NCBI GenBank assembly: GCA_002719815.1
Contig: PBET01000008.1
Location: 1-37,733 of the forward strand
Direction: 5' to 3'
From: Methanobacteriota archaeon
Lineage (GTDB): Archaea; Thermoplasmatota; Poseidoniia; Poseidoniales; Poseidoniaceae
Length of the DNA: 37,733 bases
Part shown: piece after piece, positions 1 to 37,733 of the stretch
How positions within the stretch are numbered: position 1 is the first letter of the stretch
Layout of the letters: each line of letters starts with the position of its first letter
Program-made: the position numbers and the translations under genes
Notes under the pieces: generated by a model
Databases searched by the model: none
The model's input: the letters and a program-made list of their open reading frames with translations, nothing else
Told to the model about the DNA's origin: nothing

Positions 1-125
1 TCTGCACCACCATCGTTGGGGTCCAGAGGGTCAGATCCATCACCGCTTACAGCAGAGGCTGCTGATAGAGCGAGAAGGAAAGCCAAAAGCATGCTCATTG
101 TCTTTGTCTTCGTATTCGTGTTCAT
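1..125 (-). CDS. Secreted protein, N-terminal fragment (window edge)
   Basis: Reading the minus strand from an ATG at 125 gives 41 codons that stay open to the window edge. The N-terminus has several Lys/Thr residues, then a hydrophobic core (LLAFLLALSAASA), then a small-residue cleavage-like site followed by an Asp/Pro-rich stretch (DGSDPLDPNDGG). This is a classic Sec signal peptide followed by an acidic exported region. A Shine-Dalgarno-like GGAAGTGA lies 6 nt before the ATG, which supports this start; Met10 and Met12 are weaker alternatives. The mature domain lies outside the window, so no function can be given. Being a partial gene, it could be any exported or surface-anchored protein. 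Confidence 0.7.
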   Translation of the reverse strand, partial: MNTNTKTKTMSMLLAFLLALSAASAVSGDGSDPLDPNDGGA

Positions 126-232
126 TTTTCTTCACTTCCAATTTTATTTTGTTGTGTTTACACAGAGAACCCGCTGTTCTCTCTTTCCGAACCAGACGTG
201 CCTGCATTGATACATTCGATCTCGGGAGAGGT

Positions 233-250
233 GCAGAGCGTACGCTCTGC
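233..250. repeat. Perfect 18-bp palindrome
   Basis: The sequence GCAGAGCGTACGCTCTGC reads identically on both strands with no central spacer. It ends exactly at both edges, since the flanking bases do not pair. It lies 108 nt upstream of the start of the secreted-protein gene (ATG at 125). A dyad without a loop is more like a dimeric protein-binding site than a transcribed hairpin, but the binding partner is unknown. Confidence 0.6.
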
Positions 251-388
251 TTGTGTTGCGAGGAGGGTTTGGAAAGCAACTTTTACTTCTTGCTTGCGCA
301 CCGTTAAAGGAGCGCTGTACATCGAAATTGCTCTCATCGGTTGGTTGACTTTATCCTCCAAATTCATCGTTTTCCACGGGGTGTTCTT

Positions 389-407
389 AGGGAACCCAAC
401 GTTCCCT
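389..407. other. Hairpin, 7-bp stem and 5-nt loop
   Basis: AGGGAAC (389-395) pairs perfectly with GTTCCCT (401-407) around the loop CCAAC. It lies about 50 nt after the stop codon of the minus-strand gene that ends at 457. No T-run follows on the minus strand, so it is not a typical intrinsic terminator. It could be a 3'-end structure or a protein site. Confidence 0.35.
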
Positions 408-456
408 CTACCATACTCAAGTGTCCGAGACTATATGAAACCAACGCCTTGAATCT

Positions 457-1131
457 TCAAAGGGAACGAGGAGGGGGAAGGAGAACGGATGCAGAATGCG
501 AGAGAGCAAACCTTTCCAGCGTTTCGGCAAGCTTCGCACTCGAAATCCTGTGAACACGTTCAACCCCGTGGCCTGTTGCTGCTGAGAAAAGTTCAGCATT
601 GCTGTCCTTTGCTAATCGTGCAAGAGCGATTTTAGCGGCACGGATAACGTTTGATCCCTTAATGCGTACATCTCCTGACCCCAAACCAAGTCTGTGGACC
701 AAAGCGCCTTGATACTCGCCTTTTTCACGGCCCATAGCAATCATTCCAAGGATGATGAATTGGTTTCGAATGGAAGCGTCCCATTGGTTGAAATCGTCTG
801 GAAATCGATTCTGGAGCGATTCAAGCAACGATTTTGTGGAGCCACTGTACATCTTTATGTCAAATGCATCAGATTCTATGCGTTTTGAAAAATTTGCATC
901 ATCCGGAATAATCTCTCCAAATGGTTTCCACATCATATCATACGATAACCAAGAATTTAATTTCGTAGAGAAATAAGGATCTGTCCCTCTCCAACTGTAT
1001 GCAACGCGTTGAAGTAATTCGGGTGCAATTTCGGAAAATGACAACGGATCATGATCGCTTAATGTCTTCAGTGCTTCCAAAAAACGCTCATTTTTTTTCT
1101 TGGTGGAGAGCGCCTCAGCATCGGCTACCAT
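457..1131 (-). CDS. Unrecognised protein, mainly helical
   Basis: No family is recognised. The product is about 224 residues, soluble, with no signal peptide or membrane segment. It starts with a charged Ala/Glu/Lys-rich helix and ends in a Leu/Pro/Arg tail. The reading frame opens upstream with a GTG at 1206, but the ATG at 1131 is preferred because GGAGG lies 7 nt before it. The extra 25 upstream residues are low-complexity Lys/Glu/Asn. An AT-rich TATA-like stretch (about 1150-1160) sits just upstream. Two Trp-rich segments (SWRGTDPYFSTKLNSW and MWKPFGE) and a late segment with HRLGLGSGDVRIKGSNVIRA are the most distinctive parts. It is separated from the acetyltransferase gene upstream by 120 nt. 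Confidence concerns the gene being real, not its role. Confidence 0.7.
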   Translation of the reverse strand: MVADAEALSTKKKNERFLEALKTLSDHDPLSFSEIAPELLQRVAYSWRGTDPYFSTKLNSWLSYDMMWKPFGEIIPDDANFSKRIESDAFDIKMYSGSTKSLLESLQNRFPDDFNQWDASIRNQFIILGMIAMGREKGEYQGALVHRLGLGSGDVRIKGSNVIRAAKIALARLAKDSNAELFSAATGHGVERVHRISSAKLAETLERFALSHSASVLLPPPRSL

Positions 1132-1251
1132 CAGTTCTTCCTCCTTCTTCTTATTATAATAAGAATCGTTCTTGTTTCTTTCCGTTTCCTGCTTCAAAGC
1201 AATCACCCATCAAAGTAAGAAGCAGTCCACCGTTTGTAAAGGTGAAAGTGG

Positions 1252-1767
1252 TCAGAATCGTTTCATCATAGACCGATGGGGCCCCACATTCGGGATAGAA
1301 TAGGGTTCGTCGATCAATATCCAGCCCTGTGATTGATAGAACGGGATTGCTGCTTGTCGTGCTTGAAGAAAACCACATACTGCTCCAAATGTGTCCTTTG
1401 AAGCCTGTTCAAGGGCTGAGAGAATCTCTGCTGCGAAGCCTTGCCTTCGATGTGCGTCAAGCGTCCCCATTTGCCGGATTTGTATAGCCGGGCGATGGTC
1501 GTGGTCGAGTTTGGAAAAGGGTGGCGTTTTCGGGCCACCTTGTCCAGGAAAGTCGGATTGCGCCCCATCACTCGTTTCGGGAATGAGGTGGCTGCGACCA
1601 ACGGCTACAATGAACCCATCGATTTCGATGGATGCATGGATTGCCTGAACATCATCTTGCAGAATTTCGGCTCCTCGTGAGAATCCCAACGGTTTGCGAA
1701 GGACGTCGTACCTGCAATCGTAGTATGCTTTCGAAGGTTCCCAATTTGGCCCATTCAATCGAAGCAT
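1252..1767 (-). CDS. GNAT-family N-acetyltransferase
   Basis: This 171-residue protein matches the GNAT fold. The acyl-CoA-binding motif A region is visible as IRQMGTLDAHRRQGFAAEIL (about residues 97-116), where RRQGFA supplies the Q/RxxGxG/A pyrophosphate-binding loop. The later AIPFYQSQGWILIDEPYSIP (about 139-158) is the usual motif B segment, and GPHRSMMKRF ends the protein. GNAT enzymes move an acetyl group from acetyl-CoA to an amine; the substrate cannot be read from sequence. The ElaA-like or ribosomal-protein-type subgroups are possible. The ATG at 1767 has an AT-rich TATA-like box at 1791-1799, about 28 nt upstream, the spacing expected for a leaderless transcript. It is divergent from tRNA-Cys. 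Confidence 0.82.
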   Translation of the reverse strand: MLRLNGPNWEPSKAYYDCRYDVLRKPLGFSRGAEILQDDVQAIHASIEIDGFIVAVGRSHLIPETSDGAQSDFPGQGGPKTPPFSKLDHDHRPAIQIRQMGTLDAHRRQGFAAEILSALEQASKDTFGAVCGFLQARQAAIPFYQSQGWILIDEPYSIPNVGPHRSMMKRF

Positions 1768-1790
1768 GGCGATGCGTATCCTCGACTTCG

Positions 1791-1799
1791 CATAAATCT
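1791..1799 (-). promoter_or_regulatory. TATA-like box for the acetyltransferase gene
   Basis: The minus strand reads AGATTTATG here, centred about 28 nt before the ATG at 1767. This matches the distance from an archaeal TATA box to its start site and would give a transcript beginning at or near the start codon. Confidence 0.4.
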
Positions 1800-1846
1800 G
1801 ATTGATGAGGCGCGTTGAAATACATCATGTTTGTCGCAAGATTACC

Positions 1847-1922
1847 GCACGGATAGCAAAGCTTGGCCATGCCGGGGATTGCAAATCCTCTTACCTGGGT
1901 TCAAATCCCAGTCCGTGCTCCA
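1847..1922 (+). tRNA. tRNA-Cys (anticodon GCA)
   Basis: A complete class I cloverleaf of 76 nt can be folded. The acceptor stem is GCACGGA/TCCGTGC with discriminator T1919 and an encoded CCA (1920-1922). The D-arm stem is GCA/TGC and its loop holds the invariant GG. The anticodon stem is GGGGA/TCCTC around the loop TTGCAAA, giving anticodon GCA. The T-arm is CTGGG/CCCAG around TTCAAAT. A U at position 73 is a known identity element for cysteine tRNAs, which supports the assignment. An AT-rich box (about 1818-1826) lies about 25 nt upstream and may be its promoter. No intron is needed. Confidence 0.96.
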
Positions 1923-2001
1923 AAAATTCAGCCTGACGCCAAAGAATAGGAAAGTCTTGAAGAAGAATAGTGAATTCGTAATGACATAGAGGGGTGATTT
2001 A

Positions 2002-3141
2002 ATGCCAAAGATTAGCCCCGCATTTTCTCATATTGGGCGTGGGTTCGCCGCATATCTTGCTCCGCCATCCCCAGATGTTATCCGGTTCACAGTCGGCCAA
2101 CCGGACTTTGATACGCCTGAGGCTGTCGTTCAGTCCGCTGTCGATGCTTTGCATCGTGGAGAGACAGCCTATACGCGATCACAAGGAAGTGTATCACTCT
2201 GCGAAGCGGTATCGACCCATCTTGAAACACTCAACATCCCTTCGAATCCAGACGATGTCGTCGTCACACCAGGTTGTAAGCAAGCATTGCTCTACGCATT
2301 GATGACCACGATTACGCCTGGTGACGAAGTGCTTCTCCTCGCTCCAGCATGGCCTTCGTACGATGGGATGATCCGTATTTTTGGAGGCGTTCCTGTTCAC
2401 GTTCCGGTTTCGAGACCATCGTACCATCCCGACTTTGAAGCACTGGAAGCGAGCATCACTGAACGAACAAAGGCGATTATGCTCAATTCTCCAAACAACC
2501 CAACAGGAGCTGTTTACACGCCCGAAGAGATTGAAAAAATCGCTGAATTTGCTGGACGACATGATCTATGGATTGTTGATGATATGATCTATTCGACACT
2601 TGTTTGGACCGACCATCCATACACCTCTCCCATCAATTATGCGGGTGGCGAAAACAGAACCATCACCATTGGCGGTTGGTCAAAGGGGTGGGCAATGACA
2701 GGCTGGCGCATGGGATGGATTACTGGGCCATCTGAATTCATGGAGGCTGTCAAGACCTGCCAAACCTCAGCAGCAACACACATTCCAACATTCCTCATGC
2801 CTGCTGGCGAAGTTGCTTTGGAATTGGTTGAAGAAACACAAGCGATGGCTGAGTCTTTTGCAAATAGAAGAACCATCATGCATGCCGGAATCAATGGTTT
2901 ACCAGGTGTTCGGGCGCCGGAACCAGAAGGAGCATTTTACATTCTAGCTGATATTGCTGGTACGGGAATGACAGACATTGAATTTGCAGACCGAGCATTG
3001 AGTGAAGCGCGAGTTCAGGTTATTCCAGGCTCCTTGATGGAAGGAGGCGATGGGTTGATTCGTCTTTCCTATGCAACTTCGCTGGAAAATATCCATGAAG
3101 GTATCAAGCGATTGAACGGTTGGCTTTCTGGAATTATGTGA
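2002..3141 (+). CDS. PLP-dependent class I/II aminotransferase (AspC-like)
   Basis: This 379-residue protein is a fold-type I aminotransferase that moves an amino group between an amino acid and a 2-oxo acid. The family marks are all present: NNPTG at 165-169, D193 and Y197 for the cofactor ring, K228 in SKGWAMTGWRMGW as the Schiff-base lysine, and R354 in IRLSYATS for the substrate carboxylate. Length is normal for the aspartate/aromatic aminotransferase group; the exact amino acid is not readable. The start is secure: GGGGTGAT lies 5 nt before the ATG. The gene follows tRNA-Cys by 79 nt, and its stop overlaps the end of the convergent PQQ-type dehydrogenase by 8 nt. Confidence 0.93.
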   Translation: MPKISPAFSHIGRGFAAYLAPPSPDVIRFTVGQPDFDTPEAVVQSAVDALHRGETAYTRSQGSVSLCEAVSTHLETLNIPSNPDDVVVTPGCKQALLYALMTTITPGDEVLLLAPAWPSYDGMIRIFGGVPVHVPVSRPSYHPDFEALEASITERTKAIMLNSPNNPTGAVYTPEEIEKIAEFAGRHDLWIVDDMIYSTLVWTDHPYTSPINYAGGENRTITIGGWSKGWAMTGWRMGWITGPSEFMEAVKTCQTSAATHIPTFLMPAGEVALELVEETQAMAESFANRRTIMHAGINGLPGVRAPEPEGAFYILADIAGTGMTDIEFADRALSEARVQVIPGSLMEGGDGLIRLSYATSLENIHEGIKRLNGWLSGIM

Positions 3142-4180
3142 GAGTTGCCGTAATTTTGTACAACTTACCGTTCGATCCGAAGACTGCAAAATAGAGATCC
3201 CCATTGGGATGAAACGCTATGGGCAATGGCGTACCAAGATCCTCTGCGAACACGGATGTTGTCCCAATGACCTCCCCGTTGTTGGCATTAAGATCAATCT
3301 GAACGATCTCGTGCCCACGGGGAATGATGGAGTTCCATGATCCATAGACAGTTGCGTATACTGTCGTGTTGCCCCCAGGTAATGGTGAGGTTTCTGGGCG
3401 CAATGCCACGCCATTCATTGATGAGTGAGGCGTCCATGTTGCAATAGGTGCAATGCTTCCTTTCGGCCTTGGATTCGAAGGATTATCGTTTGGCCAGCCG
3501 TAATCGCCACCTTCGACCAATAAATTGAGTTCTTCATCAGGATGGTCCCCCTCCCAATCTCGGCCGTTGTCAGTGAAAACATAGCCGATACTCGGGACCC
3601 ACACGCCATCGAAAGAATTTCTCACACCGCTTGCGAGCACACCGTGCTCCCCCGTCGATCCGTTAACCCAAAGCAACGCAGCATTCCGCTGGTCGTCTTC
3701 ATCACAGATATTGCACGTTGAACCACTGTGCCAGACAAGCGTTCCATTCGGAAGAATGTTGACGGCATTTGTTTGGTGATTTCCAGTAGGAACGCCGGAA
3801 ATAAGTTCGGTTCGATTCTGCATTTGTTCGAGTTGCCCATTGTGCGAATAACGACTCAGTGTTCCAGCTTCGCTGACAAACAGGTTTGTATCCGTGACCG
3901 CTATATCATGAGGATGGTCCAGGTCTTCAACCAATACCGTTCGACGGTACTCTAAGTCAAGCGTGTAAATTTGCCCACCATCACGGTCGCAAACGATGAG
4001 TGTGTCAGCATCAAACCATTCGAGGCATGTTGGGCCACCAAGATTTTTTGCAACGGCTTCGATTTCATATCCGTCCGGTACTTCTGGAGAATTGAAAGAC
4101 GTATAAGGATAAATTTGGCGAGCTAGAAGAAGAAATACCAGAAGAAACACGATTGGGTGGGCATGTCGAAAAATACTCAT
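3134..4180 (-). CDS. Exported PQQ-type glucose/sorbosone dehydrogenase-like beta-propeller
   Basis: The 348-residue protein begins with an uncleaved or cleaved hydrophobic segment (residues 9-20) and continues as a six-bladed propeller of the soluble glucose dehydrogenase/L-sorbosone dehydrogenase family. Typical marks are GNHQT (H135, the likely catalytic base), SGSTCNIC with C156 and C159, GVRNS (R187), DNGRDW (204-209) and ELNLLVEGGDYGWP (217-230). In characterised members these oxidise sugars using PQQ outside the cytoplasm; whether this cell has PQQ is not shown here. A GGTGAT ribosome site precedes the ATG by 5 nt. It is the last gene of a three-gene operon, 15 nt after the HmuY-like gene, and its end overlaps the aminotransferase gene by 8 nt. 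Confidence 0.85.
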   Translation of the reverse strand: MSIFRHAHPIVFLLVFLLLARQIYPYTSFNSPEVPDGYEIEAVAKNLGGPTCLEWFDADTLIVCDRDGGQIYTLDLEYRRTVLVEDLDHPHDIAVTDTNLFVSEAGTLSRYSHNGQLEQMQNRTELISGVPTGNHQTNAVNILPNGTLVWHSGSTCNICDEDDQRNAALLWVNGSTGEHGVLASGVRNSFDGVWVPSIGYVFTDNGRDWEGDHPDEELNLLVEGGDYGWPNDNPSNPRPKGSIAPIATWTPHSSMNGVALRPETSPLPGGNTTVYATVYGSWNSIIPRGHEIVQIDLNANNGEVIGTTSVFAEDLGTPLPIAFHPNGDLYFAVFGSNGKLYKITATLT

Positions 4181-4195
4181 AACATCACCAAGTTT

Positions 4196-5101
4196 TCAGT
4201 TCTTATATTCAATTTCCACTGCCACCATCTCATAGGATATCGAGAATGCAATGGTGCAATCATCGCCACAGAGATTCACATCTTGTTCACGTAAGATGAT
4301 GTTCTGCGTTGCATTCCAGTACGCTGAATTTTCCGAAGACTCAATCAGACACGGCGAGGGTATCACCAGGGTTGGGTCTTGCAATGCAGGATGATCTTGT
4401 GGCGTAAGTGCTGATGTGAGTACCGATATATGTCGACTCTCGTCATCTTCATTGTAGTAGCTTACGAATTGCATCTTGTACATTGTTTCATTTTGATGGA
4501 GGATATACGTCCCTTCATTCGGTATAACTCGATGTGCTGAAAAGTCATATGTGTACCAATCTAAGCGGTCTTCTGTAAGGTTGGACAACTCAGATTCATT
4601 GAAGGATGTAACCTCTTGGAAAGATTCTGCAACGTACGCCCATTGTACACTCTCGCTCAGATAGACATCGTTTTTGGATGCCCGGAGGGTATAGGATGTC
4701 TCGTTGCCCTCTCGTTGCAGTGGTACAGAAAAATAGGCAAATGCCTCCTCAGAGGTTGCATCGATGGTGGTGGAGAACGTTACACCATCTGATGACAACC
4801 GTGAGTTCACTTTTGCATTCGATGCCCCATCAACAGACTGACTCCCAAAGGAGCATGTGTATGACTGCTCGTTAATTTCAATCTCGATGAGGGTTGAAGC
4901 CCAATCAAGATCTTCTGCCCCATCTTGGAATGAAAGTGTAGCAAGCACGTCATTTGAGCCGTTTGATGTTGAAGTCTGTTCGATGACGACGACATTGTCC
5001 GTTCCAAGTGGTGAATCGTATGATACCACGAGGTAGGTCCAGGCGCCAGCAATGATAGTGGCCGCCAAAGTGATGGCCGCCAACCAATGCTTGTAGTTCA
5101 A
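4196..5101 (-). CDS. Membrane-anchored exported protein with HmuY-like segment
   Basis: The 301-residue product has one N-terminal hydrophobic helix (about 6-26) and an extracellular, beta-rich body with possible N-glycosylation sites. Residues 181-217 (WYTYDFSAHRVIP, then YILHQNETMYKMQFVSYYN) closely resemble the core of bacterial HmuY-family proteins, in which a short Trp/Tyr-rich strand, a His and a 'YYKIQFxxYYN' strand occur in that order. Porphyromonas HmuY binds haem through two histidines; here H190 and H202 lie in the region, but ligation is not shown. Four Cys (83, 251, 278, 282) may form disulfides. The start is TTG at 5101, the only suitable one, with GTGAT just before it. It is the middle gene of the operon, 12 nt after the cupredoxin gene. 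The HmuY assignment rests on pattern memory only. Confidence 0.6.
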   Translation of the reverse strand: MNYKHWLAAITLAATIIAGAWTYLVVSYDSPLGTDNVVVIEQTSTSNGSNDVLATLSFQDGAEDLDWASTLIEIEINEQSYTCSFGSQSVDGASNAKVNSRLSSDGVTFSTTIDATSEEAFAYFSVPLQREGNETSYTLRASKNDVYLSESVQWAYVAESFQEVTSFNESELSNLTEDRLDWYTYDFSAHRVIPNEGTYILHQNETMYKMQFVSYYNEDDESRHISVLTSALTPQDHPALQDPTLVIPSPCLIESSENSAYWNATQNIILREQDVNLCGDDCTIAFSISYEMVAVEIEYKN

Positions 5102-5113
5102 CGTATCACGTTA

Positions 5114-6724
5114 TCAGAGGCTTCGACGGCGGCCCATAAAGAGGACTGCGCCAAGCATAGCGAGAACCATTGTTGAAGCAATGAAACCTGGTGCATCCTC
5201 GGTCTCTTTCTTGTCCGAAGTTGAGTCAACACCACCATCGCCAACGACGATTTCCCCATGCATCTTCATTGAAACGTGTGGCTCACACGCATAGTAGAAG
5301 GTCTGATTTTCAGTGAACGTGTGATGGAAAGCGACTGTGGTCGCAGGATCGCCAGATGTCACACCACCAGTTACATAGGTGCTCGATTGGAAGCCATCCA
5401 CTTGCTTGACATTGTGTGCCATTCCAGCATCAGTCCATGACCAGCATACGGTTTGACCTGGCTCGATGTTGACAACGGATGGTGTGAATCCATAACCATC
5501 GGTTGTGAGGCCAATCGTTGCAACACAGTCTACGCCTTCAAACGGATCTGGAAGAGGAGGAGTGAGTACCTTATCGATAACATGGATGATGCCGTTCGAT
5601 GCGGTTACATCCGCGATGGTAACGTTTGCAGCATCAGCACCAACAGTCACAGCACCGTCCGATACGGTAATGATGAGTTCATCGGTGTTCAGGGTTGTCA
5701 CCGTGTTTGCTCCGTCCGCAAGGTCTGTCGAGAGTGTAGCACCACCAACAACGTGGTAGAGGAGGATGTTGCTTAGTGCTGCGATTTCTTCTTCAGAATC
5801 AAAAGAGTCCAAGTCAATTCCGGCATCTGCAAAAGCCTGATCGGTTGGGGCGAAGACGGTGAAAGGACCTTCTGCTTGGAGGGCAGTAACCAGATCTGCT
5901 GCAACCAATGCGGCGACCAGTGTGTCGTGGATGCCTGTTTGTTGTGCGATTGTCGGGATGTCGTTAGGCCCTTCTTCCATGGCGATCATGTATGCGTCAA
6001 TCTCTGCGATGAATTGCTCGAGTTCATTGATATCGAGCTCGCCTGAGTCGTCAGCATCGTTGTTCGCAAAGATTTCAGCAAAGTCATCGAGTACGGACTG
6101 GGGAAAAGCGCCTTCTTCGTCATCGTTCATGAAAGCATTGAACTCATCAAGGCTCATCGTGCCGTTTTCGTCCGAATCTGTCATGGACAGGAGTTCTTCT
6201 GGAGTTGGGACATCGTCTTCATCATCGTCGTCTGAGAGTGATGGTGGAATCAAGACCTGATCGATGACGTGAATAACGCCGTTCGATGCAGCTACATCTG
6301 CTGTTGTAACGGTTGCGCCTTGAATTTTGACTGTATCGGATGTTACCGAGAAAGTTGCTTCCTCGCCGTTGACCATTTCAACAGTGAGGCCATCAATTAC
6401 ATCAGCAGAAGCAACGTTGCCAGAGTAAACGTGGTAGAGAAGTATGTTGGCGAGGGTTTGATTTTCTTCGGGTGTATCATAATCTGAAAGATCGATGCCA
6501 GCGTCGCTGAAGGCTTGATCTGTTGGGGCAAAGACTGTGAATGGTCCATCTCCTTCGAGTGTTGTAACAAGGTCTGCATGAACTAGGGCTTGTACAAGTG
6601 CGTCATGTACGCCTGTTGCTGCTGCGTTGGTCGGGATATCTTCTGATGCATCAGCCGATACTGAGTACGGCATTGCGGCAATTAAAAGGCAGGCTACGAA
6701 AGTATACACGAGTGATTTGCGCAT
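5114..6724 (-). CDS. Surface protein: FAS1, EF-hand pair, FAS1, cupredoxin, PGF-type tail
   Basis: This 536-residue exported protein has a signal peptide (1-24), a fasciclin domain (about 27-162), an acidic linker, two EF-hand loops (DSDENGTMSLDE at 183-194 and NDADDSGELDINE at 222-234), a second fasciclin domain (about 256-391) and a plastocyanin-like domain (398-495). Type 1 copper ligands are H437, C480, H483 and M488, in the C-x2-H-x4-M order. The C-terminus has PGF (512-514), a hydrophobic helix and RRR, as in archaeosortase PGF-CTERM tails, suggesting processing and lipid anchoring. FAS1 domains usually mediate adhesion; cupredoxins carry electrons. The frame opens 71 codons earlier, but the ATG at 6724 fits the signal peptide and a TATA box 24-29 nt upstream, implying a leaderless mRNA. 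It heads a three-gene operon. Confidence 0.93.
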   Translation of the reverse strand: MRKSLVYTFVACLLIAAMPYSVSADASEDIPTNAAATGVHDALVQALVHADLVTTLEGDGPFTVFAPTDQAFSDAGIDLSDYDTPEENQTLANILLYHVYSGNVASADVIDGLTVEMVNGEEATFSVTSDTVKIQGATVTTADVAASNGVIHVIDQVLIPPSLSDDDDEDDVPTPEELLSMTDSDENGTMSLDEFNAFMNDDEEGAFPQSVLDDFAEIFANNDADDSGELDINELEQFIAEIDAYMIAMEEGPNDIPTIAQQTGIHDTLVAALVAADLVTALQAEGPFTVFAPTDQAFADAGIDLDSFDSEEEIAALSNILLYHVVGGATLSTDLADGANTVTTLNTDELIITVSDGAVTVGADAANVTIADVTASNGIIHVIDKVLTPPLPDPFEGVDCVATIGLTTDGYGFTPSVVNIEPGQTVCWSWTDAGMAHNVKQVDGFQSSTYVTGGVTSGDPATTVAFHHTFTENQTFYYACEPHVSMKMHGEIVVGDGGVDSTSDKKETEDAPGFIASTMVLAMLGAVLFMGRRRSL

Positions 6725-6747
6725 GTGGCTACGCACTTCCGCTACCT

Positions 6748-6753
6748 TATAAC
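6748..6753 (-). promoter_or_regulatory. TATA box for the exported operon
   Basis: The minus strand reads GTTATAAGG with TTATAA at 24-29 nt before the ATG at 6724. The spacing predicts transcription starting at or next to the start codon, and no ribosome-binding site is present, so the message is probably leaderless. It lies between the fasciclin gene and the enolase stop codon. Confidence 0.6.
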
Positions 6754-6779
6754 CCGCTGTATCAGTTCGTAAAAAAATG

Positions 6780-8030
6780 TTAGAAAGGTGAGCGGTAATC
6801 TTCCACATCTTCCGAAATTCGGAGTAATTGGTTGTATTTTGACACTCTATCGGAACGAGCCGGTGCTCCTGTCTTGATTTGTCCAGCTCGTGTTCCAACA
6901 GCAAGATCTGCAATGGTCGTATCTTCGGTTTCCCCACTACGGTGTGAAACGACGTTTCTGTATCCGTTCGATGTTGCTAATTCCATGGCTTCGAGTGTTT
7001 CAGTAACCGTTCCAACCTGGTTCACTTTCACGAGCATTGCATTTGCTGCACCAATTTCGATGCCTTGGGCGAGGCGTTCGGATTGAGTAACAAAGAGATC
7101 ATCACCAACAATCTGGACACGGTGTCCTTCTTGTTTTGTGAGTGTTGTCCAGCCAGCCCAATCGTTTTCACCCAAGCCGTCTTCAATGGAAAGAATTGGA
7201 TATGCATCCAACCATTCACCGTACATATCGACCATTTGATCAGATGAAAGAACCCTGCCATCCATGTGATAGCCATCTGATTTCTCAAATTCCGTGGAGG
7301 CAACATCAAGGGCGATTCCAACATCATCAATGGAGTAGCCAGCGCCTTCAATCGCGCGTACCATGTACTTCAGACCGTCCTCATTTGCTTTCAGATTTGG
7401 AGCGAATCCCCCTTCATCACCAACACCTCCAAGCAATCCGTCGGTTTTGAGCTCGCTCTTGAGTTGGTGGTAAATCTCAACACCTGCTCGAAGACCCTCT
7501 CCAAACGTGTCGAAGCCGTGAGGCATAACCATGAATTCCTGAACGTCAACGTTGGAGGCTGCGTGTGCACCCCCGTTGAGAATGTTCAACATTGGAACAG
7601 GCATTTGGCCTCCAGCAACACCGCCGATGTACTTCCACAGAGGTAACTCGTGTGATGCTGCACCTGCATGAAGGCAAGCAAGCGATGCGCCGAGCATCGC
7701 ATTCGCACCAAGTTTGGACTTGTTTGGCGTACCATCGAGTTCAATCATCGCCTCATCGATGTGGCGTTGTTCATCAACTGGCATCCCAACCAAGAGTTCT
7801 GAAATCGATTGTCGAACATGATCAACTGCTGCATCAACACCTTTGCCGAGCCATTTGGTTTTGTCGCCATCTCGCATTTCCAACGCCTCATGTTGACCCG
7901 TTGAGGCTCCAGACGGAACCATCGCTCGCCCAGATAGGCGGCCATCGACGTAGCAATCAACCTCAATCGTAGGATTTCCTCGGCTGTCCAGTACCATTCG
8001 CGCATCAAGGCCAGAGATGTAGTCCGACAT
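6780..8030 (-). CDS. eno: Enolase (phosphopyruvate hydratase)
   Basis: Enolase converts 2-phosphoglycerate to phosphoenolpyruvate in glycolysis and gluconeogenesis in the cytoplasm. The 416-residue product has all key features: the N-terminal [11 protein letters not shown] (15-25), the mobile loop [13 protein letters not shown] (38-50), the acid [10 protein letters not shown] (205-214), magnesium ligands D242, E283 and D310, the catalytic lysine K335 ([10 protein letters not shown]), SHRSGETED (362-370) and the late lysine K386. The frame opens 12 codons earlier, but the ATG at 8030 is chosen because GGAAGTGAT lies 7 nt before it and because [11 protein letters not shown] fits family N-termini. 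It is divergent from an Lrp-type regulator, and the shared 180-nt region holds repeated boxes. Confidence 0.97.
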
Positions 8031-8088
8031 GGCTATCATCACTTCCAAGCGAAGACGCTCTTTCAACTCAGCGGACTGCTTCCGTGTA

Positions 8089-8168
8089 ATTTTCCGGATT
8101 GGGAACGAGTTTTCTTATTGGGAATTTGCCGGAAAATGTCGTATAATTTGATAAAATTACCGAAAAAT
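8089..8168. promoter_or_regulatory. Shared eno/lrp control region with repeated CCGRAAAAT boxes
   Basis: Three related 9-mers occur between the divergent genes: ATTTTCCGG (8089-8097, inverted), CCGGAAAAT (8129-8137) and CCGAAAAAT (8160-8168). The first two form a perfect inverted pair. A direct repeat ATTGGGAA occurs at 8098-8105 and 8117-8124, 19 bp apart, close to two helix turns. A TATA-like TATAATT lies at 8142-8148 on the plus strand between the last two boxes. Lrp-family proteins usually bind several phased sites in their own promoter, so this may be an autoregulatory operator that also affects enolase. Confidence 0.5.
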
Positions 8169-8210
8169 GGTTGTAAAAGGATTGATATACCGATATGCGG
8201 AGCGATGACC

Positions 8211-8633
8211 ATGCCCCGAATTGCAGAAATTGATCGAGCCATCCTTGCCCAACTTCGAAAGAACGGTCGTATGTCATTTGTTGACCTCGCCAAAGAAGTC
8301 GGCGCGAGTGAGCGAACTGTACGCACTCACATCCGAGCGATGGAAGAAAACGGGACTATTCGAGGCTACACCGTTCGAGAGAGTGGTATCGGCCTCACTG
8401 CACTGATCCGTATCAAGGTCTCGCCTGGGGCTGAAATCGGTTCCTTTGCATCCGAAGTCACTGGATGGGAAGGAGTTGAAATCATCTACGAAGTTTCAGG
8501 AGAAGCAGATCTCGTTGCGCTTGTTCACGTCGATGATACCGTCGCACTCCGTACACTTCTCGATAAGATGTGGATGGCTGCAGATAACGAAATCGCTTCC
8601 ACCACGACAGAGCTTGTATTGGAACAATACTGA
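8211..8633 (+). CDS. Lrp/AsnC-family transcription regulator
   Basis: The 140-residue protein has an N-terminal helix-turn-helix (EIDRAILAQLRKNGRMSFVD, then LAKEVGASERTVRTHIRAME, about 6-45) and a C-terminal ligand-binding RAM/AsnC domain (about 62-140), with the typical sensor strand EIIYEVSGEADLVALVHV. These proteins form dimers or octamers and respond to amino acids or other small effectors. The frame begins upstream at 8118, but the ATG at 8211 is preferred because GGAG lies 8 nt before it and the family's N-terminus starts near here. It is divergent from eno, with which it shares a region of repeated motifs that may be its own operator. The effector is unknown. Confidence 0.92.
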   Translation: MPRIAEIDRAILAQLRKNGRMSFVDLAKEVGASERTVRTHIRAMEENGTIRGYTVRESGIGLTALIRIKVSPGAEIGSFASEVTGWEGVEIIYEVSGEADLVALVHVDDTVALRTLLDKMWMAADNEIASTTTELVLEQY

Positions 8634-8665
8634 GAACGTGCGATATCTGCCCGGGAACGTTAATG

Positions 8666-8682
8666 GCCTTTCATTGAAAGGC
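8666..8682 (+). other. Hairpin before the small membrane protein gene
   Basis: GCCTTTC (8666-8672) and GAAAGGC (8676-8682) form a perfect 7-bp stem with the loop ATT. It lies 34 nt after the lrp stop and 8 nt before the next ATG. No T-run follows. It could end the lrp message or shape the leader of the next one. Confidence 0.35.
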
Positions 8683-8690
8683 ATCAACAC

Positions 8691-9242
8691 ATGATACCAG
8701 CACCTCAGACCCAGATGTACCAACAACAAGCACAGCCAATGCCCATGCATCAAGCGAACATGATGCAACCGATGCATCACCAACCTCCCAACAAAGGATG
8801 GATTCTAGCCGGCGGTGTTCACATCGTTCTTATGATTAGTTTGCTCATTCTCTCGATTGTCGCTGCATTATTCGAACCAGCTCCCGAGTGGGTTGAGGAC
8901 GATGGATTTGGTACGCAGTTGTTTTACGCTATGCTCGACGGTACAGTCTACCTAGCTTTTGCAGGTTACGCAATAACTCTGATTTCGCTTATGATGGCAC
9001 TTAACGTCAAATGCAATAAGGCTCTAGCAATCGTATTGCCTGCTGTTTCTCACATCATCACAATTTTGCTTTGGTCACTCATTGCAGCATCTTTGTATCC
9101 TGATCCTGATGCTGATTTCTCAGATGCTTGGGAAGATGTCTTTGGAGAAGATTTCTTTGAAAATGTGATACCAACCCTTATCTCTCATATCGCATTGTGC
9201 GCAGGAATTGTAGGGCTTCAAACAATGAGTTCGAACGAATGA
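8691..9242 (+). CDS. Four-helix membrane protein with Gln/Met/His-rich N-terminus
   Basis: No family is recognised. The 183-residue product begins with a low-complexity tail rich in Gln, Met, His and Pro (residues 2-34), followed by four likely membrane helices (about 36-61, 84-104, 110-134, 159-178). An acidic loop (PDPDADFSDAWEDVFGEDFF, 137-156) lies between helices 3 and 4. The Met/His content of the tail could bind metal, but this is only a suggestion. No strong ribosome site precedes the ATG; a short hairpin lies directly upstream. The stop codon TGA abuts the stop of the convergent peptidase gene with no base between them, forming the palindrome TGATCA. Confidence 0.75.
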   Translation: MIPAPQTQMYQQQAQPMPMHQANMMQPMHHQPPNKGWILAGGVHIVLMISLLILSIVAALFEPAPEWVEDDGFGTQLFYAMLDGTVYLAFAGYAITLISLMMALNVKCNKALAIVLPAVSHIITILLWSLIAASLYPDPDADFSDAWEDVFGEDFFENVIPTLISHIALCAGIVGLQTMSSNE

Positions 9243-10835
9243 TCAGAGTTCATTTGGAACTGGCGTTTGGTCCATATGCAAGAAGGCATAGACCGCCCAC
9301 CACGTTACAATATCCCATGAATGAACAAGATTGTTGATACCTGTTGAATTGTCAGTGTCCATGTATTCAATCATCGTCTCCATCGTATCACATTCACGGT
9401 GATAGCAAGGGTAGCCATCGACGAGCCCGTTCCATCCAAGCGTTGCAACGCCGATGTTTTGGAAGGAGTCGTGATCACTACGGGCGGTTGGGGATTCGTA
9501 AATCGCAACGGTATCCTCGTAGATATCACCCCAGAGTGGACTTTCTCCACCTGCAAGCCATGCTTCTCTTCCACGTTCCATTTCGTAGCCAAGATCGAGT
9601 GCATCTGCCCCAATCCATTCTGCTAAGTGAAACATACCTGCTTGATCAATGGCTTCCTCGGTACCATCTGGACCAAGATAAACAGAGAGCGCATAATCGC
9701 CAGGATAGTTCACGCCCGCCATATCGAGATTGAGATAATTGCTGACAGTGACGCCGTCGGGCAAATCATTTGCAAAGGATCGTGATCCCCACAACCCTTC
9801 TTCTTCGGAAGACCACAAACAGAACACCATCGTTCGCCGAGCGTCAAATTCTGCAAGGACACTTGCTGTCGTCAGAACCATACTCGATCCAGCCGCATTG
9901 TCATAGGCTCCGTGTCTGGTACCATAACCAGGGACGCCAATTTCAGCACCGGGCGTATATGCAACCGGAGGTGCGATGTCAAAGTGCGCTCCGAAAATTA
10001 GCCATTCGTTAGGATATACTGAGCCGTCCTTGTACCCACAAATATTGACCGCCCATGCAGTATTCCATTGGAATCGATGTACTTCGACTCTATCAAGACC
10101 ATATCCTTGCATGACGCCTTCAAAATATGTTATGGCGTGTTCATAAGACGGATTGGCATTTCCAATCCACCGATCGAGATAGCCAACAGCACCGTCTGGG
10201 CCACAAGTAGCGCATGGTGTATCGTCAGCAATGAAATCAACCCATTCGTACACATCTCGACCATTGACCCATCCATCGCTGGCGCCAACACCGTTTTCTT
10301 CACTCAAATCTGCTCGGAACGGGCGACTTGTTTCCATGACCAAAGGAATGACATCGCCCCCCGTCACATTTCCTGTGACAAGCCAAGGCCATTCACCACC
10401 TGTATCCTGATTGACAACAGCTTGTACCGCCGAGCCTTGACTCGGGTTATTCAACCACGCCATCCAGGATTGATCGGGTTCTCGAATCGGCCAATTGACG
10501 CGACCAATTTGTCCAAGGAAGAAGACAATCTCTTCATTTCGGGGTGGGAAGAGGATGTTCATGCTCACCTTATCGCCAGATTCCATATTCAAAACGGTTC
10601 CATTTTGAGCCCGCATTGAACCTGGATCTTGAATAAAATATGGAATGAAAACCGCGAGGTCCTCGCTCGCTTCCATAGTGATGATTTGCCACATTCCTGC
10701 CTCGAGTGATTCGGATTCGGCGATGGAAAGAGAAGATGCGCTCAACGATTCAACGTTGTTTTCTCCAACACAACCAGAAAGGGGGGCAAGAAGCATGAGA
10801 AACATGAGACCGAAGGCCTGAACAGGAATCCGCAT
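9243..10835 (-). CDS. Exported lipoprotein, M28-family zinc peptidase
   Basis: The 530-residue product starts with a lipoprotein signal peptide ending in LSGC (lipidated Cys22), placing it on the outer face of the membrane. After an N-terminal region of about 250 residues with no clear assignment comes an M28 aminopeptidase domain. Its expected metal and catalytic residues are GAHFDI (H284, D286), GAYDNAAGSS (D312), SSEEEGLWGS (E344-E346), NLDMAG (D371), SDHDSF and a late CYHREC (H479). M28 enzymes release N-terminal amino acids or process glutamate-type peptides, so a role in protein or peptide use from seawater is likely. The frame extends to a TTG at 10853, but the ATG at 10835 gives the best signal peptide. 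Divergent from the DDAH-like gene. Confidence 0.9.
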   Translation of the reverse strand: MRIPVQAFGLMFLMLLAPLSGCVGENNVESLSASSLSIAESESLEAGMWQIITMEASEDLAVFIPYFIQDPGSMRAQNGTVLNMESGDKVSMNILFPPRNEEIVFFLGQIGRVNWPIREPDQSWMAWLNNPSQGSAVQAVVNQDTGGEWPWLVTGNVTGGDVIPLVMETSRPFRADLSEENGVGASDGWVNGRDVYEWVDFIADDTPCATCGPDGAVGYLDRWIGNANPSYEHAITYFEGVMQGYGLDRVEVHRFQWNTAWAVNICGYKDGSVYPNEWLIFGAHFDIAPPVAYTPGAEIGVPGYGTRHGAYDNAAGSSMVLTTASVLAEFDARRTMVFCLWSSEEEGLWGSRSFANDLPDGVTVSNYLNLDMAGVNYPGDYALSVYLGPDGTEEAIDQAGMFHLAEWIGADALDLGYEMERGREAWLAGGESPLWGDIYEDTVAIYESPTARSDHDSFQNIGVATLGWNGLVDGYPCYHRECDTMETMIEYMDTDNSTGINNLVHSWDIVTWWAVYAFLHMDQTPVPNEL

Positions 10836-10903
10836 GAATGCATCCACTCGCAACTAATGTTTGAAATCGATGGTTGAAACTGCATTTCATCCATCGCTAA
10901 GAA

Positions 10904-10909
10904 TTAAAT
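10904..10909 (+). promoter_or_regulatory. TATA-like box for the DDAH-like gene
   Basis: TTAAAT at 10904-10909 lies 23-28 nt before the ATG at 10932, matching the spacing seen before other leaderless-looking starts in this window. This favours 10932 over the earlier ATG at 10908, which overlaps the box. Confidence 0.4.
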
Positions 10910-10931
10910 GACGATGATTGGCCGGTCAATC

Positions 10932-11744
10932 ATGGCTACTGTCCGCACGGACCAGAAGCAACGTGTCCTCATGCGGGCCGTTCCTCAATCCTTCTCGAAG
11001 GCTATAGCCAATTATTTTGGTTCAGGACCGACCGATATTGGGTTGGCGAAAACGCAACATGCGGCCTATGTTCAAGCATTGCTCGATATCGGTCTTGAAG
11101 TCACCATCCTTCCTGCTGACAACAACCATCCTGACTGTATCTTTGTTGAAGATCAAGCCATTGTTATCGATGGACACGTACTGCTACCTGTTCCTGGCCA
11201 CCCATCTCGAGTCGCTGAACAGCCTCCTATCGCTGATTTCCTGTCTCGCCAACTGAACGGATTCCAAGTCTGTGGCATGTTCGGTGATGCTCGAATGGAT
11301 GGTGGTGACATTCTGCGCCTTGGTGACATCTTCTTCGTAGGCCGTTCAGAACGAACGAATGAAGCAGGGATTGAAACACTTCGAAACCTCCTCACACACC
11401 TTGGTCACGAGTTGCGCATTGTTGACATTCCAACAGAGAAAGCCCTCCACCTCACGTCGATTTCCTCAACACCAACCGATAACATCATCCTCACAGCCGA
11501 GGGCTACCTTACGCCTGAAGACTTCGGTGAGCTTCCTGAAGGCTGTGAAGTGATCCTCATGCCTGAAGAAGAGGTCTATGGGTGCAACACGATTGGTTTC
11601 GAAAACGGGAAAGTCCTCGTTGCAGAAGGTTATCCAACCGTTCTGAAAACACTCAACGAGAAAGGTTTGGACCCAATCGTTCTCGACATGGGCCAGATTC
11701 GTGAGGCGGATGGTTCGATTACGTGCTGTTCCATCTTCTTCTAA
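10932..11744 (+). CDS. Dimethylargininase/arginine-deiminase-type hydrolase (DDAH-like)
   Basis: The 270-residue protein belongs to the amidinotransferase (pentein) superfamily and is closest in pattern to DDAH, which hydrolyses N-omega-methylated arginines to citrulline and methylamines. Visible marks are PDCIFVEDQAIV (67-78, with E73 and D74), MDGGDILRLG (122-131), VGRSERTNEAGI (136-147), LHLTS with catalytic-type H173, YGCNTIGF (216-223) and DGSITCCSIFF at the end, where C265 is the expected nucleophile. It is full length for the family. An upstream ATG at 10908 is possible, but 10932 is preferred because of the TATA-like box at 10904-10909. The source of methylarginine in this cell or its food is unknown; plain arginine deiminase or another guanidine substrate remains possible. 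Confidence 0.87.
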   Translation: MATVRTDQKQRVLMRAVPQSFSKAIANYFGSGPTDIGLAKTQHAAYVQALLDIGLEVTILPADNNHPDCIFVEDQAIVIDGHVLLPVPGHPSRVAEQPPIADFLSRQLNGFQVCGMFGDARMDGGDILRLGDIFFVGRSERTNEAGIETLRNLLTHLGHELRIVDIPTEKALHLTSISSTPTDNIILTAEGYLTPEDFGELPEGCEVILMPEEEVYGCNTIGFENGKVLVAEGYPTVLKTLNEKGLDPIVLDMGQIREADGSITCCSIFF

Positions 11745-11758
11745 TCTCGAACAACGCG

Positions 11759-11768
11759 TTGATATACG
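11759..11768 (+). promoter_or_regulatory. TATA-like box for tRNA-Leu
   Basis: TTGATATACG is centred about 28 nt before the first base of the tRNA at 11792, the spacing expected for an archaeal TATA box feeding directly into a tRNA. It lies between the DDAH-like stop and the tRNA. Confidence 0.5.
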
Positions 11769-11791
11769 CGAGTGTGGCCGTTCAGTTTGCT

Positions 11792-11878
11792 GCAGGGGTC
11801 GCCCAGCTTGGTCAAAGGCGCTGGGATGAGGTCCCAGTCCGTAACGGTTCGCAGGTTCGAATCCTGCCCTCTGCACCA
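11792..11878 (+). tRNA. tRNA-Leu (anticodon GAG)
   Basis: An 87-nt class II cloverleaf can be folded. The acceptor stem is GCAGGGG/CCTCTGC with one G-U pair, discriminator A11875 and an encoded CCA at 11876-11878. The D-stem is GCC/GGC with GG in the loop. The anticodon stem is CTGGG/CCCAG around ATGAGGT, giving anticodon GAG. A long variable arm carries its own CCG/CGG stem, as expected for leucine. The T-arm is GCAGG/CCTGC around TTCGAAT. The anticodon, long variable arm and A73 agree on leucine. Confidence 0.96.
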
Positions 11879-11928
11879 TATCTTCCAACAAGTTGACAAT
11901 CTCGTTTGAGATGGGAGGCATGATAGCC

Positions 11929-12672
11929 ATGACAGATGATGCTCCAAATGTTGACAATATTCGCGATACGGTCATCACGCAAATCGTTGAAGGCGGATAT
12001 GTTACAGCCATTCCAATCATTGTACTCTCGCTTTATCTCTTTGTTCAAGGCTATCGCAGGCTAAGTCTGATTACTGCGATTGCAGGTGCAGCCATCGGTT
12101 ATCTTTCTGCAAGCACGCTCTACCCATTTGTCCTTGATCTTGGTCTTGCGATTACACTCGATCGATTCCAACTCTTCGCAGCCATGGGATTTTCCATCAT
12201 CGCAGTTATGATCACATCAATGTCGATTCGATTGCTTGCAACGGGTTTTGTTTTCATCGTCATTTCCAACGCGATTCAGTTGTTGAAGAATTACGGCATC
12301 AATCCAGAACGGGGCGAATTGCTTCCAGGAATTACGGCGATTATCGCCTTCTTCGTTGGTATGTCCTTCCGTCACATCTTGCCTCCAATCGTTGCTGCAC
12401 TACTCGCTTCGATCGGGTTGTATGTTGGTGCTTGTATCATACTCGACCTACCAATGGAGTACCTTGACCTTGAGTCATCACTCGCACCACTTCTCGTCAT
12501 TCCATGTGTTCTTGTGAGTTTGCTTGTACAACGATGGCATAAGAAGCGAAACAGTCCAGATGATATCGCAACGAACGAAGTTCGGCAACAACGCCAAGCT
12601 GTGCGCAGATCGCATTACCACCCTGAATTGGAAGTCGATACGCAATGGGCCAGAGGCGGTCTTCGTAAGTGA
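11929..12672 (+). CDS. Polytopic membrane protein, about seven helices
   Basis: No family is recognised. The 247-residue product has a short acidic N-terminus, about seven hydrophobic helices (near 24-40, 46-66, 82-98, 101-117, 131-146, 150-172 and 184-202), and a basic C-terminal tail of about 45 residues rich in Arg, Gln and His, probably cytoplasmic. Glycine-rich helices 2 and 4-6 (AIAGAAIGYLSA; ITAIIAFFVGMSF) resemble small-solute or scaffold membrane proteins, but there is no transporter signature. The ATG at 11929 is chosen because GGAGG lies 10 nt before it; ATGs at 11911 and 11920 overlap or sit too near that site. The stop TGA abuts the stop of the convergent flavoprotein gene with no gap. 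Confidence 0.72.
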   Translation: MTDDAPNVDNIRDTVITQIVEGGYVTAIPIIVLSLYLFVQGYRRLSLITAIAGAAIGYLSASTLYPFVLDLGLAITLDRFQLFAAMGFSIIAVMITSMSIRLLATGFVFIVISNAIQLLKNYGINPERGELLPGITAIIAFFVGMSFRHILPPIVAALLASIGLYVGACIILDLPMEYLDLESSLAPLLVIPCVLVSLLVQRWHKKRNSPDDIATNEVRQQRQAVRRSHYHPELEVDTQWARGGLRK

Positions 12673-13380
12673 TTATTCCTCGAAAAACACGGCGATTTCA
12701 TCCAATGTTTTCCGTTGTAAATCTGGAACCATTGCATTCTCTGCCGGATATCCTACAGGTAATACGAGCATTGCGTGTTCATAATCAGGTCGGTTGAGAA
12801 TATCTCGCAAAAATCCCATTGGAGAGGGTGTATGCGTCAATGTGACCAAGCCCATGTTGTGAATAGCATGAATGAACATCCCTGCTGCAATGCCGCAACT
12901 TTCGCCACTGTAGTAGGTTGGCCCCCATTCACCATTCGATCGCAACCGCTTCGATTGACGGAAAAGAACGACAACCCATGGTGCATCGGTAAGATGTTCT
13001 TTGATGGCATCCGTTCCAAGAGGTTGAAGCACTTCTCTCCAAGCATCAGGCATCCGTTCTTGGTAGGTCTTCCGTTCTTCGGCTTCAGCAGCCTCTCGAA
13101 TTTTTTGTTTCAGCGCTTGAGACGAAATTGCAACAAAAGTCCAAGGTTGGAGATGAGCCCCGCTTGGAGCCGTTCCTCCACACAAGATGGCTTGCTCGAT
13201 CAATTCTTTGGGAACATCCCGCGTTGAGAAATGTCGCGTTGTTCTGCGCTTTCGCATCAAATCGAGCAATTGCATCGATCGATCTTTCATTGCATCGAGT
13301 TGAGTTTCACTCCATGCAAGAGGAATGAACGGTTGGCCTTCCATATTTCTACGACGAGGTTCGTAGATATGAGGATTCAT
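12673..13380 (-). CDS. Nitroreductase-fold flavoprotein, iodotyrosine deiodinase (IYD)-like
   Basis: The 235-residue FMN protein matches iodotyrosine deiodinase rather than generic nitroreductases. The FMN segment RKRRTTRHFS (43-52) and APSGAHLQPWTFV (71-83) are typical. The substrate-lid triad of human IYD (Glu157, Tyr161, Lys182) has equivalents at the same spacing: E102, Y106 and K127, four and twenty-one residues apart. The C-terminal GYPAENAMVPDLQRK (210-224) also matches. IYD removes halogen from mono- and di-halotyrosines by reduction. In this setting a role in handling halogenated tyrosines from marine material is plausible but unproven. The gene starts in an ATGA overlap with the end of the HerA-like gene, so both are translated from one message. 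Its stop abuts that of the membrane-protein gene. Confidence 0.88.
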   Translation of the reverse strand: MNPHIYEPRRRNMEGQPFIPLAWSETQLDAMKDRSMQLLDLMRKRRTTRHFSTRDVPKELIEQAILCGGTAPSGAHLQPWTFVAISSQALKQKIREAAEAEERKTYQERMPDAWREVLQPLGTDAIKEHLTDAPWVVVLFRQSKRLRSNGEWGPTYYSGESCGIAAGMFIHAIHNMGLVTLTHTPSPMGFLRDILNRPDYEHAMLVLPVGYPAENAMVPDLQRKTLDEIAVFFEE

Positions 13381-15818
13381 TGTTCAACGTACCGTTTTCG
13401 CATACGCAACCAACCCTCACTGAAGAAAATCAACGCGTACAGTGATGCGAGCCAAAGGTGAACATTTGCCATTTCATCAAGCCAACCCGGTGCGCTTTCA
13501 AATGGCGTTGCAAAGGCGATGAGTATCGACAACCAAACCACGGTTAAGCCATGGAGAATCCATCGAAACACACCAAGAATTTGCGTCGAATTTGCACGCA
13601 TTTCCGACATCTGAGAGTCGGTCAGAATCGCTGTTAATCCAACGACTTTGTCAAGTGCACTTCCTCCATTCCACCGTATTTTTCCAAGCTGGAATCGATT
13701 GATGAAATCAATTCCAGTAAACACCGTCACCCAGACTACGACCACTTCGAGTAATGGATCCAGCCCCATCAAATCGAGCGACCCCCATGTCGACCACGAG
13801 AAAATCGTCCAAATCCATGCAACAAGGAATAACTGGAACAAACGTGCAAATTTCGATAACTTTCGAAGCAGGACCAAGTCATGTGAAAGAATCAATTCGA
13901 GTGAGATAAACAGGGCCACTGTAAGCGTAATGATTCCACTTGAAGCGAGACCAAACCAGCCAATGTCGCCAATCCTCCACGCTTCGAGAAGTGCAACAAA
14001 TGCCCATGCCAGTGCAATCACCGATACGCCATTCACCGCTGCCTGCATCGTATACAGCGGATCTCGTCCATCCTTGAGAACTGAGAGCCCACCCATCAAG
14101 CGGACTTCGAATCCTGACTCATCAACAATGCCTTTGCCTGCTGCTGTCATTCCACCAATCGCTTGAATTCGAGCTGTTTCCACAATGCTCTCTGCTTCAT
14201 CTTCACCACCACCATTGGACCAACTCGAGCCCCGGCTTGCGGCATGTGCTGCACCTGCACCTCGTCCCTTTCGTCCTGCTGAGCGTGACTTCGCCCATGC
14301 CCGAATCTCTGCTGAGATGATTTCTTCGACTTGATCTTCATTCAGTGGGGCGCCGTGGTCAGTGTACAACCATCGGCATTGAATTGGAACTGGAGCGGGG
14401 TCAACATCGGGAGCAACCATTTGGAATTGTCCTGGTCCAAGCGTCGGTAATTGAGCGACAAGGTCTTGATCGCCCCCACTCTCCTTGAGCAAATGACGTA
14501 CCTTCTCAACATCTTGCGGTTGAGTGAATCGTCCAATAAAGGTCGTATTCGCTTGAGCGAGAATCTTGTAGTCTACATCGGAAACATTCTGTGTTGCTAA
14601 GACACAAGCGACGCCATACTTTCTTGCTTGTTTGAAAATAAGTTTGATAAGATCTTTCGCAGGAGGGTTTCGGGGGTGTGGTGGAAGATACGGTGCTACT
14701 TCATCCATGAAGAAAAGAAGTTTCAATTCACCATCGGCCGGTTGCTGGGTCAACATCCAATCGTACAATTCACGAGACAGTTCTTGGACGAAATACTGCT
14801 TTTGCGCTTCATCTTGAATGGTGTTGAGATAAACGATGTTCAATGGTATCTTTCCTGGAATGGCCGGTTCAACAAATGAATCAATATCAATGGGGACGCC
14901 ATTCGAAAAGAGGAGTTGATTCACACCGCTGGAAAAGGCTGCAAGGCGTCGAGCCAAATCGTTCCGTGTTGTCTTTGGTAGTCGTTCTTCAAAATCCGTA
15001 AGGCGATGTTCGAACATCACCTCGTCCCAACTTGGAACATCGGGCTTCTCTCCTTCATCATCTTCGATAAAACAGTGCGGATACAGGTATCGCGTGAATT
15101 CATGATGTGGTTCTCGAACGACGCGAGCGAGGGATTGGAAATCGCCTACATCAAGACCACAACGCGTTCCTTCGACAAGAATCTCGTAGAGGAATGGTTT
15201 GACAACCTTGCCTTGTGCCTTTTCAACATCGTATCCAGCAAGACTGGTGAATCCAGCTGCGACCATGTCCCATGCCGTGATGGCCTCTTCAGGGTCAAGA
15301 TCTGCAGGAGGTGCTCGGAATGGATCGATGCAAAGCGGTAGGCCTTTGCTTCGAAGTGGTGTCCAAATCCGTACCTCGCTGTTCTCGAGCAGTTTGCGCT
15401 TGCGGTCAACATCGCCATCCCTCTCAAGGAGTTCAGATTCATCAATTCCGAGAGCAAGACGAGCCAAGTCACCTTGTGGGTCAATGATCAACGATGGAAT
15501 TCCGGCAAGGGCTGCTTCTTCAATCAATGCCTTAGCCATGACCGTTTTTCCAGAACCGGTCGAACCGAGCATAGCTGCATGTCGAGCGAGGACTGTTGCA
15601 GGAATATCGATTGGTTCAGTTGAGTCTCGACGTTCTCCAAGAAACAGTCCCTTTGGTTTGAACTTCTTTTTGGATGCAATCTGAATTGTGGGCTCAAGAA
15701 TATCATCGACAAGCGAGGCGAATTCCGATGGAGAGGTTTGCTCTTCATCAGACACCATAGCCGAGCAGAGACGGTCGAGGTCTTGAATTGAACGTCTCGC
15801 AGAAGGGTCAAGGCGCAT
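13377..15818 (-). CDS. HerA/VirB4-like ATPase with C-terminal six-helix membrane domain
   Basis: The 813-residue product has a RecA-like ATPase of the HerA/FtsK class: Walker A GSTGSGKT (85-92), IIDPQGDLARL (111-121), Walker B LLFFMDEV (368-375, D372 and E373), the sensor-like LATQNVSD (408-415) and IGRFTQPQD (428-436). A low-complexity Gly/Ser/Arg linker follows (about 512-540), then six likely membrane helices (about 593-612, 620-642, 658-675, 688-704, 747-769, 785-801). HerA proteins are usually soluble hexamers that move DNA with NurA; no nurA is seen here. A membrane-bound pump for DNA or protein is thus possible. The ATG at 15818 is chosen since the longer frame runs into the divergent DegT gene; Met21 (15758) is an alternative. 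It is cotranslated with the IYD-like gene. Confidence 0.85.
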   Translation of the reverse strand: MRLDPSARRSIQDLDRLCSAMVSDEEQTSPSEFASLVDDILEPTIQIASKKKFKPKGLFLGERRDSTEPIDIPATVLARHAAMLGSTGSGKTVMAKALIEEAALAGIPSLIIDPQGDLARLALGIDESELLERDGDVDRKRKLLENSEVRIWTPLRSKGLPLCIDPFRAPPADLDPEEAITAWDMVAAGFTSLAGYDVEKAQGKVVKPFLYEILVEGTRCGLDVGDFQSLARVVREPHHEFTRYLYPHCFIEDDEGEKPDVPSWDEVMFEHRLTDFEERLPKTTRNDLARRLAAFSSGVNQLLFSNGVPIDIDSFVEPAIPGKIPLNIVYLNTIQDEAQKQYFVQELSRELYDWMLTQQPADGELKLLFFMDEVAPYLPPHPRNPPAKDLIKLIFKQARKYGVACVLATQNVSDVDYKILAQANTTFIGRFTQPQDVEKVRHLLKESGGDQDLVAQLPTLGPGQFQMVAPDVDPAPVPIQCRWLYTDHGAPLNEDQVEEIISAEIRAWAKSRSAGRKGRGAGAAHAASRGSSWSNGGGEDEAESIVETARIQAIGGMTAAGKGIVDESGFEVRLMGGLSVLKDGRDPLYTMQAAVNGVSVIALAWAFVALLEAWRIGDIGWFGLASSGIITLTVALFISLELILSHDLVLLRKLSKFARLFQLFLVAWIWTIFSWSTWGSLDLMGLDPLLEVVVVWVTVFTGIDFINRFQLGKIRWNGGSALDKVVGLTAILTDSQMSEMRANSTQILGVFRWILHGLTVVWLSILIAFATPFESAPGWLDEMANVHLWLASLYALIFFSEGWLRMRKRYVEQ

Positions 15819-15848
15819 GCTCTTGAAGGTCGGTTCGTTCGCCGAATC

Positions 15849-16949
15849 ATGCCTGAACGAATTCCGTTGGCCCGTCCTTCTTGGACGGATGAAATGCGCC
15901 AGGCTGCCATCAACACATTGGATTCTGGCCGTTGGGTGAAAGGGCCACAAGGTCGAGCCTTTGCAGAAGAGTTTGCCAACTATTGCGGTGTTGCGTACGC
16001 CTCCCCTTGCAACAGTGGTTCTGGGGCGTTAATCGCAGCATTACGACTGCTTGGGATTGGTCCGGGTGACGAAGTGATTGTCCCCTCGTTGACATTCATT
16101 GCAACTGCGACCTCGGTTTCGATGACGGGAGCAACCCCGATCTTCGCAGAAGTTGAGCCTGATTTTTGGTGTCTCGATGTTGAAGATGTGAAGAAACGAA
16201 TCACTTCGAAAACGAAAGGCGTTATTGGTGTTCATTTATTCGGCCAGTGTTATACTACAGATCTTATCGATTTGTGCCAAGAACATCATCTTGCGTTGAT
16301 TGAGGATGCTGCACAAGCCCATGGAGCATCGATTGTCCACAAAGGTGCTACAACCATGGCAGGTGCACTTGGGACCATTTCTTGCTTCTCGTTCTTCCCT
16401 TCGAAAAATGTAGCCGTTGGTGGAGAAGGTGGGATGATTACATCCGTTGATGCAGAGATTGGCGCCAGAATCAAATCAATTGTCGATCATGGAAGAGATG
16501 GCTCACTTCAATCCCAAGAAGTTGGAACCAATATGCGGATGTCAGAAGTTTTTGCATCTATTGGGAGAAAGCAGTTAATGCACCTTGATTCTTGGTTAAC
16601 CAAGCGACGTTCAATCGCAACAAAATTCTCAGATGTCCTTGATGCGAATGCGCATCTTCATGCTCCAAGCATCAGATCGAATTCGAATCACGCTTGGCAT
16701 CAATTCTGTATCCAAACAACTTCAGCAAAGCAATTTATTGAACATATGAACAATCATGACATCGATTCACGTCTCATCTATCCGATACCATGTCATCACC
16801 ATCCGGTCTATGCGGACCATCCACAATCAAAAGAGGTGTTTTCCACAACTCAACGTCTTTGTAGAGAACTCGTAGCAATTCCTGTGCATCATGGATTAAC
16901 TGAGGATGAAGTCGAACGAATTCTTGAAGCGATTCGGTCCTATTCTTGA
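15849..16949 (+). CDS. DegT/DnrJ/EryC1/StrS-family sugar aminotransferase
   Basis: The 366-residue PLP enzyme belongs to the DegT family, which transaminates keto-sugars linked to nucleotides for surface polysaccharides, glycans or lipids. Family marks are the N-terminal IPLARPSWTDEM (5-16), SGRWVKGPQ (26-34), CNSGSGALIAAL (54-65), the aromatic-binding IVPSLTFIATATS (77-89), EDAAQAHGA with D153, and SFFPSKNVAVGGEGG, where K186 is the Schiff-base lysine. The start is fixed by the family's N-terminus; no good ribosome site is visible. Only 30 nt separate this ATG from that of the divergent HerA-like gene. The 3' end overlaps the CYTH gene by 10 nt. A Gfo/Idh/MocA protein 3 kb downstream may act in the same sugar pathway. 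Confidence 0.92.
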   Translation: MPERIPLARPSWTDEMRQAAINTLDSGRWVKGPQGRAFAEEFANYCGVAYASPCNSGSGALIAALRLLGIGPGDEVIVPSLTFIATATSVSMTGATPIFAEVEPDFWCLDVEDVKKRITSKTKGVIGVHLFGQCYTTDLIDLCQEHHLALIEDAAQAHGASIVHKGATTMAGALGTISCFSFFPSKNVAVGGEGGMITSVDAEIGARIKSIVDHGRDGSLQSQEVGTNMRMSEVFASIGRKQLMHLDSWLTKRRSIATKFSDVLDANAHLHAPSIRSNSNHAWHQFCIQTTSAKQFIEHMNNHDIDSRLIYPIPCHHHPVYADHPQSKEVFSTTQRLCRELVAIPVHHGLTEDEVERILEAIRSYS

Positions 16950-17515
16950 CCGATCATTCTGACCAATTCTGCATTCGACCATCCCTTGAGATAGGTTAAT
17001 TCCATACCTGCCCAACTTGGAATATTGATCTCCATCTCTTCGTTTTCAAGTTCAACTTCAGCGATGATGAGTCCTGCAAGAAGACCTTCGAATTCATCAA
17101 TTTCCCAAAGCAATCTGTCTTCCTTCCAGAGATAACGATGCTTTTCAACGGATGGATGAACTCCATCCTGAATGATGCTCTCTGCTACAGATTGGTCAAT
17201 TTCCCACTCGTACTCTGTTGCGGCAGCTCCGGTTCGAATGCCTTTGAGTGTCAAAAAATACGCAGTATTCCATTTTCGAATTCGAACAACCCAGTCGGGA
17301 TTATCACTGAGTGATTGACATACTGATGTTTGAAGGCCAGCAATAAGTTCCTTCTTTCCATACATCAATACACCACGTTGTGTTGAAATGATGAGTAGAT
17401 TCGAATCCAAATACCATTGTTTGATATGAACTCGTTCTGTTGCACCTGTTGTCCATGGTCGCTCTTGACGCCCATCAACGAGAAAACGGCGTTCAATTTC
17501 GACGTTTTCTGGCAT
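16940..17515 (-). CDS. CYTH-domain triphosphatase/adenylate-cyclase-like protein
   Basis: The 191-residue protein is a CYTH (triphosphate tunnel) domain, which hydrolyses or cyclises triphosphates inside a beta barrel with two metal ions. It has the start motif EIERRFLV (E6, E8, R9, R10), the basic strand VVRIRKW (R78, R80, K81), LTLKG (K91), the acidic strand EYEWEI (101-106), KHRYLW (K125, R127), LWEIDEFEG (136-144) and AEVELE (152-157). An insert of about 35 residues lies between the first strands and the RIRK strand, which makes it longer than minimal members. Possible substrates include inorganic triphosphate and thiamine triphosphate; sequence cannot decide. AAGGA lies about 7 nt before the ATG. 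Its 3' end overlaps the convergent DegT gene by 10 nt. Confidence 0.87.
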   Translation of the reverse strand: MPENVEIERRFLVDGRQERPWTTGATERVHIKQWYLDSNLLIISTQRGVLMYGKKELIAGLQTSVCQSLSDNPDWVVRIRKWNTAYFLTLKGIRTGAAATEYEWEIDQSVAESIIQDGVHPSVEKHRYLWKEDRLLWEIDEFEGLLAGLIIAEVELENEEMEINIPSWAGMELTYLKGWSNAELVRMIGQE

Positions 17516-17577
17516 GGTTGTTCCTTCCGCTCACGACACATAATCATGTCCAAGCAATTTCCGAACAACGCACCAAC

Positions 17578-17587
17578 TTATTCATAA
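17578..17587 (+). promoter_or_regulatory. TATA-like box for the beta-propeller lipoprotein gene
   Basis: TTATTCATAA is centred about 27 nt before the second possible ATG (17610) and 21 nt before the first (17604). The spacing favours 17610 for a leaderless message, although the difference is only two residues. Confidence 0.4.
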
Positions 17588-17603
17588 CCCACGAGTATTA
17601 CAC

Positions 17604-19826
17604 ATGTCCATGAACAACAGGATTCTCACGTCGATTGGCCTTGTACTCTTGATGTTAACAGCAGGTTGCATCGGCAGCGTGCGTGAGGAAATTGTCACAG
17701 AATTACCTGAAGATTGGAAAACAAAAACCACTCGTACGATTTCACAACCTCATCTCGTTCAATTCGACTCCTGTTTGGACATGGAATACGATCTGAAAGC
17801 AAGCATTGCAGAAGAATATCGAACGCAGTTGTTGCAAGCTGTCGAAGAACAGTACTACTACGGAGGCATCTGGTTTGATGATGGAATGGTTGCGGAAAGT
17901 GCAATGGACGGCGATGTTGCAACATCAGGATCGACACAACCACAAAAGCGCACACAAGGTGAGGATTTCAGTGGCACCAACAATCAAGAACAGGGTGTTG
18001 ATGAGGCTGATTTCATCAAGACGGATGGGTACTTCATCTATGCATTACAAGGCTCCACGCTCTCGATTATGAGCGTTCCCGAATACGGAGAGATTGAATT
18101 TGCAAGCAACACGTCCATCGAGGGTTCACCAATTTCGATGATGTTGCGTGGTGATCGATTGATTGTCCTCTCAAGTTACAACCCATGGAGCATTGATTCG
18201 GAAGATGCCTTGTACGAATACCTCCGCTGGGGCGGTGATTACAGTCAATGGCGTGTTAGTTCAATGACGAAATACACTACGTACAACATTTCAGATCGAA
18301 CCGCTCCTGAAGTTGTCCAAGAACTCTATTTGGAAGGGTACAACGTTGATGCGCGGGAGATCGATGGCTCCATTCGAGCCGTCACACACTCATGGTTGAA
18401 CATCCCAGGATTATCGAATTGGCTCAATCTGCCAAACGCTTACTATGACCTTGAATGGGATGACCCACAACGAAAGATCTACCGTGAAATGATCGCTTAC
18501 GAAACCATTCAAGCGAACAATAAGGTTCTCGCAACCATGTCCTTAGAGAATCTTGTTCCAAAAATCTATCAGCGTATTGATGGTCAAATCATCGAACATG
18601 ATATGCGTTCTGAAGGATGTGAAAACTTTGCAAAACCAATGGATGGATTCAGCCGTGGATTTACCAACATTCTCTCCCTTGACTTGTTTTCACCAACATT
18701 CGAGTATGAATCGGACCACCTTCTCAGCAATCATCCAATGGTTTATGCTTCACAGGATGCACTTGTCCTAACAGAAAATGCGTGGGATTGGTGGTGGTTC
18801 TGGGGTCAAGATGATGTTGATGATATGACCAACATTCACACCTTCGATATCTCCGTACCTGGCGTAACAACCTACACCGGTTCGGGCCGTATTGATGGTC
18901 AAATCTTGAACCAATTCAGTATCTCAGAACACGAAGGTGTGCTTCGTGTTGCAACAACGGTTGGACAGTGGAATCGGTGGTGGATGGAAGACCCTGAGCC
19001 AATGTCGTCGTCTGTCATTACACTCGTTCGTGGCGTCAATCCTGAAACAGACCAACAAGTCCTCCTCGAATATGGTCGTTTGGACGGTATTGCAGAAGGT
19101 GAGCGCATCTGGTCTGCTCGTTTTGTCGAAGACCGTGCCTACATTGTGACCTTTGAAGAGATTGATCCGCTATGGACCATCGATTTGTCCAACCCATCAG
19201 CACCAACAATCCTCGGTGAGTTGGAAGTTCCTGGTGTTTCAACCTACATTCATCCACTTCACGACGATATGCTTCTGACCATCGGCATGGGCCCCGCTGG
19301 TGAAGATGGATTGGGGCTTGATTGGTCAAGTACACGACTCTCAACCTTCAACATCAGTGATTTAACGCAACCAGCGGTTGCTGATACGTTGATGCTCTCA
19401 CCTGTTGATGATCCTGAAAACCATCGTTGGACCTGGTCGTATTCCGAAGCCAAATACGAACACAAAGCCTTCCAATATTGGGGGCCGAAAGAGATGTTAG
19501 CTGTTCCACTCTCAACGTATCGTTGGGTCGAGAGTGATGATGGTTGGTACTATGAATATGTTTCAAAGGCCATCATTGTCAATGTTGATGAGACAACGGG
19601 GAACATGTCCATTCACGGCGAAGTCAACCATTCTTCCTTGCTCAACCATGAAGATGTCAACCACTATTGGGGCGGGGATGAAAACATTCGTCGAACCATC
19701 TTCATGGGCGATTTCATCTACGCGTTCTCAGGAGCAGGTATCACCGTTCACGACTTAACAAGCATGGAATTAACCGATGTTGTCACCTTTGATATTGAAT
19801 TTCCAAAATATGCCTACTATGAATAG
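17604..19826 (+). CDS. Exported beta-propeller lipoprotein (PF09826-type)
   Basis: The 740-residue product has a lipoprotein signal peptide ending in LTAGC (Cys22), so it is anchored outside the membrane. The segment FSGTNNQEQGVDEADFIKTD (124-143) followed by GYFIYAL is the hallmark of the secreted beta-propeller family PF09826, found in archaea and Gram-positive bacteria; the family's function is not established. The body is rich in Trp, Tyr and acidic residues and has repeated blade strands such as SISEHEGVLRVATT and AYIVTFEEIDPLWTIDLSNP. No enzyme motif is visible. It may bind peptides or polysaccharides at the cell surface. The ATG at 17610 is nearly as good a start. The preceding 88 nt hold its TATA-like box. 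It is divergent from the CYTH gene and followed by the oxidoreductase gene. Confidence 0.88.
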   Translation: MSMNNRILTSIGLVLLMLTAGCIGSVREEIVTELPEDWKTKTTRTISQPHLVQFDSCLDMEYDLKASIAEEYRTQLLQAVEEQYYYGGIWFDDGMVAESAMDGDVATSGSTQPQKRTQGEDFSGTNNQEQGVDEADFIKTDGYFIYALQGSTLSIMSVPEYGEIEFASNTSIEGSPISMMLRGDRLIVLSSYNPWSIDSEDALYEYLRWGGDYSQWRVSSMTKYTTYNISDRTAPEVVQELYLEGYNVDAREIDGSIRAVTHSWLNIPGLSNWLNLPNAYYDLEWDDPQRKIYREMIAYETIQANNKVLATMSLENLVPKIYQRIDGQIIEHDMRSEGCENFAKPMDGFSRGFTNILSLDLFSPTFEYESDHLLSNHPMVYASQDALVLTENAWDWWWFWGQDDVDDMTNIHTFDISVPGVTTYTGSGRIDGQILNQFSISEHEGVLRVATTVGQWNRWWMEDPEPMSSSVITLVRGVNPETDQQVLLEYGRLDGIAEGERIWSARFVEDRAYIVTFEEIDPLWTIDLSNPSAPTILGELEVPGVSTYIHPLHDDMLLTIGMGPAGEDGLGLDWSSTRLSTFNISDLTQPAVADTLMLSPVDDPENHRWTWSYSEAKYEHKAFQYWGPKEMLAVPLSTYRWVESDDGWYYEYVSKAIIVNVDETTGNMSIHGEVNHSSLLNHEDVNHYWGGDENIRRTIFMGDFIYAFSGAGITVHDLTSMELTDVVTFDIEFPKYAYYE

Positions 19827-19877
19827 CTAGTCTGATGAGAAGCCAAACATCAATTGCTAGAAGGTTGCCCTGAGAAC

Positions 19878-20816
19878 GTGCGACGAGTCGGTGTTGTTGG
19901 TTGTGGCCGTTGGGGGTTGAAACACCTACAAGCACTGTTGAATATTCAAACCGATTGTGAAATTGGTTGTATTGTTGCATGCGATACAGATCCGAGCGTT
20001 CTCAATTCAATTCAACTCTCAGGAATTGATCGACACCAGCATCCAGAAACTCTGGTTGAAATCTTTCAACTCGATGCGGTTATTGTCGCTACACCTGATG
20101 ATTCACATTACGAACTCGGAAAACAATTTCTTTCTCAGGGCGTGGATGTTTTTATTGAAAAGCCACTTGCTACAACGTTTGATCATGCCTCCTCACTTGT
20201 GTCGCTTTCCATTGAGGAAGGAAAGATGCTGAAAAGTGGATTTCTTCTTCGTTTCCACCCATGCATTCAGGATGCTCGTTCTAAGATTCACGCTGGTCGC
20301 ATCGGAGCGATACAAGCCATTCGATACTGCAAGAAATCTCGCCGTTTCAGAAATGTGGGCTCTCATGCCCTTGATTCGCTTGCAATTCATGGTATTGATT
20401 TGGCCGAATTTTTACTCAAAGGCCAAACGCCACTCAGAATTTCTGAAGTGCTCGGGGATCAAACCTGTTCTAAACTCACATTGGAATATCCAAGTCAACT
20501 TGAGACACATATCGAGGTTGGTTGGGGTGCAAACGAAGATGTTGCTCTTCTGGAAATTCTTGGTGCAAGTGGGAAAATCTCGATTCAATTAGCAAATCAT
20601 TCAGCGTACGAGATTGAAAGCAATGGTTCCGAACCATGCATGGTTCATTCAACGCATACACCTCTTGAAGGTGTTCTTCTTGATTTCGTGCAAGGTGGGG
20701 GCTCTTCAGTTGCAGCATCAACCGGTTCGATTCTTCGAACCATCAAATGCGTTGAACATGCTCGTTCGAAATTGCTGTCTTCAGGACGTTTCGACACGCG
20801 AGAATTGAAGAGATGA
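19878..20816 (+). CDS. Gfo/Idh/MocA-family oxidoreductase
   Basis: The 312-residue protein is an NAD(P)-dependent oxidoreductase acting on sugars or cyclitols. The N-terminal Rossmann motif GVVGCGRWGLKH (5-16) leads to the family's conserved EKP (residues 94-96, in FIEKPLATT), and a later segment IHGIDLAEFLL has the usual His/Asp pair. The domain order, Rossmann then alpha/beta substrate domain, and the length fit small family members. No ATG is present near the start: the choice is GTG at 19878, which begins MRRVGVVGCG, or TTG at 19854. GTG is preferred because the Rossmann strand starts there. It may work with the DegT aminotransferase in making an amino sugar, but the two are 3 kb apart and not in an operon. 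Confidence 0.86.
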   Translation: MRRVGVVGCGRWGLKHLQALLNIQTDCEIGCIVACDTDPSVLNSIQLSGIDRHQHPETLVEIFQLDAVIVATPDDSHYELGKQFLSQGVDVFIEKPLATTFDHASSLVSLSIEEGKMLKSGFLLRFHPCIQDARSKIHAGRIGAIQAIRYCKKSRRFRNVGSHALDSLAIHGIDLAEFLLKGQTPLRISEVLGDQTCSKLTLEYPSQLETHIEVGWGANEDVALLEILGASGKISIQLANHSAYEIESNGSEPCMVHSTHTPLEGVLLDFVQGGGSSVAASTGSILRTIKCVEHARSKLLSSGRFDTRELKR

Positions 20817-20833
20817 TGTCGGTTGGGTGAACC

Positions 20834-21190
20834 ATGAGCCCCGAACGTGTTATGCTTTGGCTACTTGCTGGCGTCACGATTGCATCGTTTGCTACGTGGT
20901 TTATCCAAGACTCTGTCTTTGATGCTGCAGTCACCTTCTCGATCCTTTCATGTGTCGTTGCATTGCTTTGGGGAGCGACCAGATATGAGAAGACCATGCA
21001 ATTGAGCGGAATGCGAAGTGGCGGGATTCTCAACATCCTTGCGTTTGTTGCCGTTACAGCCGGACTTACCTACTGGTGCATCTATTTCTACGATTTTCCT
21101 TTGGTCGGTTCAATCATTGGAAGCATTGGCACCAATGCCTACATTTGGTGGACCTTTGCTATGCTTGAACCGGGCAAGCCTTCAGCATAA
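20834..21190 (+). CDS. Small membrane protein, four helices
   Basis: No family is recognised. The 118-residue product is almost entirely four membrane helices (about 6-25, 29-47, 64-84 and 88-110) with short loops, and a small basic patch (TRYEKTMQLSGMRSGG) between helices 2 and 3. GGGTGA lies 3 nt before the ATG, supporting the start. It is 17 nt after the oxidoreductase stop and about 41 nt before the KH-ATPase start, so the three probably share a message. No catalytic residue or transport motif can be seen. Confidence 0.75.
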   Translation: MSPERVMLWLLAGVTIASFATWFIQDSVFDAAVTFSILSCVVALLWGATRYEKTMQLSGMRSGGILNILAFVAVTAGLTYWCIYFYDFPLVGSIIGSIGTNAYIWWTFAMLEPGKPSA

Positions 21191-21231
21191 GTGTGCGAAG
21201 GGTCAAATGCCTCCGCTTTGTGATTGAACCG

Positions 21232-22575
21232 ATGGCAAAGCATGGGGAACATCCAGAACTCCCTTCTGAACTTGAACAGTTGTTGGAATCGGATGTTCAC
21301 ACCATCTTTCTGAAAGCCGATTGCCCACCTCGTGTTAAGCGAGGAACGATCGGTCAACTAAAATTGATCGAACTCGAAGAAGGAAATGACGAGTGGGACA
21401 ACCTCCGCTTGGAATCCTTACAGGAAACATTGCAAACAGTTGTTGAAGAAAATCAACATCGAAGCGACTGTTTTCTTGAAATTGATCGTAAGGGATGTCA
21501 AGTTCTCCAACTCGGTGACTTGAGAATTACCTGTGCAAGCCCACCATTCTCAGATGCTCGAGAGATTACAGTTGTACGGCCGGTTGCAAAATTATCGCTT
21601 TCCGATTACGAGCTCGATCCAAAGATTGTCGAGCGTTTGTCGAATCATCATCGTGGAGTTTTCATTTGTGGCCGACCAGGTTCAGGAAAAACAACCCTTG
21701 CACAAGCCATTGCAGAATATCTTGATGATGATATTGGTGCAATGGTGAAAACGATGGAAGCCCCAAGAGATTTGCAACTTGCAGACCGTATCACGCAATA
21801 CGCACCACTTGAAGGCGACCTCGAGAAAACGGCAGAAATTATCTTCCTTGTTCGACCTGACTTCGTCATCTTCGATGAAGTCCGACGCGCTCGCGACTTC
21901 GAGATTTTTGCTGATGTTCGTCTTGCTGGTGTTGGTTTACTGGGCGTTACCCACGCCAATTCTGCTCTCGAAGCCATTCAACGACTCATTGGAAAGGTTG
22001 AGTTGGGTCTTGTATCACAAGTCCTCGATACAGTCTTGCACGTTGAGGCTGGAAAGATTCAGCAAGTCCTCGAATTGCGAATGACCGTGAAACCTCCTTC
22101 GGGGATGCAAGAAGAATTGGCTCGACCGGTCATTGAAGTCGTCGAATTCCCAAGCGGGAAAGTGACCCACGAAATGTTTGCATTTGGTTCTGAACTTGCA
22201 GTTGTACCAGTATCTGAATCAACACAAAGAAAACCCTTGCAACAATTGGCACAGAAACAGTTGATCCACACAATTCGCCAATGGGCTGGTGTTCATGTTC
22301 GTGTTCAATTTACAAGCGATGCTTCAGCCACTGTTTATGCTCCACCAAACATGATCTCTACACTGGTTGGAAGAGGAGGCGATAACGTACGAGCTTTGCA
22401 AGATCAACTCGGAGGTTTGCGCCTTACCATCGAATCGATTGATGATATGCCCGATTCAGGCGACATCTCAGAACACTCAATTTGGAGCGATGATCAAGAC
22501 CGAAGAGCATACCAAAGCCGTGCCTATGAACAGCATGGACGATCAAAAAAGACCCGTAAAGGGCGTCGCCGTTGA
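21232..22575 (+). CDS. PilT-class ATPase with C-terminal KH domain, lacking a PIN domain
   Basis: The 447-residue protein has a secretion-ATPase core: Walker A GRPGSGKTT (147-155), Walker B FVIFDEVRR (211-219) and the family's histidine box GVTHANSA (238-245). A KH RNA-binding motif follows with VGRGGDNV (about 391-398), then a basic tail ending in KKTRKGRRR. The archaeal family with this ATPase-KH order (COG1855) normally has an N-terminal PIN nuclease domain and about 600 residues. Here the N-terminal 120 residues do not show the PIN acidic pattern, so the nuclease is lost or replaced. A role in RNA-linked ATP work is inferred. The ATG at 21232 (GTGAT 7 nt upstream) is preferred over the GTG at 21193. 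The next gene starts 38 nt after its stop. Confidence 0.83.
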   Translation: MAKHGEHPELPSELEQLLESDVHTIFLKADCPPRVKRGTIGQLKLIELEEGNDEWDNLRLESLQETLQTVVEENQHRSDCFLEIDRKGCQVLQLGDLRITCASPPFSDAREITVVRPVAKLSLSDYELDPKIVERLSNHHRGVFICGRPGSGKTTLAQAIAEYLDDDIGAMVKTMEAPRDLQLADRITQYAPLEGDLEKTAEIIFLVRPDFVIFDEVRRARDFEIFADVRLAGVGLLGVTHANSALEAIQRLIGKVELGLVSQVLDTVLHVEAGKIQQVLELRMTVKPPSGMQEELARPVIEVVEFPSGKVTHEMFAFGSELAVVPVSESTQRKPLQQLAQKQLIHTIRQWAGVHVRVQFTSDASATVYAPPNMISTLVGRGGDNVRALQDQLGGLRLTIESIDDMPDSGDISEHSIWSDDQDRRAYQSRAYEQHGRSKKTRKGRRR

Positions 22576-22613
22576 GAAGGAGACTTCTTGAGGAACGGTT
22601 GCTCGCGAGATTC

Positions 22614-24197
22614 ATGGCGCAACAAGACGATGGTTCAGGACGTGCGCCAGTCGTCATCGTTCGGCCGACAACATCGGTTACAAGTGGTGTCGCAGTTACA
22701 CAAAAACTGGTAGGTGCTGCAGTTGCCTTTGGTGACATTCTTCGACGCACCTTTGGACCAAATGGTCTTGACAAAATGATGTACAAGACAAACGGTGAAA
22801 ATGCTATCACCAACGATGGTGCAAAAATCGTCGCTGATTTACTCGTCAAACACCCTGCTGCGAAAGCATTCGTGCAATTGGCTGAATCGCAAGAAAATGC
22901 GTGTGGGGATGGCGTAACTGGTTGTCTTTTGTTCGCAAGCGAATTGATGAAAGAAGCGGGACGGTTGCTCGAACGTGGTGTGCATCCACTGGCTTTGGTC
23001 GAAGCCTATCAACAATCGATGCAGCATACACTCGACGTCCTCGATGAGCGGTCGATGACCGAAGTTGATGTGGATGCTCTTCGCGCAGTTGCGAAGACGG
23101 CAATGGTTGGAAAATCTGCAGATGTGGGGGGCCATAATCTTGCGAATCTCTTGGTTGATGCTATGATGACCGTGAAAGAGAGTGGTCGGCCCGTCCGTGC
23201 TGAACATGTTCGAATGACAAAGCGTGGTCACGATTCGCTTCAAGAAACTGCATTGATTCGAGGCATCGTTATCGATAAGAAATTTGATTCTGAACGGACA
23301 CCAAAGATTTCACAACCTTCGAAAGTCCTCGCATTAACATGTCCCTTGACCATTCAAAAATCAAAGCGTGATGCAGAAATTGAAATTGAACGCCCCGATC
23401 AAATGATTGCTTTTTTGGATGCTGAAGAAAAACTCATTCAGGAAAAGATTGACGTCTTAACGCGTTCGGGTGTAAAAGCAATCTTCACTTCAAAAGAAGT
23501 CGATGACCGTATCCAACATGCTTGCATTGACAACTCGATTCTCCTCGTAGGAATGATGGAAGATGATGGCATTGAAGATGTTGCAGCAGCGACCGGTGCG
23601 ACGTTGATCAACCATCTTGACGATGTTGCGTCTGCGAGCCTTGGTTCAATTCAATCTGCACTGGTTGAAGTTTCGGAACACGAGGATGGACGTCGTACGC
23701 GACTTGTCGTTGAGGCAGGCCCTGCATCTGGACTCGTAACCATTGACGTCGGTGGTGGCCAAGGTGCAGCCGTAGAGGAATACATTCGAGCCATGTACGA
23801 TGCGCTTCGATCGGTTGAATCCGTCATCGAGGACCCAGCAACACTCCTTGGTGGTGGTTCGTTCCATACTGCTGCAGCACTCAACTTACGCGAGATCGCA
23901 GAATCTGTTTCTGGACGCCAGCGTTTGGCAATCGAAGGTTTTGCTCGCGCCCTTGAAACGATTCCAAGCACGCTTGCGATGAATGCTGGTGAAGAGCAAA
24001 TCGATACGTTGTTGCAATTGCGAGCGGCGCATCGAAATCAATCAGATCGATTTGGCGTCTGTAAAGATGGACAAATTGGTGAAATCGAAGGTGTTTTGCT
24101 TTCATCTCACACGATTTCACACGCCTTACAGGCTGCAGTCGAGACCGCTTGTGGCCTACTACGTGTCGACCAAGTCATCTCCTCCCGTGGCGATTGA
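22614..24197 (+). CDS. Divergent thermosome (group II chaperonin) paralogue
   Basis: The 527-residue product is a TCP-1/thermosome-type chaperonin subunit; these form double rings that fold proteins in the cytoplasm using ATP. The equatorial motifs are recognisable but altered: TFGPNGLDKMM (46-56), ITNDGAKIV (65-73) and ACGDGVTGCLL (96-106), where the usual GDGTTTAV is changed. The closing-side GGGAxE motif reads GGGSFHT, losing the common Glu. D68 and D99 are kept. The tail ends at VDQVISSRGD with no Gly-Met repeat. This is best read as a specialised paralogue rather than the main folding subunit; a conventional thermosome would be elsewhere. The ATG at 22614 fits family N-termini (MAQ), although no strong ribosome site is visible. 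Confidence 0.9.
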   Translation: MAQQDDGSGRAPVVIVRPTTSVTSGVAVTQKLVGAAVAFGDILRRTFGPNGLDKMMYKTNGENAITNDGAKIVADLLVKHPAAKAFVQLAESQENACGDGVTGCLLFASELMKEAGRLLERGVHPLALVEAYQQSMQHTLDVLDERSMTEVDVDALRAVAKTAMVGKSADVGGHNLANLLVDAMMTVKESGRPVRAEHVRMTKRGHDSLQETALIRGIVIDKKFDSERTPKISQPSKVLALTCPLTIQKSKRDAEIEIERPDQMIAFLDAEEKLIQEKIDVLTRSGVKAIFTSKEVDDRIQHACIDNSILLVGMMEDDGIEDVAAATGATLINHLDDVASASLGSIQSALVEVSEHEDGRRTRLVVEAGPASGLVTIDVGGGQGAAVEEYIRAMYDALRSVESVIEDPATLLGGGSFHTAAALNLREIAESVSGRQRLAIEGFARALETIPSTLAMNAGEEQIDTLLQLRAAHRNQSDRFGVCKDGQIGEIEGVLLSSHTISHALQAAVETACGLLRVDQVISSRGD

Positions 24198-24260
24198 GCA
24201 AATGGTCGCATCACATGCTTGATAACGAAGACATACTAGAGGGCGATAACGGGTGCAATC

Positions 24261-25898
24261 ATGGACTCGGGAAAACCTCGCGCACTTCTCAGCGTATGGG
24301 ACAAAACTGGTATCGTCGAATTTGCAACATCGCTTGTTGATCTTGGTTTTGAGTTGATCTCAACAGGCGGTACTGCACGGAAGCTCAAGGAATCTGGACT
24401 CGAAGTGATGAGCGTATCGGATGTTACCCAACATCCTGAAATTTTTGATGGTCGTGTCAAAACACTCCATCCTGCGATTCACGGCCCCCTTCTTGCAAGA
24501 ATGCAAAAAGAAGAGGATCGTCAAGGAATGAAAGATCTTCAATATACACCTATTTCGTTGGTTGCGTGCAATCTTTACCCATTCGTTGCAGCAGCGTCTG
24601 CAGACCCGCCACTCGACAAAGATGCGCTTTTGGAAATGATTGACATTGGAGGTCCGACAATGGTGCGAGCATCAGCAAAGAATCATGCAAATGTCATCAT
24701 TTGTTGCAACCCAATGGACTATGATTCAATCATCGCAGATCTTCAGACATCAGGAGGAGACCCATCGGGTGTTCCAATTTCACGGCGACAGGAACTGGCG
24801 CTCACAGCCTACCAGCATACCGCATCCTATGATGTTGCCATTGCAAACACACTTCATGCTAGATGGAACGATGTTCCTGAATCGTTTGATTCCATAGGAG
24901 AACAATCGAGTCGATACCACAATACGTTGCTTGCTTCATCCACCAAGATGGAGACGTTGCGCTATGGAGAAAATGGGCATCAGAGCGCTGCCATCTTTGT
25001 TGATGATGCTGCGCATGGCAGTCACTCAACATTGGTGACTGCTCACGTTGAAGGTGGTAAGGCAATGTCCTACAACAATTACTCCGATGCAGATGCTACA
25101 CTTCGATTATGTCGTTCACTTTCGACCGATGAATGGCCTGCAACACCTCATGCTTGTGTCATTGTAAAGCACAACAATCCGTGTGGAGTCGCTCTTGCTG
25201 CAAGCCAGGTGGATGCTTACAGGAATGCACTTGCAAGTGATCCAGAATCCGCTTTCGGCTCAATTATTTGTTTCAATGAAATTGTAACGCTTGATACTGC
25301 ACAAGCAATGGCTGAATTGTTCATCGAGGTACTTATTGCTCCAGCTTATACGCAGGAGGCGAAAGACTTCATTATGCAAAAAGGCAACAGACGATTGCTC
25401 ACCATCGAATCACCAAACGACCGCCTTGCACCTCTTGAACGAAAGCGTATTCTGAAACAAATCGAAGGTGGGTGGATTGTGCAAACCGAAGAGCCCCCAA
25501 TCATTGACTGGGCTTCGGCAAAAACAGTCACAGAGCGCGCAGTTACGAAAGAAGAAATCGATTCGATGAAGTTTGCAGTCCGAGTCTGTGAACAAGTCAA
25601 ATCAAATGCAATCGTGATGGTGCAAGGACTTGCGACAGTTGGAATAGGACCTGGACAAACCAGCCGGGTTGAGGCTGTACGTATCGCTGCACGACGTGCT
25701 GGTGAACGAGCAAAAGGCTCAGTCCTCGCAAGCGATGCCTTCTTCCCGTTTGCTGATGGTCTTGAACAAGCTGCAGAAGCGGGCGCATCGGCGATTGTTC
25801 AACCTGGAGGTTCGATTCGAGATCAAGAGGTGATTGATGCTGCGAATCGACTTGGAATTTCCATGCTCTTTACCGGCCACAGGCTATTCCGCCATTGA
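24261..25898 (+). CDS. purH: Bifunctional AICAR transformylase/IMP cyclohydrolase
   Basis: PurH performs the last two steps of IMP synthesis: formyl transfer from 10-formyltetrahydrofolate to AICAR, then ring closure. The 545-residue protein has both parts. The N-terminal cyclohydrolase (about 1-200) has ISTGGTARKLKESG (33-46), FDGRVKTLHPAIHG (62-75) and NLYPF. The C-terminal transformylase has VKHNNPCGVAL with its Lys-His pair, GPGQTSRVEAVRIA and the ending SDAFFPFADGLEQA to FTGHRLFRH. Length is that of bacterial PurH. GGGTG lies 7 nt before the ATG. Many archaea use PurP and PurO for these steps, so a full fused bacterial-type PurH is a patchily distributed trait. PurN, another folate-dependent enzyme of the pathway, lies two genes on. 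Confidence 0.96.
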   Translation: MDSGKPRALLSVWDKTGIVEFATSLVDLGFELISTGGTARKLKESGLEVMSVSDVTQHPEIFDGRVKTLHPAIHGPLLARMQKEEDRQGMKDLQYTPISLVACNLYPFVAAASADPPLDKDALLEMIDIGGPTMVRASAKNHANVIICCNPMDYDSIIADLQTSGGDPSGVPISRRQELALTAYQHTASYDVAIANTLHARWNDVPESFDSIGEQSSRYHNTLLASSTKMETLRYGENGHQSAAIFVDDAAHGSHSTLVTAHVEGGKAMSYNNYSDADATLRLCRSLSTDEWPATPHACVIVKHNNPCGVALAASQVDAYRNALASDPESAFGSIICFNEIVTLDTAQAMAELFIEVLIAPAYTQEAKDFIMQKGNRRLLTIESPNDRLAPLERKRILKQIEGGWIVQTEEPPIIDWASAKTVTERAVTKEEIDSMKFAVRVCEQVKSNAIVMVQGLATVGIGPGQTSRVEAVRIAARRAGERAKGSVLASDAFFPFADGLEQAAEAGASAIVQPGGSIRDQEVIDAANRLGISMLFTGHRLFRH

Positions 25899-25952
25899 CC
25901 ATCGATAGGAGAAATGGGTCTCCTTCATGTACTATTGGCGTCTCGAAGTGCC

Positions 25953-27134
25953 ATGAGCGACCACGTGATTGCTGTACTCCCCGGCGACGGTACGGGAAAG
26001 GAAGTTGCGGTCGAGGCGCAACGAATCTTAGACACGATTCAGGAACACACAAATCATGGGTTTGAACAAACCGTCATTCCATGTGGGGGCCAGCATTATC
26101 TCGCAACAGGCGAAGAATGGGCTGAAGGTTCCTTCGAATTCTGCAGAGACGATGCGGATGCGATTTTCATGGGAGCAATTGGTTATCCTGGTGCTCGCCT
26201 CCCAAATGGTGATTTGGCTGGAGGATCCGTGATTCTTGGTATGCGTAGTGGCTTAGATCTCTACGCCAACGTTCGCCCAATTCGACTCTATGAAGGCGTC
26301 CCTCACAAAGTGCATGGACGTTTCACAAACATTTGGGACCCAGACATGGTCAACATGGTCATCCTCCGAGAAAACACAGAGGGATTGTATCACTCACTCC
26401 TTCATCGAAGTGCCCAACGGGCAAAGGGGTTGGAAGGATATGAACCTCCTGAAATCGAATTTCCCGGACTCAAAGGCGAAATTGCATACGATCCAAGACC
26501 GATTTCTTCGCACGGCTCAGAACGATTGATCAAAATGGGTTTTGATATCTGCAATACGCGAAATGGTGCTCCTGTCGATGGTAAGGCACGAGTTTCGTGC
26601 ATCGATAAGAGCAATGTTACAAGAGGTTGTCAACTCTTCCGCAAAACATTCGATGATGTTGCGGCATCTTATCCGCATGTCGAAAAGGACTACGGATACA
26701 TCGATGCATTTACACAATGGTTGACCCGAACACCTGAATTCTACGACGTCGTCGTCACATCGAATATGTTTGGGGACATTGCTACCGATCTTGCTTCGGT
26801 CCTCCAAGGTGGAATGGGCATGGCTGCCTCTGGAAACATTGGCGACCATCATGCGTTCTTCGAACCAGTTCATGGTTCGGCACCAAAGCACGCCGGCCAA
26901 AACAAAGTCAACCCGATTGCAAGCATCAATTCCGTTCAAATGATGTTGGATTGGCTTGCTCGTCGCTCAAACGATGACGGCTTGTTGAATGTGGCAAACA
27001 TTCTCGATCAAAGCGTTGCAGAGCACCTCAAAGATGGAACCTCGCTGACCTACGATTTGGGCGGTACGGCTTCATGCACAGACGTTGGTACATCGATTGC
27101 AAATCGTCTTGCATCGCATCTCAAAGAACTCTAG
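25953..27134 (+). CDS. Isocitrate/isopropylmalate dehydrogenase-family enzyme
   Basis: The 393-residue protein belongs to the decarboxylating beta-hydroxyacid dehydrogenase family. Visible marks are LPGDGTGKEV (9-18), the substrate arginines R98 and R108 (GMRSGLDLYANVRP), ILRENTEGLY (137-146), the catalytic lysine K219 in CIDKSNVT, metal ligands D275 and D279 in NMFGDIATDL, and EPVHGSAPKHAGQNKVNPIAS (304-324, NAD-binding). The substrate could be isocitrate, 3-isopropylmalate, homoisocitrate or tartrate/malate; the sequence does not settle it. The frame also has an ATG at 25914, but the motif-starting MSDHVIAVLPGDG at 25953 matches family N-termini. It follows purH by 54 nt. Its TAG overlaps the convergent DUF454 gene's TAG in the palindrome CTAG. 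Confidence 0.92.
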   Translation: MSDHVIAVLPGDGTGKEVAVEAQRILDTIQEHTNHGFEQTVIPCGGQHYLATGEEWAEGSFEFCRDDADAIFMGAIGYPGARLPNGDLAGGSVILGMRSGLDLYANVRPIRLYEGVPHKVHGRFTNIWDPDMVNMVILRENTEGLYHSLLHRSAQRAKGLEGYEPPEIEFPGLKGEIAYDPRPISSHGSERLIKMGFDICNTRNGAPVDGKARVSCIDKSNVTRGCQLFRKTFDDVAASYPHVEKDYGYIDAFTQWLTRTPEFYDVVVTSNMFGDIATDLASVLQGGMGMAASGNIGDHHAFFEPVHGSAPKHAGQNKVNPIASINSVQMMLDWLARRSNDDGLLNVANILDQSVAEHLKDGTSLTYDLGGTASCTDVGTSIANRLASHLKEL

Positions 27135-27637
27135 TTCGGTTGAGGTTGGAGTTGCACGGTTGGAACTTTCCAACCTACAAACCAAATTCCTATGACTGCG
27201 ACGATTGCGATTGTCGCTTGACCAAATCCAGGATCACCAAGTTTCGTAACGACATAGATTGAACATGCTGAAACAAATGAAATGATTCCAATGATTACAA
27301 TCTTTGAGTGAAGGGGCAACGCTCGTCCAGCTTTGTAATATTCAAGCAACGCATTCCCAAACAATCGGTTTGTCAAAAGCCATTGAAACATCTTACTCGA
27401 TGATCGGCCAAAACAAAACCCTGCAGCAACCAACCACGATGTTGTCGGCCATCCAGGTAGAATCGTTCCAATGGCTGCAAAAACAACAAAGATACTGCCC
27501 AGTGCAGTCCAAAGCCATCGAACAATTGGATTCTTTGATGGCTTGTGAAGATCGAGGATTGCTTCAAGAATCTCTTCATCCGAGAGATGCTCAAAATCAG
27601 AAATTGTGGTTAGGTTTTGGTCGGAATGCCCCTCCAC
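27131..27637 (-). CDS. DUF454 (YbaN-like) membrane protein
   Basis: The 168-residue product carries the DUF454 signature: a first helix with IGTILPGWPTTSWLVAAGFC (56-75), then FGRSSSKMFQWLLTNRLFGN (76-95), ALLEYYKAGRALPLHSK and two further helices. The family is an integral membrane protein of unknown role. An N-terminal soluble tail of about 35 residues (acidic, Leu-rich) precedes the membrane part. The start is GTG at 27637, with GGAAGTGA a few nt before; no ATG lies nearby. It is divergent from purN with 96 nt between, and its final stop shares the CTAG with the dehydrogenase gene. Confidence 0.85.
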   Translation of the reverse strand: MEGHSDQNLTTISDFEHLSDEEILEAILDLHKPSKNPIVRWLWTALGSIFVVFAAIGTILPGWPTTSWLVAAGFCFGRSSSKMFQWLLTNRLFGNALLEYYKAGRALPLHSKIVIIGIISFVSACSIYVVTKLGDPGFGQATIAIVAVIGIWFVGWKVPTVQLQPQPN

Positions 27638-27733
27638 AACCTCACTTCCTGTATGATGGGCCTATGGATTGCCACTCATAAGGAATGGGGGGGCTGAATG
27701 AATCGAAAGGACTGAAATCAAGTTACGCCTCGC

Positions 27734-28384
27734 ATGAACATGGATGGGAAACATTTGATGATGCGCAAAGGTACGTCATCAAATCCAATTCGGATTGCTG
27801 TCTTTTTTTCGGGTTCGGGAACTGGAATGGATGCCCTCCTCAACCACCAAGTAAGCAATGAATGTGGACACGAGTCTGTTGTATGTGTCACGGACAAGGA
27901 AGATGTTGGCGGAATTGAGGTTGCGAAACGTCACGGAATTCCAATCATTCAAGAAATCGTCAATCGTCAACTTCCTGTTGAAGAGCGCCGAAGAGAGCAG
28001 GAATTGCGAATTATCGAACAACTCGAACAGTATGAAATTGAACTGATCGTTTTATCTGGATACATGCGTTTACTCTCGAGCGATTTTGTTGAACAATTCG
28101 CTCCAAACATCATCAACATCCACCCATCGATCTTGCCAGCATTTCCAGGCGCAGATGCACATACTGATGTTCTTGCCTCTGGAGTGAAGGTAAGTGGATG
28201 CACCGTTCATGTTGTTGATGCTGGAATGGATTCTGGAACCATTCTTGCCCAGCGAAGAGTGCCAGTTTTTGACTCGGACACTCGATCTGAACTTGCAAGG
28301 CGTATTCAGGTTGAAGAGCACCGACTTTACCCATCGGTCATTGATTTGATTTGTTCAGGTCATCAATTTGTATTGGATGATTGA
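27734..28384 (+). CDS. purN: Phosphoribosylglycinamide formyltransferase
   Basis: PurN transfers a formyl group from 10-formyltetrahydrofolate to glycinamide ribonucleotide, the third step of purine synthesis. The 216-residue product shows SGSGTGMDALL (26-36), LSGYMRLLS (107-115), the catalytic NIHPSILPAFPGADAH (128-143; N128, H130) and VDAGMDSGTI with D166. The length matches the bacterial family plus a short N-terminal extension; ATGs at 27758 and 27761 are alternative starts. No strong ribosome site is seen. Its last 47 nt are also read on the other strand as the end of the MobA-like gene. Together with purH it suggests a complete folate-dependent purine route in this cell. Confidence 0.93.
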   Translation: MNMDGKHLMMRKGTSSNPIRIAVFFSGSGTGMDALLNHQVSNECGHESVVCVTDKEDVGGIEVAKRHGIPIIQEIVNRQLPVEERRREQELRIIEQLEQYEIELIVLSGYMRLLSSDFVEQFAPNIINIHPSILPAFPGADAHTDVLASGVKVSGCTVHVVDAGMDSGTILAQRRVPVFDSDTRSELARRIQVEEHRLYPSVIDLICSGHQFVLDD

Positions 28385-28853
28385 AATTTTCAAGACGATT
28401 TCCAAGCATTCCCATATCGTTTCGATTCAAATTTACAAACAACTCGTTCAGACTCGAAACTGTTGGAAAATCGTAGGCTCTTGGAATTCGTGTCAATGTG
28501 TATTGTTCGCAACCATCGATATCAACTGGAACACCTGGTGATTGGGAAAGAACCGCGTTGATGGCTTCTTCATCCAACCTGTACATGTCGCACGGAAAGA
28601 GTTGGATTTCTTCATCATATTCCAACGCAAACATTCGAAGAACATCTGCAAGTGATGTTGCTTCAACAGGATCTGGCCATGATGATGCAGAAAACAAAAC
28701 GTTGCGTTCATTGCTTCCACAAGCAACAACGACGCGACATCCTTTCTCTTCTAAACGGCGAGAGAGGGTGTTAACCGAATCATACAGAACTGCCTTGTCA
28801 TGACCCATTCGACGGCTCTTTCCACCTGCTAAGATCAAGCAAAGAAGTGTCAT
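28338..28853 (-). CDS. MobA-like molybdenum cofactor guanylyltransferase/nucleotidyltransferase
   Basis: The 171-residue protein starts with LCLILAGGKSRRMGHDKA (4-21), the signature of the MobA group of nucleotidyltransferases, which attach GMP or CMP to molybdopterin for enzymes using molybdenum. The later FPCDMYRLDEEAINAVL has the expected metal-binding Asp and acidic helix. It is slightly shorter than E. coli MobA and ends in a divergent Asn/Asp-rich tail, so a different nucleotidyltransferase substrate is possible. The ATG at 28853 is preferred over the frame's earlier start at 28874 because the motif begins there. It is 4 nt after the stop of the small coiled-coil gene, in one operon with it. 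Its last 47 nt overlap purN. Confidence 0.82.
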   Translation of the reverse strand: MTLLCLILAGGKSRRMGHDKAVLYDSVNTLSRRLEEKGCRVVVACGSNERNVLFSASSWPDPVEATSLADVLRMFALEYDEEIQLFPCDMYRLDEEAINAVLSQSPGVPVDIDGCEQYTLTRIPRAYDFPTVSSLNELFVNLNRNDMGMLGNRLENFNHPIQIDDLNKSNQ

Positions 28854-28857
28854 GAGA

Positions 28858-29067
28858 TCACACGAGTTCGTCAAGGGCCGTCATCGCATGCTCCAATTCG
28901 TCGAGCAAATCTCGGACACGGTCGAGAAGAGCTTGACGTTCACGACTTGAACGTGCTTGAGGAAGCCATTCCAGTAAACGGCGAACATCTCGGGCATCAC
29001 GCTCAACTGTCCACGATAAGACCTGCTCAAGTACTGGGTCTTCAGTTGGTAAGAACCGTTCAGCCAT
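28858..29067 (-). CDS. Small coiled-coil protein, unknown function
   Basis: This 69-residue product has no recognised family. It is strongly helical and charged: a first amphipathic helix rich in Arg and Asp (VERDARDVRRLLEWL, 21-35) and a second rich in Leu/Arg/Glu (RERQALLDRVRDLLDELEHA, 42-61) form a likely helical hairpin. Its spacing supports a real gene: 25 nt after the previous stop and 4 nt before the next start, in an operon. No ribosome site is obvious. It may be an accessory factor for one of the neighbouring products. Confidence 0.65.
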   Translation of the reverse strand: MAERFLPTEDPVLEQVLSWTVERDARDVRRLLEWLPQARSSRERQALLDRVRDLLDELEHAMTALDELV

Positions 29068-29092
29068 GGTTGTTGGAGTGGTTCAGAGTCCA

Positions 29093-29716
29093 TCAAGATA
29101 GTCGTTGAAGAAGACGTTGGCGTATGCGTTCAAACAATTCACCGCCTTTCGGAGTTTCATTGAGAAGCGTTGCATGTTGCTCAGCACGTTCCTCATCCAA
29201 TGATAAAAGCAGAACCATCAGCTGAGCCCAAACAGTGCTCTGCATTGCAGCGTCTCGAATCCAAGCATCATCTGGAATCGTTCGACCCCCGCGAAGAAAT
29301 TCTTCAGCCGTTTCCAGAAATACTTCGATTGAAACTCGATCTTGAATCAATTGAAGTAAAATGGTCCAAGCATTTTCCCCGAGTTCCTCATTGGACATAT
29401 TAGCCAGAAGGAGGCCTACGAGTTTCATGTCTTCACGACCACCCCGTTTCCAAATCTTTGGGATAAATTTAGCAATTTTCAGACGGTCGTCTTCGTTGGT
29501 TAACATCCAAGAGGCGATTCGTCGCATTTCGGGGTCTGGTGTGCCGATATGAAATGTGTAATGGCCAGAAGATGCAAGACGATCCGTCATGGATTTCGTT
29601 ATCATTCCAGGTACGCCGTACGTGTAGGCTTGTCTCAGAAATGATAAGCGTTTACGACGACGTTTTGGAAAAGAAGGAAAACCGTCCAGATAGTCATCCA
29701 ACGAGGTTGGTTTCAT
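29093..29716 (-). CDS. Unrecognised all-helical protein
   Basis: The 207-residue product has no recognised family. It is soluble, highly helical and built from short repeated helices (SWMLTNEDDRLKIAKFIPKI; REDMKLVGLLLANMSNEEL; TVWAQLMVLLLSLDEERAEQ), resembling HEAT-like or DNA-alkylation-repair-type helical scaffolds, but without a diagnostic residue. The N-terminus is basic (PKRRRKRLSFLRQ), which could contact nucleic acid. The ATG at 29716 shares its A with the TGA of the upstream TerB-like gene (TGATG), so the two are translationally coupled. It is the second gene of a four-gene operon. Confidence 0.7.
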   Translation of the reverse strand: MKPTSLDDYLDGFPSFPKRRRKRLSFLRQAYTYGVPGMITKSMTDRLASSGHYTFHIGTPDPEMRRIASWMLTNEDDRLKIAKFIPKIWKRGGREDMKLVGLLLANMSNEELGENAWTILLQLIQDRVSIEVFLETAEEFLRGGRTIPDDAWIRDAAMQSTVWAQLMVLLLSLDEERAEQHATLLNETPKGGELFERIRQRLLQRLS

Positions 29717-30279
29717 CACGTTTCACCGTGGTTCTTTTTCCGAACATTATCGAACAGTGTTGTCACAACTCGAACTGAATCTCGAAGGTTGTTGAGTGTT
29801 TTCTCAACCATGTTCGGATCTTCAAATCGTTGTTTGACCATGTCTCGTAATTCACGCTCAACAAGATCATGCTCTTCATCATCGATGGCGAAAATATCTC
29901 TCAGATGCGCCATAACCCGAAACTCATCTTTGGAAAGAGAGGCGTTGATAATTGCAACTTCGAAGACCGTTTTGTAAATCTCATGCTGCTCATCAGCAGA
30001 GAGGAGTTCTCCATCTTCCGTGTCAACTCCGTCAATAATTGCCTGATAGATCTCTGCCGGTTGATGGGGTTCAAGGTTCAGACAAGAAGAGAGGCGAATG
30101 ATGAGGCGCTTTTCTTCACGTGTCAAAACACCATCCAGTAACATCACCTCGATTGTGCTGCGAAACGCAGCAAGTCGATGGACTGTTTTAGCGGACACGA
30201 GTTGGCGTATGAAGAACTTCTTCTTGAACCCACGCGAAGATTTGAAGAAAACTACACGTTTTCTCCTCAAATTATCCAT
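29716..30279 (-). CDS. TerB-like domain protein
   Basis: The 187-residue product looks like a TerB/TerB-like helical domain protein: STIEVMLLDGVLTREEKRLI (41-60 in the frame's numbering from 30279) and the later FEVAIINASLSKDEFRVMAH resemble the acidic double-repeat helices in which a DG or DxS turn opens each helix pair. TerB-like domains occur in stress and membrane-associated assemblies and may bind metal ions. A basic N-terminus (LRRKRVVFFKSSRGFKKKFF) precedes them. The frame opens at a TTG (30288), but the ATG at 30279 is preferred. It heads the four-gene operon that runs to the MobA-like gene; no confident ribosome site is present, and a weak TATA-like box near 30306 may serve it. The family call is tentative. 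Confidence 0.65.
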   Translation of the reverse strand: MDNLRRKRVVFFKSSRGFKKKFFIRQLVSAKTVHRLAAFRSTIEVMLLDGVLTREEKRLIIRLSSCLNLEPHQPAEIYQAIIDGVDTEDGELLSADEQHEIYKTVFEVAIINASLSKDEFRVMAHLRDIFAIDDEEHDLVERELRDMVKQRFEDPNMVEKTLNNLRDSVRVVTTLFDNVRKKNHGET

Positions 30280-30335
30280 AGGATTCAAAAGGTGCAGGCT
30301 TTAGCCTAGGTTGCTGAATCACATTCACTTGGTTA

Positions 30336-30376
30336 GGGAAATATCCCCAATCGTTGCACTGCGCCCCAATACGGGG
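30336..30376 (+). promoter_or_regulatory. Probable dnaG promoter region
   Basis: GGGAAATATCCC (30336-30347) holds an AAATAT box framed by a GGG/CCC dyad. Transcription would start near 30368. A short CCCC-AATAC-GGGG hairpin (30364-30376) lies next to that point. The region separates the TerB-like operon and dnaG. Confidence 0.4.
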
Positions 30377-30405
30377 TAAATGCGCCGACTGTGAGGAGGC
30401 CGAAA

Positions 30406-30410
30406 GGAGG
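30406..30410 (+). promoter_or_regulatory. Ribosome-binding site deciding the TTG start of dnaG
   Basis: GGAGG lies 7 nt before a TTG at 30418. A second GAGGAGG just upstream (30393-30399) is not positioned for any ATG. The ideal spacing makes TTG the best start for dnaG. Confidence 0.6.
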
Positions 30411-30417
30411 ATTCAAT

Positions 30418-31647
30418 TTGTCTCGAAGAAACAATTCAGGAAATAAACAAGGAAAAGCGATGAAGTATTTGATTAAGGCTGATATCAAGGTGAACGGAAC
30501 CGTTCAGCGCAAGGACATCATCGGAGCGATTATGGGGCAGACCGAGGGTCTGCTCGGTGATGAGCTCGAACTCAGAAAATTGCAGCGAACGGCTCGTGTC
30601 GGACACGTTGACGTTGAAATGGAAAGCAAAGGTGGAAAAGTGCATGGAATGATCCTCATACCAAGTAGCATGGACAATGTTGAAACTGCAATCATTGGTT
30701 CTGCATTAGAGACCATTGATCGTATTGGCCCATGTCAAGCCAAAATTACCGTTGTTGAAATTTCAGATGTTCGTGCGACCAAGCGAACCGCTGTTGTCGA
30801 CCGTGCGAAGGAGTTGCTTCTCGCACTCGTCAATTCTGGGGAAGCTGCAAGCAAGACAGTCGTCGAAGAAGTTCGCTCCGTACTTACCGTTGGTACTGCA
30901 ACCAACTTCCATGGACTCACATGTGGTCCAAATGTGCAGAGTTCGGACTCGCTCATCATCGTTGAAGGACGAAATGATGTCATCAATTTGCTCAACTGTG
31001 GCGTAAAGAATGCAATCAGTGCAGATGGTGCTGGAAACATCAAACAAGAATTGATTGACCTTGCGAACGGCAAGCAATCGGTCACCCTTGCAATCGATGG
31101 TGATCGGGGTGGCGAGATGCTGTTCCGACAACTCCATGCCATTCTCAAAGTCGACTTCGTTGCTCAGGCACCGGTCGGACAAGAGTGGGAACTTCTTCCA
31201 CAGAAGACCATTACAAAGTCGCTCTCGATGAAAGTCGATGCTGCTAAATTTGCAAAGACCATGCAAGCTCAAGATAAAGAAGACGAGCAAAAGCACGGTG
31301 GTTCGAACGATGAGTGGGTTGAAGAGATGTCGGATGTTTACGAAACAGAAGTTGCTCCGGCCGAAATCCAAGAAATGTTTGATCATCAGGACGGTTTGGG
31401 GAAGAATAAGGCAATGTTCATTCTTGCAGACGGTTCAGTGAGTGAAGAAATGGGTGCTGGCTCGATTGCAAAAACTGCAGCCGGCACAGAAGGTGTACAA
31501 GCACTGATCATCAACGGCCCTATCAGCGATCGAATTCAAGAAATTGCTACTGAAGCATCCATTGCTACGGTCGTTGGGACCAAACCTGGTAAAGGGTTCA
31601 GTGAAGAAAGCGGACAAAAATCATGGTTCTCTGAATCGCACCGATGA
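30418..31647 (+). CDS. dnaG: Archaeal DnaG-like primase/exosome subunit
   Basis: The 409-residue protein is the archaeal DnaG homologue, known in other archaea both as a part of the RNA exosome that helps bind poly-A and as a possible primase. It begins (after a short basic leader) with KYLIKADIKVNGTVQR, and has IGAIMGQTEGLLGDEL and a Toprim domain with LIIVEGRNDVINLL (E183) and LAIDGDRGGEML (D227, D229). The Cys-rich zinc domain of bacterial DnaG is absent, as expected. The C-terminal third is acidic and less conserved. The start is TTG at 30418 with GGAGG 7 nt upstream; the ATG at 30460 has a weaker site. A five-codon ATG-CGC-CGA-CTG-TGA frame at 30380 sits in the leader. Confidence 0.95.
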   Translation: MSRRNNSGNKQGKAMKYLIKADIKVNGTVQRKDIIGAIMGQTEGLLGDELELRKLQRTARVGHVDVEMESKGGKVHGMILIPSSMDNVETAIIGSALETIDRIGPCQAKITVVEISDVRATKRTAVVDRAKELLLALVNSGEAASKTVVEEVRSVLTVGTATNFHGLTCGPNVQSSDSLIIVEGRNDVINLLNCGVKNAISADGAGNIKQELIDLANGKQSVTLAIDGDRGGEMLFRQLHAILKVDFVAQAPVGQEWELLPQKTITKSLSMKVDAAKFAKTMQAQDKEDEQKHGGSNDEWVEEMSDVYETEVAPAEIQEMFDHQDGLGKNKAMFILADGSVSEEMGAGSIAKTAAGTEGVQALIINGPISDRIQEIATEASIATVVGTKPGKGFSEESGQKSWFSESHR

Positions 31648-31687
31648 TTCCGTTACGTTCATTTCATTGTTCGAGTAAGGTGAGCGC

Positions 31688-32815
31688 ATGGACCAAGACG
31701 ATGAGGTTGCTTCCGAAACCGAAGAGGAGACTGACGAAGAGGAAGTTGTTGAGGAATCTGTATCGGAAGAATTTGAATTGATGGATGCTCGTGCATTGCC
31801 AATTCGAGCGAAACCGTTGTTCCATAACAGTCGAGAAGAGGTTGACGAATTTCCTTTACAAGAAACAAAGGACGGTTTATCATCCACATCGATCATCGTT
31901 GGAGGGGGTTTATTCCGCGTTGTTCAAACAACGATGCATGAAGATGGGGTCCCCAGAATCGATGTTCAACTTGCCATGGACTCAGAAATCACAAGTTTTC
32001 AACATATAATCGACAAACCAGAACGATTTGAAATTGGCTTATCGGTTGGTTTCGCTCTTCTTGGTACATTGTTCATGATGATTCAAGGATTATCGTTTAT
32101 CGTTTTTGGATTGGCTATGTTCCTTATCGGATTGAAGTTCCTTCCAACTAAACTCGAAACCCATCGATTGATTTTCTCTTCATGCGGTAATTCTCACGAA
32201 ATAGATCTTCCAACCATGGGTTGTTTCCTTCCTGGCTTCCGAACAAGTATGGCATTGATTGGTCCTGTTATGGGAGAATACATCAAACAGGGAACACTCG
32301 ACTCAACCGAGATCGATGATTTACATGCAAAACTTCGTGCGCCCGTTCTTCCACAACCGGTTGTTCAACCAGTTCCTCAATTACCAATGGCAACAACGTC
32401 AGTCGAAACCGGTTCGGAAAATGGACCGATCGAAATTGTTGCTGCAGAACAAGAAACACCCGTTCCAGTTCAACAGCAGGAGGTCGCTCCTGTAGAAAAT
32501 AAACCCGAACCAGTTGGACCGCCCGTCATCGCACCCGCGCCGCCAGAGCCGATTGCAACACCGTTGCCGCCAGCGATTTCACCACCACCGCCCGTTGGCC
32601 CTCCCATACCTGCGCCTCCAGCAATGACACCGGTTGCTCCGATACCGCCCCCACCATTGGCACCAATGGCTATCGGCCCACCAGGTATGGACCAACCCAT
32701 TCCGCTCGATATGCCCATGCCTGAAGCTCCAAGGATTCCTGTTCAGGCAACACCAAGTCAAGAGCCATTAATTTCACAAGAAGAACAGGATGCACTTCTT
32801 GATGAGTTGTCTTAA
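31688..32815 (+). CDS. Membrane protein with acidic N-terminus and Pro-rich C-terminus
   Basis: No family is recognised. The 375-residue product has an acidic Glu-rich N-terminus (residues 2-30), a beta-like domain, two close membrane helices (about 118-132 and 134-150), a second soluble part, and a long Pro/Ala/Val-rich tail (about 225-350) ending in ISQEEQDALLDELS, a short amphipathic helix that may be a docking peptide. The C-rich codons in 32520-32660 simply encode this proline tract. AGGTGA precedes the ATG closely. It follows dnaG by 40 nt and may be in its operon. The stop TAA abuts that of the convergent coiled-coil gene with no gap. Pro-rich tails often bind partners or span the cell envelope. 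Confidence 0.75.
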   Translation: MDQDDEVASETEEETDEEEVVEESVSEEFELMDARALPIRAKPLFHNSREEVDEFPLQETKDGLSSTSIIVGGGLFRVVQTTMHEDGVPRIDVQLAMDSEITSFQHIIDKPERFEIGLSVGFALLGTLFMMIQGLSFIVFGLAMFLIGLKFLPTKLETHRLIFSSCGNSHEIDLPTMGCFLPGFRTSMALIGPVMGEYIKQGTLDSTEIDDLHAKLRAPVLPQPVVQPVPQLPMATTSVETGSENGPIEIVAAEQETPVPVQQQEVAPVENKPEPVGPPVIAPAPPEPIATPLPPAISPPPPVGPPIPAPPAMTPVAPIPPPPLAPMAIGPPGMDQPIPLDMPMPEAPRIPVQATPSQEPLISQEEQDALLDELS

Positions 32816-35623
32816 TCAGTTAATTCCGCCGGCTGCTGGTAGATGCATCGATTGAATCAGCCGTTCTGTTTGTTGGCGTAATTCGTTCAAGTTCGAGGGT
32901 TCAGGCAGTGGATATGCATCCGCATGAAGAGGTACACGAACGCCTGGCCCAGGTACTCTCTGCAACGCAGTACCCAAACGAATTGCATCCTCAAAGAATG
33001 TCCCAGATGCCCCCATGTGCCTTGCTTCGAGGCGCATTCGAACCCATTGGTTGTACTTTGGAAGGATCTCTCCAATCGCATCGATCATTTTCGATCGTTC
33101 ACGATCACCTTGGTCGCCTTGGGGAAGAAGTCGTAACGTCAACCGGAGCAATCGATCGACCCGAACGTCACGAGGTTCGCTGCCAACATACGACGCCAAT
33201 ACTCTTCGAACAACTGAAACATCCCCTGAACCAGCGAGAACATTTGCCTCTTCTGTTAGTCCGATGAGGCGAAGAAGTCGCTCATAGGAGGACAAATCGC
33301 CTTCGACGACTGAAGTTGATGTTGGTGCAACAACTGTTTTCCTCTCTTCTACGATATTTTCCTCTTTTATGGGTTTGATATCTTCATCCACTGACGAGGA
33401 GGTTATTTGCATTGATTTGGCGGTCTCTTCCACCTCTTTGCTTGCCAACTTTAACTCATTTGCTTCTTGGCGTTCCCGCCACCAACTCCAGCGCTCGACT
33501 GACCACTTATCATCTGCAAAGAATTCCTCATCTGACACTCCATCATCATGCAGATGCTTTGTCCCTGGGTGCCGCCGCTCTTCCTCCAATGATTTGAGAG
33601 GGGGCCCCGTGTTGTTAGATATGTTGAGAGCCTCTTCTACATCCGTCGCAGGCTTGGGATCCATAGCCTCAAGCATGGCTTCATGGGCTTCCTCAAGCGT
33701 TGATTGGGGTTGGACCTTTACCGGCTCTTTTCGTATTCGTGATTGCTCACGAGGGAGAAGGACAGGGCGCTGCTTTGGCATCCATGCAAGGAACGTGTAG
33801 GTTTCGTCTTCAATAGGACGTTCTGCTAAGTGACGGATAAGTGCTGGAATTTGTTGCTCAATCTTCACCAGTTCCATTGGATTGCGAACTTGCGTTGCCA
33901 ATTCATCCCCTCGATTTGGATCTCGTCTCCAATCGAGGCCAGAAATTCTACGTTGAATGGATTGTATTCGCGTGATTGCATCCATTGCTTGTGAAAACTG
34001 ATGGAAGAAAGCGTCCGGGTGATGCTCATGGAGATCAAGTAACTCTGTGATGTTCCAACCTCGCTCTTCCAGTCGCAAAAGTTCGGTTTTCGAACGTTCC
34101 AATGCGTGTGCGCTCACACTCTTGGAGAGATGATGTTGTTGCTCAAGCGATGCAATCGCTTCCTCAAATGAATAAAGATCGGAGAACGTTTTGTTTGCAT
34201 CTGCCTTTCCATGACGTACGGCTTCCTCCCACTCAGATTGCAACATTCGTCGATGGCGTGTATTTCTGACTGTTCTTCTTTCAATCCAATCTTCCATTTC
34301 GTCAAGTAGGTCGGTTTCAAGATCCATCGTTCGAAGAATTACAGACCTTCTCTCAACTTCCTCTTCGCCACCGAGTGATGTATCAAGTTGAAGCATCTTG
34401 TCGAGAAGGTTGTTTGCCCGTTCATACACTGGGACTTGTTGTTGCAATTCTTCGAATCCTTGACGTGGGTCTTGTGTGATTTTGTATCGCCAAACATCCA
34501 TCTCAAATCCAAATTGTTCCCATTGTTCAATTAGTGATGCGCCTTGAAGTTCCTTCTGCGTCCATTGCTGTTCAAGTTCCTCGATTTTGTCTAAAAATGC
34601 ATCAGTATGTTCGATTTTACCAGCGAGCCCTTCGATTGAAGAATCTTGAATATTCCACAATTTCATGATCTCCTTCCAACGTTCGAGCGCCCCTGCATGT
34701 CGATGGTATTGTTGCTCGACCTCGGGCAGGATATGTTCCCATTCGAGTAATTCAGAAGGAAGGATTTCTGAGCGTCCTTCGTAAGAAAAGCCCGCTACAT
34801 TCCATTCTCGAATCAAAGCATTCATCTCCTGTAATCGTGTTTGAAGATGTTCGGAAATTGTTTTGACATTGTCTTCGATTGTATTGATAGCATCGGACGG
34901 AGGGCCGATGAGTTCATTTGTACGTTTCTCGAACGTCTCGGCCAGAACAGGATCAAATGGTAAGATCGATGATTGGATGTTAAGGCGTACCAGATCGAGT
35001 TGATTTGAATAATCTTGAAATCGTTCAAGTTCATTGAATTGTTCAATCAAATTCATTGAATCCAAATCAAGGTCGAACCCTTTTTCTTTGAGTTGAGTCT
35101 TCGCCTTCTTGAGCAAGTCTTTTTGTCGTTCTTCATCGGATGATAATCCGTTGATTGTCATCATGATTTCAGCGTAATTTTGAGGATTAGATAGAAGTGG
35201 AAGGAGAAGATCGAGTGAAGCCCAACTCGACTCATCAAGCGACGCACACGCCGAAATGATTTCCTCATATTGCGATTGAGTTTCTTCATCTCCTGACCAT
35301 ACTGGATTCATTCGACTGTAATTTGATTCCCATGGGGCATTGCTTTTCGACCAATGCAGGAATTCTTCTTGAATTGCTTCCCAATGCATCGGATGTTGTA
35401 TTTTCTGGAGTAAGTCGTCGACCTCAGCGTGATGTCGAAATGGAAGCATGCGTTGCCTCAGTGATAATGCAGATTGAATGGTTGCTTCGATCTCTTCCAG
35501 TGCAGATGTTGATACTGGTCCTGATTCAAGTTCAATCGTTGAAGTGTCAAAACCTAATGCACTCCAATGTTGGAGATGTTGTTGGAGGGCATCACCTGAT
35601 TCGGAGACGTCATCACTTCCCAT
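32816..35623 (-). CDS. Large helical repeat protein (935 residues), unknown function
   Basis: No family is recognised. The 935-residue cytoplasmic product is almost wholly helical, with long Glu/Gln/Leu-rich coiled-coil stretches. A degenerate motif of the form L-x-x-W-x-x-x-GF-[DES] recurs: LQHWSALGFD (17-26), QLKEKGFDLD (177-186), LIREWNVAGFS (270-280), IMKLWNIQDSS (319-329), LIEQWEQFGFEMD (364-376) and LLRLEERGWNIT (515-526). A charged linker (about 620-790) leads to a separate Arg/Leu-rich C-terminal domain (about 795-935) with a run YERLLRLIGLTEEANVLAGS. The start has GAGGAG 6 nt upstream. It is divergent from the TPR gene with 173 nt between. A structural or scaffolding role is inferred; SMC-type ATPase motifs are absent. 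Confidence 0.8.
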   Translation of the reverse strand: MGSDDVSESGDALQQHLQHWSALGFDTSTIELESGPVSTSALEEIEATIQSALSLRQRMLPFRHHAEVDDLLQKIQHPMHWEAIQEEFLHWSKSNAPWESNYSRMNPVWSGDEETQSQYEEIISACASLDESSWASLDLLLPLLSNPQNYAEIMMTINGLSSDEERQKDLLKKAKTQLKEKGFDLDLDSMNLIEQFNELERFQDYSNQLDLVRLNIQSSILPFDPVLAETFEKRTNELIGPPSDAINTIEDNVKTISEHLQTRLQEMNALIREWNVAGFSYEGRSEILPSELLEWEHILPEVEQQYHRHAGALERWKEIMKLWNIQDSSIEGLAGKIEHTDAFLDKIEELEQQWTQKELQGASLIEQWEQFGFEMDVWRYKITQDPRQGFEELQQQVPVYERANNLLDKMLQLDTSLGGEEEVERRSVILRTMDLETDLLDEMEDWIERRTVRNTRHRRMLQSEWEEAVRHGKADANKTFSDLYSFEEAIASLEQQHHLSKSVSAHALERSKTELLRLEERGWNITELLDLHEHHPDAFFHQFSQAMDAITRIQSIQRRISGLDWRRDPNRGDELATQVRNPMELVKIEQQIPALIRHLAERPIEDETYTFLAWMPKQRPVLLPREQSRIRKEPVKVQPQSTLEEAHEAMLEAMDPKPATDVEEALNISNNTGPPLKSLEEERRHPGTKHLHDDGVSDEEFFADDKWSVERWSWWRERQEANELKLASKEVEETAKSMQITSSSVDEDIKPIKEENIVEERKTVVAPTSTSVVEGDLSSYERLLRLIGLTEEANVLAGSGDVSVVRRVLASYVGSEPRDVRVDRLLRLTLRLLPQGDQGDRERSKMIDAIGEILPKYNQWVRMRLEARHMGASGTFFEDAIRLGTALQRVPGPGVRVPLHADAYPLPEPSNLNELRQQTERLIQSMHLPAAGGIN

Positions 35624-35715
35624 TGCCTCTCCTCAAACGATGGATAGTTCGACATAGGATTTCAATGTGAGCCGTAATTTCAACAATTTCATTGGATAAT
35701 GTCGTTATTTGGCGA

Positions 35716-35733
35716 TTTCCAAAGGGTTGGAAA
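35716..35733. repeat. Inverted repeat in a divergent promoter
   Basis: TTTCCAA (35716-35722) and TTGGAAA (35727-35733) form a perfect 7-bp dyad with a 4-nt centre (AGGG). It lies between the divergent helical-repeat and TPR genes and could be an operator affecting one or both. Confidence 0.4.
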
Positions 35734-35763
35734 ATGGGGGTTTCAACCTTGATTAAGACCGCA

Positions 35764-35774
35764 GAACATAAAGG
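35764..35774 (+). promoter_or_regulatory. TATA-like box for the TPR gene
   Basis: AACATAAAGG is centred about 27 nt before the ATG at 35797. The spacing resembles that of other genes in this window and would give a transcript with little or no leader. Confidence 0.4.
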
Positions 35775-35796
35775 CAATTGAAGAACTTAGAAGGTA

Positions 35797-37733
35797 ATGG
35801 AACCTATTTCCATCCTTCTCATTGGATTATCAATCGGCGCTGGTGGTGCTCTCTCTTACAATCTCTATCATGCAAAAAATGCGTTACAGGGGGTAACAGA
35901 TCGGACACTTGTTCTATCTGAATCACAAGGTGCACATGCAAAACAAACAACCGATGCATTGGTTGCGCTTCAAAAGAAGATGAATCAATATGATGCTTTG
36001 CTCGGTGCATTGCGAGCGACGCAACCAGAAGTCGATCATGGTATTCGTGCCCACCAAGCCATAGCCTTGCTCGAACAAGGTGATGATTCTCCAACGACCA
36101 CTCAAGATGCAATCGATGCTGTATGTTCTTCAATTTCCCTACAAAATGTGGATGTCGAACTCTCACCGATGCAGTCTGAAATGGCCTCCCGATTGTTTGC
36201 AGTGCTTGATCAACAGGGCAAGACATTAGCAGCACTCAATCTCGATGGGCAGCGAGCGCTCCAAGTTGGATTGTGTTCACTTTATCTTCAAAATCTTCCA
36301 TGGGCTGAGAATGCGTTTGGGTCTGCCCACCAACATTTGCCTGGCAACGACGTTGTCTTGAAGGGGCTTGAAAGGATTGCAATTCTGAAGGCCGATGACA
36401 TCCTTCGGTTGCACTGGCTTGAGGCGCAATTGCGACTCGATCCCGATAATCCTGAGTTGTTGCGAACGCATGCGCACATCCTTGTACAACAAGGCGATGA
36501 GAACGCTGAGAAAGATGTGCGTCGGCTTGAAGCACTGGGGCTTGATACGCCTGCGGATCGATCATTGCTCGCTGGTCTGCGTCACCGTGCTGGTTCTTCG
36601 AATGAGGCGATCGATGCCATTGAACAAGCACTCGCTGAAGACAACAAGAAGCCAGATTATTGGCTCCAATATGCTCAATTATTGCATGAAGCAGACGAAG
36701 CCGAGCGAGCGCTTGAAGCCGTTGATAGTTGCCTGAATCTTGATCGTCAAGTCGGTGATGCTTGGGCATTGCGAGCGAAATTGTTGAGTACTAAATCAGG
36801 ACGTGAGAAAGAAGCTCTGAAAGCAGCAACACACGCTGTAGCACTCGACTGTGGTGGTGCAGAATTGATTGTTCTAAAGGCGGACCTACTCACTGAAACT
36901 GGAGATGTGATGCAAGCTGAATCTTCACTTGAGAAGGCCATTGAAAAGTATCCAATGGATGCTGAACTAAGGAGCATTGTCGCTACCCGAAGAATTGCTG
37001 AAGGGCGTATTGAAGTCGCTCAAGCATTGCTCGACAATACTCCTGCAACCATCGATCATCCAGAATTGCACATTGTCGAGGCGCGTCTCCATCTCGCTCG
37101 TGCTGATCGCCTTCGTGATGGTACAGGAGAGACCGATCAAATCCTGCTTGGGTCTGCGATCAAATCGTTTGAAGCCGCTCTTGAACTGAATCGTGAATTG
37201 GGTGTAGCCTGGCTAGGGCTGGCAAGAACCCAACGATTGATGAAAAATTTGGATGAAGCTGGAGAATCACTCACGAGAGCTCGACGTTTGCTTGGTGAAA
37301 CCGATTCACCGTGCTCAATTGAGGCAGCGATGTTGGCCATCGATAACAACGACATTCATGCAGCATCACGGTACATCGATGCGGCTGAAATCCAGGGAAG
37401 TAGTGAGGCTATTGCCTATGTTCGAGGGAATATCGCAGCAAAATCTGGCGATTATGCGCGCGCAGTTGCAATGTATACTGATACGTTGAAGCAGAATCCA
37501 AAGCATATCCGTGCTCGATTGAATCGAGTCAGTTGCTATCTGGGCCTAAATCAGCCATTGGAAGCCAAGGAGGATGCAGATGTATTGCTTTCACTAGCTC
37601 CCGACCTGAAGGTTGCCATCTTTGCTCGGGGTGATGCGCAGACTCGCCTCGCCGAATGGGAGGGAGCGAAAGAGGATCTTTTGGTGGTCTTGGAAGATGC
37701 TCCACACCATTACAAAGCACTCACGAAACTCGC
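35797..37733 (+). CDS. Membrane-anchored TPR-repeat protein (3' end outside window)
   Basis: The frame opens at ATG 35797 and stays open through 645 codons to the window edge. The N-terminus has a single hydrophobic helix (about 4-20, ILLIGLSIGAGGALS), then a coiled-coil segment (about 30-70) and a long array of helix pairs with TPR character: AWLGLARTQRLMKNLDEAGE, YVRGNIAAKSGDYARAVAMY followed by TLKQNPKHIRARLN, and SCYLGLNQPLEAKEDADVLL are the clearest, with the W/Y-x-x-L/A-G-x3-A-x3-L spacing of TPRs. Such proteins hold partners together at membranes. The N-terminal helix would leave the repeats in the cytoplasm or outside, which sequence alone does not settle. The C-terminus is not seen. 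Confidence 0.85.
   Translation, partial: MEPISILLIGLSIGAGGALSYNLYHAKNALQGVTDRTLVLSESQGAHAKQTTDALVALQKKMNQYDALLGALRATQPEVDHGIRAHQAIALLEQGDDSPTTTQDAIDAVCSSISLQNVDVELSPMQSEMASRLFAVLDQQGKTLAALNLDGQRALQVGLCSLYLQNLPWAENAFGSAHQHLPGNDVVLKGLERIAILKADDILRLHWLEAQLRLDPDNPELLRTHAHILVQQGDENAEKDVRRLEALGLDTPADRSLLAGLRHRAGSSNEAIDAIEQALAEDNKKPDYWLQYAQLLHEADEAERALEAVDSCLNLDRQVGDAWALRAKLLSTKSGREKEALKAATHAVALDCGGAELIVLKADLLTETGDVMQAESSLEKAIEKYPMDAELRSIVATRRIAEGRIEVAQALLDNTPATIDHPELHIVEARLHLARADRLRDGTGETDQILLGSAIKSFEAALELNRELGVAWLGLARTQRLMKNLDEAGESLTRARRLLGETDSPCSIEAAMLAIDNNDIHAASRYIDAAEIQGSSEAIAYVRGNIAAKSGDYARAVAMYTDTLKQNPKHIRARLNRVSCYLGLNQPLEAKEDADVLLSLAPDLKVAIFARGDAQTRLAEWEGAKEDLLVVLEDAPHHYKALTKL

Follow-up and report, generated by a model that had tools for sequence, protein, structure and literature searches.

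The enolase-linked locus

The window, i.e. the whole stretch of 37,733 nt that was analysed, carries three genes on the minus strand that follow one another at distances of only 12 nt (genes 1 and 2) and 15 nt (genes 2 and 3), exactly as the earlier note had described them. Gene 1 (5114..6724) begins with the ATG at 6724, ends with the stop codon at 5114 and encodes a protein of 536 amino acids. Gene 2 (4196..5101) has a TTG start codon at 5101, preceded by GTGAT, and its stop codon at 4196, and gene 3 (3134..4180; ATG at 4180, stop at 3134, 348 amino acids) is preceded by GGTGAT at 4189-4184; judged by their sequences, both motifs fit archaeal ribosome binding sites. All three products carry export or anchor signals. 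The enolase gene (6780..8066, minus strand) is the upstream neighbour of gene 1, and a convergent aminotransferase gene (2002..3141, plus strand) closes the conserved block.

Upstream of gene 1, we find the element ATACA-N5-TTATAAG (6746..6762, minus strand). Its TATA box, TTATAA, had been placed at 6748-6753, but is actually located one base away at 6752-6747, 22 nt upstream of the ATG. Ten same-genus relatives have a readable gap between enolase and gene 1, and ATACA-N5-TTATAA is present at the same place in all of them; since it is kept while the surrounding bases change, the promoter is probably real. One relative of another genus departs from this pattern. With the TATA box only 22 nt away from the start codon, the transcript is probably leaderless or nearly so, as had been suspected, and genes 1 to 3 most likely form one transcription unit behind this conserved promoter.

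A copper-binding FAS1 protein with a PGF tail

The product of gene 1 consists of a signal peptide, a FAS1 domain, a pair of EF-hands, another FAS1 domain, a type-1 copper cupredoxin domain and a PGF C-terminal anchor. Both FAS1 domains are recognized by Pfam (2e-60), and the cupredoxin domain (5243..5515, minus strand) matches both Pfam Copper-bind (3e-10) and a halocyanin-domain profile (2.8e-14). The His, Cys, His and Met ligands of a type-1 copper site (H437, C480, H483, M488) are found in 71 of 71 gene 1 sequences. The architecture proposed earlier is thus present, but its EF-hand part is nearly unique to the window copy: the two loops (6005..6208, minus strand) are canonical by sequence with a sub-threshold Pfam EF-hand match, and their pattern recurs in only one of 70 relatives.

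The PGF motif (residues 512-514) lies just before the last helix, again in 71 of 71 sequences, and together with this transmembrane helix and a basic tail it gives gene 1 the features of a PGF-CTERM substrate of archaeosortase A; the TIGR04126 model scores gene 1 below its own cut-off. The genome from which the window is derived encodes an archaeosortase A (G000:C1; 97.2 bits, curated cut-off 75 bits), which makes anchoring by the PGF route plausible. Gene 1 resembles the halocyanin/plastocyanin-type cupredoxins and the FAS1 surface proteins in its H, C, H, M copper site, its FAS1 domains and its PGF tail. It differs from them by the fusion of the cupredoxin with FAS1 repeats and an EF-hand pair, and by sharing an operon with gene 2 and a propeller gene.

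A quinoprotein-like propeller that lacks part of the PQQ pocket

Gene 3 encodes an N-terminal membrane helix followed by a predicted six-blade beta-propeller related to soluble glucose dehydrogenase (sGDH) and AA12 enzymes. The Pfam GSDH match is barely above the cut-off (26.1 versus 25 bits). Using the AlphaFold (AF2) model (pLDDT 85.1), Foldseek returned 2ism, 3das, 6i1t, 6jt5 and 1cq1, all with a probability of 1.00; these comprise dehydrogenases for aldoses and for glucose as well as the two AA12 structures, and the model shows the six blades of an sGDH-type propeller.

As the reference for the active site we used the pocket residues of CcPDH (PMC6881789). The alignment pairs H363, W563 and N564 of CcPDH with H135, W282 and N283 of gene 3, whereas R430, N431 and H539 were matched by motif to R187, N188 and H252. 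Similarly, the calcium loop N448-S449-x-D451 corresponds to N205-G206-x-D208, an assignment based on the motif rather than on structure superposition. All these residues are invariant in 22 of 22 gene 3 homologues, among them H135 and R187, whose retention had been pointed out before; the catalytic His, the Arg-Asn pair and the calcium site thus appear to be in place. The residues that hold the carboxylates of PQQ in CcPDH have fared differently: at the positions of R273, R621 and H560, gene 3 has T51, T317 and Y279, and the basic anchors are absent. According to the alignment, TrAA12 seems to have no counterpart of R621, either. The presence of a PQQ pocket, on which the earlier note had made its proposal depend, therefore holds for one part only: one half of the pocket, the catalytic one, is retained and the anchoring half is missing, and this makes the use of PQQ by gene 3 doubtful. 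Compared with CcPDH (6jt5), TrAA12 (6i1t), sGDH (1cq1) and the aldose dehydrogenase 3das, gene 3 shares the six-blade propeller, the catalytic His, the Arg-Asn pair, the calcium loop and the GSWN motif, but it is membrane-anchored and has Thr, Thr and Tyr/Phe in place of R273, R621 and H560.

These findings bear on the idea that the locus serves sugar oxidation at the cell surface: the propeller would be a PQQ-dependent aldose dehydrogenase that scavenges its cofactor and donates electrons to the cupredoxin, with gene 2 as a structural or binding subunit. The predicted sGDH/AA12 fold, the invariant catalytic and calcium-binding residues and the intact copper site of gene 1 speak for it; the replaced carboxylate ligands weaken this proposal, PqqC was not found in 60 relatives by a search in which no control gave a match, so that we do not rely on this absence, and the presence of gene 2 in iron-importer clusters (see below) is left unexplained. 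Taken together, we regard sugar oxidation as rather unlikely. Matches to a PqqE profile were discarded as generic radical-SAM proteins, as every control also gave matches and none exceeded the cut-off. In two relatives gene 3 contains an in-frame stop codon, and in another one it is split into two pieces.

The modular composition of the proteins also allows a purely mechanical interpretation, in which FAS1, EF-hand and propeller are binding modules of a surface adhesion or matrix unit and both copper and calcium are structural. The number of FAS1 repeats indeed differs between the relatives of gene 1, and the PGF anchor and archaeosortase A are compatible with such a role, but the strict conservation of the copper ligands (71 of 71) and of the catalytic residues of the propeller (22 of 22) argues for chemistry, and an adhesive function thus seems improbable to us.

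Gene 2 encodes a HmuY-like protein

Gene 2 encodes an N-terminal membrane anchor (residues 3-27) followed by an extracellular HmuY-like domain, the core of which (residues 120-226) is encoded at 4424..4744 on the minus strand. In the core, W182, Y183, R191, Y215 and Y216 are invariant, and H190 is present in 71 of the 72 archaeal members; outside of it, C83 and C251 are invariant across all 72. Three lines of evidence, all from sequence profiles and predicted structure, indicate that gene 2 is homologous to HmuY. First, the HmuY family of Pfam (PF14064) is matched by six of 11 gene 2 family members, with a best E value of 4.8e-4; gene 2 alone reaches 14.9 bits (E 0.03), below the gathering cut-off of 27 bits. 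Second, the AF2 model (mean pLDDT 83.2, pTM 0.80) has the all-beta fold of HmuY, and the top four Foldseek matches in the PDB are HmuY-like proteins, including 3u22, 6eu8 and 8b6a (probability 1.00, E 6e-4 to 3e-3, with a modest target TM of 0.50-0.56). Finally, hhalign aligned gene 2 over 105 columns, with a probability of 90.9, to a profile of three HmuY proteins from Bacteroidota; two of these carry the HmuY annotation and have a TonB receptor gene close by. The two groups have the motifs WYxYDxxxHxxxPxxG and SYY in common. When the PDB was searched by sequence, neither gene 2 by itself nor its profile produced more than chance matches. The earlier domain assignments, including the HmuY-like call for gene 2, have thus turned out to be largely right.

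Can gene 2 bind haem? We looked for axial ligands as in HmuY, i.e. His134/His166 or a Met/Met pair. H190 is the one conserved His in a segment near His166 of HmuY, and one of the Bacteroidota proteins has a His at the matching place; no second candidate for an axial ligand emerged. Published work shows that the residues binding haem differ between members of the HmuY family (PMC6200708). Since the ligands vary within the family and the alignment to 3h8t is too weak to equate H190 with His166, we call gene 2 HmuY-like rather than a haemophore. It resembles the HmuY haemophores (P. gingivalis HmuY, T. forsythia Tfo, B. fragilis BfrB) in its core motif and predicted fold; unlike them, it is archaeal, tethered to the membrane by an N-terminal helix, not accompanied by an adjoining TonB receptor gene, and shorter in the segment between the two conserved motifs. 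The only HmuY match above threshold in the set of relatives (G017:C56) was set aside as a likely contaminant, as its contig has ferrochelatase-like and TonB-receptor-like reading frames.

The trio is one of several arrangements around gene 2

Scanning 84,980 species genomes for gene 2 yielded 78 loci, i.e. 79 including the window. All but one of the 78 carry titles of Poseidoniales, Marine Group II or Euryarchaeota lineages; the exception, a metagenome-assembled genome titled Pedosphaera, is probably mis-binned. Gene 1 lies directly upstream of gene 2 in 49 of the 79 loci; 22 of these are full trios, and in 25 genes 1 and 2 stand together with no propeller gene next to them. The propeller gene adjoins gene 2 in 32 loci and in two orientations (22 trios, two loci cut by a contig edge and eight divergent arrangements). 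At 15 loci, gene 2 is surrounded by a cluster for a transferrin/PhnC/PhnE-type importer; the context of the remainder is other or cut. Within the genus, the block reads enolase, gene 1, gene 2 where present, gene 3 and the convergent aminotransferase gene. The earlier note had made its case depend on the three genes being neighbours in related genomes: this is so where all three are present (22 Poseidoniales loci), but gene 2 is not a constant member, as it is missing between genes 1 and 3 at seven loci of the genus, where a gap of about 110-190 nt separates the two. By eye, a hairpin-like sequence is seen in two of these seven gaps.

In other genera and in a second family, enolase is directly followed by the propeller gene, without genes 1 and 2; the enolase-propeller linkage is thus probably older than the trio. 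This distribution invites an explanation by hitch-hiking, i.e. that gene 2 and the FAS1-cupredoxin gene are a unit of their own that landed between enolase and a functionally unrelated propeller gene, and the same-genus loci that lack gene 2 as well as the 25 pairs without an adjacent propeller fit this idea. The short intergenic gaps in the trio speak against it, and so does the maximum-likelihood tree of gene 2. In this tree, the copies partnered with gene 1 fall into one clade of 50 rows, three of which have other or cut contexts, and the trio is found in two parts of this clade. The copies with a divergent propeller group on the transferrin side of the tree, with moderate support (92/95 and 90/82), and the gene 2-propeller neighbourhood has therefore probably arisen more than once. 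With the same two genes meeting in two orientations and in separate parts of the tree, we consider mere hitch-hiking unlikely.

Gene 2 homologues in iron-uptake clusters

Gene 2 comes directly after PhnE in the Thalassarchaeaceae and in some further lineages, in several cases at a distance of 6 nt or less or even overlapping. The lipoprotein encoded before PhnE and gene 2 matches transferrins (Pfam 1.8e-26, melanotransferrin 4.2e-38) as well as phosphonate-type binding proteins. In one of the 15 loci (L173), genes for an IsdE/BtuC/HmuV-like importer, for a flavodoxin and for a HugZ/HutZ-like protein are followed by gene 2, PhnC and PhnE. No iron importer is encoded within the 37,733-nt window; in another part of the genome, a locus beside gpsA, at the position where the sister lineage carries gene 2, encodes a transferrin with two lobes together with PhnC and PhnE. 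In an alignment with lactoferrin, the Asp, Tyr, Tyr and His that coordinate iron are retained in each lobe, as is the His-Thr-Gly of the anion site, whose Arg is replaced by Lys (positions by lactoferrin numbering). The transferrin family (PF00405) is represented in 44 of the 60 relatives; it was not found in any of 14 control genomes. The transferrin family and the PhnCDE ABC importers are connected with the trio as partners of gene 2 homologues in the clusters of sister lineages; these components lie outside the window, and they combine an archaeal transferrin-like lipoprotein with importer parts of the PhnC/PhnE type.

Because gene 2 occurs inside transferrin-type iron-uptake clusters in sister archaea, the trio most likely helps in the capture of iron or haem. 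We estimate the probability that it forms a complex at the cell surface which captures iron or haem with the help of redox chemistry at about 0.5, and favour this reading over sugar oxidation. Both had been offered in the earlier note, and it is the metal- or haem-capture unit that gains from the presence of gene 2 in transferrin and haem-type ABC clusters. The link between gene 2 and iron is one of guilt by association, drawn largely from loci on the opposite side of the gene 2 tree; the absence of an iron importer from the window, the variable haem ligands of the HmuY family and the occurrence of the FAS1-cupredoxin and the propeller without gene 2 count against this reading.

The analysis shows the gene layout, the anchors, the copper site, the relationship of gene 2 to HmuY and the predicted fold of the propeller; from there we infer what gene 2 binds, which cofactor gene 3 uses, how electrons flow and how iron is passed on to the transferrin importer. 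Tethered to the membrane, the gene 2 protein would bind its ligand, haem or an iron complex, on the outside of the cell. The FAS1/cupredoxin protein, held at the surface by an archaeosortase-dependent anchor, would move electrons there and thereby loosen or reduce the iron, and the propeller may contribute to this electron movement for iron release or reduction. An ABC importer would then take up the iron; the simplest candidate is the PhnCE importer of the transferrin type that the same genome encodes at another locus. Only tentatively do we suggest that an HmuY-like protein, a blue-copper FAS1 protein and a quinoprotein-like propeller delivering iron to a transferrin-PhnCE importer constitute an undescribed system of abundant planktonic archaea.

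Implications for Marine Group II archaea

Literature searches returned no work on fasciclin in Marine Group II, nor on transferrin and iron in Poseidoniales; as subscription journals were mostly outside the search, this speaks only weakly for novelty. The archaea of Marine Group II are numerous in surface seawater and have, to our knowledge, not been cultured, and their iron acquisition is therefore a basic question. The HmuY fold is known mainly from Bacteroidota: if gene 2 binds haem or iron, this fold would work in archaea as well, alongside copper proteins and transferrin-like importers.

The propeller gene, the third of the trio, is broken by a stop codon or a split reading frame in three relatives (L113, 2407-2709; L088, 8025-9101; L115, 914-2256; positions count within each locus), and the cause may be either decay or assembly error. 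A relative of the FAS1/cupredoxin surface protein is encoded in the window's own genome: this very large tandem FAS1 protein (G000:C5:3629-6958) has an open frame of about 1300 amino acids, and similar long frames occur in several relatives.

On contig C56 of the relative G017, an HmuY gene lies alongside TonB-receptor-like and ferrochelatase-like reading frames (L116 and L211); this contig is probably a Bacteroidota contaminant within the archaeal MAG. One further locus (L173, 425-7536) combines the HmuY-like gene with a haem-type ABC importer, a flavodoxin, a HugZ/HutZ-like protein and PhnC-PhnE.

The PhnC and PhnE importer genes are companions of archaeal transferrin-family lipoprotein genes, in the window's own genome (L207, 7764-11606, on G000:C16) as well as in L154 (494-3236) and L176 (5958-8195). 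The transferrin family was found in 44 of the 60 relatives, and its archaeal lipoproteins come in two sizes, with one lobe (about 360 amino acids) or two (about 720). Judged from the sequences, the Asp, Tyr, Tyr and His iron ligands appear to be retained in both lobes. Compared with the trio, these transferrin lipoproteins with PhnC/PhnE are possibly the stronger discovery.
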